From assembly GCA_002483145.1 (NCBI GenBank), contig DLHJ01000001.1, positions 1-64,000 on the forward strand: 64,000 nucleotides of DNA. The letters run 5' to 3'. Position numbers and translations under genes: made by a program. The notes under the pieces are model-generated. The model searched no databases. It was not told the origin of the DNA and saw nothing but the letters and a program-made list of their open reading frames with translations. Shown piece by piece: positions 1-64,000 of this stretch (position 1 is its first letter; each line of letters opens with the position of its first letter). This DNA comes from Cellvibrio sp. UBA7671. Its GTDB lineage: Bacteria > Pseudomonadota > Gammaproteobacteria > Pseudomonadales > Cellvibrionaceae.

Positions 1-53
1 GGCAAGGTCACTTTAAGACCCGCTTTGCGCAGTTCGTGGTTACCGTCTGCCAT
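1..53 (-). CDS. fur: Ferric uptake regulator Fur, N-terminal fragment
   Basis: Only the first 17 codons are inside the window; the gene runs off the left edge. The minus-strand translation from the ATG at 53 begins MADGNHELRKAGLKVTL, which matches the usual start of gammaproteobacterial Fur (a short polar stretch followed by LKxAGLKVTLPR). Fur is the iron-responsive dimeric repressor. The divergent neighbour is bamE, and fur/bamE divergence is a common gammaproteobacterial gene order, which supports the call. The fragment is short, so identity rests on the N-terminus and on context. Confidence 0.8.
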   Translation of the reverse strand, partial: MADGNHELRKAGLKVTL

Positions 54-131
54 TATTTCCCCCAAACCCTTCTCAGTGTTCCTGTGGTTCGGGTATTATC
101 CGCGTTCATTTTCGTTAGTGGAAGCCCTTGT

Positions 132-587
132 ATGAAATTAGCCAGCCGTGTTTTTCTGGCCGTGGTCTTAGTCTCCAGCCTCACCGCTTGCTCCAGCTTC
201 CGCTTTCCCGGTGTTTATAAAGTCGGTATTCAACAGGGTCACATCATCACGCAAGAGATGGTAGAGCAACTAAAGCTGGGCATGTCCAAACGGCAGGTAC
301 GCTTTGTACTCGGCAACACCTTACTGCCCGATACATTTAATGATGACCGTTGGGATTATCCTTACAGTGTACGTCGTGGGTCACAGGGTGGGATCACTCA
401 ATACCTTTACACTGTCTATTTTGAAAACGACAAGTTGGTAAAAACAGAGGGCGATTACTTGCCGGGTAAAGCTCCACTTACAGGAGAGAAATCGGAGAAA
501 TATCTGGATGATATGAACCGCGATGTACCTGTGCCTACTGAAGACAGCACACCACCGGAAGTACCTGATCCGGAAGAGCTCGAATAA
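132..587 (+). CDS. bamE: Outer membrane protein assembly factor BamE (SmpA/OmlA lipoprotein)
   Basis: A 151-residue lipoprotein of the BAM complex, which inserts beta-barrel proteins in the outer membrane. The start at 132 gives a clean type II signal peptide (MKLASRVFLAVVLVSSLTAC) with the lipobox LTAC. An upstream in-frame start at 36 would bury the signal peptide. The SmpA/OmlA core follows: YKVGIQQGHIIT, then QLKLGMSKRQVRFVLGNTLLPD and the DRWDYPY segment, all typical of BamE. The C-terminal tail is rich in acidic residues and proline (VPDPEELE), and such tails vary between species. It is divergent from fur and followed by a strong terminator. Confidence 0.95.
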   Translation: MKLASRVFLAVVLVSSLTACSSFRFPGVYKVGIQQGHIITQEMVEQLKLGMSKRQVRFVLGNTLLPDTFNDDRWDYPYSVRRGSQGGITQYLYTVYFENDKLVKTEGDYLPGKAPLTGEKSEKYLDDMNRDVPVPTEDSTPPEVPDPEELE

Positions 588-615
588 TCGCAAAAAGCAC
601 TCTCGGTTAATAACA

Positions 616-645
616 ACGCCCGGTCAATCCGGGCGTTTTATTTTT
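616..645 (+). terminator. Rho-independent terminator of bamE
   Basis: An 8-bp GC-rich stem (ACGCCCGG / CCGGGCGT) with a 5-nt loop is followed by a T-rich run, 28 bases after the bamE stop. Confidence 0.85.
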
Positions 646-670
646 GATCACACTGTTTTCACAGTGGCGA

Positions 671-2302
671 TTATCGACTCAGGCAGATGCGGTTGCGTCC
701 CTCAGCTTTGGCGCGATAGAGCGCCGCATCAGCCTCTTGCAGCAATTGTTCAGCGCGCTCTACGCCCGGCCGATAAGCGGCGATACCCGCACTGAGCGTG
801 ACATTAAAGGTGCGCTGGTCAACCGTAAAACTGATATCGCGCAGACGCTGGCGCACATCTTCCATCAACACTTGCGCCTCTTCACGGCTGCAGCGCGGCA
901 ACACTGCGACAAATTCCTCGCCTCCATAGCGCCCCACCGCATCGGTTTTGCGCAAGCGCTGGCGCAATAGATGTGCAATTGCCTTGATCACCTTGTCGCC
1001 CGCCGGATGGCCGTAGGTATCATTGACTTGCTTGAAGTGGTCGAGATCAAGCATCACCACACTTAAATTTTCTTCGCTGCGCACGGCACGGCTTAACTCG
1101 GCATCCACCTGTTCTTTAATGCGCGAATGTTTCAACAGGCCAGTCAGGCTGTCACGGTCCAGAGCATCACTCAACTGGCGGCTGCGCGCTGCTCGCACGG
1201 ACACAGCAGTGATAAGTTCACGATCGCCCAGTGGCTTACTTAAAAAATCATCGCCCGCGCGCCCCATGGCCACGGCGCGCTTCTCCACATCCTGTTCCGA
1301 AGACAGGTAGGTGATAGGGACGCGCAGCCAATCCTGATTGAGACGAATGACCTGTGCCAATTCAATGCCGTTGCAGCCGGGCATGTTGATGTCAAGCAAA
1401 ATGAGTTCCGGGTGAAAATCCTGCAACACCTCAAAAATTTCATTGGGGTTATTGCTCACCTCGGCACGGATATCGGCGGAGTTCAGCACCAATTTATAGT
1501 GCTCGGCCAGCGCCATGTCATCATCGATAATCAATACCCTGTAAGGCGCGCTACGATGGCGATCGAGATAGTATTCAAAGCAGTCGACCAAGCGGATGAT
1601 ATCCAGCGGCTTCACAAAATAACCCACCGCACCCGCGCGCACGGCCGCGTGATAAGCCTCAAAATCCGTGCGGGTAGACACAAAAATCACCGGCACAGGC
1701 GTGGGTAAATTCTGCTGTAAAATCGCGACCGCCTCAGGGGTTTCACGCCCCTCTTCAGTGAACACAATGTCGCAGATCATAAAATCCGGCGGGCGTCGCA
1801 GTACTTCAACCTCGGCAGCGGCGATAGTGGAAAAGTGCACGACTTGATGACCGAAGTGACGCAGGGTCATGCAAACTTCGTCGGCGACATCAGGGTCGTC
1901 TTCTAGCACGTAAATCAGGGTATTGGTCTTCAACGGGGCACTTTGCGATACCAGTGGAATCTTTTTGGCGCTATCGCCCTGTGCCTGCCCATCCAGTGCG
2001 GCAACGGCAACCGCAAAGACGCGCAACATACCCATATCCAACTGATTAGCCGCCAGCCATGTCTGTGTTTGCAGCTCCAGTTTCTTTGCTTGTTTGCCGA
2101 GGTCGGGAAAACCAAAACTGCCTGCCGAACCCGCCAGTTTGTGCAATTTCTGATTGAGTTTCTCGAGTGCATCGCGCTGGAATTCGGGCTGCGCCAAGTC
2201 GCTAACCAGATCTCGCAACGACTGGATTTCGGCAGGTAAGCGCGCCGCATAATCGTCGCGTAATGCCTGAAGTTTTAGCGCAATTTCAGCATTTTTATCC
2301 AT
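671..2302 (-). CDS. Hpt-REC-REC-GGDEF response regulator, probable diguanylate cyclase
   Basis: A 543-residue cytoplasmic signalling protein predicted to make c-di-GMP. Domains in order: Hpt (about 1-95, phospho-accepting His54 in HKLAGSAGSFG), REC1 (about 128-250, Asp in MICDIVF, Lys in FVKPLD), REC2 (about 255-372, Asp in LLDINMPG, Lys in LSKPLG) and GGDEF (about 380-543) with the active signature GGEEF. An RKTD motif five residues before GGEEF fits the product-inhibition I-site (RxxD). It resembles PleD-type cyclases with an added Hpt. The ATG at 2302 is preferred because the Hpt begins directly after it; an in-frame start at 2374 would add 24 unrelated residues. The ribosome-binding site is weak for both. 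It is divergent from the HD-GYP gene, which would break down the same messenger. Confidence 0.9.
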   Translation of the reverse strand: MDKNAEIALKLQALRDDYAARLPAEIQSLRDLVSDLAQPEFQRDALEKLNQKLHKLAGSAGSFGFPDLGKQAKKLELQTQTWLAANQLDMGMLRVFAVAVAALDGQAQGDSAKKIPLVSQSAPLKTNTLIYVLEDDPDVADEVCMTLRHFGHQVVHFSTIAAAEVEVLRRPPDFMICDIVFTEEGRETPEAVAILQQNLPTPVPVIFVSTRTDFEAYHAAVRAGAVGYFVKPLDIIRLVDCFEYYLDRHRSAPYRVLIIDDDMALAEHYKLVLNSADIRAEVSNNPNEIFEVLQDFHPELILLDINMPGCNGIELAQVIRLNQDWLRVPITYLSSEQDVEKRAVAMGRAGDDFLSKPLGDRELITAVSVRAARSRQLSDALDRDSLTGLLKHSRIKEQVDAELSRAVRSEENLSVVMLDLDHFKQVNDTYGHPAGDKVIKAIAHLLRQRLRKTDAVGRYGGEEFVAVLPRCSREEAQVLMEDVRQRLRDISFTVDQRTFNVTLSAGIAAYRPGVERAEQLLQEADAALYRAKAEGRNRICLSR

Positions 2303-2570
2303 GGGTAACCGATGCCTGGGAGACAGGGGAAATTTTATTGTCGTTTTTGCGCAAGACCTTTCGGCATCTACCATACCGGGATTTTCCGCAGTCTAGTGTG
2401 AATAATAGGTGTGAATCCGGCGTTTGGCCAATCAAATGGAATAACGCCAACGCGCTTTTTTGCACCACAAAAAATTTATTACCGCCTCGCTCCGCCCGAC
2501 AAAAAATCCCCGTCTATACTCACCAGAACAGACTTAACCCCTATCTCCGCTGTCAGCTATTTGGAACCAC

Positions 2571-3794
2571 ATGCTCAAACGAATCGCAGTCAAAGATATC
2601 CAGCTCGGCATGTTCATTTGTGAATTTTGCGGTTCCTGGATGGAGCATCCCTTTTGGAAAACCAAGTTTTTGCTCACCGACGAAAAAGACCTGCAGGCAA
2701 TTCAGGCCAGTGGGATTAAAGAGCTGTGGATTGATGTCACCCAGGGTGCCGATTTAGATAAAGCAGTCCCAGGAAAAACAGAAGAAGAAGTCGCACAAGA
2801 AACCGAAGCGGTATTGCTTGAGGCGGAAAACACCCAGGGCAGAGAAAAAATATCGCTTGAAGATGAAATACAAACTGCCGCCAAACTCTGCGCCAAAGCC
2901 AAAGAAGCTGTGATTGAAATGTTTAGCGATGCCCGCATGGGCAAAGCGATTCAAATCGAGCAAGCAAAAGCATTGGTAGAAGAGATTTCCAATTCCGTTA
3001 TGCGCCAACCGCACGCATTGATCAGCTTGGCGCGGCTGAAAACTGCCGATGAATATACTTATATGCACTCGGTTGCGGTGTGTGCGCTGATGATTGCCCT
3101 TGCACGCCAATTAAACCTTGAAGAGGAAATGGTGCGCGAAGCCGGTTTCGCCGGACTGTTGCACGATATTGGCAAAGTCGGCATTCCTATGAAAGTGCTT
3201 AACAAGCCGGGCAAACTTACCGACAGTGAATTCGCTATTGTGAAATCGCACCCGGAAGTGGGCGCCAAAATTTTAATTGAAAGCTATCAGGTCAGCCCTA
3301 TGGTGCTGGACGTCTGCCTGCATCACCATGAAAAAATGGACGGCACCGGCTACCCACACGGACTCAAGGGCGAGACCATCAGCCTCTATGCCAAAATGGG
3401 TGCGGTCTGCGATGTCTATGATGCAATTACATCCAATCGGCCTTACAAAAAAGGTTGGGCACCCGCCGATTCAATTCGCAAAATGGCCGAGTGGAGCAAG
3501 GGGCATTTTGATGAAGCTGTATTCCAGGCTTTCGTCAAAACCGTAGGTATTTACCCCACAGGTTCACTGGTGCGCCTGGAAAGCGGGCGGCTCGCGGTCG
3601 TTGTAGAGCAGCATGAAACATCGCTGCTCAGCCCGCGTGTAAAAGTGTTTTACTCGGCCAAAACCAAAATGCCGATCATCCAGGAAACACTGGATCTGGC
3701 CAAACTGGTGGGTAAAGAAAAAATTATCGGGCGCGAATCGCCCGACGACTGGGGCTTTAAAAATCTCGATATGCTGTGGTCGGGCATTAGTTAG
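2571..3794 (+). CDS. HD-GYP cyclic-di-GMP phosphodiesterase with N-terminal DUF3391
   Basis: A 407-residue cytoplasmic protein predicted to hydrolyse c-di-GMP. The N-terminal part (about 1-130) has the DUF3391 pattern LKRIAVKDIQLGMFI...FLLTDEKDLQAI..SGIKELWID. The HD-GYP domain (about 145-340) carries the metal ligands: H166 in YTYMHSVAV, HD at 198-199 in LHDIGKVGIP, and the HHHEKMDGTGYP block at 251-262, whose last part is the GYP motif. All signature residues are intact, so catalysis is expected. It lies between a diguanylate cyclase (divergent) and a two-component operon (convergent), which suggests locally coupled c-di-GMP control. Confidence 0.93.
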   Translation: MLKRIAVKDIQLGMFICEFCGSWMEHPFWKTKFLLTDEKDLQAIQASGIKELWIDVTQGADLDKAVPGKTEEEVAQETEAVLLEAENTQGREKISLEDEIQTAAKLCAKAKEAVIEMFSDARMGKAIQIEQAKALVEEISNSVMRQPHALISLARLKTADEYTYMHSVAVCALMIALARQLNLEEEMVREAGFAGLLHDIGKVGIPMKVLNKPGKLTDSEFAIVKSHPEVGAKILIESYQVSPMVLDVCLHHHEKMDGTGYPHGLKGETISLYAKMGAVCDVYDAITSNRPYKKGWAPADSIRKMAEWSKGHFDEAVFQAFVKTVGIYPTGSLVRLESGRLAVVVEQHETSLLSPRVKVFYSAKTKMPIIQETLDLAKLVGKEKIIGRESPDDWGFKNLDMLWSGIS

Positions 3795-3817
3795 AAAATC
3801 ACTGTGTTGCCCGCCCT

Positions 3818-4201
3818 CTATTGTCTTAACCAGATATCGCGCAGCTCCTGCGCCAGCGTCATAGGGTCAAAAGGTTTGGCGATAACGCCTACCGCTCCCA
3901 AATTGAGATAACCCTCCACTTCCTGCGGCTGCACCTTCGCGGTCATAAATACTACCGGTGTCGTCGCCAATTCGGGAAACGCGCGCAACCCCTTAAGCGT
4001 TTCCGGGCCATCCATCCCCGGCATCATCACATCCAGCAATACCAAGTCAGGTTTGAACTGCACAGCTTTCGCCAAGGCATCGCTGCCGCAGTTGCAGGCT
4101 TCGAGTGTAAATCCATTGATAGTTTCCAATACCATTACGGCGATGGCCTGAATATCCGGGTCATCTTCAACGTACAAAATGCGGGTTAATTCATGATCCA
4201 T
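3818..4201 (-). CDS. Single-domain response regulator (CheY-like receiver)
   Basis: A 127-residue stand-alone receiver domain with no output domain. It keeps the acidic pocket (VEDDPD, residues 11-16), the phospho-acceptor Asp57 in LLDVMMPGMDG, the Thr in FMTAK and the Lys in AKPFDP. It lies 43 bp downstream of the sensor kinase gene on the same strand and is probably the last gene of a three-gene operon with the two kinases, so it is the likely phospho-acceptor of one or both. It could act by protein-protein contact, as CheY or DivK do. The output target cannot be told from the sequence. Confidence 0.92.
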   Translation of the reverse strand: MDHELTRILYVEDDPDIQAIAVMVLETINGFTLEACNCGSDALAKAVQFKPDLVLLDVMMPGMDGPETLKGLRAFPELATTPVVFMTAKVQPQEVEGYLNLGAVGVIAKPFDPMTLAQELRDIWLRQ

Positions 4202-4244
4202 TAAAGTTACCTGATTAATGTAGTTAACATGGGTTTTTGTGTTG

Positions 4245-6599
4245 CTACCCGATCGTATTCACGATTGGAAAACGCGCAAAAAAAGTGGCGCCCTGACCGG
4301 GTTCTGATTCAAATCCAATATTGCCATTCATTCGCTCAACGAAAGCCTTGCTGATGGACAGCCCCAAGCCAGTCCCACCTCGCTGACGAGAATCAGAAGA
4401 GTCTGCCTGCGAAAACTTTTGAAAGATGCGTGAGCGAAACTCATCACTGATACCGGGGCCATGATCCACCACTTCGATTACAGCCTGATCGCCCTGTTGC
4501 GACAGGCGAATTTCCACCTGCCCTTCTTTGGGAGAAAACTTTACGGCGTTGGATATAAAATTGGTCAACACTTGCTGCAAGCGTTGAGCATCAACCCGCG
4601 CGCGCAAGTCATTCACTTCTAATTGCAACACTAACGTGATGTCGTAAGAATCGGCATAGGCTTTATTGCTTTCAAGCGAGGCCTCTAAAATTGATAACAG
4701 TGATTGCTCATGAAGGTCGAACTCCATTTTCCCCGCGAGGATTTTTTCCATATCGAGCAAATCATTGATTAGCAATGTCAGGCGCTTGGCATTTTTGTGG
4801 GCTATCCCAAGCATGCTCTGTATCTTGTCAGGTATCTCACCCAAAGCCCCACTCGTCACTAGCGCGAGTGAGCCTGCGATCGAAGTAAGCGGGGTACGCA
4901 GTTCATGGCTAACTGCAGACACAAACTCATTCTTCATCTGATCTATACGTTTACGCTCAGTGATATCTTGAATGAAAGACCAAATTTTCCGCTCACCATC
5001 AGGCCCTTCTATCAGCACTCCATTTAGTAATACCGGAATCAGGTGTCCATCGCGATGCCGGTATTCTTTTTCGTAGGGACCGTAACGGCCACTGACATGT
5101 AAACTCTCAAGTTGCTGGTACTCCTGGAGTTGATAGTGCGCGGGGGTTAAATCCCAATAACTAATCGCTATTAGTTCGGCTTCTGTGTAGCCGGTGAGGC
5201 GACACAACTCGGGATTGCACTCCAGATAGCGGCCACCATCGACAGCATTTAATGCGATACCAATGGACGCCTGATTGTAGAGTGTAGATAATTTTTGCTC
5301 GTTTAACTTAATAGCTTTATTCGCCATCTCCGCTTGGGTTACATCCCAAATAAAGCCATCGATATATTTTAAATGGCCACTTTCATCGTAAATTCCCCGC
5401 CCCAGTTCCTGCACCCATAACCAATGGCCGTCAGCATGACGTAGGCGAAATAACAGCTCAAATGGCTCTTTGGCAGAGAGCGCAGCACCGACTCTCTCTG
5501 CTATCCATGGTACATCATCCGGATGCGTTAATTCGGTGAAACTGCGCGGTGAATCAGAACGTGTAAATTCAGTGGCACTGTAACCCGTCAGCTGTTTTAC
5601 GGCAGCACTCAGATACAACATTGTCCAGTCAGGATCGTTCTCACAACGGTAGGCGGCACCAGGGAAGTTGCTCAACATGCTTTGCAGCCGCTCTTCGCTA
5701 TTACGCAATTGTTGCTGTGAAGACTGTAGTTCACTGATATCCGCATGCGTGCCAGACATCCACAGGGGGTTCCCGTTGTCATCCCGGCGCGACACGCGCC
5801 CGCGATCATGAACCCATACCCAGTAACCATCTTTATGGCGCATACGGCATTTACAATCGTAAAACTCCAACTCGCCGCGCAAATGCTGCTCAATAAGTTC
5901 GCCGGATTTTTTTAGATCCTCCGGGTGCGCCAGATCTAGCCACGTATCAATGGAAACCGGTATTAACTCGGCAAGGGTGTAACCGACAATCTCAGCCCAA
6001 CGCTCGTTAAATATCGTTTCACCCGTTTGTACATTCCACTGCCAGGTACCAATATTGGTACCCTGAATAACCAAGTCCAAATTTTCCCGCTCGCGCTCCA
6101 AAGCCATGTTGCTCTCGCGAAAACGAAGCAGTTGCATGACTTGGCCAGCGAGTAGCTGAAGGGAGCTTAATTGAATGGGACTCAATTGGCGCGGCACGTA
6201 ATCGATAACGCACAGCGTTCCCAGTGCATTGCCCGATTCCGTAACCAGTGGAGCGCCAGCATAAAAACGTATATACGGCTCCCCCAACACCAAGGAATTG
6301 TCACTAAAACGAGGATCAAGTGTTGCGTCCTCAACAACCAATACATCATCGGGGCGCAAAATGGCATGAGCACAAAATGCCACGTCGCGCGGTGTTTCCA
6401 TTGCGTCCAAACCAAGACAGCTCTTAAACCATTGGCGGTCACTATCCACAAGGGACACTACAGCAATAGGAACCTCGCACAAATTCATCGCCAACTGTGC
6501 GATTGCATCAAAACTCTGCTCGCGTCGGGTATCCAGAATATCGAGCCGATACAAATGGGCGAGCCGCTCTTTTTCGTTATTGGGTAGCGGCGCTTTCAT
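4245..6599 (-). CDS. GAF-PAS-PAS-PAS sensor histidine kinase
   Basis: A 784-residue cytoplasmic histidine kinase with no membrane segment. An N-terminal GAF domain (about 20-165, AVVSLVDSDRQWFKSCLGLDAMETPRDVAFC) is followed by three PAS/PAC units (about 170-295, 305-425 and 435-550). Then come HisKA with His565 in SHELRTPLTS and HATPase_c with the N box NFISNAVKFSP and the G boxes DHGPGIS and GGTGLGLSISK. The start codon overlaps the stop of the upstream hybrid kinase (ATGA, 6596-6599), so translation is likely coupled. Its kinase core is very similar to that of the upstream gene, which suggests duplication. The signal is unknown; this kind of GAF often senses small molecules or redox state. 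Confidence 0.93.
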   Translation of the reverse strand: MKAPLPNNEKERLAHLYRLDILDTRREQSFDAIAQLAMNLCEVPIAVVSLVDSDRQWFKSCLGLDAMETPRDVAFCAHAILRPDDVLVVEDATLDPRFSDNSLVLGEPYIRFYAGAPLVTESGNALGTLCVIDYVPRQLSPIQLSSLQLLAGQVMQLLRFRESNMALERERENLDLVIQGTNIGTWQWNVQTGETIFNERWAEIVGYTLAELIPVSIDTWLDLAHPEDLKKSGELIEQHLRGELEFYDCKCRMRHKDGYWVWVHDRGRVSRRDDNGNPLWMSGTHADISELQSSQQQLRNSEERLQSMLSNFPGAAYRCENDPDWTMLYLSAAVKQLTGYSATEFTRSDSPRSFTELTHPDDVPWIAERVGAALSAKEPFELLFRLRHADGHWLWVQELGRGIYDESGHLKYIDGFIWDVTQAEMANKAIKLNEQKLSTLYNQASIGIALNAVDGGRYLECNPELCRLTGYTEAELIAISYWDLTPAHYQLQEYQQLESLHVSGRYGPYEKEYRHRDGHLIPVLLNGVLIEGPDGERKIWSFIQDITERKRIDQMKNEFVSAVSHELRTPLTSIAGSLALVTSGALGEIPDKIQSMLGIAHKNAKRLTLLINDLLDMEKILAGKMEFDLHEQSLLSILEASLESNKAYADSYDITLVLQLEVNDLRARVDAQRLQQVLTNFISNAVKFSPKEGQVEIRLSQQGDQAVIEVVDHGPGISDEFRSRIFQKFSQADSSDSRQRGGTGLGLSISKAFVERMNGNIGFESEPGQGATFFARFPIVNTIG

Positions 6600-9500
6600 T
6601 GCACCTCTCCTTCAGAACTTAATGTTTTTTTCTCTAAAGCGCGGGCAATGATTTGCTCGAGCTGCCCACTAATCAACGGCTTTTGTAACCAGAAAATGTC
6701 GCTACTCGAATGAAGTGGCGGCTGGCTTTTCTTACCCTCATCAATCGCTCCGGTGATAATAATAATCGGCAATTTTTTCGCGCCCGTGCGCTGATGGGAT
6801 TCCTGCTGGCGAATGTGCTCCACTATCGCAATCCCATTCATATCCGGCAGCTGCAAATCGAGTGTGACCAAATCGTAATCGCGCAATTGTAAATGCTCCA
6901 ACGCCGACTGCCCGGTCGTAGCGCAATCGACATCGTATTTTTGTGCAGATAGTGCCGTAACTAACACCTCGGCAGTTTCAGCATCATCTTCCACTACCAG
7001 TAAGTGCGGTTTTATTTTTTGCGGATCCAGACGTGTGGATGGAATTTTTTGCGTTGTATCTTCGCAGGGTAAATCAAAATAAAAACTGGCGCCTTTGCCT
7101 GGTGTGGATTCCACCCCCACCGCCCCGCCCATGCGTTCAATAATTTCTTTGCAGATCGCAAGCCCCAAACCGGTTCCGCCTTTTTGACGGGTATCCGATG
7201 AATCGGCTTGGGAGAATTTTTGAAACAGGCGCGATCGGAAATTATCGGGCACACCAGGGCCTTTATCGGTGACGGTGACACGCACGCTGCCGAAGTGAAT
7301 ATCCAGCTGGATAGTCACCACATCATTGAGCGGTGAAAATTTCGCAGCGTTGGACAAATAATTGGCAAGCACTTGCAACAAGCGCTGATGATCGACAGAT
7401 ACTTTTACATCGCTGCCGGGTAGTAATTTATAAGTGACGCCGTATTGCTGGGCAAAAGCCGCATTGGATTCGATACTTTGCCGGATCAGCGGCAGTAACA
7501 TTTGTTGTTGAATATCAAAATGCATTTTGCCCGCAACCAATTTTTCCATATCGAGCAAATCATTGACCAGATGGATCAAGCGCTGCGAATTATTGTGCGC
7601 AATCTGGATCATACGCGCCGACGAGTCGGGTAAAGTTCCCGCGAGGCCATTCACTAAAATCCCCAATGCGCCGCTGATCGCGGTCAGCGGTGTACGCAGC
7701 TCATGGCTGACGGTGGAAATAAATTCATTTTTCATTTGATCAATGCGTTTTATTTCGCTGATATCGCGCGCAATCCCCAAGTAGCCGGTAATCTCCCCCT
7801 CCGCATCGCGCAGCGCCGACACCGTCAGCAGCACCGGAAATTGGCTGCCATCTTTGCGCACATAGTGCCATTCGTTTTCATCGTCGCTGCCCTCGCGCGC
7901 CTTGGCGATAAACACATCAAACCCGGGTTTGACTTCATAACCCAACTCACACGTCAAATGCTGCGCGCGGGCGATAACCTCATCGGACAGATGGATAAGC
8001 GCAGGCGTTTGTTTATCAATGATGTCGTCAGCGCTATAGCCCAACATCATCTCCGCACCATGATTGAAGGTTTTGATCGTGCCGGTGGGGTCGGTTGAAA
8101 TTATCGCCACACTGGCAGCATCAAGGATCGCTTTGCGCAGTGAGTTGGTTTCCTTCAACTGCGATTCCGTTTGTTTAAGCGGTGTGATGTCGGAGACATA
8201 GCCATGCCAGAGTACGCTGCCGTCTTCCAGTTTTTCCGGGATCGATTCTATGTGTGTCCAAATCATGCCGCGCTGTGGATGGTTAATGCGCACAGTAGCC
8301 ACCCAGGGCGTGAGGTGGGCGGCGGAATAGGAGACGCTTTCGCCCACCCAGCCCACATCATCCGGATGAATCACGCCAAAGACTTTATTCGCCGATATCG
8401 CCACATCGTCCGGGCTCACGTCGTAAATGTTTTTGATCCCGGGGCTGGCGTAGGGAAAAAATGAACTGCCATCGGGGCGCAGCTGGAATTGGTAGAGGAA
8501 GCCGGGCAAGCGCTCGCTGAGTTTTTGGAAGCGCTGCAAAATGTCTTTTTTCTCGGCATCCTGTTGCCAGCGTTCAACCACCGAACTGATCCAGCGCGCC
8601 AGCAGGCGCACAAAGTCCTTGTCGAGTGCATCGTACTGGTGATGGCGGGTTTTGCGCGAGTTGAAGCAGAGGGTGCCGTAAATCTTACCACCCACCCACA
8701 AAGGGGCACCTATATAAGTCTCAACTTGGGTCAACAGATACGCGGGGTGCTGGCGAAAGTTGCTCGCCGGAATATCATCTTCCGCCACTACATCCTGCTG
8801 GTTTACCGTGAGGCTACAGTAGGTTTTAGCAAGCGGGCTGACGAGCGGAGCATCGCGCTGCCCCTGAGCGGAAAACTGCACATGGATACGAAATTCATCG
8901 CCGTTAATCTGGCTGATGATGGCGTTGCTCAATCCCAGATAGCGCGCGCCTAAACTGAGTGCACGACGCAATTGTTCATCCGGGTCAACGGCTGAGAGCG
9001 AGGCAATTTCATTGAGCGAGTGGAGCGCAGCCTGCTGGCGAATACTGATCAGCTCGGTATTTTTGCGCTCGGTAATATCGGTGTAGACCCCCAACATCAG
9101 CGCCGCTTTGCCACTCTCAGTCCACTCCACTACTTTGCCGCGGGTGAGAATCCACTTGTAGCTGCCATCGTGGATTTTGAGCCGGTATTCATTTTCGTAC
9201 ATGGGCGTTTCGCCTTTTATATGGCGAATAATGTCGCTGTAACTCATACGTTTGTCGGCGGGGTGGACGCGGCTCATCCACTCGTCCAGATCAAGCGAGT
9301 TGGGCGACTCGGGCCCAATGCCGCATAGTTGCCGCCATTCGGGTGAGAAGCGGGCTTTGTCGTTCGCTATGTCCCACTCCCAAAAGCCCGAGTCACTGGA
9401 GCGCAGCGCCAGAGCCAAACGCTGACGCGCCTGCTCACTGACCGCGTGCTCTCCGCGCAGCTGTTCGCCGTGCTGCTCCACCAGGCTGCGCAAATACCGG

Positions 9501-10552
9501 CGATTGAAGCGGATGAAAGCCATCAGCAGCAAAAGTGCGCACACCAGTGCCGTCATCCACTTGGCGATCACCCGCTGGCGGATAGATAAATAATCTTCAT
9601 AGGCCGGGGTGATGTCGTTCCAAACCAGCATCGCCAAACCCGATTGCTGCACTGGCAGCCCCGACTGCTGCAGCGGCCACCAGGAGGCGACGTAAGTCCT
9701 ACCTTCGTTGTGCAGCAATTGCCCCTGCTGGTTGATAGGGATCATGCCCCGGCTCCACCAGTTATGGAGTTGCGGGTCAGTCGTGTCCTCCAGACGCCAG
9801 TCATCCACCGTGGTCGGGTTCTGCTGGTTGAGCTCCTGCCGGGTCTGCTCCCAGAGTATTTGCTCAACCGCCGCCTTGCGCAGAAATACCGCCATCTGAA
9901 TGTCTGACTGCAATTCTTCAGTCTTCTGTGGCAGCGATGACATACCCACTTCCAGCACTGCAATCACTCCACCGGTTTTATCAGCCTTGGCAGTGACCGG
10001 CAGAATGGCCCGATAACCACTCCCCTGACGGGCGACATCAACACCCCAGGTGGGCACACCGGAAGTAAAGGCATTAGTGATGAGCGGGCGCAAACCGCTT
10101 AAACTGTCACCGTAGCGATCGGGGCGATGCATGCGCAAAAAATTCACCGCACCCGGGGCAAAATACACACTCAATTGCCGCACGCCCAGCGCTTCCATCC
10201 CACTCCAGTAATCGTGTAGATGCACTCGCAGTTCCTGCCTGAGCTGACGCAAATGTTCGGCACCACTAGTGCCCTCTTCGGCAACAAATACCTGATGCGC
10301 CCCGCGCAATTTGTCGATAACCTGATGATCGCCACCAATCAGCTGCGCCAATAACATGGCCTGTTGGGTCAGGTCGCGTCCCGAGGTTTCCAGATGGTTT
10401 TTTTGGGTTTGGGTATTCCAGCTCAGGCGCTCATGCCATACCTGCTGATGAACACGTAGATCGGCCAACATAAACAACACAAATACAGCCGCTAAACCCA
10501 GAGCAGAAAGCCAGGGCAGCCAGCGGTAAAGGCGTTTGTAATTCAGCGACAT
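6596..10552 (-). CDS. Membrane hybrid sensor kinase: periplasmic sensor, PAS, GAF, PAS, PAS, HisKA, HATPase, REC
   Basis: A 1318-residue inner-membrane hybrid kinase. Helix one (about 12-32) and helix two (about 335-355, TALVCALLLLMAFI) enclose a periplasmic region of about 300 residues that looks like a double-Cache sensor (SGYRAILPVTAKADKTGGV). Inside follow PAS, GAF (SLGARYLGLSNAIISQI...YIGAPLWVGGKIYGTLCF), two more PAS units, HisKA with His950 in SHELRTPLTA, HATPase_c (GGTGLGLAICK) and a C-terminal receiver with Asp1232 in TLDLQLPDMNG. The ATG at 10552 is preceded by GAGAG at good spacing; an in-frame start at 10627 has no such site. It is the first gene of an operon with the GAF-PAS kinase and the single receiver. 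The ligand is unknown. Confidence 0.92.
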   Translation of the reverse strand: MSLNYKRLYRWLPWLSALGLAAVFVLFMLADLRVHQQVWHERLSWNTQTQKNHLETSGRDLTQQAMLLAQLIGGDHQVIDKLRGAHQVFVAEEGTSGAEHLRQLRQELRVHLHDYWSGMEALGVRQLSVYFAPGAVNFLRMHRPDRYGDSLSGLRPLITNAFTSGVPTWGVDVARQGSGYRAILPVTAKADKTGGVIAVLEVGMSSLPQKTEELQSDIQMAVFLRKAAVEQILWEQTRQELNQQNPTTVDDWRLEDTTDPQLHNWWSRGMIPINQQGQLLHNEGRTYVASWWPLQQSGLPVQQSGLAMLVWNDITPAYEDYLSIRQRVIAKWMTALVCALLLLMAFIRFNRRYLRSLVEQHGEQLRGEHAVSEQARQRLALALRSSDSGFWEWDIANDKARFSPEWRQLCGIGPESPNSLDLDEWMSRVHPADKRMSYSDIIRHIKGETPMYENEYRLKIHDGSYKWILTRGKVVEWTESGKAALMLGVYTDITERKNTELISIRQQAALHSLNEIASLSAVDPDEQLRRALSLGARYLGLSNAIISQINGDEFRIHVQFSAQGQRDAPLVSPLAKTYCSLTVNQQDVVAEDDIPASNFRQHPAYLLTQVETYIGAPLWVGGKIYGTLCFNSRKTRHHQYDALDKDFVRLLARWISSVVERWQQDAEKKDILQRFQKLSERLPGFLYQFQLRPDGSSFFPYASPGIKNIYDVSPDDVAISANKVFGVIHPDDVGWVGESVSYSAAHLTPWVATVRINHPQRGMIWTHIESIPEKLEDGSVLWHGYVSDITPLKQTESQLKETNSLRKAILDAASVAIISTDPTGTIKTFNHGAEMMLGYSADDIIDKQTPALIHLSDEVIARAQHLTCELGYEVKPGFDVFIAKAREGSDDENEWHYVRKDGSQFPVLLTVSALRDAEGEITGYLGIARDISEIKRIDQMKNEFISTVSHELRTPLTAISGALGILVNGLAGTLPDSSARMIQIAHNNSQRLIHLVNDLLDMEKLVAGKMHFDIQQQMLLPLIRQSIESNAAFAQQYGVTYKLLPGSDVKVSVDHQRLLQVLANYLSNAAKFSPLNDVVTIQLDIHFGSVRVTVTDKGPGVPDNFRSRLFQKFSQADSSDTRQKGGTGLGLAICKEIIERMGGAVGVESTPGKGASFYFDLPCEDTTQKIPSTRLDPQKIKPHLLVVEDDAETAEVLVTALSAQKYDVDCATTGQSALEHLQLRDYDLVTLDLQLPDMNGIAIVEHIRQQESHQRTGAKKLPIIIITGAIDEGKKSQPPLHSSSDIFWLQKPLISGQLEQIIARALEKKTLSSEGEVQ

Positions 10553-10652
10553 GAAGTCTCTCAAGCATGTTGTTATAGCGACTGCCGGGCACCAGCAAAG
10601 ACGCAGTATTACCCCAGTGTAGTGCAAATTTTTAACGGAGCAGGTCGGCTAT

Positions 10653-10676
10653 CCGGTTGATCAACTGATCAACCGG
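10653..10676. repeat. 24-bp perfect palindrome between rnfH and the hybrid kinase
   Basis: CCGGTTGATCA is followed, after two bases (AC), by its exact reverse complement. It lies upstream of the hybrid kinase and downstream of rnfH, both on the minus strand. There is no T tract on either side, so it may be an operator or a weak terminator. It contains TTGAT-N6-ATCAA, which is not the N4 spacing of an FNR box. Confidence 0.5.
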
Positions 10677-10708
10677 GGGAACACACAAGGAGAGAGATGG
10701 AGGAGGGA

Positions 10709-11071
10709 TTAATCAGTAGCAGAATTATCTGTTTCGTTAAGTGCAGCGTCAGGTTTAGCGCTATCGGCTTTTTCCGCCCGTTTGCGCCGTGCGTCTTTCG
10801 GGTCAGAGGCGAGCGGGCGATAGATCTCGACGCGGTCACCGGCATGCAGGACATGCTTATCGGCGCTGTCCATACCCTTGGTACCCAGAGACTGTCCAAA
10901 AATACCCATCTTGGCAGTGGCAATATCCAGATCAGGAAAGTGATCGGCAATTTTGGAGCGCTGTACCGCACTCAACGCCGTGGTACCCGGCTCAACCAAA
11001 AGTGCGATAATTTTTTGTTTGTGCGGCAAGGCGTAAGCCACTTCTACCCGGATAAGATCAAAATCGGCCAT
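10709..11071 (-). CDS. rnfH: RnfH family ubiquitin-like protein
   Basis: A 120-residue protein of the RnfH (UPF0125) family, a beta-grasp ubiquitin-like fold of unclear function. Family features are visible: the VEVAYALPHKQKIIALLVEPGTTALSAVQRS start, the central VGIFG-type segment (here MGIFGQSL) and DRVEIYRPLASDPKDARRKRA near the C-terminus, followed by a variable acidic tail. It lies 50 bp after ratA on the same strand. The ratA-rnfH pair, divergent from smpB, is a widespread gammaproteobacterial arrangement, though here a symporter gene is inserted between ratA and smpB. Confidence 0.93.
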   Translation of the reverse strand: MADFDLIRVEVAYALPHKQKIIALLVEPGTTALSAVQRSKIADHFPDLDIATAKMGIFGQSLGTKGMDSADKHVLHAGDRVEIYRPLASDPKDARRKRAEKADSAKPDAALNETDNSATD

Positions 11072-11121
11072 GCTGTCTGTCCATCAAAATAAAAGAAATC
11101 GAAAATAAACTACAAAAAGAA

Positions 11122-11556
11122 TTACTGGTAAACCTGCTTGGCGCGCGCACAGAGCGCATCTACTTGTTTATTGCTCACCCCTTCAAACAACTTGCCCACC
11201 GCCATACCCAAGAGACGGTTTTGCAATTCAAATTCCAACTCAAAAGTCACCTTGCACGCCTGCTCGCCCAAGGGTGTAAAACGCCAGACGCCGCGCAAGT
11301 ACTTAAACGGGCCATCGACCAGATTCATGCTCATGCTGTGGGGCGGCTGCAACTGGTTGCGCGTGACAAAACTCTGGCTTACACCCGCTTTACTCAGCTC
11401 CAGGCGCGCCTCTAGCCAATCATCGCCACGCGCCAAAATTGTCGCCCCAACACAGCCATCCATAAATTGCGGATAGGCTTCAATATCGTTGATCAACTCA
11501 AACATTTGTGACGCGGAATAATTCACCAACGCCGATCTCTCTACCCGATGAGCCAC
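11122..11556 (-). CDS. ratA: RatA/Coq10-like START-domain protein
   Basis: A 144-residue protein of the polyketide cyclase/dehydrase (START-like) family, called RatA in E. coli, where it was described as inhibiting 70S ribosome assembly. It is also homologous to the ubiquinone-binding Coq10. Diagnostic features are the start HRVERSALVNYSASQMFELINDIEAYPQFMDGC and VDGPFKYLRGVWRFTPLG. The start codon is GTG at 11556 with GGAG six bases before it. It follows the symporter gene after 18 bp and precedes rnfH. Whether it acts as a toxin or a quinone chaperone cannot be decided here; no dedicated antitoxin gene is adjacent. Confidence 0.93.
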   Translation of the reverse strand: MAHRVERSALVNYSASQMFELINDIEAYPQFMDGCVGATILARGDDWLEARLELSKAGVSQSFVTRNQLQPPHSMSMNLVDGPFKYLRGVWRFTPLGEQACKVTFELEFELQNRLLGMAVGKLFEGVSNKQVDALCARAKQVYQ

Positions 11557-11574
11557 TTTTTACTCCACCACGAT

Positions 11575-12957
11575 TTACTCTACCAACACCGCACGCAATA
11601 CGGGAAAAATCCCGTTGTACAAAATTACCAACACCGCGATGGGCGAAATAAATTTCAGCACCGGGCGCCAGAGGCGAAACACCAGGGCGGATTCAAATTT
11701 TAAATCGTGCAGGATAATCTCATCGCGCAGTTTCCAGCCGGTAAACAGCGCGATCAATACTCCGCCGAGCGGCAGCATAATATTGGTAGCGATAAAGTCC
11801 ATGCTGTCAAAATAATTCTTGCCCCATAAAAACTGCAGCTCCGACCAATCATTAAATGAATAGACTGAGCCCAGACCGATAAACCAGGAAATCGTCCCCA
11901 GCAATAGGCTCGCGAAAATCCGGTGCAGCCCAAAACGCTCATTCAAGTAGGCGACACCGGGTTCCAGCAGCGAAATAGTTGATGTCCAGGCCGCCAGAAT
12001 CACCATCACAAAAAATACCGAACCGATTATCAGACCTGCGCCCATATTGCCAAAGGCGACTGGCAAGGTCACAAACATCAAGCCGGGCCCGGCGCCGGGA
12101 CTAATACCGGGGGTGGCAAACACAAAGGCAAAGATAGCGACACCGGCGACCAAGGCCACGAGGGTATCCAGGATCGCGACTATCACTACCGTCTTGCCCA
12201 CCGATTGGCTGCTCGGCATATAAGCGCCGTAGGCCATGATCGCGCCCATACCCAGGCTGAGGGTAAAGAAGGAGTGACCCATGGCAATCTGCGCGCCCTC
12301 CCAGGACAAATCCTCCAGTTTAAAACTGAACATAAAACGCAGCGAGGTGACAAACTCACCTTCTTTAATGGCGTAACCCAACAGGATCAGCAACAGCACA
12401 AACAGCAAGGGCATCATCCAGCGCACGGCCGACTCAAGGCCACGCGTAACGCCGAGCGCCAGTACCGCGATAGTCATCGCGATAAATAATGAGTGCCACT
12501 GCAGCATCAGATCGCTGTCGGCAAGCAAACCATCGAACAGGGCTTGCGATGTCTCACCCGTCAGCCCGGCAAATTTTCCATCCAAAGCCGCCAGTGCATA
12601 CTCGAGGGTCCAGCCCGCAATCACCGAGTAGAAGGATAAAATCAGCAGCCCTGCCAGCACCCCCATCCAACCTATAGTCGTCCAGCCCTTGCTAGCTCCG
12701 GCGTGCTCGCAGAGTTCAGCCGTTGCCATAATCGGGTTGGCGCGCGCTCGGCGGCCCATTAAAATCTCCGCCATCATGATTGGAATACCAATCAGTGCGA
12801 TACAGAACAAATACATCAATACAAAGGCACCGCCGCCGTTCTCACCGGTGATATAGGGAAACTTCCAGATATTACCCAACCCCACAGCGGAGCCAGTCGC
12901 GGCCAAAATAAAGCTGCCGCGCAATCCCCAAATAGTGTGTTGTTTAAGTGGCTTCAC
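11575..12957 (-). CDS. Sodium-dependent transporter of the neurotransmitter:sodium symporter (SNF/NSS) family
   Basis: A 460-residue inner-membrane symporter with about 12 hydrophobic segments. The first helix carries the NSS sodium-site signature GSAVGLGNIWKFPYITGENGGGAF, almost as in LeuT/MhsT-like transporters. Substrates are usually amino acids; the one here is unknown. I place the start at a GTG (12957), preceded by AGAGGAG at ideal spacing; the in-frame extension to 13074 encodes 39 polar residues not seen in the family. It lies between ratA and the divergent smpB, where most relatives have no such gene, so it is probably an insertion into this locus. Confidence 0.92.
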   Translation of the reverse strand: MKPLKQHTIWGLRGSFILAATGSAVGLGNIWKFPYITGENGGGAFVLMYLFCIALIGIPIMMAEILMGRRARANPIMATAELCEHAGASKGWTTIGWMGVLAGLLILSFYSVIAGWTLEYALAALDGKFAGLTGETSQALFDGLLADSDLMLQWHSLFIAMTIAVLALGVTRGLESAVRWMMPLLFVLLLILLGYAIKEGEFVTSLRFMFSFKLEDLSWEGAQIAMGHSFFTLSLGMGAIMAYGAYMPSSQSVGKTVVIVAILDTLVALVAGVAIFAFVFATPGISPGAGPGLMFVTLPVAFGNMGAGLIIGSVFFVMVILAAWTSTISLLEPGVAYLNERFGLHRIFASLLLGTISWFIGLGSVYSFNDWSELQFLWGKNYFDSMDFIATNIMLPLGGVLIALFTGWKLRDEIILHDLKFESALVFRLWRPVLKFISPIAVLVILYNGIFPVLRAVLVE

Positions 12958-13194
12958 GCGCTGCTCCTCTATTAACCCTGATTGGGCATCGTTATTGTTG
13001 GTTAAGCACAGATCGCACCAGACATAGCGCGCTAGAATAATATTCGACGGTGAATTGTACCTAGATTGGCGCAACCGTATAAGCCCATGCCATAGGCTCT
13101 GCTCAAGACAGCAAGCCTATATCAAGACAGAGCGCGGGCTTTGCCGATATAATGCCCGCCCGTTTGACGACATACCCTGAGTAGTATTGAGTTC

Positions 13195-13680
13195 ATGGCC
13201 AAAAAAACGCAAAAAAACCAAGGCAGCACTATCGCCCTCAACAAAAAAGCCAAGTTCGATTACGAACTGCACGACCGTTTTGAAGCGGGCATTGCACTCA
13301 CCGGTTGGGAAGTCAAAAGCCTGCGCGCGGGTAAAGGCAATATCACTGATTGCTACGTGGTGTTTAAAAATAACGAGGCCTGGTTGCAAGCTGCCCAAAT
13401 CCAACCGCTGCTAAGCGCGTCCACGCATTTTGTGACTGACCCTTTTCGCAACCGCAAACTGCTGCTCAATCGCCGCGAGATTAGTCGCCTGCAAGAAGCG
13501 GTAGAACAAAAAGGCTACACAGTAGTGCCCACCGCGCTCTACTGGAAAGAACATTTGATTAAATTGGAAATCGCCATCGCCAAGGGTAAACAACTGCACG
13601 ATAAACGCGAAACTGAAAAAGAACGCGATTGGGCGCGCGACAAACAGCGTCTATTCCAAACCGCCACCAAACGCGATTAA
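13195..13680 (+). CDS. smpB: SsrA-binding protein SmpB
   Basis: A 161-residue RNA-binding protein that carries tmRNA to stalled ribosomes (trans-translation). Typical blocks are present: [54 protein letters not shown] and [25 protein letters not shown]. The basic tail ([18 protein letters not shown]) corresponds to the tail that becomes helical in the mRNA channel. It is divergent from the symporter-ratA-rnfH genes and followed by a strong bidirectional terminator. The tmRNA gene itself was not seen in the window. Confidence 0.97.
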
Positions 13681-13717
13681 TGTTTCTGCAGATCTTACAA
13701 ATTAAAGCGTTATAAAT

Positions 13718-13753
13718 AAAAATGCCGGTATTGTTTGATACCGGCATTTTTTT
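13718..13753. terminator. Bidirectional rho-independent terminator between smpB and the ADP-ribosylglycohydrolase gene
   Basis: An 11-bp stem (AATGCCGGTAT / ATACCGGCATT) with a 6-nt loop has an A run on the left and a T run on the right, so it can stop transcription from both convergent genes. Confidence 0.88.
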
Positions 13754-13781
13754 ATTCCCGTTTTTCCAACACAACTGCAGC

Positions 13782-15731
13782 TTAGCGTTCGTGCACACTC
13801 AATTCACTAATCCCTGTGAAAAACTCGCGACCGCCGCCGTTAAAACTATCGCGTTCAACACCACCTGCAGCACCAATAATTCGAATCGATTTTGTCGTAA
13901 CTGGTGCGAATGAAAGCGTGTGATTTATACCAATCCCTTTTAACCATTGGGAATTATCAAAATTTATTGATGGTGCTATCTGCAGTTGCTGTACATTTTG
14001 CCACTCACCCGCATTATCCAGATATTGCACCTGCAACGACGTAAACCAGCCGGCAAATTCTTTGGGCGTACCAGGATTAAAGCGCAGTACCGAAATAGTT
14101 TGTGGTTGCTCCCAGCTAAAGCCGTAAAAATCCTGCTTGTTTGTCACCGCATTTTCAGTGCTGTAATAAGTTGTTTCGAGCTGGCCATCGCGTAGTATTT
14201 GCGCAAGCGATTCTCCTTTTTGTGGATCATTTATATTGTGCAAAACCTCAGTTGCCGCAGCGGCAAGATTACGGGTGTGCACCTCGATAACGTATTCGTG
14301 CTCAATGGTTTTTTGCCCGCGCGCCAAACGCAAGTTAAATCGATACAATCCGGAGGCTTTTGGCACGCCCGAGATGACACCGGAGCGCAATTGCAATCCC
14401 GAGGGTAGCGCACTACTGAGCAGTGTTAATTTTTCATCGCTCGCGGAAATATCGACACCAGTATCAAACGAAAACATTTGATCTTGCTCAGCAAACAACA
14501 CGGGCGCAGAAGGTAGCTCCAGCGGTGCGGAAAATTTCGCGTCGGTATTAATTACATAGTATTCAACGCCCTTCTCAACAATCTTTTTTCCACCATGCGC
14601 CAGAATAATTTTTTCCCCTTCGTGTGCCATGCGCGCAACCAATTCACTAATGCGCGCATCGGGCAGGCCAACCCGGCTGACATTAATATAACGATCATTA
14701 TAGGGCTGACTCCAGTTTAACTCCGGGATGGGGAACAATAAATTTTTCGGCAATATCGCTGTGCCGCCAACAATTCCCAATAAACCACTCATACTGGCTG
14801 CTTGATTGTCTGCATCAAAACCCATTGCACTTGCCATATCGAGCGTCTTTTGAAAATCCCCTTCGCCGTATAAAAGTGCGAGAATGGCACAGGCGCCGTT
14901 TAAATTCGCATCAACCACCAACCAGGCATTTTTGTTGTAATCGAATGCGCGATAATAATGCTCTGCCATTACCGCACGCGCTTTTTGCCAATCATCGGGA
15001 TATTTTTTGTGCAGCTGTTGCATATGCCGCACTATCGCCGCAAACCGGCTCTGCGTCGGTAGCGCTGCCAAACCTGCGGCAATCAAGCGCTCAATATCGC
15101 GCTCAAAAAACGCGGCGGAAAACATAGCGCCGTACATAACGGCGGGATCAATACCAAAATCGTCGCTGGTAATACGCCCAGCCCAGCGGGTTTTTGCAGC
15201 GGCATAATTCATCATGCCCGGCGCAGTCACTGCCCAAATTTCATTAACCAATTGCGGATCAATTTGAAACCACTGCGGATTTAATGTTTTGTGCCCGGTG
15301 AGCGGCGGCGAATATCCAGCATGCATTAATGCCACCGCCTGCCGATTGGCCACCCAGACTTTTTCACGCACGTGATCTTGCCATGCATTCGCCAGCGCTG
15401 AATAAGACGGCGTACTGCCGTGCTTTTCCATCTGCAACAAATACATGTATTCGATATCCGTATCGTCATCAGAAAACGCGCCATTGACCTCTTTTACTTT
15501 CGCAAGGTATTCGCCAAAACCATAAGGAAATTTGTTGGGCCCCGGCTGGTCAATAAATTTGAACTCGTAGGAGAGCCCATAGGTATTGCCAATAATTTGG
15601 CCTAACCATGAAGCCTTCACTTTATCCTGATATTCAGCGACCGGAATTTTGGGGTAATGGGCGCTATCGGCCTGTACATAACAACTTGCAACCAAGAGCG
15701 CAGACATTGCTGTTGCCAGATATTTTTTCAT
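13782..15731 (-). CDS. Secreted ADP-ribosylglycohydrolase-like protein with Ig-like and discoidin-like C-terminal domains
   Basis: A 649-residue protein with a signal peptide (MKKYLATAMSALLVASCYVQA). Residues about 30-370 match the ADP-ribosylglycohydrolase (DraG/ARH) fold. The N-terminal metal motif is SDDDTD (87-92), the second is the DADNQAASMSGLLG segment, which aligns with the usual DTDTxGAxxGAxLG. An Ig-like putative-binding domain follows (LPSGLQLRSGVISGVPKASG, He_PIG type), then a C-terminal beta-rich domain (about 520-649) resembling F5/8-type carbohydrate-binding modules. Export plus binding modules is unlike the cytosolic DraG enzymes, so the substrate may be a glycoside or a surface-linked ADP-ribose. 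The start at 15731 has GGGAG upstream. Substrate unknown. Confidence 0.8.
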   Translation of the reverse strand: MKKYLATAMSALLVASCYVQADSAHYPKIPVAEYQDKVKASWLGQIIGNTYGLSYEFKFIDQPGPNKFPYGFGEYLAKVKEVNGAFSDDDTDIEYMYLLQMEKHGSTPSYSALANAWQDHVREKVWVANRQAVALMHAGYSPPLTGHKTLNPQWFQIDPQLVNEIWAVTAPGMMNYAAAKTRWAGRITSDDFGIDPAVMYGAMFSAAFFERDIERLIAAGLAALPTQSRFAAIVRHMQQLHKKYPDDWQKARAVMAEHYYRAFDYNKNAWLVVDANLNGACAILALLYGEGDFQKTLDMASAMGFDADNQAASMSGLLGIVGGTAILPKNLLFPIPELNWSQPYNDRYINVSRVGLPDARISELVARMAHEGEKIILAHGGKKIVEKGVEYYVINTDAKFSAPLELPSAPVLFAEQDQMFSFDTGVDISASDEKLTLLSSALPSGLQLRSGVISGVPKASGLYRFNLRLARGQKTIEHEYVIEVHTRNLAAAATEVLHNINDPQKGESLAQILRDGQLETTYYSTENAVTNKQDFYGFSWEQPQTISVLRFNPGTPKEFAGWFTSLQVQYLDNAGEWQNVQQLQIAPSINFDNSQWLKGIGINHTLSFAPVTTKSIRIIGAAGGVERDSFNGGGREFFTGISELSVHER

Positions 15732-15820
15732 CTTGTTATCTCCCACTATTTTATTGTTATCTGCATAACCAATGATGGATGCAGCAGGAGAACAGAATCG
15801 TCCTTGGGCGCTGGGTTGTC

Positions 15821-15883
15821 GTCCCACCTTTAGCCGATTTACGGTTTGGTTACCCTCACTTTAGGCAGCTGCGAAAGTGGGAC
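15821..15883. repeat. Inverted repeat GTCCCAC ... GTGGGAC in the leader of the ADP-ribosylglycohydrolase gene
   Basis: Arms of seven bases (GTCCCAC and GTGGGAC) are separated by about 49 bases. The same heptamer pair recurs at 46306-46333 before the SMR gene. Function unknown; it may be chance. Confidence 0.3.
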
Positions 15884-15897
15884 AGCACACTGGAAAT

Positions 15898-15926
15898 AAA
15901 AAAGGCGATCCGAAGATCGCCTTTTT
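15898..15926 (-). terminator. Rho-independent terminator of pgk
   Basis: A 9-bp stem (AAGGCGATC / GATCGCCTT) with a CGAA loop on the plus strand has an A run on one side and a T run on the other. It lies 16 bases after the pgk stop and reads as a terminator in both directions. Confidence 0.85.
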
Positions 15927-15941
15927 TGCAGCTGCAGGTGA

Positions 15942-17114
15942 TTAGCCTTTGGCGCGCTCTTCCAGAATGGCTACTGCAGGCAATACTTTACCTTCAACGA
16001 ATTCAAGGAAAGCACCACCACCGGTAGACACGTACGAAATTTTGTCAGCCAGGTTCCACTTGTCGATTGCCGCCAGCGTATCGCCGCCACCCGCAACAGA
16101 GAATGCATCGCTCTCAGCAATTGCGCGTGAAATGGTTTCAGTACCTTTGGCGAACGCATCGAATTCGAATACGCCGCAAGGGCCATTCCACAATACGGTT
16201 TTAGCGTTTTTGATAATTTCTGCAACGCGTGCTGCAGTTTCAGGGCCGTAGTCGATAATTTCTTCATCAGCCTGAATTTCGCTTGGCTTTTTAACCGTCG
16301 CGACTGAGTTGTGATTCCAGGATTTGAAACCTTCTTTGGTGACACGTACATCAGTCGCAAAAACCACTTCAGTCGTTTTGCACAGACGCTGTGCTTCAGG
16401 GATCAAATCTTTTTCGTACAGTGAATTGCCAACTTGATTGCCTGCAGCTGCCACGAAAGTATTGGAGATACCACCGCCAACAACCAGGATGTCTGCGATT
16501 TTCGACAGCGCATCCAACACGCTCAATTTGGTTGAGACTTTTGAGCCACCAACGATAGCAACCAATGGACGCGCTGGTTTATCCAATACTTTTGCCAAGG
16601 CCTCCAATTCCGCTGAGAGCAGTGGACCTGCACAGGCGATAGGTGCGAACTTCGCAACACCGTGTGTTGATGCTTGCGCGCGGTGCGCGGTGCCAAAAGC
16701 ATCCATTACAAACACATCGCACAAGGCCGCCATTTTTTTCGACAGCTCATCAGAATTTTTGCCTTCGCCCACATTGAAGCGCACATTTTCGAGCAACACC
16801 AAATCGCCTTCCATCGCAAAACCGTCGACCCAGTTTTTAACGAGCGGCACATTGCGACCCAATTTTTCACTCAGGTATTTTGCAACAGGAGCAAGCGAAG
16901 CAGCTTCATCGTAAACACCTTCATCGGGACGACCGAGATGCGACATCACCATCACTTTTGCGCCTTTCGCCAAGGCTTCCTTGATAGTCGGAATAGATGC
17001 ATCAATACGCACAGCAGACGTGATGCGGCCATCTTCCAACGGCACGTTCAGATCCTGACGAATCAATACCCGCTTGCCAGCGAGATCCTGGTCTTTCATT
17101 AATTTTACGGTCAT
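15942..17114 (-). CDS. pgk: Phosphoglycerate kinase
   Basis: A 390-residue glycolytic enzyme converting 1,3-bisphosphoglycerate and ADP to 3-phosphoglycerate and ATP. Signatures are [18 protein letters not shown] near the N-terminus, [25 protein letters not shown], the [10 protein letters not shown] block, [12 protein letters not shown] and the nucleotide-binding [11 protein letters not shown]...[12 protein letters not shown]. The ATG at 17114 has AAGGTG six bases upstream; a longer frame to 17171 adds unrelated residues. It lies downstream of tkt on the same strand, but a terminator separates them. An epd/gap gene usually found between tkt and pgk in gammaproteobacteria is absent. Confidence 0.97.
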
Positions 17115-17204
17115 GTTTTTCACCTTTACGAAGAAGCTCCGAATAAAACCAAATGCCTTTTTATACTTCACATGAATGTGAATAATTCAAAAAAATACTG
17201 CGAT

Positions 17205-17236
17205 AAAACAAAACACCCGACTCGCGCCGGGTGTTT
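17205..17236 (-). terminator. Rho-independent terminator of tkt
   Basis: On the minus strand an ACACCCG / CGGGTGT stem with an 8-nt loop is followed by TTTGTTTT, ten bases after the tkt stop. Confidence 0.85.
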
Positions 17237-17245
17237 TTTTCTTAC

Positions 17246-19249
17246 TTAGTCTTCCAACAATTCTTCAACAGTGCTGACGATGTTATCGACAGTGAAGCCG
17301 AAGTGTTCGAGCAGTTTATTGCCCGGCGCTGATTCACCGAACGTGGTCATGCCGATGATGCGGCCATCGAAGCCGACATATTTGTACCAGAAATCGGCGT
17401 GTGCAGTTTCAACGGCAACGCGTGCACCTACGCTAATAGGCAATACTGATTCTTTGTAGGCAACATCTTGTTGATCAAACACAGAAGTCGAAGGCATAGA
17501 CACAACACGGATGTTTTTGCCTTTTGCTTTCAGCGCTTCTGCGGCTTTCACAGTAACACCCACTTCTGAACCGGTAGCGATCAGGATGGCTTCTGGCTCG
17601 CCTACGGAATCAACCAGCACGTAACCGCCTTTGGCGATGTTGGCAACTTGCTCGGGAGCACGCGCGAAGAAATCCAGGTTTTGACGGCTGAACACCAACG
17701 CCGCAGGACCGTCTTTACGCTCAACCGCGGCTTTCCAGGCGACAACCGATTCAGTGCTATCCGCCGGGCGCCAGGTTTCCAGGTTTGGCGTCAAACGCAA
17801 AGTGCCGAGCACTTCGATTGGCTGGTGAGTCGGACCGTCTTCGCCTTGACCGATTGAGTCGTGGGTATAAACGAACACGTTGCGCAATTTCATCAGCGCT
17901 GACATACGCACGGCGTTAGCAGCGTATTGTTGGAACATCAGGAAGGTTGCGCCGTAAGGAATAAATCCACCGTGAGCAGAAACACCGTTCATGATCGCGC
18001 TCATACCAAATTCGCGCACACCGTAATACACATAGTTACCGCTTGCATCGCCCGCTTCCACGCCTTTGGATTTTTTCACCAACGTCAGGTTGGAGCCAGC
18101 GAGATCGGCAGAACCGCCGAGGATTTCAGGCAACCATTCAACAAAAGACGCGATGGTGTTTTGCGATGCCTTACGGCTCGCAATTTTTTCGCCTTTGGCT
18201 TGGGTCTCGGCAATAAGAGCTTCCGCTTTTGCAGCGAAGTCCGCTGGCAATTCACCCTTGATTACACGGCGATCAAATTCGGCAGCCAATTCCGGATAGG
18301 CTGCTTTATAAGCCGCAAACTTTTCGCTCCAGGATTTTTCTGCCGCAGCGCCTTTGGCTTTTGCATCCCATCCTTCATACACATCGGCTGGAACCACAAA
18401 TGGCTCGTATTCCCATTTCAGGGTTTTACGTACCAACGCCACTTCTTCCAAACCGAGTGGTGAGCCGTGGCAATCGTGTGAACCTTGTTTGTTAGGTGAA
18501 CCGAAACCGATAACGGTTTTTGTGATGATCAACGTTGGCTTTTGTGTCTCAGCACGCGCCGTTTCAATTGCAGTTTTGATTTCAACCGGGTCATGTCCAT
18601 TCACGGAACGGATGACTTGCCAGCCGTAGGCTTCAAAACGTTTTGCCGTGTCATCGGTAAACCAGCCTTCAACATGGCCATCAATAGAGATGCCATTGTC
18701 ATCGTAGAAGGCGATAAGTTTACCCAAGCCCAGAGTGCCGGCCAGCGAACAGGCCTCATGGGAAACACCTTCCATCATGCAGCCATCGCCGAGGAAACAG
18801 TAGGTGAAGTGATTAACCAGGTCATGACTGTCGCGGTTGAATTGCGCCGCGAGTACTTTTTCTGCCAGCGCAAAACCAACAGCGTTGGCAATACCCTGGC
18901 CCAGCGGACCGGTGGTAGTTTCAACACCCGGGGTATAGCCGCGCTCAGGATGGCCAGGGGTATTGGAATGCAATTGGCGGAACTGCTGCAGGTCTTCCAT
19001 CGACACAGCGTAGCCGCTCAGGTGCAACAGCGAGTAAATCAGCATGGAGCCGTGACCGTTTGATAATACAAAGCGGTCGCGATCAGCCCAATCAGGGTTC
19101 TGGGGGTTGTGTTTTAAAAAGTCATTCCAGAGAACTTCGGCGATATCCGCCATGCCCATGGGGGCGCCCGGGTGGCCTGAATTGGCTTTTTGTACGGCAT
19201 CCATCGAAAGGACACGGATGGCATTGGCAAGATGTTGGCGAGTTGGCAT
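17246..19249 (-). CDS. tkt: Transketolase
   Basis: A 667-residue thiamine-diphosphate enzyme of the pentose phosphate pathway that moves two-carbon units between sugar phosphates. Visible blocks: [23 protein letters not shown], the [13 protein letters not shown] segment, the TPP motif starting GDGCMMEG and ending at [26 protein letters not shown], and in the pyrimidine domain [20 protein letters not shown]. Length is normal for the family. The start at 19249 ([20 protein letters not shown]) is the family start; the longer frame is upstream leader. The next gene on the strand is pgk, placing central carbon enzymes together. It is divergent from sahR. Confidence 0.97.
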
Positions 19250-19592
19250 GAAACTCAAGGCTCCTAAGATAAGTTGATTGCTGTTGTGGTGGGCGCGGTT
19301 TGCCTGACCACCTATGCGGTTCAGGGCACCCTGGGGTTGCAAAGCACTAATGGGCAATTGCCACTTATTACAGGCCTCTGATGGGCTTTTGTGTCATTGG
19401 GTTCCAGCCGCCGTCGCTGGGAGTGGTCGCTCAAGATACAACGAGCGGCCACTGACAAAATGGGCAGGCATTTTCGCCCAGCAAGCGCCGTCCGTAAAGG
19501 AATAAGCGACCTGATCGGCACAATTAATCCATAAACGGGGCACTACAGATCGAAAAAGCATCCATTCAGAACAAATCCTCACAAAAAAGCCT
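19250..19592. other. Intergenic region tkt-sahR with a hairpin at 19422-19453
   Basis: This gap of about 340 bases holds no convincing gene. It must contain the tkt promoter (minus strand). An 11-bp imperfect hairpin (AGTGGTCGCTC, 10-nt loop, GAGCGGCCACT) lies at 19422-19453 in the probable tkt leader, with no T tract. Nothing else was recognised. Confidence 0.5.
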
Positions 19593-19626
19593 AAAACCTA
19601 TATCAAAATATTTTGATATAGGTTTT
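19593..19626. promoter_or_regulatory. 34-bp perfect palindrome, probable SahR operator
   Basis: A perfect palindrome with the core ATATCAAAATATTTTGATAT lies in the sahR promoter. SahR is an ArsR-family repressor of SAM-cycle genes, and ATCAA...TTGAT-type palindromes suit such a winged-helix dimer. The palindrome covers the proposed -35 box, so binding would block RNA polymerase. It is not a terminator because no gene ends here. Confidence 0.75.
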
Positions 19627-19641
19627 TTGGGCTGCTAGACT
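19613..19641 (+). promoter_or_regulatory. Predicted sigma-70 promoter of sahR
   Basis: TTGATA (19613-19618), a 17-base spacer and TAGACT (19636-19641) give a good match. Transcription would start near 19648, making the ATG at 19672 a better start than the TTG at 19651. The -35 box is inside the palindrome. Confidence 0.55.
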
Positions 19642-19671
19642 GCTCAGCACTTGTCACCACTTGATCACACC

Positions 19672-20697
19672 ATGAACCAACCCCTGCCCAACGACCCAAA
19701 CGCGCTTCCCGTTCTGACCGATGTCGTCGAATTGGAAACCCCGCTCAGTCCACTCGCCAACCTGCTCAAGGCGGCGGGCGATCCGCTGCGTCTGGAAATC
19801 TTGCGCGTACTCAGCCAGGATTCGTTCGGGGTATTGGAGCTGTGCCGGATTTTTTCGATCAAGCAGTCGGGCATGAGCCATCACCTTAAAGTGCTCAACA
19901 ACGCCGGTTTACTGAGTTCGCGGCGCGAAGCCAATTCCATTTTTTACCGCCGCGCTTATTTAGCGCCAGATCATCCGCTCGCTGCATTACAGCAACAATT
20001 GTTTGCGACTGTGGATACCCTGCCAATTGCCGATCACCTGCGTGAACCTATCCGCGAATTGCAGCAAGAACGCAGCCAGGCCGCACAACAATTTTTTAGC
20101 GAGAACGCCGATAAATTTCGCGCACAACAAGATTTGATCGCCAGCTACCCCGTCTACGCCGAGCAGATGACACAATTACTCAACAACACTGCCCTGCGCG
20201 ATAAAAAACTCGCGCTCGAAATTGGTCCGGGTGAAGGTGAATTTCTGGCAGTGATTGCACAACAATTTAACCACGTGATTGCACTCGATAATGCTGCCAA
20301 CATGCTCGACAAAGCGCGCGCCTTTGCCGGCGAAAAAAACTTGCGCAATATCGAATTTATCCACGGCGACACACAAAGTTTACTCGGCCATAAAGTGTTG
20401 GCCGATTGCATATTGGTGAATATGGTGCTGCACCACACACCATCGCCCGCGGATATTTTTCAGGATTTAAGCAATGTGTTGGCACCTGGCGGTGCATTAC
20501 TGATCTGCGACCTCTGTCGCCACGAACAAGCATGGGCGCGCGAAGCCTGCGGCGATTTATGGCAGGGTTTTGAACCACAGGATTTTTCTCGCTGGGCGCA
20601 GGCAGCAAAGTTAGATGAAGGACAGAGCGTTTATTTTGCGTTGCGCAACGGATTCCAGATTCAGTTACGACAATTTTTTAAACCGATGAATTTTTAA
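19672..20697 (+). CDS. sahR: SahR: ArsR-family repressor with SAM-methyltransferase-like effector domain
   Basis: A 341-residue regulator. Residues about 25-95 form an ArsR winged helix (NLLKAAGDPLRLEILRVLSQDSFGVLELC, with the recognition helix in IKQSGMSHHLKVLNNAGLL). Residues about 150-300 form a class I methyltransferase fold with the SAM/SAH-binding motif LALEIGPGEGEFLAVI and a motif II Asp (VIALDNAANML). The same architecture defines SahR, described as an SAH-responsive repressor of SAM-cycle genes in proteobacteria (Novichkov and colleagues, 2014). Here it is followed by metK, ahcY and metF, the core SahR regulon. No metal-binding Cys motif is seen, so it is not an arsenic sensor. Start chosen at ATG 19672; TTG 19651 is possible. 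Confidence 0.9.
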   Translation: MNQPLPNDPNALPVLTDVVELETPLSPLANLLKAAGDPLRLEILRVLSQDSFGVLELCRIFSIKQSGMSHHLKVLNNAGLLSSRREANSIFYRRAYLAPDHPLAALQQQLFATVDTLPIADHLREPIRELQQERSQAAQQFFSENADKFRAQQDLIASYPVYAEQMTQLLNNTALRDKKLALEIGPGEGEFLAVIAQQFNHVIALDNAANMLDKARAFAGEKNLRNIEFIHGDTQSLLGHKVLADCILVNMVLHHTPSPADIFQDLSNVLAPGGALLICDLCRHEQAWAREACGDLWQGFEPQDFSRWAQAAKLDEGQSVYFALRNGFQIQLRQFFKPMNF

Positions 20698-20724
20698 CTT
20701 TTTAATAATTTAATACGTAACTCG

Positions 20725-20795
20725 TATGGAGTGTAACGAAATACGGGAACGATTGATGATGTGAATAACAACCCCGTATTACGCTTCACTCCATA
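20725..20795. repeat. Long imperfect inverted repeat between sahR and metK (REP-like)
   Basis: Two 23-base arms (20725-20747 and 20773-20795) match at 20 of 23 positions and enclose a 25-base loop. The 3' arm carries CCCGTATTACGC, a motif resembling dispersed palindromic elements common in proteobacterial intergenic DNA. It could form a large hairpin in the sahR-metK transcript and lower or tune metK expression. Confidence 0.6.
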
Positions 20796-20836
20796 GGGGC
20801 TACAAATTTCTTTAATATTATTTGCAAGGAAAAATC

Positions 20837-21991
20837 ATGTCCGAATATTCCGTCTTTACCTCCGAATCCGTTTCTGAAGGCCATCCCGATAAATTAGCGG
20901 ATCAGATTTCTGATGCCGTACTCGATGCAATTTTAAAAGATGACCCCAATGCGCGCGTAGCAGTAGAAACGCTGGTAAAAACCGGCATGGCGATTGTCGC
21001 CGGTGAGGTGCGCACATCCACTTACGTCGATCTGGAAGATTTGATTCGCCAGGTAATTTTGGATATCGGCTACAACTCAAGCGATGTCGGCTTTGATGGC
21101 GCAAGCTGCGCAGTATTAAATGCAATCGGCAAACAATCTGCTGACATCGCCATGGGTGTGGATGAGGCAGACGATAAAGATTTGGGTGCTGGCGACCAGG
21201 GTTTAATGTTTGGTTATGCTACCAATGAAACGGCAGTATTAATGCCCGCACCGATTTTTTATGCGCACCGCTTGGTAGAAAAACAAGCACAACTGCGCAA
21301 GAGCGGCGTGTTGCCTTGGTTGCGCCCCGATGCAAAAAGCCAGGTAACATTGCGTTATGAGAATGGTAAACCCGTTGCAGTTGATGCAGTGGTTCTCTCA
21401 ACCCAACACAGCCCCAGTGTAAAACAATCAGAAATTCACGAAGCTGTGCGCGAATTAATTATTGCGCACGTATTACCTGCTGAATGGTTGCACAAAGATA
21501 CGCAATACCACATCAACCCTACCGGTCAATTTATTATCGGCGGCCCAGTAGGTGATTGCGGTTTGACAGGGCGCAAAATTATTGTGGATTCCTACGGCGG
21601 CATGGCTCGTCACGGTGGCGGCGCTTTCTCTGGTAAAGATCCATCAAAAGTTGATCGCTCTGCTGCTTATGCTGGCCGCTATGTTGCTAAAAATATTGTC
21701 GCCGCTGGGTTGGCGGACAAATGTGAAATTCAAGTGAGTTATGCGATTGGTGTTGCAGAACCCACGTCAATTTCAATTAACACCTTTGGTACTGGCAAAA
21801 TTGCCGACAGCGCAATTATTGATTTAATCCGCGAACATTTTGATTTGCGTCCGCGCGGCCTGATCCAAATGCTCGATTTGAAACGCCCGATTTATCGCCA
21901 GACTGCGGCCTACGGTCACTTCGGTCGCGAGCTGCCCGATTTTACTTGGGAGAAAACCGATAAAGCGGATGCATTGAAGAAAGCGCTGTAA
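20837..21991 (+). CDS. metK: S-adenosylmethionine synthetase
   Basis: A 384-residue enzyme making SAM from methionine and ATP. Signatures: [25 protein letters not shown] at the start, [16 protein letters not shown], and the P-loop-like [19 protein letters not shown] near residue 260. Length is normal. ATG at 20837 follows AAGGA; a TTG at 20822 is in frame but would swallow the ribosome-binding site. It is the first enzyme gene downstream of sahR, with ahcY and metF behind it, so the SAM cycle is collected here. Confidence 0.98.
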
Positions 21992-22010
21992 AAATTGATT
22001 TATAACCCAT

Positions 22011-22078
22011 CGTCATCCCCGCACACGCGGGGATCCAGCTCTTGTAAAAATGGATTCCTGCGTTCGCAGGAATGACGG
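22011..22078. repeat. Nested palindromic repeat, copy 1 (metK-ahcY)
   Basis: Two small hairpins, one built on ATCCCCGC/GCGGGGAT and one on ATTCCTGCG/CGCAGGAAT, are arranged head to head, and their flanks CGTCAT...ATGACG and GATCCA...TGGATT also pair. The same design recurs at 47918-47997 and 49154-49218. This is a dispersed palindromic element, not a coding sequence. Confidence 0.8.
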
Positions 22079-22086
22079 AATAAAAT

Positions 22087-22103
22087 ATCAACCATTTGTT
22101 GAT
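22087..22103. promoter_or_regulatory. Candidate second SahR half-palindrome upstream of ahcY
   Basis: ATCAAC, a 5-base gap and GTTGAT form an exact inverted repeat 16 bases before the ahcY start. It resembles the ATCAA...TTGAT core in the sahR promoter but the spacing differs by one base, so assignment is tentative. Confidence 0.35.
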
Positions 22104-22119
22104 TAATCAGGAATTTATT

Positions 22120-23490
22120 ATGAGCTTCACCGACTACAAAGTTGCCGATATGTCCCTCGCAAACTGGGGCCGCAAAGAAATTGAAATCGCCGAAGGTGAA
22201 ATGCCCGCATTGATGGCACTGCGCCGCAAATATGCAGCGAGTAAGCCACTGGCCGATGCAAAAATTATTGGCTGTATCCATATGACCATCCAAACCGCAG
22301 TATTAATTGAAACATTGGTGGATCTGGGTGCAGAAGTGCGCTGGTCATCGTGCAATATTTTCTCCACGCAAGATCACGCTGCAGCTGCAATCGCGGCTGC
22401 CGGCATTCCGGTATTTGCGTGGAAAGGTGAAACTGAAGAAGAATTCTGGTGGTGCATCGAGCAAACCATCAACAAAGATGGCAAGCCATGGGCGGCCAAT
22501 ATGATTCTCGATGACGGCGGCGATGTAACACAGATAGTGCATGAAAAGTATCCGCAGATGCTCGATAAAATCCACGGCATTTCAGAAGAGACCACCACCG
22601 GTGTTCACCGCCTGCTCGACATGTTGAAAAAAGGCCAATTAAAAGTGCCCGCCATCAACGTGAACGACGCAGTGACCAAAAGCAAAAACGACAACAAATA
22701 TGGTTGCCGTCACAGCTTGAGCGATGCAATTAAACGCGGGACTGACCATTTGCTGATGGGTAAAAAAGCATTGGTAGTGGGGTACGGCGATGTGGGTAAA
22801 GGTTCTGCCGCGTCACTGCGCCAGGAAGGTATGATTGTAAAAATTACTGAAATCGATCCTATCTGTGCCATGCAAGCGTGCATGGATGGTTTTGAAGTTG
22901 TATCGCCTTACAACGATGGCATCAACACCGGCAAATACGAAGACATTAATCACATCGTGCTCGGCACTACCGATTTGGTAGTCACCACCACTGGCAACGT
23001 CAATGTTTGTGACTCAGCCATGTTGCGCGCCTTAAAACGCAATGCAGTGGTGTGTAATATCGGCCACTTTGACAGCGAAATTGACACTGCATTTATGCGC
23101 AAAAATTGGGAATGGGAAGAAGTTAAACCACAAGTGCATAAAGTGTATCGCGATAAAGCCACCAACGATCATTTGATTATTTTGTCGGAAGGCCGCCTGG
23201 TAAATTTGGGCAACGCAACCGGTCACCCATCGCGCATTATGGATGGCTCTTTCGCCAACCAGGTTCTCGCGCAAATGTATTTGTACGAGCGCAAATTTGC
23301 CGATTTGCCAGCAGAGCAAAAAGCAGAACATTTGTACGTGCGTGTACTGCCGAAAAAACTCGACGAAGAAGTCGCTAAAGATATGGTGGAAGGCTTCGGT
23401 GGTGTGATTACCAAACTTACCTCACAACAAGCTGAATATATTGGCGTGGAAGTAGAAGGCCCATTCAAGCCGGAATCTTACAAATATTAA
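22120..23490 (+). CDS. ahcY: Adenosylhomocysteinase (SAH hydrolase)
   Basis: A 456-residue NAD-dependent enzyme that splits S-adenosylhomocysteine to adenosine and homocysteine. Typical blocks: [23 protein letters not shown] at the start, [25 protein letters not shown], the NAD-binding [17 protein letters not shown], and the C-terminal KPESYKY ending. The ATG at 22120 follows AGGAA. It belongs with sahR, metK and metF; SAH is both its substrate and the likely SahR effector, giving a simple feedback. No SAH riboswitch was recognised upstream. Confidence 0.98.
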
Positions 23491-23500
23491 TTTTATTTGC

Positions 23501-23524
23501 GCGGGCGATAAGCATATCGCCCGC
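23501..23524 (+). other. Intercistronic hairpin ahcY-metF
   Basis: A perfect 10-bp stem GCGGGCGATA / TATCGCCCGC with a 4-nt loop (AGCA) lies between ahcY and the metF ribosome-binding site. There is no T tract. It may stabilise or insulate the downstream message. Confidence 0.5.
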
Positions 23525-23540
23525 GACATCAGGAAATATC

Positions 23541-24389
23541 ATGAACGACTCACAACCGCGTTTAAGTTTTGAATTCTTTCCACCAAAAACCACTGAAGGG
23601 AAAGAAAAACTCATCAAAGTACGCGACCAATTAAATGCCTTTGCGCCGGATTTTTTCTCCGTCACCTACGGTGCTGGTGGTTCAACCCGCGACAACACCA
23701 AAGGCATAGTCACCCAATTCAAAGCCGATGGCGTCAGCATAGCGCCGCATTTGTCTTTTGGTGGCGACGATGAAGAAACCATTAAAACCTTAATTCAGGA
23801 ATACAAGAACGCGGGTGTCGATCGCATCGTTGCCTTGCGTGGCGATATGCCTTCCGGTGTAGGCGGCGCTTATCAGTTGGTTTACGCCAATGAATTAGTG
23901 GCGTTTATTCGCAAACACTTTGGCGATCACTTTCATTTGGAAGTGGCAGCCTATCCGGAAATTCATCCGCAAGCCAAAAGCTACAGCGACGATGTGGGTT
24001 ACTTGAAAGGTAAATTTGATGCGGGTGCTAACAGCGCCATCACCCAATACTTTTTTAATCCAGATTCGTATTTTTATTTTGTTGATCAATGCCAGAAAGC
24101 GGGAATTACCCAGCCAATTTATCCCGGTATTATGCCGATCATCAATTACAAAAATTTGACCCGCTTCTCCGATGCTTGTGGCGCAGAAATTCCGCGCTGG
24201 TTGCGCAAAGCATTGGAAAATTACGGCGACGATGAAGCCAGCTTAAAATCGTTCGGCATAGAGTTGGTAACAGAGCTGTGCGAAGTCATGCTGGAAAACG
24301 AAGCGCCCGGCCTGCACTTTTACACAATGAACCAGACCGAACCGACCGCGCAAATTGTGAAAAATTTAGGATTGATTCCAGCGGAATAA
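23541..24389 (+). CDS. metF: 5,10-methylenetetrahydrofolate reductase
   Basis: A 282-residue flavoenzyme that makes 5-methyl-THF, the methyl donor for methionine synthesis. Family blocks are LSFEFFPPKTTEGKEKL with the catalytic Glu, FFSVTYGAGGSTRDNT, ALRGDMP, EVAAYPEIHPQA, SAITQYFFNPDSYFYF and PIYPGIMPI. Length matches bacterial MetF. AGGAAATATC precedes the ATG. It is the last gene of the sahR-metK-ahcY-metF group, 50 bp after ahcY. A methionine synthase gene was not found in the window. Confidence 0.97.
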   Translation: MNDSQPRLSFEFFPPKTTEGKEKLIKVRDQLNAFAPDFFSVTYGAGGSTRDNTKGIVTQFKADGVSIAPHLSFGGDDEETIKTLIQEYKNAGVDRIVALRGDMPSGVGGAYQLVYANELVAFIRKHFGDHFHLEVAAYPEIHPQAKSYSDDVGYLKGKFDAGANSAITQYFFNPDSYFYFVDQCQKAGITQPIYPGIMPIINYKNLTRFSDACGAEIPRWLRKALENYGDDEASLKSFGIELVTELCEVMLENEAPGLHFYTMNQTEPTAQIVKNLGLIPAE

Positions 24390-24396
24390 AAGACTC

Positions 24397-24416
24397 AGCC
24401 CTGCAATTGCAGGGCT
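24397..24416. terminator. Perfect 20-bp palindrome between convergent metF and a GGDEF-EAL gene
   Basis: AGCCCTGCAATTGCAGGGCT lies between two gene ends. There is no strong T run on the plus side; on the minus side a T-rich stretch follows seven bases later. It is probably a weak bidirectional terminator. Confidence 0.5.
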
Positions 24417-24432
24417 TATGTACCACCAAAAT

Positions 24433-27012
24433 TTATTCAGTAGGCAATGGAAAATTCTCAATAGCCACTGGCCTACCAAAATAATAACCCTGATATCTAA
24501 AGCAGCCCTCACTTTCCAGCCAATCGCGCTGCGCTTTGGTTTCTACCCCTTCCGCGATTACCGTTAATTCCATGCTTTGTGCGAGGCGAATAATCATGCG
24601 CGCGATAGCGGCACCATTAGTATCGGACAATATGTCGTTGACGAAGGATTTATCGATTTTCAATTCGCTAATCGGCAGACGTTTTAAATAGGAAAGCGAC
24701 GAATAACCGGTGCCAAAATCGTCGAGTGAAAATTTAATGCCGTGGGTTTTGAGCGCATCCATTTTAGTGATGATGTCGTGCTGGTTGGCCACCAGCATGC
24801 TTTCGGTGAGTTCGAGCTTAAGTCTGTGCGGATTAATTCCGCTGCCATGGATAATTAATAGCAGTTGCGCAACAAAATCCGGGTGTTGAAATTGCCGTGC
24901 ACTGACATTGACCGAGAGCACAATATCCGCCGTTACTGTTGATTTGCTCCACTCAACCAATTGCGCGCAAGCGGTGGCAAAAATCCAGTTGCCGAGCGCA
25001 AGGATTAATCCGGACTCTTCTGCCAGCGGAATAAAGTCCAGTGGGGGGATCATGCCGCGCTGCGGATGTATCCAGCGAATTAATGCCTCTGCGCCCACCA
25101 CTTTTCCGACATGATTCATTTGCGGCTGATAGTAAAGCTGGAATTGGCGCTGTTGCAGTGCTTCGCGAATTTCATTTTGCAGCGCAAAACGCTGTGCGGT
25201 AACTGCCTGCATTTCCGGATCGAAAAAACGTAAGGTATTCCGTCCCGCAGCCTTGGCGTGGTACATGGCTTGGTCAGCTTGTTTGAGCAAATCATCAATC
25301 GCTACATCCTGATCGCCAAACAAGCACAGGCCGATACTGGGCGAATTGAAATAATCCTGGCCTTCCAATTGATAGGCGTTGTTAAGACTGGCGAGAATTT
25401 TTTCGGCAATTTGTTGCGCTTGTGAGGCGGCGGAATTGCGCTCCTGATCAAGCCCTTCAAGCACCACCAGAAACTCATCTCCGCCCAGACGCGCGACTGT
25501 GTCCTGGCGGCGCAGGGCCTGCTTCAAGCGCTCAGCGACAGCAATCAATAATAAATCGCCAATGTGGTGACCGCGGTTGTCGTTGAGCGTTTTGAAATCG
25601 TCGAGATCAATAAACAAAAGCGCCCCCAAACTCTGTTGGTGTCGGCTGGTGGCAATTGCATGCCCAAGACGCTCGTACAGCAGGCGACGATTGGGCAATT
25701 GCGTGAGCGAATCAAAAAACGCCAGATTGTTAATCCGCGCTTCGTTTTCCTTGCGCTGGGTGATGTCGCGGCTGAGCACTAAAAAACGCGGAACGCCAGA
25801 GTGGTCATCCGCTTTGCGCGATACCGACAGCTCAAACGTAGCTGGGCCACGCGGGATCATAATCGAATAGCACTTACCCGAGGACACACCTTTTTCCAAG
25901 GCTTCATCCAATGCTTCGTGAACAGCGATGCAGGCGTCCTCAGGCAAAAACAGATGGAAACTTTTACCCAAAAACTTAGTGGGTGGAACCGTGAGCAAAT
26001 CAGGTTGGTTGGTGTGATAGCTGTGAATAATGCCGTTCAGGTCTATATCAAACAAGAGATCCGGGATCGCATCAAGCGTGGCTTGCAAGTGTGCGCGCGC
26101 AACCAGTAATTCGCGCGTTTGCTCACTAACCGCATCCTGCAAACTCAGGTGCTGCCTTTGCAGCATAACCATCAATCGGGCCAGATACGCGAGCAGCAGG
26201 CTGAGTATCAACGCCACCAGTGCTTCACCGCACAGCCGCCAACCGTTAATCCAGCCCTCGATGGGCGCGACACTGAGTGTCCAGGTGCCGTTAGGTACTG
26301 CAAAGGACTTGTGCACCGGGTTGTTCAGCTGTTCAGGAGCGTTGGCCGCGATAGTGTCCTTCACACCGGTATCAGGATTTGTGCGCCAAAGTTGGTAAGC
26401 CATTCCTTGATCATTAAGCTGGGTCAGGTTGGCGGTTTCCAGCAGGCGATTGATACGGATCACCACCAGCGTAAAACCCCAAAAATGACGACCGCCCTGA
26501 TCTTCCAAAAATACGGGCAAACGCGCCACCGCACCCAAACCACCTTGCACCAGATTGACCGGGCCAGCGAGGGTCAGCTTGCCGGTATCGCGCGCACGCA
26601 GGGCTTCTTTGTTTTGGAAGGAGTCCTCCAGCAAATTGAGACCGACGGATTTTTCATTGCCCTCCAAAGGATACACCCGCGTGATAATACCGCCGGGGGC
26701 GAGGCTCACGTGAGAAACACTGTCAAAGTAGGGCAATAGTTCACGGGCAGCATCTTCAAAGCGGCCGGTGGATCCTTGCCCCAAACGCACCATCGCAGCG
26801 AAGGAATAATTGAGTGTCAGCGCCTGATCAAGGCTATCGCGCACCAAAAAAGTGTGGTTTTGCGCGAGGTTTTCCACATCGGCGCGTTTGGCATGGCGCT
26901 GATTTTGCTCCAATTGCCAAATCACCACTGTCGATAGGCTGAGGCAAATCGCCAGCACCAGCAGCGCTAGCGCGCGCGGGCGACGAAATAAAAGGGGCAC
27001 AGCCTCAGACAT
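24433..27012 (-). CDS. CHASE-PAS-GGDEF-EAL membrane cyclic-di-GMP protein
   Basis: An 859-residue inner-membrane protein. Helix one (about 12-32) and helix two (about 260-280) enclose a CHASE-type periplasmic sensor (SYSFAAMVRLG...VSHVSLAPGGIITRVYPLEGNEKSVGLNLL). A PAS domain (about 310-420) precedes GGDEF and EAL domains. GGDEF is intact (ARLGGDEFLVV) with an RRQD I-site five residues before it. The EAL domain is also intact (GAEALIRW, DDFGTGYSSLSYLKRLP, AEGVET). Both cyclase and phosphodiesterase activity are possible; the net direction cannot be told. It stands alone, convergent with metF. Confidence 0.92.
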   Translation of the reverse strand: MSEAVPLLFRRPRALALLVLAICLSLSTVVIWQLEQNQRHAKRADVENLAQNHTFLVRDSLDQALTLNYSFAAMVRLGQGSTGRFEDAARELLPYFDSVSHVSLAPGGIITRVYPLEGNEKSVGLNLLEDSFQNKEALRARDTGKLTLAGPVNLVQGGLGAVARLPVFLEDQGGRHFWGFTLVVIRINRLLETANLTQLNDQGMAYQLWRTNPDTGVKDTIAANAPEQLNNPVHKSFAVPNGTWTLSVAPIEGWINGWRLCGEALVALILSLLLAYLARLMVMLQRQHLSLQDAVSEQTRELLVARAHLQATLDAIPDLLFDIDLNGIIHSYHTNQPDLLTVPPTKFLGKSFHLFLPEDACIAVHEALDEALEKGVSSGKCYSIMIPRGPATFELSVSRKADDHSGVPRFLVLSRDITQRKENEARINNLAFFDSLTQLPNRRLLYERLGHAIATSRHQQSLGALLFIDLDDFKTLNDNRGHHIGDLLLIAVAERLKQALRRQDTVARLGGDEFLVVLEGLDQERNSAASQAQQIAEKILASLNNAYQLEGQDYFNSPSIGLCLFGDQDVAIDDLLKQADQAMYHAKAAGRNTLRFFDPEMQAVTAQRFALQNEIREALQQRQFQLYYQPQMNHVGKVVGAEALIRWIHPQRGMIPPLDFIPLAEESGLILALGNWIFATACAQLVEWSKSTVTADIVLSVNVSARQFQHPDFVAQLLLIIHGSGINPHRLKLELTESMLVANQHDIITKMDALKTHGIKFSLDDFGTGYSSLSYLKRLPISELKIDKSFVNDILSDTNGAAIARMIIRLAQSMELTVIAEGVETKAQRDWLESEGCFRYQGYYFGRPVAIENFPLPTE

Positions 27013-27114
27013 AAGGGATTCCCGTCGTTAGACACAAAAGACAGCTTCACTATAGCACTTGATCTGTTGTAGACCTGGTGACGTAGCAAATTTGGGAATA
27101 GGGGATTGGCTATT

Positions 27115-27795
27115 TCACAGAATCACTTCGATTGCCTGTTGAAAGGTCTTTTTACCACGCTGGTGGCGTTTGGTCGCGCTCTTGTCGCTGAACGCCTCCA
27201 GCAGTGCGGTACTGAAATCGTAAACCCGGTTGTCGCGACCCGTATGTTCGGCTGCAGCTTCAAACCCTTGCGTATGAGCATCGGCGAGCATGGCGATGTC
27301 CTCAATCATACCCGTAGCAATATCCATATTGCCCGGGTCACCGTGGGATTGCTCGCAAGCATTTGCATCGGTCGAATGAAAATTGCGGCAGCGAAACGGG
27401 CGCACGGGATAAATACTGCACTGGTTGTCCTGTAGCAAAGCGCACTGGATATTAGTCACCAGATGCTGCTCGGGTGAGAGAGTGCGAATGATCGCCGCAT
27501 TGGCTTCCACGTCGGCCAGCACCGCCGTGATTTTTTCTTCACTCCATGTTTTGTTCATGTAATCTTTGATCAGCAATATTTCATGCGCACGCACTTCCAC
27601 CTTGTAGTGACAACAAAATGCGCAGCCCGCTTTGCACGCCGGTTTGATCGGCGATGCCTCCATCGCGCGCGCGATGAGAGTGTCGTAGCGGGTGTAAGAT
27701 TTTTGCAGCGCCGTCGCCGGGTCTCTTCTCGACTCCAGTTGGGCGGTGGCCTTTTGGTATTCGTCCAGCGCGGCAGCCTGGAAAGGATCGGTCAT
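27115..27795 (-). CDS. YkgJ-family cysteine cluster protein
   Basis: A 226-residue cytoplasmic protein with the zinc/iron-binding cysteine cluster of the YkgJ (UPF0153) family: CKAGCAFCC (Cys54, 58, 61, 62) and later the CALLQDNQCSIYPVRPFRCRNF block. The cluster is thought to chelate a metal or an Fe-S centre. Function is unknown. The start ATG at 27795 is preferred over an in-frame TTG at 27804. No operon partner is evident; the neighbours are a GGDEF-EAL gene on the same strand and a divergent secreted protein. Confidence 0.8.
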   Translation of the reverse strand: MTDPFQAAALDEYQKATAQLESRRDPATALQKSYTRYDTLIARAMEASPIKPACKAGCAFCCHYKVEVRAHEILLIKDYMNKTWSEEKITAVLADVEANAAIIRTLSPEQHLVTNIQCALLQDNQCSIYPVRPFRCRNFHSTDANACEQSHGDPGNMDIATGMIEDIAMLADAHTQGFEAAAEHTGRDNRVYDFSTALLEAFSDKSATKRHQRGKKTFQQAIEVIL

Positions 27796-27999
27796 ATTTA
27801 TCAAGCTTGTGAATAATAAGGATGGGTCAGCATACTGCCAGGCCTAAAGTCGATCAATGTCGAAAAAATTTACAATTCAGAATTGTGCTTGGCGCGCAAA
27901 TCATTGATTTTACTTAAAAAAAGAGAACTGGATCACCTTTTGCTTATTCTTATATGCAACAAAAAAATAATTTCTCATTACCCTACCTAAGGATCGATT

Positions 28000-28584
28000 A
28001 TGAAACGTTTCATGTTGGCTGCTACTTTGGCTTTCGCAGCTTCTTCTGTTTCTGCAACTGTATTGAATTTTGATGATTTGGCTGGCGGTACCGAACAAGT
28101 TCCATTCGGTTACGGCGGCTTTGACTGGCAGGCAGGTTCTACCAACCTGGGTGCTATTGGTGAAGGCTTCCACCCTGGCTCTGGCTACGACAACGGCACT
28201 GTGTCTCCAGGCAATACCATTTTTAACTACTACGGTACTTCAGGTGCCAAGATTAACTGGTTGGGCACTGACACCTTCACCTTTAACGGTGCTTATTTGA
28301 CTGCTGCCTGGGATTCTACCCAGAACGTAAGCTTTGCCGGTTTCAACGATGGCGTGCAAATTTTTACTAGCAGCAGCTACACCATCAATAACCAAACTCC
28401 GCTCTGGATCAGCCTGGATTGGGCTGGTATTGACTCTATCCAAATCTTCAACAACGGTAGTCACTGGGCTCTGGATGACTTCACCTTCAATGGCACTACC
28501 GACGTTCCAGAGACCTCTTCTCTGATGTTGTTGGGTCTGGGTCTGTTGGGTCTGGGTCTGACTCGTCGTCGTAAGGCGGCATAA
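28000..28584 (+). CDS. Secreted protein with PEP-CTERM-like sorting tail
   Basis: A 194-residue protein with a signal peptide (MKRFMLAATLAFAASSVSA) and a beta-rich middle full of Gly, Asn, Ser and aromatic residues. The C-terminus has the PEP-CTERM layout: DVPETSS, then a hydrophobic LMLLGLGLLGLGL segment, then TRRRKAA. The motif reads PET rather than PEP. Such tails are recognised by an exosortase (EpsH/XrtA) and the protein is then released or anchored with exopolysaccharide. No exosortase gene is in the window. AAGGA precedes the ATG. The mature domain was not recognised. Confidence 0.85.
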   Translation: MKRFMLAATLAFAASSVSATVLNFDDLAGGTEQVPFGYGGFDWQAGSTNLGAIGEGFHPGSGYDNGTVSPGNTIFNYYGTSGAKINWLGTDTFTFNGAYLTAAWDSTQNVSFAGFNDGVQIFTSSSYTINNQTPLWISLDWAGIDSIQIFNNGSHWALDDFTFNGTTDVPETSSLMLLGLGLLGLGLTRRRKAA

Positions 28585-28618
28585 TTGCCTGGGCTGCCTG
28601 GTGCAGCCAGTGCGATAC

Positions 28619-28652
28619 AAAAACGCCCTGCATTTGCAGGGCGTTTTTGTTT
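28619..28652. terminator. Bidirectional terminator between the PEP-CTERM gene and the GH5 gene
   Basis: A 14-bp stem (AAAAACGCCCTGCA / TGCAGGGCGTTTTT) with a two-base TT loop is followed by a T-rich run and preceded by an A run. Confidence 0.9.
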
Positions 28653-28671
28653 GGATCATCGCACCTCAAGC

Positions 28672-30072
28672 TTATTTGGCCGCATTCACGATTGTGCTAA
28701 TCAGCGTTGGATAAACCTGATTGCCACTGTAGCGATCAAATAGACCCATGCCGCCGTTGGCGGTGTAGCCGTTGTCCCAATAGATGGGTACCAATCCGCG
28801 TGTGTACGCCGCGCGGGTAATGTATTGATTCCAATAGACACGATAACTTTCTGCGGCGGGAATATTGGTGCGTGAAATTGCACCGAACTCACCCAGAATA
28901 ACCGCCACGCCGTTATCGACAAATTTGGTTTTCATGCGTTGGAATTGCGCATCAACATAAGCTTCGTTTGCCCAGGCTTCCACATTTGCCGCACTGGTCG
29001 CATTTTTACCCCACTGCCAGATAACACTGTTTTCATTGAGCGTGAAATTGTAGGGATCGTAAAAGTGCACCTCCATCATCAAACGTTTGCTCGCTGAATC
29101 GCTCGGAATAGTGGCGAAGCTGATGGTGTGATCGATATTGGTATTGAAACCCTGCACGATCAAATGACGCACCGCATTGTTGCCACCGGTTGCGCGCACC
29201 GCGTTGACGAACGTCTGATTAAAACTGTTTTGCACCGTGTAGTATTCCGTGGTGGGCGTACCGTAATCTCCATCCACCATCACCTCGTTGGTGCCCGCAA
29301 ATAATAAGTAATCGTCATAGTTTTTAAATTGATTGGCGATTTGCGTCCACAATTTGGTGATGCGGCTATTCACGGCTGTTTGATTGGCGTACTTGGGCTG
29401 CATCCAACCGCCATCCCAGTGGATATTGATGATCACATAGAGGCCGGCGCTTTTTGAATAATCAACCACTTGTTTAACGCGGGCCATCCAGGTGCTGCTG
29501 ATGTTGTAATTGGCATCGGCGTATTGACTCCAGGACACAGGGATACGGATGGTTTTGAAACCGGCCGCCTTCACGGCATTGATCATGGTTTGGGTGGTAG
29601 CAGGGTTGCCCCAGGCGGTTTCACTGCCAATCGCTTCGAGCGAGTTACCCAAATTCCAACCTGCGCCCATTAGGGCTGCCAGTTGTACGCTGGTGAGATT
29701 GCGCATTGCAGCGGTAGACGCAGTACGTGTCGCTGATGCGACATTGGAGCTGTAGCTGGTGCCGGCTGCGGTAAATTTAATCCAATACCAGTATGGCGTT
29801 CCCGCTACGGCGGTGGAGTCGGTATAGGTTTTGGTGGATGCACTAACGGTCGCAATGCGGATGCGGCCGCTCGGGTTGCTGTCGGTATCGCGGTAAACCT
29901 GCACGCTACTGATGGTGCCGCTAACCGTCCAGCTCAGGCCGATATTGTTGGCAGTGCCGGTGGCCGTCAAACAGACAGTCGCACCGCCGCCGCTGCCACA
30001 GCTTTGTGCCTGGGAAAAAGGCGCAATACAAAACGCGAGTAATAGAACGATGGAAGAGAAAAAGGATTTCAT
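28672..30072 (-). CDS. Secreted GH5 endoglucanase with N-terminal fibronectin-like domain
   Basis: A 466-residue secreted enzyme with a signal peptide (cleavage near residue 22), an Fn3-like domain (about 35-115, GLSWTV...YWYWIKFTAAG...SNVASATR) and a GH5 barrel (about 125-460). Hallmarks are GWNLGNSLEA, TIRIPVSW, NIHWDGGW, the acid/base Glu263 in GTNEV, and the nucleophile Glu395 in LGEFGA. The WGNP..TTQTMI spacing suggests subfamily GH5_4, whose members cut cellulose, xyloglucan or mixed-linkage glucan. The exact substrate is not determined. The gene has an unusually structured leader (30073-30206). Confidence 0.92.
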   Translation of the reverse strand: MKSFFSSIVLLLAFCIAPFSQAQSCGSGGGATVCLTATGTANNIGLSWTVSGTISSVQVYRDTDSNPSGRIRIATVSASTKTYTDSTAVAGTPYWYWIKFTAAGTSYSSNVASATRTASTAAMRNLTSVQLAALMGAGWNLGNSLEAIGSETAWGNPATTQTMINAVKAAGFKTIRIPVSWSQYADANYNISSTWMARVKQVVDYSKSAGLYVIINIHWDGGWMQPKYANQTAVNSRITKLWTQIANQFKNYDDYLLFAGTNEVMVDGDYGTPTTEYYTVQNSFNQTFVNAVRATGGNNAVRHLIVQGFNTNIDHTISFATIPSDSASKRLMMEVHFYDPYNFTLNENSVIWQWGKNATSAANVEAWANEAYVDAQFQRMKTKFVDNGVAVILGEFGAISRTNIPAAESYRVYWNQYITRAAYTRGLVPIYWDNGYTANGGMGLFDRYSGNQVYPTLISTIVNAAK

Positions 30073-30399
30073 CTTTATTATTTCCTTAGGGATTGATGTG
30101 CTCTGACACTACTGCAGGTGATACGTCTCTCCGGTTGCCCGAAGCCTAAGTCAGGATGAGAGGCGCAACCGCCAGGAACTCGCCCAAGGGGGGAGAGTGC
30201 GAGCTCAAAGCGGTCAGCACCGGCCGCGCAAGCGGCTGAAGAAATACTAAGGGTTGCTTTGACTAAAAGACCATTAAAATATTACAAATAGGATTTAATG
30301 AGTGATTTGGAAACAGGCAGAAGTTACTCCTGGCAATACAATTGGGAAGCTGTTTCATTTTGAAACATGGAATTATTTTTATATATGAAATTAATACTT
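30073..30399 (-). promoter_or_regulatory. Structured leader of the GH5 gene, possible regulatory RNA
   Basis: This 327-base gap has no gene. On the minus strand the part nearest the GH5 start folds in a suggestive way. Hairpin A pairs 30199-30206 with 30176-30183 and leaves CTCTCC (30192-30197) in its loop. Hairpin B pairs 30165-30170 with 30133-30138 (GGTTGC / GCAACC) and has CTCTC (30158-30162) in its loop. A downstream GGAGAG (30127-30132) can pair with either loop, so the pairings exclude each other and form pseudoknots. A further hairpin, GCCGC-TTGC-GCGGC, lies upstream. I recognised no known riboswitch class. Confidence 0.45.
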
Positions 30400-31014
30400 T
30401 TACTGGGCCAGCTCGCGCTGAGCTTGTTTCGCCACCTGCCAAGCCGCCGTCAATGCCAGTGACGCCATGATGCTTGCCACAATTAAATCCGGCCACGCAG
30501 TGCCCGTTCCAAATACACCGATAGCCGCAACGATCACCGCGATATTCCCCAATGCATCATTGCGTGTACACAACCACACACTGCGCATATTGCTGTCGCC
30601 ATTGCGATAGGCATAGAGCAGCCATGCCACGCTCAAATTGGCCACGAGTGCCAGCAGGCCAACCAGACTCATGGTTTCTGCATCGGGAATCACACCGGTA
30701 ATTGCATTCCAAATTGCATGCACTAAAACAACAACGCCAAATAATGCCATTGATGCGGCTTTAAATAATGATGCCTTTGCGCGGGTTTGCACGCTCATCG
30801 CCAATACCCAAAGGCTGATGGCGTAGTTGGCAGAGTCGCCGAGAAAGTCGATGGAGTCGGCGAGTAGCGAAACCGATTTGGACTGCAGGCTGAAAATAAT
30901 TTCAATCGCAAACATAGCGAAGTTGACGACTAACGCGATCCACAAAATGCGGCGGTATTTGGGATTGGGTTTGGCGGGTTGTTGATGATCGTGGTTACAG
31001 CAATGGGCGCCCAT
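30400..31014 (-). CDS. Cation diffusion facilitator family transporter
   Basis: A 204-residue inner-membrane metal/proton antiporter with about five to six hydrophobic helices. The metal-site helix reads LLADSIDFLGDSANYAISL and the partner helix CTRNDALGNIAVI, the CDF A-site pattern. The N-terminus is Cys/His-rich (MGAHCCNHDHQQ), as in many zinc or cobalt exporters. It lacks a long C-terminal cytoplasmic domain. The ATG at 31014 has AGGAG at a better distance than the ATG three bases upstream. Substrate is likely Zn, Co or a similar divalent ion. It sits apart from the czc cluster. Confidence 0.85.
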   Translation of the reverse strand: MGAHCCNHDHQQPAKPNPKYRRILWIALVVNFAMFAIEIIFSLQSKSVSLLADSIDFLGDSANYAISLWVLAMSVQTRAKASLFKAASMALFGVVVLVHAIWNAITGVIPDAETMSLVGLLALVANLSVAWLLYAYRNGDSNMRSVWLCTRNDALGNIAVIVAAIGVFGTGTAWPDLIVASIMASLALTAAWQVAKQAQRELAQ

Positions 31015-31276
31015 CATTTGCTCCTGAATATTTCAACGTGAAGTTTTCCAATGAAGATGCTTGCCAAATAACACTTAGCGATCCGTCGCCAAAAAAACCG
31101 CTGCATGAACACCCGCCCACAGGATCCCCCTGCGGTCGTCAATAAGCCGACAAATGCGACCGCAGCCAATGTTTATTAGTGTTATTTTTCTCGTCAGCTT
31201 CAACCGCCGCCTATACTGACCTCTAATGAAACCTGCGCCATAAGCAAGACCTCCACCAACAATATAAGACTTTCCT

Positions 31277-33829
31277 ATGGAACGCTTTTTACTTCGCACC
31301 CTCGGCGACAACATGCTCGATCTCATCTATGCCAAGGACGAACAAGGCCGGTTTATCTATGCCAATTTGGCCTTGGTCAATATGACCGGTGCGGAATCTG
31401 CAGACAGTATTTTAGGCAAAACCGATTTCGATCTTAACCCACCGGCGGCTGCGCAAGCCTATTCCGACGATGATCAATTGGTGATGCGCTCAGGCCAACC
31501 ACTGGTGGGGCGCGAGGAACTGCTGACAAACTTTAAAACCGGTGAGTCGCGCTGGCATTCTACAACCAAGGTTCCACTGCGCGATGATAACGGCGAGATT
31601 ATCGGAATTATCGGTATTACACGCGATATTACCCAAATTAAACAAGCCGAGTTCAATGCGCGTGATCTGAATGCTGAATTGGAAAATCGGGTGGCCGAGC
31701 GCACCGCCGAGCTGAGCACGATCAGCGCTACCCTTGAGCAAGAGCGCAACCTGATGCGCACACTGGTTGATGCAGTACCCGACAGTATTTTTGCCAAAGA
31801 CCTTAACAGCAAATTTTTGTTAGCAAATGAAGCGGTTGCCAGAGGCATGGGCACTACGCCGGAAAATTTGATTGGCAAAGATGATTTTGATTTTTTCCCT
31901 CAAGAGATGGCGCAGAATTTTTTTGACGATGAACAAACCATTGTTCGCACCGGTGAAGGATTGGTTAACCGGGAGGAGCTGGCCGTCAACAAAGAGACCG
32001 GCAATATGCGCTGGTTTCTCACCACCAAGCTGCCTGTACGCAACGACAAAGGCGAAACCGTCGCGCTGGTCGGTATCGGCCGCGACATCACCTTACGCCG
32101 CCGCGCAGAGCGCGCAATGCGCGAAAGTGAAGAACGGTTCCGCAGCCTGATCGAATTATCGTCTGATTGGTATTGGGAACAAGATGCCGATTTGCAGTTT
32201 ACTGATATCGAAGACCCGAACAACAAATCCAGTTACACGCGCGATGAAGTTCTCGGCAAAAGTTTAAAGGAGTTACCCGGCACTGCACTCCTATCCGAAT
32301 CCTGGATTGAATACGACGACCACGTAGCCGAGCGCAAGCCGTTTCGCGATTTGGAACTGCGGCGCGTGGCGGACAACGGCAAAACGTATTTCATTAGTTT
32401 GACTGGTCTGCCCGCCTTCGATGAGGACGGAAATTTTCGTGGCTATCGCGGCATTGGGCGCGACATCAGCGATCGCAAACGCTCCGAACAACACATTCAC
32501 TTTTTGGCTACGCACGATAGTTTAACCTCGCTGCCCAATCGTTTTATGTTTAGCCAGATATTGAATTTAGCGATTGAGTCAGCGCACCGCTATCATCGCA
32601 AACTCGCTGTATTTTTTATTGATCTGGACAGGTTCAAAAATATTAATGACACACTTGGCCATGAAGCGGGTGACTTTTTACTGTGCGAAATGGCAGCACG
32701 CCTGAAGCAATGTTTGCGTGCCAGTGATGTCGTCGGGCGTCTCGGTGGCGACGAATTTGTCGTTATGTTGCCTGAACCGGAAAATGCCGAGCAAATAGCC
32801 ACTGTTGCACAGAAAATTTTGTCTGCATCACTTGAGCCCATGGATATCAATGGCCAGGAATGTCGCGTGACTGCCAGCATCGGCATTTGTGTTTATCCGG
32901 ATGATGGAAGAGACGAACAAACCCTGATGAAAAATGCCGACATCGCCATGTACCGCGCGAAAGAAGAAGGCAAAAACAATTACCAATTCTATTCCCCCGA
33001 TATAGAAGCCCGCTCATTGGAGCGTTTGGTGCTGGAAAATAATTTGCGCATGGCGCTTGAGCGCAATGAATTTTTCTTGCACTACCAGGCAAAACGCAAT
33101 TTGCAAACCGGCGAAATTGCGGGAGTTGAGGCATTAGTGCGCTGGCAACATCCAGACCTTGGTGTCATTTCGCCCGCACAATTTATCCCGCTAGCGGAAG
33201 AAACCGGTTTGATTGTATTAATCGGCCGCTGGGTATTAAAAACTGCCTGCGCACAAAATGTCGCCTGGTTAAAACAAGGCTTACCGCCGCTGTGCATGGC
33301 CGTGAATTTATCCGTGCGGCAGTTTTTCGATGAGCATTTAATTCAGGATGTTGCCGATGCCTTAAACGAATCGGGCATGCAGCCAGCATTGCTGGAAATG
33401 GAAATTACCGAAGGTATGGTGATGCAGGATGCAGAGCGCGCAATTCGCATCCTCACCGCAATCAAAGCATTGGGTGTGCGCTTGGCAATTGATGATTTTG
33501 GTGTGGGTTATTCATCGCTCGCACAAATAAAACGCTTCCCTATTGATACCTTAAAAGTGGACAGCTCTTTTATCCGCGATATCCCCCAAAACCGCGAAGA
33601 TCGCGCCATTACTGAAGCGATTATCGCCATGGGCAGAACTTTGAGTTTGACCGTTATTGCAGAAGGCGTGGAAACCAAAGAGCAGGAAGCGTTTTTACGT
33701 GATCACAACTGCGACCAATCCCAAGGCTACTACTTTAGTAAACCGATTTCCCCGGAAGATTTTGTTAGTTTTATGAAAAAACAAGCGGCATGCACAATTG
33801 TTTATCCGCCAGTCACTAGTCCGGATTAA
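31277..33829 (+). CDS. PAS-PAS-PAS-GGDEF-EAL cyclic-di-GMP protein
   Basis: An 850-residue cytoplasmic protein without membrane helices. Two closely related PAS units (about 8-125 and 160-275; both contain the KTDFDL/KDDFDF and LVxREEL motifs) are joined by a coiled-coil-like linker (LNAELENRVAERTAEL). A third PAS (about 285-400) precedes GGDEF (GRLGGDEFVVMLP, with RASD I-site) and EAL (GVEALVRWQHP, DDFGVGYSSLAQIKRFP, AEGVETKEQ). Both catalytic domains look intact. The duplicated PAS pair may sense the same type of signal twice. It stands alone, divergent from the CDF gene. Confidence 0.93.
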   Translation: MERFLLRTLGDNMLDLIYAKDEQGRFIYANLALVNMTGAESADSILGKTDFDLNPPAAAQAYSDDDQLVMRSGQPLVGREELLTNFKTGESRWHSTTKVPLRDDNGEIIGIIGITRDITQIKQAEFNARDLNAELENRVAERTAELSTISATLEQERNLMRTLVDAVPDSIFAKDLNSKFLLANEAVARGMGTTPENLIGKDDFDFFPQEMAQNFFDDEQTIVRTGEGLVNREELAVNKETGNMRWFLTTKLPVRNDKGETVALVGIGRDITLRRRAERAMRESEERFRSLIELSSDWYWEQDADLQFTDIEDPNNKSSYTRDEVLGKSLKELPGTALLSESWIEYDDHVAERKPFRDLELRRVADNGKTYFISLTGLPAFDEDGNFRGYRGIGRDISDRKRSEQHIHFLATHDSLTSLPNRFMFSQILNLAIESAHRYHRKLAVFFIDLDRFKNINDTLGHEAGDFLLCEMAARLKQCLRASDVVGRLGGDEFVVMLPEPENAEQIATVAQKILSASLEPMDINGQECRVTASIGICVYPDDGRDEQTLMKNADIAMYRAKEEGKNNYQFYSPDIEARSLERLVLENNLRMALERNEFFLHYQAKRNLQTGEIAGVEALVRWQHPDLGVISPAQFIPLAEETGLIVLIGRWVLKTACAQNVAWLKQGLPPLCMAVNLSVRQFFDEHLIQDVADALNESGMQPALLEMEITEGMVMQDAERAIRILTAIKALGVRLAIDDFGVGYSSLAQIKRFPIDTLKVDSSFIRDIPQNREDRAITEAIIAMGRTLSLTVIAEGVETKEQEAFLRDHNCDQSQGYYFSKPISPEDFVSFMKKQAACTIVYPPVTSPD

Positions 33830-33846
33830 AAACGACTAGTGACTGG
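33809..33846 (+). other. 13-bp perfect inverted repeat straddling a stop codon
   Basis: CCAGTCACTAGTC (33809-33821) and its reverse complement (33834-33846) flank a 12-base loop that contains the TAA stop of the GGDEF-EAL gene. No T tract follows immediately. It may be a 3' stability hairpin or a terminator part. Confidence 0.5.
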
Positions 33847-33872
33847 TACATCTGGGGCAGTGTTGTGAATAT

Positions 33873-38260
<4,388 letters not shown>

Positions 38261-38264
<4 letters not shown>

Positions 38265-39508
38265 TGGGCAATCTCCGTTTCAGGGGCTGATGCGGTGAGC
38301 CGCTCCAGTTCAATGCGGGTTTCATGGGCGCGCAGGGCGGCGTCGATCAAGGCGGCGCGGGCTTCAAGCAATTCGCGCTGGGCGAGTGCCAGTTCGAGTG
38401 AGCTGTAGCGCCCCTGGTCGAAAGCGGCGGCGGTAGCGCGGTTGGCGTCTTGCAGCAACGGCAGGATTTGGTCGCGCAGGCTGTGCAGCTCGGCAAGCGC
38501 TTGGGTATGGGCGCTGTAAGTTTGGTTTAAGCGGGCTTCCAGTTGGACTTTGGCGCTATCGGCAGCGAATGTGGCGGCATCTTGCTCGGCGCGCGCTTTA
38601 CTGATCGCGCCGCTCGCGCGTTTGCCGCTGGCGAGTGGAATATTGATGCCCGCGACCAGCGCGGTATCCTCACTCATCTGCAACTGGCGCACGCCGGCAC
38701 TCCATCCCAAGGTCATTTGCCCTTCGGCTTCCGCTTTGCGCAACTCCGCGGCGCGCAGGCGTGTCTCCTCGGCGAGCAAGAGCAAATCTGGGTTTTGCGC
38801 GAGGCGAGTTTGCCAATCGGCAAGGGGTTCGACGTTAGTAAGCGCAAACAAATCACCCTCGGCGCGGGTAAAATCCGGCGTGCTATCCGCCCAGTAAGCG
38901 CTGAGTTTTAGTGCTTCCAGTTGAATTTTCTGGCGGGCTCGATCGACATCCAGCGCCGCTTTGGCTTGCGCGGCACGGGCGCGCAACAACTCCTCCTGTG
39001 GTGCACGACCGGCTTGGACACGTTTGCTTAAGCTGGTCACTAATGACTGGGCAAGTTGCTGCGCCTGCTTTTGCACTTGCACTTGCTCTTGCGCCGCAAT
39101 CAGGGCGATAAAACGGTAATTCACCGCCGCGACCAGATCCAATACCGCCACCCGCTGCTCGGTCGCCAGTTGCTGTTGACGTGCGGTGACGACACCTAGG
39201 CGTGCATCGCGCTGGTCGCCCAACTCGATTACCGAAGCAAACGAGAGCGTCAGCTCGGCGCCATCTGCACCGGAAAAATCACCCGAACCGGCGACATTTT
39301 CCAATTCAGAATGCAGGCGCATCTCCGGTCGCAATGCGGCGGTAGCTTGTTCACCAGCCAAGGCAGCGCGGCGAAATTGGTAGCCCGCCAATTGCGGGTT
39401 GTATTGCAAGCTGGCGCTGAGTGCATCTTGCAGGCTAATGCCGTCCGCTACTGCGGTGCATGCCAAAGCACTGACCAACAAAGGCAGCGCAAACGAAAAT
39501 TTGTTCAT
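38261..39508 (-). CDS. czcC: CzcC-type outer membrane factor (TolC family)
   Basis: A 415-residue TolC-like protein with a signal peptide (MNKFSFALPLLVSALACTAVA) followed by two outer-membrane-efflux repeats (ISLQDALSASLQYNPQLAGYQ... and TRLAQNPDLLLLAEETRLRAAELRKAEAEGQ...). Such proteins form a trimeric channel through the periplasm and outer membrane. The frame is open further upstream to a TTG, but the ATG starting MNKFSF begins the signal peptide directly. It heads the czcCBA set. Confidence 0.9.
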
Positions 39509-39588
39509 GGTAGATCCTGTCAAATGTGCCCAAGGGGCACAGAGGTTTTATCAAGGCGCAGTCACACGCGCCCAATACGATCAAACAC

Positions 39589-39960
39589 TCAGACAGGAAC
39601 GGGCGGTGCGCGCAGTAAAGGTCGCCAATAGAGGAAAACGCGGGGATAAAACGAGCGGTAAGCGCTGGTATAAACGGGTGTAGGCAGGATCAATAACGCC
39701 AGCGCTAACGCAGCCAGCAATATCAATCCCAAATCAATTTTGCTCAGCTTCGCCAATGCTGACTGGGTCAACTCAATATCAGCATCCTGATGCACTTCAT
39801 CCGGGTGATGATCATGCACCTCATGGCCATCCAAATGCATATGCACCGACACCGGCGGCTCCTGCCCATCAAAACAAAAATGCCCATGTGCTCCCGCCCA
39901 GTTGCTAAGCAACCAGAAGGCTAGTGCCAGAAAGGCATAATGGGGGGAGAGTTTGGGCAT
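39589..39960 (-). CDS. Small His-rich exported membrane protein of the metal island
   Basis: A 123-residue protein with an N-terminal signal sequence (FLALAFWLLSNWAGA), a His/Asp-rich periplasmic part (HGHFCFDG...VHMHLDGHEVHDHHPDEVHQD) and one later hydrophobic helix (LGLILLAALALALLILP). The end is basic and proline-rich. It lies just before czcC, where czc loci often encode a small periplasmic protein (CzcI-like); homology to CzcI is not proven. A periplasmic metal-binding or sensing role is inferred from His content and position. Confidence 0.65.
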   Translation of the reverse strand: MPKLSPHYAFLALAFWLLSNWAGAHGHFCFDGQEPPVSVHMHLDGHEVHDHHPDEVHQDADIELTQSALAKLSKIDLGLILLAALALALLILPTPVYTSAYRSFYPRVFLYWRPLLRAPPVPV

Positions 39961-40025
39961 GGCCGTTTTTTGGTTTAGGTTTGGGATGAAATTGATGCAA
40001 GCATAACGGTCTGCTTAAAAAATAA

Positions 40026-41300
40026 CTACTCCGCCACAAACACCGGCGCAAAGCCTCCACCTTGCGTACGGAAATTCGTCGTCTGGCCTTGATACAAACG
40101 CGCTGCCAATAATTGAATTTCACCGGCATAAACGTAGGCGCGAATATCCATCTTTAAGGCGATCTCTTGTTCATCCACCAAAATTCCGCGCTCGCTTGGT
40201 GGGACTTGTTGTTGGGCGACATAATCACCCTGCAGGATTTCATCCCATACGCGTTTGGTAATTTTGTCGCCGCGATAGGCCGCTTTGCTGCCATAGCCAG
40301 TCGCAGGTTTAAAAAATAAGTGTTTGCGCTCCTGCCATAAATGTTCGGCATTATCGGCACTGACTAATTGGGTGCGGGGAATTCCGGCGAGCAGGGTTTT
40401 GATATCGTCATCACTTGTGCCGAACTCCCTGAGATTTTTTTCATCACTGAGCAAAACCAAATTGCGTTTGTCGGCATAAAGTGCGTGGTGACGCGGGTTG
40501 GGGGTAAGCACTATGGCATTGTTTTCATAAGCAGACCGCAACACGGCGTTGCCCGGCTGTGTAAGAGAAAAATCTGTGAGACGGTTGTAAACCAGATCAA
40601 TCATTTGTTGTTGATAAAACAACTTGCCATCAACCAAGCTGAGTTCGCGCGGATCGACAATCAGGGTTTTAATTCCCGCGCGCTCAAATACACTTTGCGC
40701 CAATAAAAATTCCGGATAGAGAAATTGGGCGCTGGGATTTTCGTCTACCAGTGCAATGCAGCGCAGCGTTTGATCACCACGCGCCAACTGCCATTCGCGT
40801 TTAAACATGGCTACAAATTCAGACTCAACTTGCGGCTGCAGAAGCTGTGGAAAAGTTCCCGCCGCATTGCAACAAGCAGTTTGTGCACTGAGCAATATCG
40901 CATTTAAAAAACCACCACCAGCGTTGGTATTGATTTCAATAACCTGTGGCCCGCTTTCATTTAAATGAAAATCAAAGCCCATAAATACGCCAGAGACGAG
41001 TGATGCACGTTGAGCGATGGCGGGAGCCTTGGCTAATGCCGCTTGTTGGTAAGCACTCAAGGAAGTAACGCGCGTTATTGCATGCACCAGCCGCTGCAGT
41101 TGCTGCCATTGTGTAGGGGAGATAAATACTGCCGTGTGGGAAAATAATTGTTCAAGGTGCTGCAATACTTCAGCTGGCAATGCCTGCGCCTGCAAACTCA
41201 CCAGCAGTTCAGCGCGATTCAGGGTTTTGCAAAAGCAGGCACGATTTAATAGATCAGCGGCGGAGTCGCAATTTGTCTTGCAAACCTTTTTATCGTTCAC
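40026..41300 (-). CDS. ATP-grasp-like protein of unknown function
   Basis: A 424-residue soluble protein I cannot name. Two stretches look like ATP-grasp ligases: VIEINTNAGGGFLN (compare the EIN metal/substrate loop of peptide ligases) in the N-terminal third, and LFFKPATGYGSKAAYRG (a lysine plus glycine-rich loop) in the C-terminal third, followed by acidic DIRAYVYAGEI. The order, with the EIN part before the Gly loop, suggests a circularly permuted type, as in glutathionylspermidine-synthase-like enzymes. It lies 19 bp after a potassium-channel gene and 65 bp before the His-rich czc protein, within a co-directional arsenic/metal island. The N-terminus has several Cys (VCKTNCDS, ACFCK). Confidence 0.6.
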   Translation of the reverse strand: MNDKKVCKTNCDSAADLLNRACFCKTLNRAELLVSLQAQALPAEVLQHLEQLFSHTAVFISPTQWQQLQRLVHAITRVTSLSAYQQAALAKAPAIAQRASLVSGVFMGFDFHLNESGPQVIEINTNAGGGFLNAILLSAQTACCNAAGTFPQLLQPQVESEFVAMFKREWQLARGDQTLRCIALVDENPSAQFLYPEFLLAQSVFERAGIKTLIVDPRELSLVDGKLFYQQQMIDLVYNRLTDFSLTQPGNAVLRSAYENNAIVLTPNPRHHALYADKRNLVLLSDEKNLREFGTSDDDIKTLLAGIPRTQLVSADNAEHLWQERKHLFFKPATGYGSKAAYRGDKITKRVWDEILQGDYVAQQQVPPSERGILVDEQEIALKMDIRAYVYAGEIQLLAARLYQGQTTNFRTQGGGFAPVFVAE

Positions 41301-41319
41301 TTTATTTTACCTTCCTCTA

Positions 41320-41775
41320 TTATTTTACTTTCCAGTGTTTCTGCATTTCCAAATACATAAAGGACGCAGTCCAGGCAATCAGTAACAAGCCCGTCAGGGC
41401 TTCAATGCCGGCCAAAAAACGCAGCCATCCGGTGGGCGCCAGGTCACCAAAACCGAGCGAGGTATAACAGGTAAGAGAAAAATAAAGGCTATCTATAAAA
41501 CCGGTGCTGGGTGTACCAAATAAGCCGTGGCCCTGAATATCGCCGCCCAATAAACTACCAAGCGATTCCTGTTGAATTAAAAAATAAAAACCACCAGCAA
41601 ACAGTGTAACTTCCAACAGATGCGCACAAAGACAACCCAATATACCGATTAAAATACTCAAGCGGGGCGAGGCTTTGATTTTAGAAATTGTACCCGTTAA
41701 TAAATTCAATGCTTCAAAATGAATAAGCACGGCGGTAGTGACTAAAAACAGGATCGATAATATGGATAACAACAT
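41320..41775 (-). CDS. Two-helix potassium-channel-like protein
   Basis: A 151-residue membrane protein of the Ion_trans_2 type. Two N-terminal hydrophobic helices, a pore helix with selectivity filter TSLGFGD (105-111, compare TVGYGD/TxGFGD) and a last helix (ALTGLLLIAWTASFMYLE) are visible. No cytoplasmic RCK or nucleotide-binding domain is attached. It sits 42 bp after arsJ and 19 bp before the ATP-grasp-like gene. Why a channel lies in a metal island is unclear; ion balance under stress is one guess. Confidence 0.82.
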   Translation of the reverse strand: MLLSILSILFLVTTAVLIHFEALNLLTGTISKIKASPRLSILIGILGCLCAHLLEVTLFAGGFYFLIQQESLGSLLGGDIQGHGLFGTPSTGFIDSLYFSLTCYTSLGFGDLAPTGWLRFLAGIEALTGLLLIAWTASFMYLEMQKHWKVK

Positions 41776-41817
41776 GGTTGGGTCGATTGCCTGCGAAAAA
41801 TGAAAATAGAATGTCGC

Positions 41818-43041
41818 CTATGAAGTACGCGAATGTGTTTTTGGTAGCAACAGCGAGATCACACAGACGATGGCTAAAAATCCGGTAGTTACCCAAAGGC
41901 ACGCAATCATGCCACCGGTTTGATAGACATAACCTGATAATAAAGTGCCGACTAATCGCCCCATGGCGTTGGCCATATAATAAAAGCCAACATCAAGTGA
42001 AACACCGTCATCTTTAGCATAGCTAACAATCAGATAGCTGTGCAGCGATGAGTTAATCGCAAATACCACACCAAAAACTAGCAGCCCGATGATTAATACC
42101 TTTGCTACAGGTAAAGGTGCTGAAAATGCGAATGCCATAAGCGCTGTAACCAAGGTTAGCACTATTGCCCAAGCGAGCGCTGCGCTACCGCCCGGAGCTG
42201 CTTCCGATTTACTAGAAGAGAAGGTGCCAATAATCTTGGGGGCAAAAGATTGCACGATACCGTAACCAATTACCCAGCTGGCGAGAAAGCCACCTACCCA
42301 CCAAAAATTCCAACCTAACTGACTGCTTAAAAAAACCGGCAGTGCCACCACAAACCAGACATCGCGCGCACCGAATAAAAATAGCCGCGCAGCCGATAAA
42401 ATATTAATCGCACGACTTTTGGAAAATAACTCATTGAATTTCGGTTTGTTTTTGGTTTTACCTAAATCCTGTTTTAGTAAGATCACGCTGGCAATCCATA
42501 CCAAGGCTAGCGCAGCAGCCATCGCTAATACTGCGCCTTTAAAGCTCAAAAGTGCAAGTAGCGCACCGCCGAGAAAAAATCCCACACCTTTTAAAGCGTT
42601 TTTAGAACCCGTTAGCAACGCAATCCATTTAAATAATCTTCCCTGCTGGTCACCCGGTACCAATAATTTAATCGCACTTTTGGCACTCATTTTATTTAAA
42701 TCTTTGGCGACACCTGATAGCGCCTGCGCGCCCATCACTAACGGCACGCTGAGCCAATGTGTGGGTACAGTGAGCATTGCCAGCGCAATAACCTGCAACC
42801 CCAAGCCGATATTCATTGTGCGATTCAAACCAATCCGCGCACCCAGATAACCACCGAATAAATTAGTGACTATCCCGAAAATCTCATAAAACAAAAACAG
42901 CGCTGCAATTTGCAACGGGCTGTAACCGAGTTGGTGAAAGTGCAACACCACCAGCATACGCAGCGCGCCGTCAGTGAGCGTAAATGCCCAATAATTGCCA
43001 GTGACAATTGCGTATTGTTTTATTGCCGATGATTGATTCAT
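41818..43041 (-). CDS. arsJ: ArsJ: MFS exporter for 1-arseno-3-phosphoglycerate
   Basis: A 407-residue MFS-type permease with about 12 helices. Its start, AIVTGNYWAFTLTDGALRMLVVLHFHQLGYSPLQIA, and the AQALSGVAKDLNKMSAKSAIKLLVP segment match ArsJ as I recall it. ArsJ with its partner GAPDH confers arsenate resistance: GAPDH makes 1-arseno-3-phosphoglycerate, which ArsJ exports (Chen and colleagues, 2016). The neighbouring GAPDH and ArsR genes make this assignment strong. No arsB, acr3 or arsC was found in the window. Confidence 0.92.
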   Translation of the reverse strand: MNQSSAIKQYAIVTGNYWAFTLTDGALRMLVVLHFHQLGYSPLQIAALFLFYEIFGIVTNLFGGYLGARIGLNRTMNIGLGLQVIALAMLTVPTHWLSVPLVMGAQALSGVAKDLNKMSAKSAIKLLVPGDQQGRLFKWIALLTGSKNALKGVGFFLGGALLALLSFKGAVLAMAAALALVWIASVILLKQDLGKTKNKPKFNELFSKSRAINILSAARLFLFGARDVWFVVALPVFLSSQLGWNFWWVGGFLASWVIGYGIVQSFAPKIIGTFSSSKSEAAPGGSAALAWAIVLTLVTALMAFAFSAPLPVAKVLIIGLLVFGVVFAINSSLHSYLIVSYAKDDGVSLDVGFYYMANAMGRLVGTLLSGYVYQTGGMIACLWVTTGFLAIVCVISLLLPKTHSRTS

Positions 43042-43060
43042 GCTAGCTCACAAGGTGCTC

Positions 43061-43109
43061 CGTAGGTTGGGCCGGGCCGCGTAGGCTGAGCGCAGCGATG
43101 CCCAACACG
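43061..43109. repeat. REP-like palindrome between the GAPDH and arsJ genes
   Basis: GTTGGGC (43066-43072) pairs with GCCCAAC (43100-43106), with GAGCGCAGCGATGCCC between. This wording resembles common proteobacterial intergenic repeats. It lies in the 91-base gap of an otherwise tight operon. Confidence 0.55.
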
Positions 43110-43132
43110 CAATCTCATTGCAAACGATAAAG

Positions 43133-44140
43133 TTAATTTTCCAAACCAACCAATTTTGCTAACTCCGCCGTGCGATTCGCATAGCCCCATTCATTGTCAT
43201 ACCAGGCATAAATTTTTACCAAGCTGCCGTTAACCACCATAGTAGAAAGTGCATCGATAATCGATGACAGTGGATTGCCACAAAAATCACTGGAGACTAA
43301 CGGACGAGTCTCATAGCCAAGAATATCTTTCAGGTAAGTTTCGCTCGCGGTTTTTAACAGTGCATTTACTTCATCAACTGTGGTGGTGCGCTCCACTTCA
43401 AATACGCAATCGGTGAGTGAACCTGTGGCCAATGGCACGCGCACCGCATGCCCATTTAATTTGCCGCGCAGTTCGGGAAATATTTCAGCAATAGCAGTCG
43501 CAGAACCGGTGCTGGTGGGAATTAAATTGGAATGGGATGCCCGTGCGCGGCGCAAATCTTTATGCGGTTGGTCGAGGATTGATTGGGTATTGGTTAAGTC
43601 GTGAATTGTAGTAATAGCACCGTGTTTGATTCCGAGATTCTCGTGAATGACTTTAACGACTGGTGCGAGGCAATTTGTGGTGCAAGAGGCTGCTGTAACA
43701 ATCCGGTGCGCAGCTGGATCAAATAAATGCTGATTAACACCCATCACCACATTTAATACACCCGGCTCTTTTACTGGCGCACTCACTACCACGCGTTTTA
43801 CACCCTGATCCAGATAGGCTTGCAGCAATTTTACCTCGCGCATTTTTCCACTGGCTTCAATCACCAGATCGCAACCGCTCCAATCGGTTTCTGCAATTGT
43901 TTTGTTGCGACTAAATGCAATGGATTTACCATCAATATAAATTACATTTTCAACCGCGCTCGTGTCTGGCGCCCATTGGCCTTGTACGGAATCGAATTTA
44001 AGCAAATGTGCAAAAGTGGCTGCATCACCTGCTGGATCATTAATATGTACAAATTCAAATTCCGGCCAGTGCCAACTCGCGCGCAATGCCAGGCGACCAA
44101 TACGGCCAAAACCATTGATACCGATTTTGATTTTTTTCAT
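43133..44140 (-). CDS. ArsJ-associated glyceraldehyde-3-phosphate dehydrogenase
   Basis: A 335-residue type I GAPDH with the NAD fold start [16 protein letters not shown], the catalytic Cys153 in [11 protein letters not shown] and the conserved [14 protein letters not shown] end. Differences from housekeeping GAPDH are visible, for example [25 protein letters not shown] where TTVHxxTxxQ...DLRRGRA is usual. With arsR upstream and arsJ downstream it is the arsenate-resistance isoform, using arsenate in place of phosphate. It is not a substitute for the missing gap/epd between tkt and pgk. It starts 38 bp after arsR. Confidence 0.93.
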
Positions 44141-44178
44141 GTTCTTTCTCGCAAAAAAATTTATTTGATATTAATTGT

Positions 44179-44514
44179 TTAACAACAACGATTGGGCCGG
44201 TCTTCCATCGCACACAAACGCTGGTGATTTTCCTCCAGCCAATCCTGATTGGCATCAAGCATTGTCTTCAGGGTTTTAGTCACCCACACGGGTAATTCCG
44301 GGTGCAAACGGTAATACACCCACTGCCCTTTGCGGCGATCTGCCAGTAAACCGGATTCACGCAGCAGCGCCAAATGGCGGGAAATTTTGGGTTGGATTTC
44401 ATCGAGCGCGCAGGTGAGTTCGCAAACGCATAGCTCTTTTTCGCGCGTGACCAACAGTGCAATGCGCGCGCGGGTGGGGTCAGCTATAGCTTTGCTAAAT
44501 TCAGCGGGATTCAT
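44179..44514 (-). CDS. arsR: ArsR-family arsenic-responsive repressor
   Basis: A 111-residue winged-helix repressor. Cys29, Cys31 and Cys35 in ELCVCELTCAL form the arsenite site in the first recognition region, as in classical ArsR; two further Cys end the protein (RPNRCC). The winged helix is in PKISRHLALLRESGLLADRRKGQWVYYRL. The ATG at 44514 begins the family start (MNPAEFSKAIADPTRARIAL); the longer frame to 44664 covers the promoter. It is the first gene of the arsR-GAPDH-arsJ operon. Confidence 0.92.
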   Translation of the reverse strand: MNPAEFSKAIADPTRARIALLVTREKELCVCELTCALDEIQPKISRHLALLRESGLLADRRKGQWVYYRLHPELPVWVTKTLKTMLDANQDWLEENHQRLCAMEDRPNRCC

Positions 44515-44538
44515 AACGCGACTAGTCTCCAGACGTCT

Positions 44539-44562
44539 ACATATGAAATTACATATATATGG
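44539..44562. promoter_or_regulatory. AT-rich candidate ArsR operator
   Basis: Two copies of ACATAT separated by a short spacer, and a partial palindrome (CATATG, CATATATATG), lie 25-48 bases before the arsR start. ArsR operators are AT-rich imperfect palindromes near the promoter. The match is by type only. Confidence 0.35.
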
Positions 44563-44651
44563 ATAAGTGTATGTATTGTTCATAGAGTGGGCAAGTCTTT
44601 TATTGAGCAAAAAGACATGTGTGGGAGGCGGCAAATAAACCGTGGTCCATA

Positions 44652-44678
44652 AAAAAACCACCATCGCTGGTGGTTTTT
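44652..44678 (-). terminator. Terminator of the conventional GH16 gene
   Basis: AAAACCACCA / TGGTGGTTTT with a TCGC loop; on the minus strand a T run follows. It lies 28 bases after the GH16 stop. Confidence 0.85.
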
Positions 44679-44705
44679 AGGTGCAGTTTTTACCAAACGT
44701 GAATG

Positions 44706-46076
44706 CTACCAGTTGGTTAGCGGATGGGTGTTCAACTGATAAATTCTAATCCAGTCGTATTGCGTTACCATTGGATAAACGTTGCCGTATTTGTTTCCAC
44801 CGAAAACGTTTTGAATGCCGTCATTCGGGATCCAGAAATTCATCATCAATTCAGTCAAATTGTCCGGGATCGGCGTGTAAGACACTTGGGGCGCTACACA
44901 GGATGGATTACAGTCAATCCAGTTTTGATCCAGGGTTTTCAGCAACACACCATCCACATACCATTTAATTGCAGAAGGCGTCCATTCAATGGCATAGACT
45001 CGCCATTGGTCAGCAGGTGCTATGTCGATTTTATGTTCCCATGCACCCCATTGACGAGTGCCATTCCAATCGACAACGTTCACACCGTAAATTAAGTTGG
45101 CTTGGAATTTATCGGGACGACCACCTTCCAATTCAACATCAATCTCTTCCCACTCTCTGGGCGAGCCCTCGTGTTTGTAGGTGAAGAGCGAAGAGATGTA
45201 GCCAGTAGCAACATTTCTCGCCGGCGCCTTCATACGTGTTTCAATGCGACCATATTTGATTCGTTTCGATGGAACTGTGCGTAATTCGCCACAGGAATAG
45301 TTGTAAGCACCTTTTTCAGCTTTGTGGTCGTATGAATAGCTACCTGCCACATATTGATTGCGGATGACCAATTCCAGATTCCCGTTAACGACTTGCACAC
45401 CTTGGGGTTGGAAGCGGCAGATGGATTCGCCACCAACAGCGCCATCACCTTTGGCCCAAATGGCCGTGTTCAGACTATTAAAACGTTCATCCAACTTCAG
45501 GGTATAGCCAGAATAAACTCCGGTGTAGCCCGGGTAAGCGGTAGGTAAGTTTGAAGGTGGCGCGCTGTTGGCCACCACTTCAATCCAATTAAAATTCCAC
45601 CCCGTTGATTTGGAAAAAACACCCAGGCTGTAGGTGCCTGCATTGAGATTTACTGTTTTGGTGACAGTGGTCCAATTGGTCCAGTTACCTGCGGCTGGAA
45701 TAACCATGTCACCCAAGGGGATGCTGCCGCCGTTCAAGTCGACCGCTGCGGTTGCACCTGCGGGGCTCACAACGCGCATCTTGATGGTGTAGCTGCCAGT
45801 AGTGGGAATCACCAGATTGGAGTAAGCGAGCCACTCGTTTGGCTCTATCCAACCAACGTTATAAGTGCCGCCGGTAGTATCGTTTGTGTTTTCAATATCG
45901 ACGTTATCGGAGCGATATTTACCGCCTGAGTTACCTGCAGACGTGTCGTAGTAGCTACTGTAATCTTCCGCTTGGAATACGACCGCTTGCGCCGGTAATG
46001 CACACAGCCCTAGCAAGGCTGAGCTGAGTAGCGGAAGTTTGGATTGTTTTATAAGCAGTGAAAAAGCGTGACGCAT
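44706..46076 (-). CDS. Secreted CBM6-GH16 beta-glucanase (normal domain order)
   Basis: A 456-residue secreted enzyme: signal peptide (about 1-31), CBM6 (about 34-170, VFQAEDYSSYYDTSAG...WIEPNEWLAYSNLVIPTTGSYTIKMRV), Ser/Pro linker and GH16 (about 180-456). The catalytic motif is WEEIDVE with Glu311, Asp313 and Glu315. The beta-strand order is conventional: the YTLKLDERFNSLNTAIWAKG segment comes before the catalytic strand. It probably cuts beta-1,3 or mixed beta-1,3-1,4-glucans. ATG at 46076 has GAGG upstream; the ATG at 46091 has none. Two other GH16 genes lie nearby. Confidence 0.9.
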   Translation of the reverse strand: MRHAFSLLIKQSKLPLLSSALLGLCALPAQAVVFQAEDYSSYYDTSAGNSGGKYRSDNVDIENTNDTTGGTYNVGWIEPNEWLAYSNLVIPTTGSYTIKMRVVSPAGATAAVDLNGGSIPLGDMVIPAAGNWTNWTTVTKTVNLNAGTYSLGVFSKSTGWNFNWIEVVANSAPPSNLPTAYPGYTGVYSGYTLKLDERFNSLNTAIWAKGDGAVGGESICRFQPQGVQVVNGNLELVIRNQYVAGSYSYDHKAEKGAYNYSCGELRTVPSKRIKYGRIETRMKAPARNVATGYISSLFTYKHEGSPREWEEIDVELEGGRPDKFQANLIYGVNVVDWNGTRQWGAWEHKIDIAPADQWRVYAIEWTPSAIKWYVDGVLLKTLDQNWIDCNPSCVAPQVSYTPIPDNLTELMMNFWIPNDGIQNVFGGNKYGNVYPMVTQYDWIRIYQLNTHPLTNW

Positions 46077-46206
46077 AGTTGTTATCCTCATGGGAATGTA
46101 GAGCTTTATTAGATTTTTTGTTCACATCCTGTTTCGCTTTTGTGAGGTGGGGCGGGTATCACAAAGCGCGTAAAACAATCATAGGCACGCTTTTGGGTAA
46201 TAAATA

Positions 46207-46235
46207 GGCGCAATTTTCATTATTTTGGCGCCAAA
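46207..46235. promoter_or_regulatory. GGCGC(C)AA direct repeats upstream of the GH16 gene
   Basis: GGCGCAA (46207) and GGCGCCAAA (46227) recur 20 bases apart, close to two helix turns, and the second is part of the palindrome TTTGGCGCCAAA. A dimeric regulator, such as the nearby AraC-type protein, could bind here. Evidence is circumstantial. Confidence 0.3.
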
Positions 46236-46305
46236 TTAAACTTATTTACTATAGAAATCCTGCCAATTTGCGATTTAGGTAATAAGTGCTCTGTTTTGGA
46301 TATAA

Positions 46306-46333
46306 GTCCCACCCCGGTTTCTTGAAGTGGGAC
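46306..46333. repeat. GTCCCAC hairpin upstream of the SMR gene
   Basis: GTCCCAC and GTGGGAC form a 7-bp stem with a 14-base loop, 27 bases before the SMR start. It does not match the ACGR loops of guanidine-II riboswitches. Confidence 0.4.
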
Positions 46334-46360
46334 GCCTGACATGTTTTCGAGGGGGAATTA

Positions 46361-46681
46361 ATGGGCTGGATTTATTTGTTGGCCGCGGGTTTGTGTGAGA
46401 TTTTTTACGCAGCTGCTATGCCAAAAACGGACGGTTTTACCAAGCTCTGGCCGAGCCTGTTTTGCTTGCTATTTATCGCTGCCAGTATGTATTTGTTATC
46501 CCTGTCGGTACGCACTTTACCGATAGGAACTGCCTACGCGATTTGGGTTGGTATAGGTGCGGTCGGCACAGCGGCTTACGGCATCATTGCATTGAATGAA
46601 GATGCGAGCATTTTGCGACTGTTGTGTTTTGTGCTGATTATTGCGGGGATTATCGGGTTGAAGTTGTTGGCGGGGCGATGA
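46361..46681 (+). CDS. SMR-family small multidrug/guanidinium exporter (SugE/Gdx-like)
   Basis: A 106-residue inner-membrane protein with four hydrophobic helices and the conserved Glu13 in LAAGLCEIFYAA. The overall pattern (WIYLLAAGL.E, GFTKLWPSLF, LPIGTAYAIWVGIGAVGTAAYGI) is close to SugE/Gdx, which in other bacteria export guanidinium. It works as an antiparallel dimer with proton exchange. The substrate here is not proven. No guanidine riboswitch was recognised before the gene. It lies divergent from the GH16 gene and 87 bp before the AraC gene. Confidence 0.88.
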   Translation: MGWIYLLAAGLCEIFYAAAMPKTDGFTKLWPSLFCLLFIAASMYLLSLSVRTLPIGTAYAIWVGIGAVGTAAYGIIALNEDASILRLLCFVLIIAGIIGLKLLAGR

Positions 46682-46768
46682 TTTCGGAATAAGAGTCCCC
46701 GTCCCAAATGGAAACCGGTTCTCTGCTAGACTTTACCTTCCTACAATAAAAAAGACCCGCACCAACCC

Positions 46769-47914
46769 ATGAAAACCCCCATCTTCAATATCCACGACCT
46801 TATCCTCGTACTCACTCTGGCAGTCTGCGTGCTGCTGGTGATTTTCCAGTGGCTGTTATCCAAACAAAAGGCGATTGCCTCGCAGTTGTTGTCGGGATTT
46901 TTTGTGTGCGTGGGCGCCAGTGCGCTGTGTAATTTGTTGTTGTGGAACGACTATATTGGCTTGCACAGCGACATGGCTAAAATGGCGCTGTCACTGGGAT
47001 TGGTGACGGCGGTTGTCGGTAAAAGTGTGTGTCTGTATTTGTATGTGGTGGCGATTACGCGGGCGAACTTTTCGTTGCGTGCAAAAGATGCACTGCATTT
47101 ATTGAATTTATTCGCGGTTGTCGGATGGGTGCTATGGGGTGGTTTGGATAGCGACCGTTTGCGCTTTCAGTCTGCTAGTCACACAGAATATTCCATTCAA
47201 CTTACGAATTACTTATGGCATTACCTGAAAATTTTACCGGTGGTGTATGCCTTTGCGGCAGCGCTGGAAATTTATCGCTACAAACAGCAGCTAAAACAAT
47301 TTTATTCCAGTTTGAGTTTGCAAGGTCCCTATTGGTTGCTACTACTGACATTGGGTTTTGCACTCAATTGGTTCTGGTCGCTCGTCGTGCATTTGCTCGG
47401 GCAGACAGTGAGTTTTTCTATCGCCGATAGTTTTGGCATTTTCGACAACTACATTACCTTTGTGTTGGTGAACGCACTGTTTGTGTACAGTTTGTTGTAT
47501 GCACATCAATTACTGGAAACCAAAGAAAAGCTCAAAGAAAAAGAAGTAGTTGCGCCGGCAGAAATATCGCCCGATGCCATTGCGCGCATTCGCAATACCA
47601 TGGAGAAGCAACAGCTGTATTTGAAACAGAATTTGAATATTGAAGACTTTGCGCGGCAGGTGGGCATTCATTTTCGCGAGGTATCCAGCATCATCAATAA
47701 AGAATTCAATACGAATTTTTTTGAATTTGTGAATGAGTATCGCGTGAATCGCGCCAAGCAGATGCTGGTTGATCCGCAATATGCAGAGATGACGATCCTG
47801 GATATTTTGCTGGAGTCCGGGTTTAACAGTAAGTCGTCATTTCACCGGTTTTTTAAACGCTATACCGGGATGTCAGCGGCGGAGTTTAGAAAACAAACAT
47901 CCGCTGCCGAATAA
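46769..47914 (+). CDS. Membrane-anchored AraC-family regulator
   Basis: A 381-residue protein whose first about 245 residues contain seven hydrophobic helices, followed by a linker (ETKEKLKEKEVVAPAE) and an AraC double helix-turn-helix at the C-terminus (ARIRNTMEKQQLYLKQNLNIEDFARQVGIHFREVSSIINKE... and ILDILLESGFNSKSSFHRFFKRYTGMSAAEFRK). In such proteins the membrane part senses an outside signal. In its neighbourhood are three GH16 genes, so it may control beta-glucan use. Direct targets are unknown. Confidence 0.88.
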   Translation: MKTPIFNIHDLILVLTLAVCVLLVIFQWLLSKQKAIASQLLSGFFVCVGASALCNLLLWNDYIGLHSDMAKMALSLGLVTAVVGKSVCLYLYVVAITRANFSLRAKDALHLLNLFAVVGWVLWGGLDSDRLRFQSASHTEYSIQLTNYLWHYLKILPVVYAFAAALEIYRYKQQLKQFYSSLSLQGPYWLLLLTLGFALNWFWSLVVHLLGQTVSFSIADSFGIFDNYITFVLVNALFVYSLLYAHQLLETKEKLKEKEVVAPAEISPDAIARIRNTMEKQQLYLKQNLNIEDFARQVGIHFREVSSIINKEFNTNFFEFVNEYRVNRAKQMLVDPQYAEMTILDILLESGFNSKSSFHRFFKRYTGMSAAEFRKQTSAAE

Positions 47915-47917
47915 ATA

Positions 47918-47997
47918 TGGATACCCGCGTTCGCGGGTATGACAAAAAATACAGTTGAATGGCAAATGTTTCGTCACTCCTGAACGCAGGAGTCCAG
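47918..47997. repeat. Nested palindromic repeat, copy 2 (araC-GH16)
   Basis: Unit TGGATACCCGCG...ATGAC (47918-47943) and unit CGTCACTCCTGAACGC...AGTCCAG (47972-47997) each form a hairpin. Orientation is opposite to copy 1. It lies between two convergent genes. Confidence 0.75.
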
Positions 47998-48001
47998 ATG
48001 T

Positions 48002-49033
48002 TTATTTATTGTTGCGACCTACGAGTGCCAATCCACCTAGTAATACTAACCATAATAAATTCACCGCACCGCCACCACCCGAACCACCCCCGCTAGTTGC
48101 TTTGGAAGTTGCTACTGATGACATTGCTACTGCAGTAGAACTCGCCGCTGCAATGCTGCTCGCGGCGATTGAACTAGGCGCAGCACTTGAAGCGGCTATC
48201 GAGCTTGCCGCTGAACTTGAAACCGCAACGGAACTCGCACTTGAACTGCTGCCAGGCGCATCCGCTGGTGGTGTACCACTAAAGCCGGTGGCGTTTTCTT
48301 TGGTTAATGCGAGAACCAAAATGCCATCTTTTACTACTACGTTCTCTGGTGCAAAATCCACGCGGTTGGTATCAAAACTCCAATTGGCTTTGCCCCAGCG
48401 AGCGCTATCAAAATTGTTGAAATCATCGCGCCAGCCACCCTCAAATGTTTTGGTAGTTGCATTGTAAGCTTTGTAGTCGATGTAATTTACAAATTGATAA
48501 ACTGGTAATACTGCATCGTCCCAGGCGCCTACCCAAGGCACTGATTCGGATGACCAGATATTAAAACGCAATGATTGTGGATTAGTGAGGCTAGTCACTG
48601 TGCTGGTACCGGTAATGCGACGCGCTTCTACGCCATCCACAAACCAGGCGACGTAATCTGGCGTCCACTCAACGACATAAGTGTGGTAAGCATCCGCGAG
48701 CGACGCCGGGGCAGTATGAACTTGTTCGGTGTGAATGGTCGGGCGCGAGCTGCCGAGAATAATATTGCTCTGCCACTTGGTCGCATTTTCTTTTCCAAAT
48801 ACTTCAATATCAATTTCTTCCCAAAAGGTATTGCCCACTTCCGAACCATTTTTGTAAGTAAAGAAAGTCGATAACACACCGCTGGCATTGGCCACGCGCA
48901 TGCGTATTTCATAGCGGCCATATAAATAGCTGTCGCTGGAATAAATTTCCGCGCCTTTGTAGGCTTTGGCATTAACAAACTGGGCAACCAATCCCAGAGT
49001 GATCGCAGTGAATACACACAACAAACGACGCAT
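48002..49033 (-). CDS. Secreted circularly permuted GH16 glucanase with GlyGly-CTERM-like tail
   Basis: A 343-residue secreted enzyme. After the signal peptide (cut near VNA-KAYKG) it begins directly at the strand before the catalytic motif: YGRYEIRMRV, then WEEIDIE with Glu73, Asp75 and Glu77. The segment that starts ordinary lichenases (GWRDDFNNFDSARWGKANWSF, then VVVKDGILVLALT) lies after the usual C-terminal strand. This is the permutation known from the Fibrobacter succinogenes 1,3-1,4-beta-glucanase. A long Ser/Ala linker follows, then GGGSGGGGAVNLLWLVLLGGLALVGRNNK-type tail, like GlyGly-CTERM (rhombosortase) signals. Start at 49033 has TGAGGT upstream. Confidence 0.88.
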   Translation of the reverse strand: MRRLLCVFTAITLGLVAQFVNAKAYKGAEIYSSDSYLYGRYEIRMRVANASGVLSTFFTYKNGSEVGNTFWEEIDIEVFGKENATKWQSNIILGSSRPTIHTEQVHTAPASLADAYHTYVVEWTPDYVAWFVDGVEARRITGTSTVTSLTNPQSLRFNIWSSESVPWVGAWDDAVLPVYQFVNYIDYKAYNATTKTFEGGWRDDFNNFDSARWGKANWSFDTNRVDFAPENVVVKDGILVLALTKENATGFSGTPPADAPGSSSSASSVAVSSSAASSIAASSAAPSSIAASSIAAASSTAVAMSSVATSKATSGGGSGGGGAVNLLWLVLLGGLALVGRNNK

Positions 49034-49153
49034 AACTTTTACCTCAGTGACAAAAACAGTTTTAAAAAGTAGTAAAAATAAATAGACGAGAAAAAATAAA
49101 AACGGGAGTGCAGGCAAGGTACCCGCAACCCCCAAAGGCTGAAACATCTCAGT

Positions 49154-49218
49154 CGTCATCCCCGCGAACGCGGGATCCACAACAACCCGCTGTACTCCTG
49201 CGTTCGCAGTAGTGACGA
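49154..49218. repeat. Nested palindromic repeat, copy 3 (between the two permuted GH16 genes)
   Basis: CGTCATCCCCGCGAACGCGG (49154 on) and TACTCCTGCGTTCGCAGTAG (49193 on) are two hairpins in copy-1 order. An open frame running through it into the downstream gene is repeat sequence, not protein. Confidence 0.75.
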
Positions 49219-49223
49219 ATATT

Positions 49224-50417
49224 TTAAATTTTAGTTAACTTGATCCAATCAATATTAAAGCCACCGCTGTTGGCGTAAATCGCCAAACTTTGTACACCGG
49301 CGTTCAGGTAAATATTGTGGCTGATCGTCTGGTAGGTACCCCAGCCGCCGGTGTTGGGTACACTGATGGTGCCCAAACCTACGCCGTTGCGATCCAAGGT
49401 AAATTGCGCTGTTGTGAGCGCTGAGGCCACGCGGTATTCCACTTTGTAAGTGCCGGTTTGCGGAATATTCACATTGTTGTATTTGAACCATTCACCCGCA
49501 TCGATATAACCCACGGTGCCACCAGAGACGGTGACGCTGCCGCCCACTTCATTAAAACTTTCTGCCTGGATGGTGATAGAGGTCGCGGGCGCACTGCTGC
49601 TACTGCCACCACCACTCGTGCCGCCATCGACTGGAGGAGTGCCGGTATAACCGGTCTGGCCTTCGCGTGTCAGTGCGAGAACCAGCGTGCCGTTTTTCAC
49701 TACCACGTTATTTGGATCGAAATCGGCGAGGTTTTCACCGAAGGTCCAGTTGGCTTTGTTCCAGCGGTTGGTGTCAAAACTGTTGAAGTCATCGCGCCAA
49801 CCGGTGCCGAAACTGTTGGTCGCCGCCACATAAGGTTTGTATTCAATATAGTTTACGAATTGGTACACCGGCAGGATGCTGTCATTCCAAGGGCCAACCC
49901 ACTCAGCGATATTTGCTGCCCAAAGGTTAAAGCGCAGGTCTTGCGGACTAGTCAGGCTGGTGACAAATTGTCCGCCAGTAATGCGCCGAGTTTGGGTGCC
50001 ATCTACATACCAGGCGATGTAATTAGGCGTCCATTCCAGCACATAGGTGTGGTAGCCGTCGCCCATGGAGAAGGGAGTGGTATGTACGCCTTCGGTTTTG
50101 GTGGTGGGGCGGTTGGTGCCGATAATCACATTGCTCTGCCATTGGGTGGCATTGTTCTTACCGAAGATCTCGATATCGATCTCCTCCCAAAATACGCCCG
50201 GTTGCTCGGAGCCATTTTTGTAAGTGAAGAAAGTGGACAACACACCGCTGCCCTTGGCGACACGCATACGCATTTCATAGCGGCCGTATTTGTAGGTTTG
50301 CTTCGAGTAGATTTCCGCAGCTTTATAAGGTTTGGCGGCGGCAGGGCTGGTAGCAGTGAAACCGATCAGGGTGGCGAACGCAAAGAGCACGCCGGTATAG
50401 CGACTGAGTTTGAACAT
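49224..50417 (-). CDS. Secreted circularly permuted GH16 glucanase with C-terminal CBM6
   Basis: A 397-residue secreted enzyme. Signal peptide (about 1-29), then the permuted GH16 (about 30-265): YGRYEMRMRV, catalytic WEEIDIE with Glu79, Asp81 and Glu83, QDLRFNLWAANIAEWVG, the old C-terminal strand YQFVNYIEYKPY, and then the normally N-terminal GWRDDFNSFDTNRWNKANWTF and LVLALTREG. A Gly/Ser linker leads to CBM6 (about 285-397, ITIQAESFNEVGGSV...NIDWIKL). It is a close paralogue of the adjacent gene but ends in a binding module instead of a sorting tail. Start at 50417 follows AAAGG. Confidence 0.9.
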   Translation of the reverse strand: MFKLSRYTGVLFAFATLIGFTATSPAAAKPYKAAEIYSKQTYKYGRYEMRMRVAKGSGVLSTFFTYKNGSEQPGVFWEEIDIEIFGKNNATQWQSNVIIGTNRPTTKTEGVHTTPFSMGDGYHTYVLEWTPNYIAWYVDGTQTRRITGGQFVTSLTSPQDLRFNLWAANIAEWVGPWNDSILPVYQFVNYIEYKPYVAATNSFGTGWRDDFNSFDTNRWNKANWTFGENLADFDPNNVVVKNGTLVLALTREGQTGYTGTPPVDGGTSGGGSSSSAPATSITIQAESFNEVGGSVTVSGGTVGYIDAGEWFKYNNVNIPQTGTYKVEYRVASALTTAQFTLDRNGVGLGTISVPNTGGWGTYQTISHNIYLNAGVQSLAIYANSGGFNIDWIKLTKI

Positions 50418-50548
50418 AGCGAATACCTTTATCATTAATTATTAGAGGCAATTATTAAAAACGCTTTTGTCTGTAGTAGACCGTGGCGACTGCGGCCTGC
50501 CACGAGCTTATACTCCCCAAATTGCCAAACTTGGTCGCACCAGTTTGA

Positions 50549-50611
50549 GCAGAAAACCTGAAGTGGTGCGCACTAAACCTAAAATGGCGTGCAGAAAACC
50601 TGAAGTGGCAC
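50549..50611. repeat. Three tandem 21-bp repeats upstream of the ECF sigma gene
   Basis: Units begin at 50549, 50570 and 50591. Units one and three share GCAGAAAACCTGAAGTGG exactly; the middle one is GCACTAAACCTAAAATGG. A degenerate inverted copy (TCGCACCAGTTTGAG) precedes them at about 50535-50549. Multiple about 20-bp terminal repeats are typical of IS21-family ends, so this may be an insertion-sequence remnant; no transposase is present. They could also be regulator sites. Confidence 0.65.
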
Positions 50612-50696
50612 TTAAAGTTTGATATGACACCTGCAACTTTTTGACCCTTGAACCGTAGATGGGATCAAACACCCCGAATAAGGAAAGAATCCCGAG

Positions 50697-51266
50697 ATGA
50701 CTAGCCCGATTGAAAATCAGGACGATGAGCTGATCAACCTCATCGCCCGTTGCGCGCTACGCGATCAAGCCGCGCTCAAAACGCTGTTTGAGCGGGTGAG
50801 CCCCTACCTGAATGCTATCGCCTGGCGCATCCTGAAATCCAAAGAGCTGACTAACGAGGTATTGCAGGAAGCGTTTTTGCAGATCTGGAATAACGCGGCC
50901 AGCTACCGGCCGCACCTCGCCAAGCCGCTGACCTGGATGGCCAGCATTGCGCGCTACCGGGCGCTGGATCGGCTCGCATTAGAGCAGCGGATTAGCGCTA
51001 AATTTATCGCCCATCCTGATGGGATAGAAGATATACCCGGCGGCGATGAACCCGAGCACAGTGTTGGCGCCAGCCAGCTGCGGTTCCACTTACACCAGTG
51101 TTTGACCACTCTGGGCGACAACATCAAACGCAGTATCGAGCTAGCCTATTTATATGGCTACTCGCGCGAAGAGATCGCGCAGCAATTTGCCACCAATACC
51201 AACACCGTTAAATCCTGGCTGCATCGCGGCGCTGAAAGGTTGAGACTATGCCTAGAAAGCAAATAA
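50697..51266 (+). CDS. ECF-type RNA polymerase sigma factor
   Basis: A 189-residue sigma-70 family protein with region 2 (about 20-90, LFERVSPYLNAIAWRILKSKELTNEVLQEAFLQIWNNAASYRP...WMASIARYRALDRL) and region 4 (about 130-185, LGDNIKRSIELAYLYGYSREEIAQQFATNTNTVKSWLHRGAERL). It resembles the SigK/RskA-type ECF group. The next gene overlaps it by 19 bp and encodes the probable anti-sigma factor. Target promoters are unknown; auto-regulation of this locus is likely. Confidence 0.93.
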   Translation: MTSPIENQDDELINLIARCALRDQAALKTLFERVSPYLNAIAWRILKSKELTNEVLQEAFLQIWNNAASYRPHLAKPLTWMASIARYRALDRLALEQRISAKFIAHPDGIEDIPGGDEPEHSVGASQLRFHLHQCLTTLGDNIKRSIELAYLYGYSREEIAQQFATNTNTVKSWLHRGAERLRLCLESK

Positions 51267-52000
51267 GTGCGTCTGGAAGCCAAACACCAGAGCCACCTTT
51301 GGACAACAAGAGCCTCGCGTTCGACTATGTCACCGGCGTACTGCGCGGTGCCGAACGCGAGCAATGCGAACAGCGCCTGCGCAGCGATACCGCTCTGCAG
51401 GCAGAGGTCAGCTTCTGGGAAGAGCAGCTCATGAGCCTTAGCGATGAACAACAAGGCATCAAACCCGACCCGGAAGTCTGGCGCGGTATTGAGGCGCGTC
51501 TACAACAGCAAACGCGCCCGGCTGATACGAGGCCATCCAGATTTACCTGGCTCTGGCCCAGTGTCTCCGCATTTGCGACTGTGATGCTCGCAGTGTGTAT
51601 TTGGCTACTGATGGCGCGCGACCCACTGCAACAACCCAATGCCGATTATGTAGCCGTACTTACTGACGACACAGGTGCGCCACAACTGACTGTACTCACC
51701 GCTACTGGCGGCGCGCAGCTTTGGTTGAAATGGGAGGCGGTGGAGATTGCGGATGATAAAAACCTGCAGCTCTGGGCGGTTTCCAAACGCGATGGCCAAA
51801 TCCGGCCGCTCGGCGTATTTGCGCAAACCGATATCCAGCAATTGCCACTCACAGTCCCACAGTGGCGGCTGATTAAAGATTCCTCACATTTGATCCTGAC
51901 GGAGGAAGACGTAGGAGGTTCACCTTTGGATGAACCCAGTGACGTCGTCTTGGCAAAAGGTGTTTGCGTTCTCCTCGCACAGGTGAAGAAGGCCATATAA
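51248..52000 (+). CDS. RskA-type anti-sigma factor
   Basis: A 250-residue single-pass membrane protein. The N-terminal part (about 18-75) is the cytoplasmic sigma-binding region (DYVTGVLRGAEREQCEQRL...FWEEQLMSL). One helix (about 98-122, TWLWPSVSAFATVMLAVCIWLLMA) is followed by a periplasmic RskA domain (QLTVLTATGGAQLWLKWEAV...NLQLWAVSKRDGQIRPLGVF). It overlaps the sigma gene by 19 bp, so they are co-translated. It should hold the sigma factor until a signal triggers release. The signal is unknown. Confidence 0.9.
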   Translation: MPRKQISASGSQTPEPPLDNKSLAFDYVTGVLRGAEREQCEQRLRSDTALQAEVSFWEEQLMSLSDEQQGIKPDPEVWRGIEARLQQQTRPADTRPSRFTWLWPSVSAFATVMLAVCIWLLMARDPLQQPNADYVAVLTDDTGAPQLTVLTATGGAQLWLKWEAVEIADDKNLQLWAVSKRDGQIRPLGVFAQTDIQQLPLTVPQWRLIKDSSHLILTEEDVGGSPLDEPSDVVLAKGVCVLLAQVKKAI

Positions 52001-52034
52001 TGCGCCGCATCCATCTCACCTGCGAACCTATGCC

Positions 52035-52673
52035 ATGACGAAAAAACTCTGTTGCGGTTTACTGTTGTTGCTCGCCAGCGCTGTTACCCAAGCGCTGGAG
52101 ATTCCTTTGCAAGATGCCAATTTCAAACAATGCGTGCAGGAATTGGCAGCGAAAAAAAATTGGCAGAGCCTTGCCGATATCACCGCTGTCGAATGCCACT
52201 CAAAAAATATCGCTTCGCTTGAAGGTATTGACCAATTCCCGCAGCTGCAAAAACTATCGCTCTACAATAACCAGCTCACTGGAGCGAGCATCGGAAAATT
52301 ACCGAACCTCCGCCATATCAATCTCGCTAAAAATAAAATCACCAAAGTTGCCTTCAGTGAATTACCGACACTGGAAGAGTTGTATATTTTTGGCAATAAA
52401 ATGACGGCACTGGAGTTGGCCGGTTTACCCAAACTCAAACTGCTCAAAATTAACGACAACCAGATTGTGCAGTTCACTTATAAGGATTTACCCGCGCTGG
52501 AAAAAATCTACATGTTTAATAATGTGATGGAACATGTGGATATTTACCACCTGCCCGCCATGACTTACATGGACGCGCGCCAAAACCCTATGCCTGATCC
52601 ACTCTATGAAGAAATGGACAAACTCAAAGGCGTAACTTTTTTACATGACGGCAATGCCGAAGACTGGCAATAA
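52035..52673 (+). CDS. Exported leucine-rich-repeat protein
   Basis: A 212-residue protein with a signal peptide (MTKKLCCGLLLLLASAVTQA) and about six short LRR units, for example LPNLRHINLAKNKITKVAFSE, LPTLEELYIFGNKMTALEL and LPKLKLLKINDNQIVQF. There is no catalytic motif. It is probably periplasmic or surface-exposed and mediates binding. It lies 34 bp after the anti-sigma gene and 17 bp before the porin gene, so it may belong to the same operon. Partner unknown. Confidence 0.85.
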   Translation: MTKKLCCGLLLLLASAVTQALEIPLQDANFKQCVQELAAKKNWQSLADITAVECHSKNIASLEGIDQFPQLQKLSLYNNQLTGASIGKLPNLRHINLAKNKITKVAFSELPTLEELYIFGNKMTALELAGLPKLKLLKINDNQIVQFTYKDLPALEKIYMFNNVMEHVDIYHLPAMTYMDARQNPMPDPLYEEMDKLKGVTFLHDGNAEDWQ

Positions 52674-52690
52674 AAAAGGATTGGAAACAC

Positions 52691-53893
52691 GTGAAATTAT
52701 TAGCAGCGGGTTTAACAGCGCTCACATTATCGCCCTGCACACTTGCGCTCGGTGAACACGAATTTGATTGGGGCAGCCGCGCACGCTATGCCCATGTAGA
52801 TGCCGACAACTCTGGCCAGGCAGCATCATTATTGTTGCGCGCGAATGTTGAGTCTGCCTGGAGCGAGTTATTGAATTCGACACTGGAAGTCGATGCAATC
52901 GGAACAGCCTTAAAAGATGATCACAGCGATGGTGAGCGTTTTAATGATGAATCATTAATTCCCGACCCGCAAGGCGTTGAAATCAATCAGGCTTTTTTAT
53001 CGCTCGATCTGGATGCAGCCAATATCCATCTCGGTCGCCAGCGCATCAATTTTGACAACCAGCGTTTTATCGGCGGCAATGGTTTTTGGCAAAACGAACA
53101 GACCTTTGATGCAGTGCTCGCTAAATTCAAACTCGCGAGCAATTCCAATATGACTTACGGCTATATCGCCAATGCCAACCGAATTTATGGCGATGATGCG
53201 GATGAAAATAATTCGGGGCGCGAGCACGATTATGAAAATGCATGGCGCCCTGCTGCATTTCTTGGTGACCACAAACATCATTCCCATCTCGCGCGGCTCG
53301 AGTGGAATGAATGGGATTACACCCGCGTTGTCGGCTATGGATATCGAATTGATAATCGCGATATGCCGAGTGTATCCAATAATACGTTTGGTGCTAGCTA
53401 CACACTCAACTACAAAGCCAGCGTTGTAAAATATCGCCTACAACTTGAAGCGGCGCGTCAAAATCGTTTTGAACTCAATGCGGAAAGCTTGCCTTATTAT
53501 CTGGTTGATCTCGGTTTTGGTATCAGCACCTGGGAACTCAGTACCCGCTATGAAATTCTTGGCGCAAACGATGGCGCGGCATTTGTAACGCCACTAGGTT
53601 CCAATCACGATTTTGAAGGCTGGGCGGATGAAATTGGCAACACCCCCGATACTGGTGTACGCAATTTTTCATTAGGATTGTTATGGCGCGCGTCGCCGCT
53701 GCGGGTAGAAACTTCCTATCACTTTTTTAAAGATGATCTGGACGGCACTAATATCGGCCGCGAGTTTGATCTGGATTTTGTGTACAAACCTGCGCGCAAA
53801 CACAGCATCTCATTGCGCCTCGCCAATTTTGAACCAGAAGGGAATTCAGGTTCGGTGCGCAAGGTATATCTGGATTATTCGTTTAATTTGTAA
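52691..53893 (+). CDS. Outer membrane beta-barrel (porin-like, alginate-export-type)
   Basis: A 400-residue protein with a signal peptide (MKLLAAGLTALTLSPCTLALG) and alternating amphipathic strands ending in YLDYSFNL, a typical barrel C-terminus. The HLGRQRINFDNQRFIGGNGFWQNEQTFDAV segment is a recurrent pattern of alginate-export-like barrels. It starts at a GTG (52691), with AAGGA upstream. Substrate unknown. It closes the sigma/anti-sigma/LRR/porin row. Confidence 0.75.
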   Translation: MKLLAAGLTALTLSPCTLALGEHEFDWGSRARYAHVDADNSGQAASLLLRANVESAWSELLNSTLEVDAIGTALKDDHSDGERFNDESLIPDPQGVEINQAFLSLDLDAANIHLGRQRINFDNQRFIGGNGFWQNEQTFDAVLAKFKLASNSNMTYGYIANANRIYGDDADENNSGREHDYENAWRPAAFLGDHKHHSHLARLEWNEWDYTRVVGYGYRIDNRDMPSVSNNTFGASYTLNYKASVVKYRLQLEAARQNRFELNAESLPYYLVDLGFGISTWELSTRYEILGANDGAAFVTPLGSNHDFEGWADEIGNTPDTGVRNFSLGLLWRASPLRVETSYHFFKDDLDGTNIGREFDLDFVYKPARKHSISLRLANFEPEGNSGSVRKVYLDYSFNL

Positions 53894-54125
53894 TTCCTGT
53901 TTACTATTTCCAATTGTCCTTTCATACCCAACCAGCCTGAGTGTCGTGTAGATTCATTTTCCTGTAACTGAAGGGGAAAAATCCTACACAAATGGCTGGT
54001 AATTTCTCACAGACGCAACCCTTGTTACAGGCGTAAATTGATCTTGAGCTTAATAGGGCTTCTCCCGGGATGGAGAATTTCGCAGGCAGTTGCGGGTTTC
54101 ATTTTCTTAATTGCGAGGATGGATC

Positions 54126-54416
54126 ATGGATAAGGATAATCTGGAAATTAAACGAATTTTTAGCCGGTTTAGTGACGAACCTTTAAGGTCCGGTCAACAT
54201 GAAGCGCTACACCAAATGCTCACGGCGTTTATTGTGATGATTGTTGGAGTCTTGTTAACCGCGGTGGGATTTGTAGGGATAATCGTGCGGTTGTTGCGTC
54301 TTGCTGGATTTGGTGTAATAACGTTTGCCCAACATCTTGGGCTCGCCCGGCATGTTAATGTTGAATTGGAGCGCAGGCATTTCCATTGCAACAGACGCAA
54401 ACCCGAATATAGATAA
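54126..54416 (+). CDS. Small hypothetical membrane protein
   Basis: A 96-residue frame from ATG 54126 with GAGGATGG upstream. The N-terminal half is charged (MDKDNLEIKRIFSRFSDEPL); the middle has one or two hydrophobic helices (LTAFIVMIVGVLLTAVGFVGIIVRLLRLAG). No family was recognised. A frame on the opposite strand covers the same DNA but lacks comparable features. It lies between the porin gene and a convergent operon. It may not be expressed. Confidence 0.4.
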   Translation: MDKDNLEIKRIFSRFSDEPLRSGQHEALHQMLTAFIVMIVGVLLTAVGFVGIIVRLLRLAGFGVITFAQHLGLARHVNVELERRHFHCNRRKPEYR

Positions 54417-54487
54417 TTTTGCACTGCTATCCCCGTATACTCGTTTGCAAGCGGAGCTTGCGAACGAGTATACACACAAGTTTTCAT

Positions 54488-55588
54488 TCAGTAATAAAAA
54501 TGCAACTGAGCAAAAAAATCCAGGTAATTGCCCGCATCCCGCTGTGGAATATCATCGCCTTTACGCAAACCGCCGCGAATTTGTAAATTGGCGAAGGGCG
54601 TGTATTCCAATAACAATGAATGACGCACGCGCTGGTTTTCATCGATATTTGTATCTGGATCTAAATATTCAGTCGTGAGTTTGATGTTGTAACCTTTGCT
54701 GATTTCGCGATTCACTTCCAGCAGCGCGACTCGCTGTTCTTGATATTCATCAGGAATGTTTTCAATGGACTCATCTTCAATCAGATCTGCCTCGGCAAGA
54801 AAAACAAATCCCTGCCACACAAAACCGCCAAATAGATTGGCTTGCGTGCGCTCTCCAGCTTCGGCATCGTTGTAAAGTGCAGTTGCGCCAATACGCCAGT
54901 TGTTACCGAGATATTCCGCGCGCGATAAAAATTGTAAGTTCTTATCGTCATTGTTGAGGCCACTGCTGCCATTGCTAAGCGCAAAATTAAACAGGGTTTT
55001 GGTGTACTGCAAACCTAACTCCACACCGTTGTCGCCGGTATCAAAATTAAATCCACTTGTCTGCCGGATAAACGCGCTGTCATCTTCCAGGCGAATACCA
55101 TAGGGCAACATAATGCGCCCCGCTTTTAAAAAATGGTTGCCGTTAAGTTTGGTGAGAATAAATGTTTCGCGATTTAACGCACCGCCGGGTGCGATCTGCT
55201 CATCAATATACAGTGAAAAACGCGAGTCTTTGGGTTGCAATACTACATAGAGTTGGCCGGATTGGGTTTCAAATCCGCGCGTGTCTTCACCTTCATCGCG
55301 ATCCGACTGGTAATAATTGGTGCGCAAGTCTGCACCTATGCGTAAAGTCTCGCCGAATTTTCCGGCATCAAATAAATCCAGGCTACCTGCGGTTTGCGGC
55401 AATACATGGGTGCCGTAGTAGGCACCGTAAGTCGTGCGCGCTCCACCACCGGCAGGATTGACATGGCAGGTGGAGCATTGGGTATTATTTTTTATCGCCA
55501 GATAGGGTTCTGCGTGAGCGGTGTTTATTAATAACAGCCCCATCACACAAGTTAAAAATACAAAATAATTTTTACAGTGGATAAACAT
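54488..55588 (-). CDS. Outer-membrane barrel with an N-terminal c-type heme motif
   Basis: A 366-residue exported protein. After the signal peptide (about 1-26) a single heme site follows at once, CSTCH (38-42), in a GGGARTTYGAYYGTHVLP context. The remaining about 300 residues alternate in barrel style and end NYLDFFAQLHFYY, with an aromatic C-terminus. It thus looks like a porin with a heme c at the N-terminus, possibly an electron conduit. Its start overlaps the preceding cytochrome gene by 17 bp, so they are co-translated. No close named family was recognised. Confidence 0.72.
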   Translation of the reverse strand: MFIHCKNYFVFLTCVMGLLLINTAHAEPYLAIKNNTQCSTCHVNPAGGGARTTYGAYYGTHVLPQTAGSLDLFDAGKFGETLRIGADLRTNYYQSDRDEGEDTRGFETQSGQLYVVLQPKDSRFSLYIDEQIAPGGALNRETFILTKLNGNHFLKAGRIMLPYGIRLEDDSAFIRQTSGFNFDTGDNGVELGLQYTKTLFNFALSNGSSGLNNDDKNLQFLSRAEYLGNNWRIGATALYNDAEAGERTQANLFGGFVWQGFVFLAEADLIEDESIENIPDEYQEQRVALLEVNREISKGYNIKLTTEYLDPDTNIDENQRVRHSLLLEYTPFANLQIRGGLRKGDDIPQRDAGNYLDFFAQLHFYY

Positions 55589-56390
55589 AGCTGTAGCCTC
55601 CGCCCTGGTTTTCGTCGCTGTCGCCGTCAAATACACGTTGCTCCTGATCGAGCAGTGGATATAAGTCGCTGTTGTTGATCAGCACTTCCAGTTGTATCGC
55701 CTGTAGTGGAATATCACTGACGGTGATGTAGAGAATCTGGTCGATCAGCAAGAGTGAAAAATCCGCTGCCGTTTTTTGTCCATCCAGGTTGTTATAAAAC
55801 ACGCCGATACTTTCAGGTGAAAGTGTTTCAAATTGCAGCGGGCGACTGAAATGCAAATCCACCGTTACTTGTGAATCACTTTTTTGCGCACTGGCGCGCG
55901 CGACTTTTGTTGTCGCTGAGCCTGTGCCATTGCGCGGTGCACCATTGGCGATCCAAGTGCGGACCTGGTCAATTTGCTCTTGCGATAAATAGGGGCCACC
56001 GAGTGGCATACGCGCACCGACAATATCTGCAGTGCCTTCCAATTTTTTTATCAAATAACTCTTATCCGGTTTCCCGGGATTGACGCGCATAAGCGTGGGA
56101 ATTTCATCGGCTGTGCGATTGACTAAAAATGCATAGGAATTTTCTTCGGAATCCAACCGCAAACCACGCGGTGCATTGGCACCTGTGTGGCAGTTGGTGC
56201 AAATGGCCCCAAAAATATTCTGCTGTAATTGTGCGAGTGTTACCGCATTTTCTGACGCGCTACTGCTGCTTGCGCTGCTGTTTCCCTTGCTGCTGGAAGT
56301 GGGCAAACCCTGATCATTTAATCCTTTACCGGAACCGGCACCACAGGCGGTTAAGCCGGTGATTGCCAGTAATAAAAAAAAACTTTTCAT
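55572..56390 (-). CDS. Monoheme cytochrome c lipoprotein
   Basis: A 272-residue lipoprotein with lipobox LTAC (Cys16), a Ser-rich linker (32-46), a cytochrome c-type domain with heme motif CTNCH (64-68), a probable Met axial ligand in ARMPLGGPYL, and QIDQVRTWIANGAPRNG, a common cytochrome-c-like end. The C-terminal about 120 residues form a beta-rich domain of unknown kind (VTVDLHFSRPLQFETLSPESIGV). It is the middle gene of a three-gene operon and overlaps the heme-barrel gene. Confidence 0.82.
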   Translation of the reverse strand: MKSFFLLLAITGLTACGAGSGKGLNDQGLPTSSSKGNSSASSSSASENAVTLAQLQQNIFGAICTNCHTGANAPRGLRLDSEENSYAFLVNRTADEIPTLMRVNPGKPDKSYLIKKLEGTADIVGARMPLGGPYLSQEQIDQVRTWIANGAPRNGTGSATTKVARASAQKSDSQVTVDLHFSRPLQFETLSPESIGVFYNNLDGQKTAADFSLLLIDQILYITVSDIPLQAIQLEVLINNSDLYPLLDQEQRVFDGDSDENQGGGYSYVYPL

Positions 56391-56446
56391 GATGCAGTCC
56401 TCTCATCTTTTTTGTTGATCTGCGTCGTAAATAAAAACGGAAATGA

Positions 56447-56479
56447 AAAGCGGGCACTGCAAACCATCTGCAGCGCCCG
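56447..56479 (-). terminator. Stem-loop within the redox operon
   Basis: On the minus strand CGGGCGCTGCA and TGCAGTGCCCG pair (one G-U) around a 7-base loop, followed by CTTTTC. It lies seven bases after the lipoprotein stop and could reduce read-through into the cytochrome genes. Confidence 0.55.
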
Positions 56480-56485
56480 GATTTT

Positions 56486-57886
56486 TTATGGCCGCGCGAT
56501 GGTCCAGTCGGTGTATTCACCGGCAACATCACCAGGCTTTGAATCGCCAACATAGAAGTAGAGTGGCAAACCTTTGTAAGCCCATTGTTTGGTGGTGGCA
56601 TCGCGGGTAATTACGCTGAAATCACCAAAGGCTTGTGCATCTGCGGGAGCATAAAGTGCGGGCCAGGCAGCCAGGCAACCGCCGAAGCAGGTAGTGACGC
56701 CGGGCGTATCGTCATCAAAGGTGTAGAGGGTGAAATCGAGGCGTGAATTATCGGCAGCACCGGCGGCATTGAGGATATTGCCGTGCGCAACTAACAGACG
56801 GTTTTTGGTTGGATGGTTGTTTACCGCAACCGCTGGTGTGCGCGCGACAAACCAGTTATTGCCAATCGCTTCGCCGTTGGTTTGGCCAGCTTGGGTATCG
56901 CCCGCAAAAAAGTAGAGCGGCATACCATTCAGCGCCCACTGCATTTCACCACTGGCGCGTTGCACCAAGCTGTAAGGAGCAGTCGCAACAGCACCGGCAT
57001 GGGCAATCAAGGCCGGCCAGTTGGTGAGGCAGGTACCAGAACAATTGCTGACGCCGGCGGTGTCATTATCAAATGTGTAGAGGGTAAAACCATTGCGCTC
57101 GGCGGTACTGGTCTGCTCGGCGCCGTTAACCGGCATCGCCAGTTTCACACTGCCTGCAGCCGCGAGATGACTACCGAGGGTGGCGTTGGCCACTATTTGT
57201 GTGGGCATCGGCCGTGCGAGTAACCAGTTGGCTATGGCTTTACCGGCAGTTTGGCCAGCAACTGTGTCATTTTTGAAAAAGTAGAGTGGCTTGCCGTGAT
57301 AGGCCCACTGCAATGCAGTACCGGCAGTGCCCATGCTGCGGGTGATTATCGAATAGGGTGCGCTTGCTTGATCACCCGGGTTGGCCAACAGCGGTGGCCA
57401 GTTCACCAGGCAGTTGCCGCTGCAGTTGGATACACCGGCGGTGTCATTGGCAAAGGTGTAGAGGGCGAATCCGGTGCGATTGAGCAACTGGCCGGTAAAG
57501 CTGGTGTTGCCGCCACCTTCCGGCATGCCGACTAATACGTCGCCACTCGCGACAAAATAATCGCCGTCAGCGGCATTGATTTGGCTATCGACCAAGACAA
57601 CGGGCGGAACCAGAGCCGGTGCTACCGAGCTGGACGCCAATGAACTGGACGCGGGCGTACTGGATGCAGGTGTGCTACTCGGCGCAACTGAACTGGCGGG
57701 TGTACTGCTCGGTGCTATAGAGCTGGCAGCCATGGAGCTGGGCGCCACGCTGGAATAGCCGGTGCTGCTCGGAGTAGGTGAGTAGCCTTTGCCGCCACCT
57801 CCTCCGCCACCGCAAGCAGTGAGCAGGCCGGCACAGGCAAAGGTAAAGATTAAAGTACGACAGGATTTGTTAATAAACGGGTTCAT
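56486..57886 (-). CDS. Lipoprotein with three COG4315/Lipoprotein_15 repeats
   Basis: A 466-residue lipoprotein (lipobox LTAC, then a poly-Gly run) with a Ser/Ala/Pro-rich linker (about 35-90). Three repeats of about 110 residues follow, each with GFxLYTFxNDTxGVSNCSGxCLxNWPxL and QWAYxGxPLYFFxGDTxxGQ. This is the secreted repeat of unknown function (PF03640, COG4315). Each repeat has a paired-cysteine loop. Some COG4315 proteins lie near redox genes; the function is not established. It is first in the operon with two c-type heme proteins. Confidence 0.85.
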   Translation of the reverse strand: MNPFINKSCRTLIFTFACAGLLTACGGGGGGGKGYSPTPSSTGYSSVAPSSMAASSIAPSSTPASSVAPSSTPASSTPASSSLASSSVAPALVPPVVLVDSQINAADGDYFVASGDVLVGMPEGGGNTSFTGQLLNRTGFALYTFANDTAGVSNCSGNCLVNWPPLLANPGDQASAPYSIITRSMGTAGTALQWAYHGKPLYFFKNDTVAGQTAGKAIANWLLARPMPTQIVANATLGSHLAAAGSVKLAMPVNGAEQTSTAERNGFTLYTFDNDTAGVSNCSGTCLTNWPALIAHAGAVATAPYSLVQRASGEMQWALNGMPLYFFAGDTQAGQTNGEAIGNNWFVARTPAVAVNNHPTKNRLLVAHGNILNAAGAADNSRLDFTLYTFDDDTPGVTTCFGGCLAAWPALYAPADAQAFGDFSVITRDATTKQWAYKGLPLYFYVGDSKPGDVAGEYTDWTIARP

Positions 57887-57978
57887 GGTGGTTCCTCCTT
57901 AGATTGATTTGTCGGAGGAACTTACGGGCGACCTGCAAAAAGGTTGCAGGAGCCATGCGAGATAAAATAAAACCCGTC

Positions 57979-58007
57979 TTGCACAGGGAAAGATTTAGGC
58001 ACAAAAT
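57979..58007 (+). promoter_or_regulatory. Predicted promoter of the radical SAM gene
   Basis: TTGCAC (57979-57984), a 17-base spacer and CAAAAT (58002-58007). The LexA-type box begins just after the -10 box. Confidence 0.5.
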
Positions 58008-58027
58008 AACTGTCTGTACATACAGTA
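58008..58027. promoter_or_regulatory. LexA-type SOS box
   Basis: CTGT (58010-58013), eight bases and ACAG (58022-58025) with flanking A/T match the gammaproteobacterial SOS consensus TACTGTATATATATACAGTA in its fixed positions. It lies where LexA would block transcription of the radical SAM gene. Confidence 0.8.
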
Positions 58028-58051
58028 TCATTTTGTGAGGGTGGCGATGTT

Positions 58052-59203
58052 ATGAGTACAAATGACGAGGATTTTATTGATCCCGCCCCCTGGATCAATG
58101 CAATCCCCCAAGCCCACAAAGGGCGCGGTGCCATCAGCAATATCGCCGGTCGCTATGAGACGCAACTCATTGAAACAGTCGATGATGGTTGGACACATTT
58201 TGTTGACGATACCGACATCAACCCGGCATTAAAAACTCACATTACCCCCGAGCTAGCCAAGACCATTCTCAGCCGCAACCAATCACCGGATTTGCCCTTT
58301 AGCGTCACGCTCAACCCCTATCGCGGCTGCGAGCACGGTTGTATCTACTGCTTTGCGCGCCCCACCCACGCTTATTTAGGATTATCACCGGGGCTGGATT
58401 TTGAAACCCGGCTCTACGCCAAAACCAATGCGCCGGAATTGTTGCGGCGCGAGCTTGCGCATAAAAATTACGAGCCCAGCCCAATCGCCTTTGGGATGAA
58501 CACCGATGCTTACCAGCCGTGCGAGCGCGAATTAAAAATCACCCGCCGCTGTTTGGAGGTGCTGCATGAGTGCGATCACCCGCTCGGCATGATTACCAAA
58601 TCGGCGCTGATCGAACGGGATATCGATTTACTGCAGGACATGACCGCAAAAAATCTGGTCACTGTCGCCATCACCATTACCACGCTCGACCATTCAATCG
58701 CACGAACATTAGAACCGCGCGCTGCATCACCCACGCGCCGTTTGCAGACAATTGAAAAACTCGCGCAAGCGGGCATACCGGTGCTGGTGAGTGTGGCGCC
58801 GGTGATTCCCTTTGTGACTGAGCAGGAATTGGAAAATGTGATGCGCGCTGCTGCCGATGCCGGCGCCACTGCTGCGGGTTACACCGTGTTGCGTTTGCCT
58901 TGGGAAGTAAATCCGCTCTTTCAGCAGTGGCTGCAAACCCACTTCCCCGAACGCGCCGAGCGAGTGATGAACCGGATCCGCGATATGCGCGGCGGCAAGG
59001 ATTACGATGCAAATTTTGCCACGCGTATGCGCGGTGAAGGCCTCTGGGCCGATATGATCCGCCAGCGTTTTGCCAAAGGATTAAAACGCTATGGTTTGGG
59101 GAAAAGTGGGCGTTTTGTACAATTGGATTGCAGTTTATTCCGCAAACCGCTGAGTATTCCGGCGCCGAAAAAAACCGATAGGCAGTTGGATATTTTTGGT
59201 TAA
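58052..59203 (+). CDS. PA0069-family radical SAM protein
   Basis: A 383-residue radical SAM enzyme with the [4Fe-4S] motif CEHGCIYC (Cys93, 97, 100) in a YRGCEHGCIYCFARPTHAYLG context that is shared with the spore photoproduct lyase-like PA0069 group. It should use SAM to make a 5'-deoxyadenosyl radical. The reaction is unknown. A LexA box directly upstream puts it in the SOS regulon, suggesting a role around DNA damage. To my memory the Pseudomonas homologue is also LexA-controlled. Confidence 0.88.
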   Translation: MSTNDEDFIDPAPWINAIPQAHKGRGAISNIAGRYETQLIETVDDGWTHFVDDTDINPALKTHITPELAKTILSRNQSPDLPFSVTLNPYRGCEHGCIYCFARPTHAYLGLSPGLDFETRLYAKTNAPELLRRELAHKNYEPSPIAFGMNTDAYQPCERELKITRRCLEVLHECDHPLGMITKSALIERDIDLLQDMTAKNLVTVAITITTLDHSIARTLEPRAASPTRRLQTIEKLAQAGIPVLVSVAPVIPFVTEQELENVMRAAADAGATAAGYTVLRLPWEVNPLFQQWLQTHFPERAERVMNRIRDMRGGKDYDANFATRMRGEGLWADMIRQRFAKGLKRYGLGKSGRFVQLDCSLFRKPLSIPAPKKTDRQLDIFG

Positions 59204-59375
59204 CGCAAAACATGGATGAATCTGGTGCATTATGCGCATAAATGCCCGCAACTATTGCTTTCTTGGCACCCCTATCGACAAAAAAGAGTTGTTTTGCTGG
59301 ATGGCATAGCAATTGCGTGGATTCTCGGGTAATCCATCTGTTGATTTAACCGCCCGCTGGAAAAAGGAAAAACCT

Positions 59376-60068
59376 ATGATTCCCAAAATCCTCCATCAAT
59401 GCTCCAAATCTTACGTCTGGGAAGAGCGCCAACTGACCAAACGCGCGCGTGAGTTAATGCCTGATTTTGAATATCACGCCTGGACCGATGAGTCCAATCT
59501 GCAGCTCGTAAAAGACAAGGCACCGCAATTTCTCGATGATTATCTAAGTATTCCGGTAGGGGTGATTCGCGTGGACATTGCGCGCTGTCTGTACCTGTAT
59601 GTGTACGGCGGGATTTATTTTGATACCGACTATGTTTTTTACAAACCTCTGGATGAGAAGTTTTTAGCGAACAAGTGTGTATTGGCGATTGAGGAGAAGG
59701 AGTGCAAAAGTATTGGCGGCAGTTATAAGCTGGGTAATGCCTTTATGGCATCTGCGCCGGGCTTTGATATGTGGTTAAAATTTATCGAGCGCATTTTTGC
59801 CAAACATCGCGCCGGTGAGACCAACATTGTTTTTCTCAGCGGCCCCCACGCCCTTACCTTATTTTTACAAGACAATCCACAATATAACGACGATATTACC
59901 ATCATGCCTGGGCACGTAATTTATCCTGAATTTGCGATGGCGAAGCTCACTGCGAAAAAAACCGCACAGACTATTGGTGCTCACTTGTGTTGGGGATCAT
60001 GGCGCGGCAAACCATTACATCAATATGTCCGCAGCCGTTTACGGCGCTGGATTTCAGCAGTGGTATAG
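59376..60068 (+). CDS. Glycosyltransferase of the DXD (OCH1/capsular) family
   Basis: A 230-residue soluble glycosyltransferase. The start MIPKILHQC and the YGGIYFDTDYVFYKPLD block with DTD (83-85) are the DXD sugar-nucleotide/Mn motif. It ends with a basic segment (YVRSRLRRW). Such enzymes add a hexose to a lipid- or protein-linked glycan. AAAGGA precedes ATG 59376; a longer frame to 59313 adds unrelated residues. No other glycan genes are adjacent. Acceptor unknown. Confidence 0.85.
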   Translation: MIPKILHQCSKSYVWEERQLTKRARELMPDFEYHAWTDESNLQLVKDKAPQFLDDYLSIPVGVIRVDIARCLYLYVYGGIYFDTDYVFYKPLDEKFLANKCVLAIEEKECKSIGGSYKLGNAFMASAPGFDMWLKFIERIFAKHRAGETNIVFLSGPHALTLFLQDNPQYNDDITIMPGHVIYPEFAMAKLTAKKTAQTIGAHLCWGSWRGKPLHQYVRSRLRRWISAVV

Positions 60069-60085
60069 CATTTTGTAAACCTTAG

Positions 60086-61507
60086 TTACAGGGAGGCAAT
60101 TAATTTTCCCAACACCGCAATAGCCGCTTCAGTCTCTTTATTCCACGGTTGGCCGTAATTGATGCGCGCGCAGTTGCGAAAGCGCTGCGTGGCAGAAAAT
60201 ATTGGCCCGGGGGCAATGCTGATTCCCTGTGCCAGCGCGAGTGAAAATAATTTCAGCGTGTCTATATGCTCTGGAAATTCCACCCACAAAAAATAACCGC
60301 CACCGGGATGCGTTACTTTTGTCTGCGCGGGAAAATAGCGTGCGATGGCAGCGAGCATCAACTGCTGCTGTGTTTCCAAGGCCTCGCGCAATTTTCGTAA
60401 ATGGCGATCATAACCGCCATGTTGCAAATAATCGGCGATGGCAACTTGCGCTGGAACAGACGGCGATAGTGTGGTCATCAATTTCAAGCGATGAATCTGT
60501 TCGGTGTAACGTCCTGCTGAAACCCAACCGACACGATACCCCGGTGCCAGATTTTTGGAAAAAGAACCGCAGTGCATAACTAATCCAGCGCGATCAAAAA
60601 ATTTGATAGGTTTAGGTGGTGCGTTGCCGAAATATAATTCGGCATAAACATCGTCCTCTATCAGCGGTACTTGATATTGGTGCAGCAAATCATACAGCGA
60701 TTGTTTTTTTTCATCGCTCATAGAAGCGCCGAGTGGATTGTGAAAACTGCTCATAAACCAGCATGCTTTAATCGGTAGCCGCTGCAAGCTGTCAGTTAAT
60801 GTCGGCAGGTGAATTCCATCGCGCGGGTGCACCGGAATTTCAACCGCTTTCAATTGCAAACGTTCGAGAATTTGCAGCGCGGCATAAAACGTGGGCGATT
60901 CAATCGCGACCAGATCACCGGGTTGAGTGACGACCTGCAAACATAAATTCAATGCTTCCAATGCGCCGTTGGTGATCACCAATTCATCGGGTGAATTTAT
61001 TTCACCGTTCATCATGCCATTCATCATATAGCGCAATGCAATTTGGCGGCGCAGGTTGGGGTTGCCCGATGTCATATCAGCGAGAATGGCGCGCGCTGGT
61101 AATTGCTGGATGCTTTTGCTCATGGAGCGCGCCAAACGCGCAAGGGGAAATAAATCCGGGCTGGGAAATGCAGAGCCGAAGGGAATAGTATCCGGGTCTT
61201 TAATCGATCCCAAAATGGAAAATACCAATTCACTTACATCAACGTCGGTGCTATCGGCATTGGCTACACTCATTTCCGGTTCGGTTAAAGCACGTTTGGC
61301 TTGCGCACGCACAAAATAACCAGAGCGTGCCCGCGCTTGAATCAAGCCGCGGCTTTCCAATAAATAATAGGCTTGAAAAACCGTGGCCTGACTCACGCCG
61401 TGCGTGCGGCTGGCGGTACGCACGGAAGGCACTTTCTCATTTTCGGCGAGCACACCGGTGCGAATTAATTGCGCAATTTCATCAGCTAGGCTTTCGTAAA
61501 GTTTCAT
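60086..61507 (-). CDS. MocR-family regulator (GntR HTH fused to aminotransferase)
   Basis: A 473-residue regulator. Residues about 1-70 form a GntR-type winged helix (YESLADEIAQLIRTGVLAENEKVPSVRTASRTHGVSQATVFQAYYLLESRGLI). Residues about 100-470 form a type I aminotransferase fold with the PLP lysine Lys318 in GSFSKNLAPGYRVGW. MocR proteins usually control PLP, GABA or taurine genes and sense a PLP adduct. The target is not evident. Confidence 0.93.
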   Translation of the reverse strand: MKLYESLADEIAQLIRTGVLAENEKVPSVRTASRTHGVSQATVFQAYYLLESRGLIQARARSGYFVRAQAKRALTEPEMSVANADSTDVDVSELVFSILGSIKDPDTIPFGSAFPSPDLFPLARLARSMSKSIQQLPARAILADMTSGNPNLRRQIALRYMMNGMMNGEINSPDELVITNGALEALNLCLQVVTQPGDLVAIESPTFYAALQILERLQLKAVEIPVHPRDGIHLPTLTDSLQRLPIKACWFMSSFHNPLGASMSDEKKQSLYDLLHQYQVPLIEDDVYAELYFGNAPPKPIKFFDRAGLVMHCGSFSKNLAPGYRVGWVSAGRYTEQIHRLKLMTTLSPSVPAQVAIADYLQHGGYDRHLRKLREALETQQQLMLAAIARYFPAQTKVTHPGGGYFLWVEFPEHIDTLKLFSLALAQGISIAPGPIFSATQRFRNCARINYGQPWNKETEAAIAVLGKLIASL

Positions 61508-61566
61508 AGGGTGGCATAGAGTTTCATTGCTGATTAATCGATTTATTTTCGTCTCATCCGAAATAA

Positions 61567-62967
61567 TTAAAATGCCGGATAAATAAAATTCGCTGCTTCG
61601 CGTGTGGTTATGCGGTTGCTATCAACCAACACAAAATCAAAGTGGGTCATACCGGATTCTGCGCTGGCACCTTTCATGACAACACTCATCGGCATATCCA
61701 CAATTTCGCCGGGTTTTAAATCGAGTGTAAAAGTACGTGTAAGTGATAAACGTGCATCATTGGCAATGTGCAACTCATAATGCGCAGGCATTTGGGTTTT
61801 GTTGGTAATTTTTAACCGATATACATTGACGATATCGCCATCACTATTTTTGCGATACAGAACCGTGCGATCTTTTACCACGCTCATATCCACCAGTTCG
61901 CGCGCATCCAACGCAAACCATAACGCAGCCAGCATTATGACGATGGCTGTTGCATAAGCGATTAAACGCGGGCGCAAAATTCGCGTGGGTTCACCGGCGA
62001 GCGCTGCTTCGGAAGTATAACTGACCAAGCCGCGCGCGTAGCCCATTTTATCCATCACCTCATCGCAGGCGTCGATGCAGGCAGCGCAGCCGATACAATC
62101 CATTTGCAAACCATCGCGAATATCAATTCCAGTCGGGCAAACTTGCACGCACATATAGCAATCGATGCAATCGCCCAAACCGAGTTCAGCGGGGTTTTCA
62201 TCTTTTTTGCGCGACCCGCGTGTATCGCCACGTGCGGCATCGTAAGAAATCACTAATGTATCGCGATCAAACATCACACTCTGAAAGCGCGCGTAGGGGC
62301 ACATATGCAGGCAAACTTTTTCACGCACCCAACCCGCGTTGAGGTAGGTGAGCGCGGCCACGATAAACACCCAAATCGCGCTGGTAGAAAACCATTCAAA
62401 TTGCAGCAAATTCAAGGTCAACTCGCGCACCGGAATAAAGTAGCCGACAAATGCGATACCGGTAGCAATACTCATCGCCAACCACACACTGTGTTTGGCA
62501 CCGCGCTTGGCGATTTTGGAAAATGACGCGGGCGCACTATTGAGTTTTATGCGCTGGTTGCGATCACCCTCGGTGATATTTTCGACCCACATAAACGCCC
62601 AGGTCCACACACTTTGCGGGCAGGTGTAACCACACCAGACGCGCCCCGCAATCATTGTCACCGCAAATAATAGAAATGCGCCGATAATCATCACCAGCGA
62701 GAGCAGCATAAAATCCTGCGGCCAAAAAGTCGTACCAAACACGTGAAACTGACGCGTGTCCAAATCCCACAATATTGCCTGATGACCGTTCCAATTAATC
62801 CACGAAGTCCCAAAAAATAGCAGCGCCAGCACGCCAGCGCCAAGGATCCGCAAGGTGCGGAAGCGACCGCTAAAGCTGCGTGTAACAATCTGGCCGTCGA
62901 TGTTGGTTGCCTTGGGTGTGGGCAGGTTTTTGGTGGGAATTAACAGGGGGCTGCCGGTGTTGCTCAT
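61567..62967 (-). CDS. ccoG: Cytochrome c oxidase accessory protein CcoG (RdxA/FixG)
   Basis: A 466-residue membrane ferredoxin-type protein. It has about five helices, the WCGYTCPQSVWTWAFMWVE segment, and two [4Fe-4S] motifs, CIDCYMCVQVCPTG and CIGCAACIDACDE. The C-terminal Ig-like domain (YRLKITNKTQMPAHYELHI) is also typical. CcoG helps mature cbb3-type oxidase, probably in copper reduction. No ccoNOPQ genes are inside the window; they may lie further right or elsewhere. Confidence 0.95.
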   Translation of the reverse strand: MSNTGSPLLIPTKNLPTPKATNIDGQIVTRSFSGRFRTLRILGAGVLALLFFGTSWINWNGHQAILWDLDTRQFHVFGTTFWPQDFMLLSLVMIIGAFLLFAVTMIAGRVWCGYTCPQSVWTWAFMWVENITEGDRNQRIKLNSAPASFSKIAKRGAKHSVWLAMSIATGIAFVGYFIPVRELTLNLLQFEWFSTSAIWVFIVAALTYLNAGWVREKVCLHMCPYARFQSVMFDRDTLVISYDAARGDTRGSRKKDENPAELGLGDCIDCYMCVQVCPTGIDIRDGLQMDCIGCAACIDACDEVMDKMGYARGLVSYTSEAALAGEPTRILRPRLIAYATAIVIMLAALWFALDARELVDMSVVKDRTVLYRKNSDGDIVNVYRLKITNKTQMPAHYELHIANDARLSLTRTFTLDLKPGEIVDMPMSVVMKGASAESGMTHFDFVLVDSNRITTREAANFIYPAF

Positions 62968-63062
62968 GGTTGTATCTCATCCACAGTGATGCTGCTCACT
63001 ATGGATGGTCATCTGTACTAAAAACAGATTCAGATAATCGATAAAAAACCGGTGCAGATGAA

Positions 63063-63503
63063 TTAACTACACGCCATAGGATCAGGTGATACTGCTGCTG
63101 GCAATCCAAACACCGCGTCAAACACCCAGTTGAAGGTAAACGTGTAAAACAGGAAAAACACCAGCAAGCCAAGGTCCATCAGGAGTGCCTGAAACAGACC
63201 GACCTCCAGCCACCAGGCGATTATTGGCACCAGAAAGATCAGCAGTCCACCTTCAAAACCCACCGCGTGTAATACGCGGATACCCAAGCTGCGACCCTGA
63301 TATTTGCGGTGTTTTTCCCAGAGTTCAAAGCCATAGTTAAAGGCCAAATTCCACAATATGGCAATTGCGGAGGCGACGACAGCAATACCAAATGAGTTGA
63401 CGGCGTCGGCGTTACTGATCAGTTTTAATAAGATCGCCGACAACACAATCGCAACCAGTTCGTACAAACCGACATAGACGACACGACGTTTTACCCCTTG
63501 CAT
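63063..63503 (-). CDS. PACE-family efflux transporter
   Basis: A 146-residue inner-membrane protein with four helices and two bacterial transmembrane pair repeats (RRVVYVGLYELVAIVLSAILL and RVLHAVGFEGGLLIFLVPIIAWWL). PACE proteins such as AceI export chlorhexidine-like biocides or polyamines. ATG 63503 follows AGAGG. It is divergent from a LysR regulator, the usual pairing for this family. Confidence 0.92.
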   Translation of the reverse strand: MQGVKRRVVYVGLYELVAIVLSAILLKLISNADAVNSFGIAVVASAIAILWNLAFNYGFELWEKHRKYQGRSLGIRVLHAVGFEGGLLIFLVPIIAWWLEVGLFQALLMDLGLLVFFLFYTFTFNWVFDAVFGLPAAVSPDPMACS

Positions 63504-63604
63504 ATCCACCTCTGCTAAATCTGATATCAGCAGTTTCTATGCTTTGTGATGATAGAAAAAGTTAGCTAGTATCAGATCAACTGATAGATGAGAGTGGAAA
63601 TCGC

Positions 63605-64000
63605 GATGAATGGGGCATTTAATTCCGAGACGATCGGTGTGTTTTTGGCGGTATTGGATAGCGGCTCTTTCTCGGCTGCGGCACGCCAACTGGGGCGTGT
63701 GCCTTCGGCGGTGAGTATGGCGATAGCGAATTTGGAGGCGGAGCTGGCGCTGGAATTGTTTGATCGCAGCGGCCGTGAACCCAAACCGACTGCCCATGCG
63801 CGGGCGTTGGAACCGCAAGCGCGGCTGTTGCTTGGGCAGTTGCAGCAGCTAAATACCCAGGCGCTGGAGTTGAGCCAGGGGTTGGAAACCCGGCTGACGC
63901 TGGTGATTGCGCCTGAACTGCAAACCGCGCCCTGGGTGGAACCCCTGCGGATTCTGGCGCAGGAGTATCCGCTGCTGGAGATCCAGATTATCACCGCCCC
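63605..64000 (+). CDS. LysR-family regulator, C-terminal part beyond the window
   Basis: The first 132 residues of a LysR regulator. The winged helix is clear (IGVFLAVLDSGSFSAAARQLGRVPSAVSMAIANLEAELALELFDRSGREPKPTAHA) and a linker helix leads into the effector domain, which is cut by the right edge. It is divergent from the PACE exporter and probably regulates it. Confidence 0.9.

Follow-up and report, generated by a model that had tools for sequence, protein, structure and literature searches.

A tandem pair of naturally circularly permuted GH16 glucanases in Cellvibrio, and the presence of the permuted form in at least four phyla

The window analysed here is a stretch of 64,000 nucleotides from Cellvibrio sp. 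UBA7671 (contig DLHJ01000001.1, positions 1 to 64,000). It carries two adjoining genes on the reverse strand, called copy 1 and copy 2 below, each encoding a GH16 domain in which the core segment (A) precedes the strands that open ordinary GH16 enzymes (segment B). The features of the locus are the following.

44706..46091, minus strand: ordinary-order GH16 gene of licheninase type with an N-terminal CBM6 (to 46076 if read from the second Met)
46769..47914, plus strand: AraC-type regulator, convergent with the pair
48002-49180, minus strand: copy 1 open reading frame as in the ORF list, adjoining that of copy 2
48002..49033, minus strand: copy 1, permuted GH16 glucanase with a Ser-rich linker and a GlyGly-CTERM-like tail, 343 aa
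48014..48076, minus strand: GlyGly-CTERM-like sorting signal of copy 1 (TIGR03501)
48260..48436, minus strand: segment B of copy 1 (1MVE match and alignment)
48464..48970, minus strand: segment A of copy 1 (1MVE match and alignment)
49224-50435, minus strand: copy 2 open reading frame as in the ORF list
49224..50417, minus strand: copy 2, permuted GH16 glucanase with a C-terminal CBM6, probably secreted, 397 aa
49230..49568, minus strand: CBM6 of copy 2 (PF03422, E 1.2e-25; also 8zvk, 5fui, 1uxz)
49626..49802, minus strand: segment B of copy 2 (WRDDFNSFD...LVLALT...GTPPVD), the opening strands of ordinary GH16, here last
49830..50336, minus strand: segment A of copy 2 (core strands with the catalytic WEEIDIE), here first (alignment and model)
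50697..51266, plus strand: ECF-type sigma factor, divergent from the pair
51248..52000, plus strand: RskA-type anti-sigma factor

The starts and signal peptides of both copies were assigned by eye. Copy 1 likely begins at the ATG at 49033, which has GAGGT just upstream, and copy 2 at the ATG at 50417, as in the original prediction made from the DNA letters. The two proteins are 67% identical, and both pass the gathering cut-off of PF00722 (93.1 and 92.1 bits against 22). W50, E52, D54 and E56 are invariant across 16 aligned domains, and the catalytic ExDxE motif is intact in both copies. In domain numbering, E52 and E56 of copy 2 occupy the same alignment columns as E54 and E58 of the Fibrobacter sequence; we take this latter pair to be the two catalytic glutamates of that enzyme. 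According to the main text of Viborg 2019 (PMC6827312), the split between ExDxxE and ExDxE is an early division of GH16, and ExDxE occurs in the licheninase subfamily GH16_21.

The two proteins differ in their C-terminal parts. The CBM6 at the end of copy 2 scores 90.6 bits against PF03422 (cut-off 28.9), has relatives from an endo-1,3-beta-glucanase (5fui) and a cellulase (1uxz), and probably holds the enzyme on its substrate. The last residues of copy 1 match the GlyGly-CTERM model TIGR03501 with 16.9 bits against a cut-off of 15.5, an E value of 0.096 that is weak taken alone; the match is absent from the hmmscan listing up to E 1, and the cut-off was also passed in 1 of 14 control genomes. 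A rhombosortase is encoded elsewhere in the same genome (139.5 bits against a cut-off of 84). From these matches, the tail of copy 1 is probably processed by rhombosortase, which would bring the enzyme to the cell surface or the medium.

The chain order of the pair was assessed against solved structures. Each domain runs in the same order as the chain of the Fibrobacter succinogenes lichenase (1MVE) for about 237 residues: by phmmer, residues 69-307 of copy 1 correspond to chain residues 2-243 (E 8e-67) and residues 33-270 of copy 2 to 3-243 (E 1e-61), each in a single stretch and numbered from the ORF start. The two domains are 43% and 46% identical to the Fibrobacter enzyme. In contrast, the phmmer match to the ordinary lichenases 1gbg, 3o5s and 3wvj is confined to residues 27-201 of copy 2. 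The third GH16 gene of the window, at 44706-46091, is of the ordinary kind; its residues 202-450 match 1GBG 8-211, and segment B is found at residues 196-256 (weakly, 12.6 bits), before the core at 286-397.

The Pfam GH16 profile covers only positions 26-160 and 28-160 of 175 in the two copies and ends before the WRDDF segment, as would be expected if the domain were merely truncated at its N-terminus and followed by a separate module. Used as a query on its own, segment B of copy 2 (59 aa) matched the ordinary lichenase 3wvj near its N-terminus (residues 12-57, E 2.6e-4) and the Fibrobacter chains at their C-terminal end (1mve 186-242; E 1e-12 to 2e-11). Its non-significant hits to 5ocq (23-65), 7kr6 (38-97), 5nbo (38-97) and 1dyp (21-63), with E values of 0.16 to 3.4, also lay near the chain N-termini. 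The same search returned two transport-protein chains (E 0.72 and 0.79).

The AlphaFold2 model of copy 2 is a single confident jelly roll (pLDDT 95.0, pTM 0.90), in which segments A and B belong to one fold; for copy 1, the fold is read from the alignment. In Foldseek comparisons, the model fitted the Fibrobacter lichenase structures end to end (TM 0.92-0.95), followed by the engineered permuted Bacillus enzymes (1cpm, TM 0.80; 1cpn, 0.78), and reached only 0.47-0.59 with ordinary lichenases. Since Foldseek compares chains sequentially, such a drop is what a permutation predicts. With the segment packed into the same jelly roll at high confidence, matched end to end by the Fibrobacter crystal structures, equivalent on its own to the N-terminal strands of an ordinary lichenase and placed 7-15 residues after the core in 179 of 179 unique permuted ORFs, we regard a separate module as next to impossible. 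The late WRDDF segment is the missing set of opening strands of ordinary GH16.

These results bear out what the original prediction had observed: that both proteins are circularly permuted GH16 enzymes in the order of the Fibrobacter succinogenes glucanase, with one copy ending in a CBM6 and the other in a sorting-type tail, beside a gene of normal order at 44706-46076. Alignment with the Fibrobacter and ordinary lichenases (full length with the former, core only with the latter) and structure prediction agree with it, PF03422 and, weakly, TIGR03501 pass their cut-offs, and the AKDFSGAELY it had quoted is present in the 1MVE chain.

To extend the comparison, HMMs of A and B were used to scan the ORFs of all loci fetched by then, except the viral locus L054. 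Among 275 ORFs with A (229 unique), the order was A-B in 179 unique ORFs and B-A in 27, and A stood alone in 23; most of the loci had been retrieved through their similarity to permuted queries, which biases these proportions towards the permuted form and makes them no census. B on both sides of A, as in a B-A-B intermediate, was found in none of the 275 ORFs. A linker of 7-15 residues (median 13) bridges the old chain ends in the 179 unique permuted ORFs. Past the presumed signal peptide, the Cellvibrionaceae examples of the permuted form open with AKPYKAAE or AKPYKGAE, and their segment B ends in LVLALT...GTPPVD or nearly so. This N-terminus corresponds to LSLT..KPYRGVEM of the ordinary order, and in the ordinary protein L230, segment B runs into A as 'LHLSLTAADDPEKPYRGVEMRS'.

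The ordinary chain has the opening strands of B ahead of the core and catalytic ExDxE of A. In the permuted chain, the break lies in the loop that separates the last B strand (LxLT) from the first A strand (KPYxGAE), and the 7-15-residue linker connects the former termini, so that A comes first in the same jelly roll. Such a chain may have arisen by duplication, fusion and trimming, the textbook route to circular permutation.

GH16 is a retaining family, and both copies would cut mixed-linkage beta-1,3-1,4-glucan by this mechanism; as far as sequence tells, both are probably enzymes for cutting plant or lichen glucan. We consider it rather unlikely that the copies have a different beta-glucan, for instance laminarin, as their substrate, or that one of them is inactive. 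Specificity does vary within GH16, and the relatives of the CBM6 include modules of an endo-1,3-beta-glucanase (5fui) and of a cellulase (1uxz); among solved catalytic domains, however, 1,3-1,4-beta-glucanases match best, and the ExDxE motif and catalytic letters are intact in both copies. Both copies fall well below the curated cut-off of 300 of the NCBIfam BglS equivalog NF047856 (110.3 and 127.9 bits); the permuted chain might explain this, but the model gives them no functional label. A mixed-linkage glucanase activity is our preferred assignment for both copies.

The pair itself is widespread in the genus. Two permuted ORFs on one strand, with A-segment starts within about 1.4 kb, are present in 16 of 21 genus genomes. 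The remaining five depart from this arrangement: there is no permuted ORF in G016 and a single one in G026, G024 and G028 carry theirs on separate contigs, and G031 has one partial permuted match beside an ordinary-type one. Among the loci read to their tails, the upstream copy finishes with '...GGFNIDWIKLTKI' or a close variant in 16 genomes, like the CBM6 of the window. The downstream copy, likewise in 16 genomes, carries a Ser-rich linker, with a Gly-rich stretch after it in every locus that extends far enough (L011, L012 and L016 stop short of it). Given that both tail types are alike in every genus genome read (16 per copy), the divergence of the modules probably predates the diversification of the genus. 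A third paralogue, L122, carries CBM10 and CBM2. Tandem arrangements of permuted genes are present in Myxococcota (L116, L127) and at one Fibrobacter locus (L075) as well.

The setting of the pair is only partly kept. An AraC gene lies near the permuted gene or genes in four of the five loci with enough flank (L026, L132, L133 and L134; not L053), and sigma and anti-sigma genes lie beside the pair in 4 of 11 (L019, L053, L131, L133). The latter were rejected as fixed partners on this count. Three loci, L132, L133 and L134, have flanks long enough to cover about 2.5 kb beyond the AraC gene; neither the ordinary GH16 gene nor the SMR gene was found there at the same place (E 1e-8), and the gene at 44706 was thus rejected as a member of a conserved cluster.

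The distribution of the permuted form was determined at several levels. In the GTDB family of the window's genome, 44 of 144 genomes match at E 1e-10; the permuted form is present in 41 of the 144 (counted from the listing), namely 20 of the 21 genus genomes, among which G031 has it only in part, and 21 outside the genus. G053, G131 and G138 gave partial matches only. Genome contigs yielded 131 relatives, the best 80 of which are nearly full-length colinear matches, the shortest being L076 (3-223) and L100 (2-229). By title, these best 80 include Fibrobacter, Fibrobacteraceae, Chitinispirillaceae, Sorangium, other Polyangiaceae, Cytophagales, Flavobacteriales, Colwelliaceae and Cellvibrio. Metagenome-assembled genomes are numerous among them, but the records of Sorangium, Fibrobacter intestinalis and C. 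mixtus carry strain titles.

At E 1e-15, matches were found in 99 of 150 Fibrobacterota genomes (three weakly: G1205, G1234, G1254). For the other three phyla, scoring took in the first 7 to 12 candidates of each genome, and the counts are lower bounds: at least 49 of 395 Bacteroidota genomes match, at least 36 of them over nearly the whole model, including the chosen survey centre; at least 8 of 235 Myxococcota genomes match, the chosen survey centre being the only permuted one among those scored; and at least 33 of 398 Pseudomonadota genomes match, at least four of them permuted (the window's own genome, G041 of the same family, G770 and G628). The permuted form is thus common in Fibrobacterota, moderately frequent in Bacteroidota and Cellvibrionaceae and patchy elsewhere, and the 179 unique permuted ORFs come from all four phyla. 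On plasmids, 171 records match, none covering more than 80% of the query; viral contigs gave one matching locus, in ordinary order, and none permuted.

The phylogeny was inferred from 222 columns, with 178 of the 179 unique permuted ORFs long enough and reduced to 61 rows at 72% identity, and 26 of the 27 ordinary ORFs reduced to 20 rows at 80%; the 23 A-alone ORFs were left out, and copy 1 of the window replaced the representative L021. In the main tree, 60 of the 61 permuted rows fall on one side of a 99/94 branch. The exception, the Bacteroidota protein L235, falls among the ordinary rows, as it would if the permutation had arisen more than once and separately in that protein. Its branch is long (1.22), however, and forcing all 61 permuted rows together costs only 0.13 log units (p-AU 0.506). 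An A-only tree (quick search, 20 A-alone ORFs added) places L235 and all other permuted rows on one side, with a low support of 44, and has the ordinary L230 and L048 as sisters of the permuted rows (82), a pair that the main tree does not single out. Several origins therefore appear improbable, and one origin is the simplest reading, which is not rejected and not proven.

The window copies are sisters in the main tree (94/90, just short of a starred branch) and form a loose group (94/52) with G040 and with L130, a third paralogue from Cellvibrio. After their own paralogues, the sequences nearest to the Cellvibrio copies by path length are those of Sorangium and Cytophagales, in a region with many open inner branches. 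The shared permuted order and the 43-46% identity to the Fibrobacter enzyme would also suit a recent direct transfer of the gene from Fibrobacter to Cellvibrio or in reverse, but these Sorangium and Cytophagales sequences are closer, and an exclusive clade of the 15 Fibrobacteraceae rows (the tree's own Fibrobacteraceae clade) and the 3 Cellvibrio rows is rejected (dlnL 46.8, p-AU 0.027). Such a transfer is accordingly not supported, and we judge it very improbable. The original prediction of transfer or shared ancestry with Fibrobacter-type enzymes, followed by duplication and module exchange, thus stands in part: the homology holds, as does the duplication of two sister copies, while a special link between Fibrobacter and Cellvibrio is not supported, Bacteroidota, Myxococcota and other Pseudomonadota also carrying the form, and module exchange needs rewording in view of the uniform tails across the genus.

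Collectively, it is highly probable that the pair are two naturally circularly permuted GH16 endo-glucanases, probably secreted and most likely lichenases, and that tandem duplication in the Cellvibrio lineage gave rise to them from a permuted line that probably originated once and now spans at least four phyla. We further think it somewhat likelier than its opposite that the permuted lichenases are an old single-origin GH16 lineage deserving a subfamily of its own, perhaps derived from ordinary enzymes of the Polyangiaceae and Cellvibrionaceae type (L150, L230, L048), which occur in genomes that also hold permuted ones.

The permutation itself is known from the rumen bacterium Fibrobacter, and the window proteins are new members of this natural kind; what is new here is the breadth of the permuted form over at least four phyla. 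The PDB title of 1MVE states the natural permutation of the Fibrobacter enzyme, and a passage of PMC2395249 names bacterial beta-glucanases among natural permutants. The main text of the GH16 subfamily paper (Viborg 2019, PMC6827312) contains neither 'permut' nor 'Fibrobacter', and a search of weak scope among open-licence papers found none on a multi-phylum spread of permuted GH16 beyond Fibrobacter.

The pair shares permuted order, breakpoint, full-length match and fold with the Fibrobacter succinogenes 1,3-1,4-beta-D-glucanase (1MVE, 3AXD, 3HR9) and differs from it in the C-terminal parts (CBM6 or GlyGly-CTERM-like tail) and the tandem arrangement. With ordinary lichenases (1GBG, 3O5S, 3WVJ; GH16_21 of Viborg 2019), it has the core, ExDxE and strands in common, but segment B comes first there and last here. 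The engineered Bacillus lichenase 1CPM, the next-best structural match after Fibrobacter, is likewise a permuted jelly roll, although man-made, whereas the window copies are natural. The permuted Bacteroidota proteins (L192-L209, about 600-650 aa) have the same A-B order and branch off early among the permuted rows when the tree is rooted on the ordinary ones; the two scanned, L192 and L196, carry a Malectin domain and a T9SS-type tail, unlike the window copies.

For annotation, the general GH16 profile sees only part of permuted domains (positions 26-160 of 175), which calls for caution. How a permutation becomes fixed can be tested in this family, since ordinary-order enzymes occur in genomes that also hold permuted ones, the permuted proteins have their breakpoint in common and their origin is probably single; a direct comparison of the two forms can address stability, folding and the attachment of domains.

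A short palindromic repeat with the 20-base core pattern CCCGCGTTCGCGGGxATGAC was observed, including at the two permuted glucanase genes. The core pattern has 16 exact copies in the genome, versus 0 for the reversed control. When the 25-base form was searched with up to 3 mismatches, four matches were found in the window:

22012-22036, minus strand, palindromic repeat
22052-22076, plus strand, palindromic repeat
47919-47943, plus strand, palindromic repeat, directly past copy 1
49155-49179, minus strand, palindromic repeat, between copy 1 and copy 2

Among the fetched relatives, the copy-2 orthologue at L012 (G032:C252) has one TAG inside the matched frame, as counted by the search, and a GH16 of ordinary order lies within a 758-aa ORF on a viral contig (L054).

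In the phylum survey, 66 of the 99 matching Fibrobacterota genomes had, by our own count, more than one match per genome. A divergent permuted form, exemplified by the loci L243-L245, adjoins the locus L121 in the GH16 domain tree. Permuted GH16 proteins of approximately 600-650 aa were also found in many Bacteroidota (L192-L209, L248), and both of those scanned (L192 and L196) combine a T9SS-type tail with a malectin domain.

Another divergent permuted GH16, L235 (G846:C63:59878-60555), contains a NEIDFE motif together with a CBM48-like stretch. It is possible that L235 represents a second permutation event; alternatively, it may be no more than a long branch.
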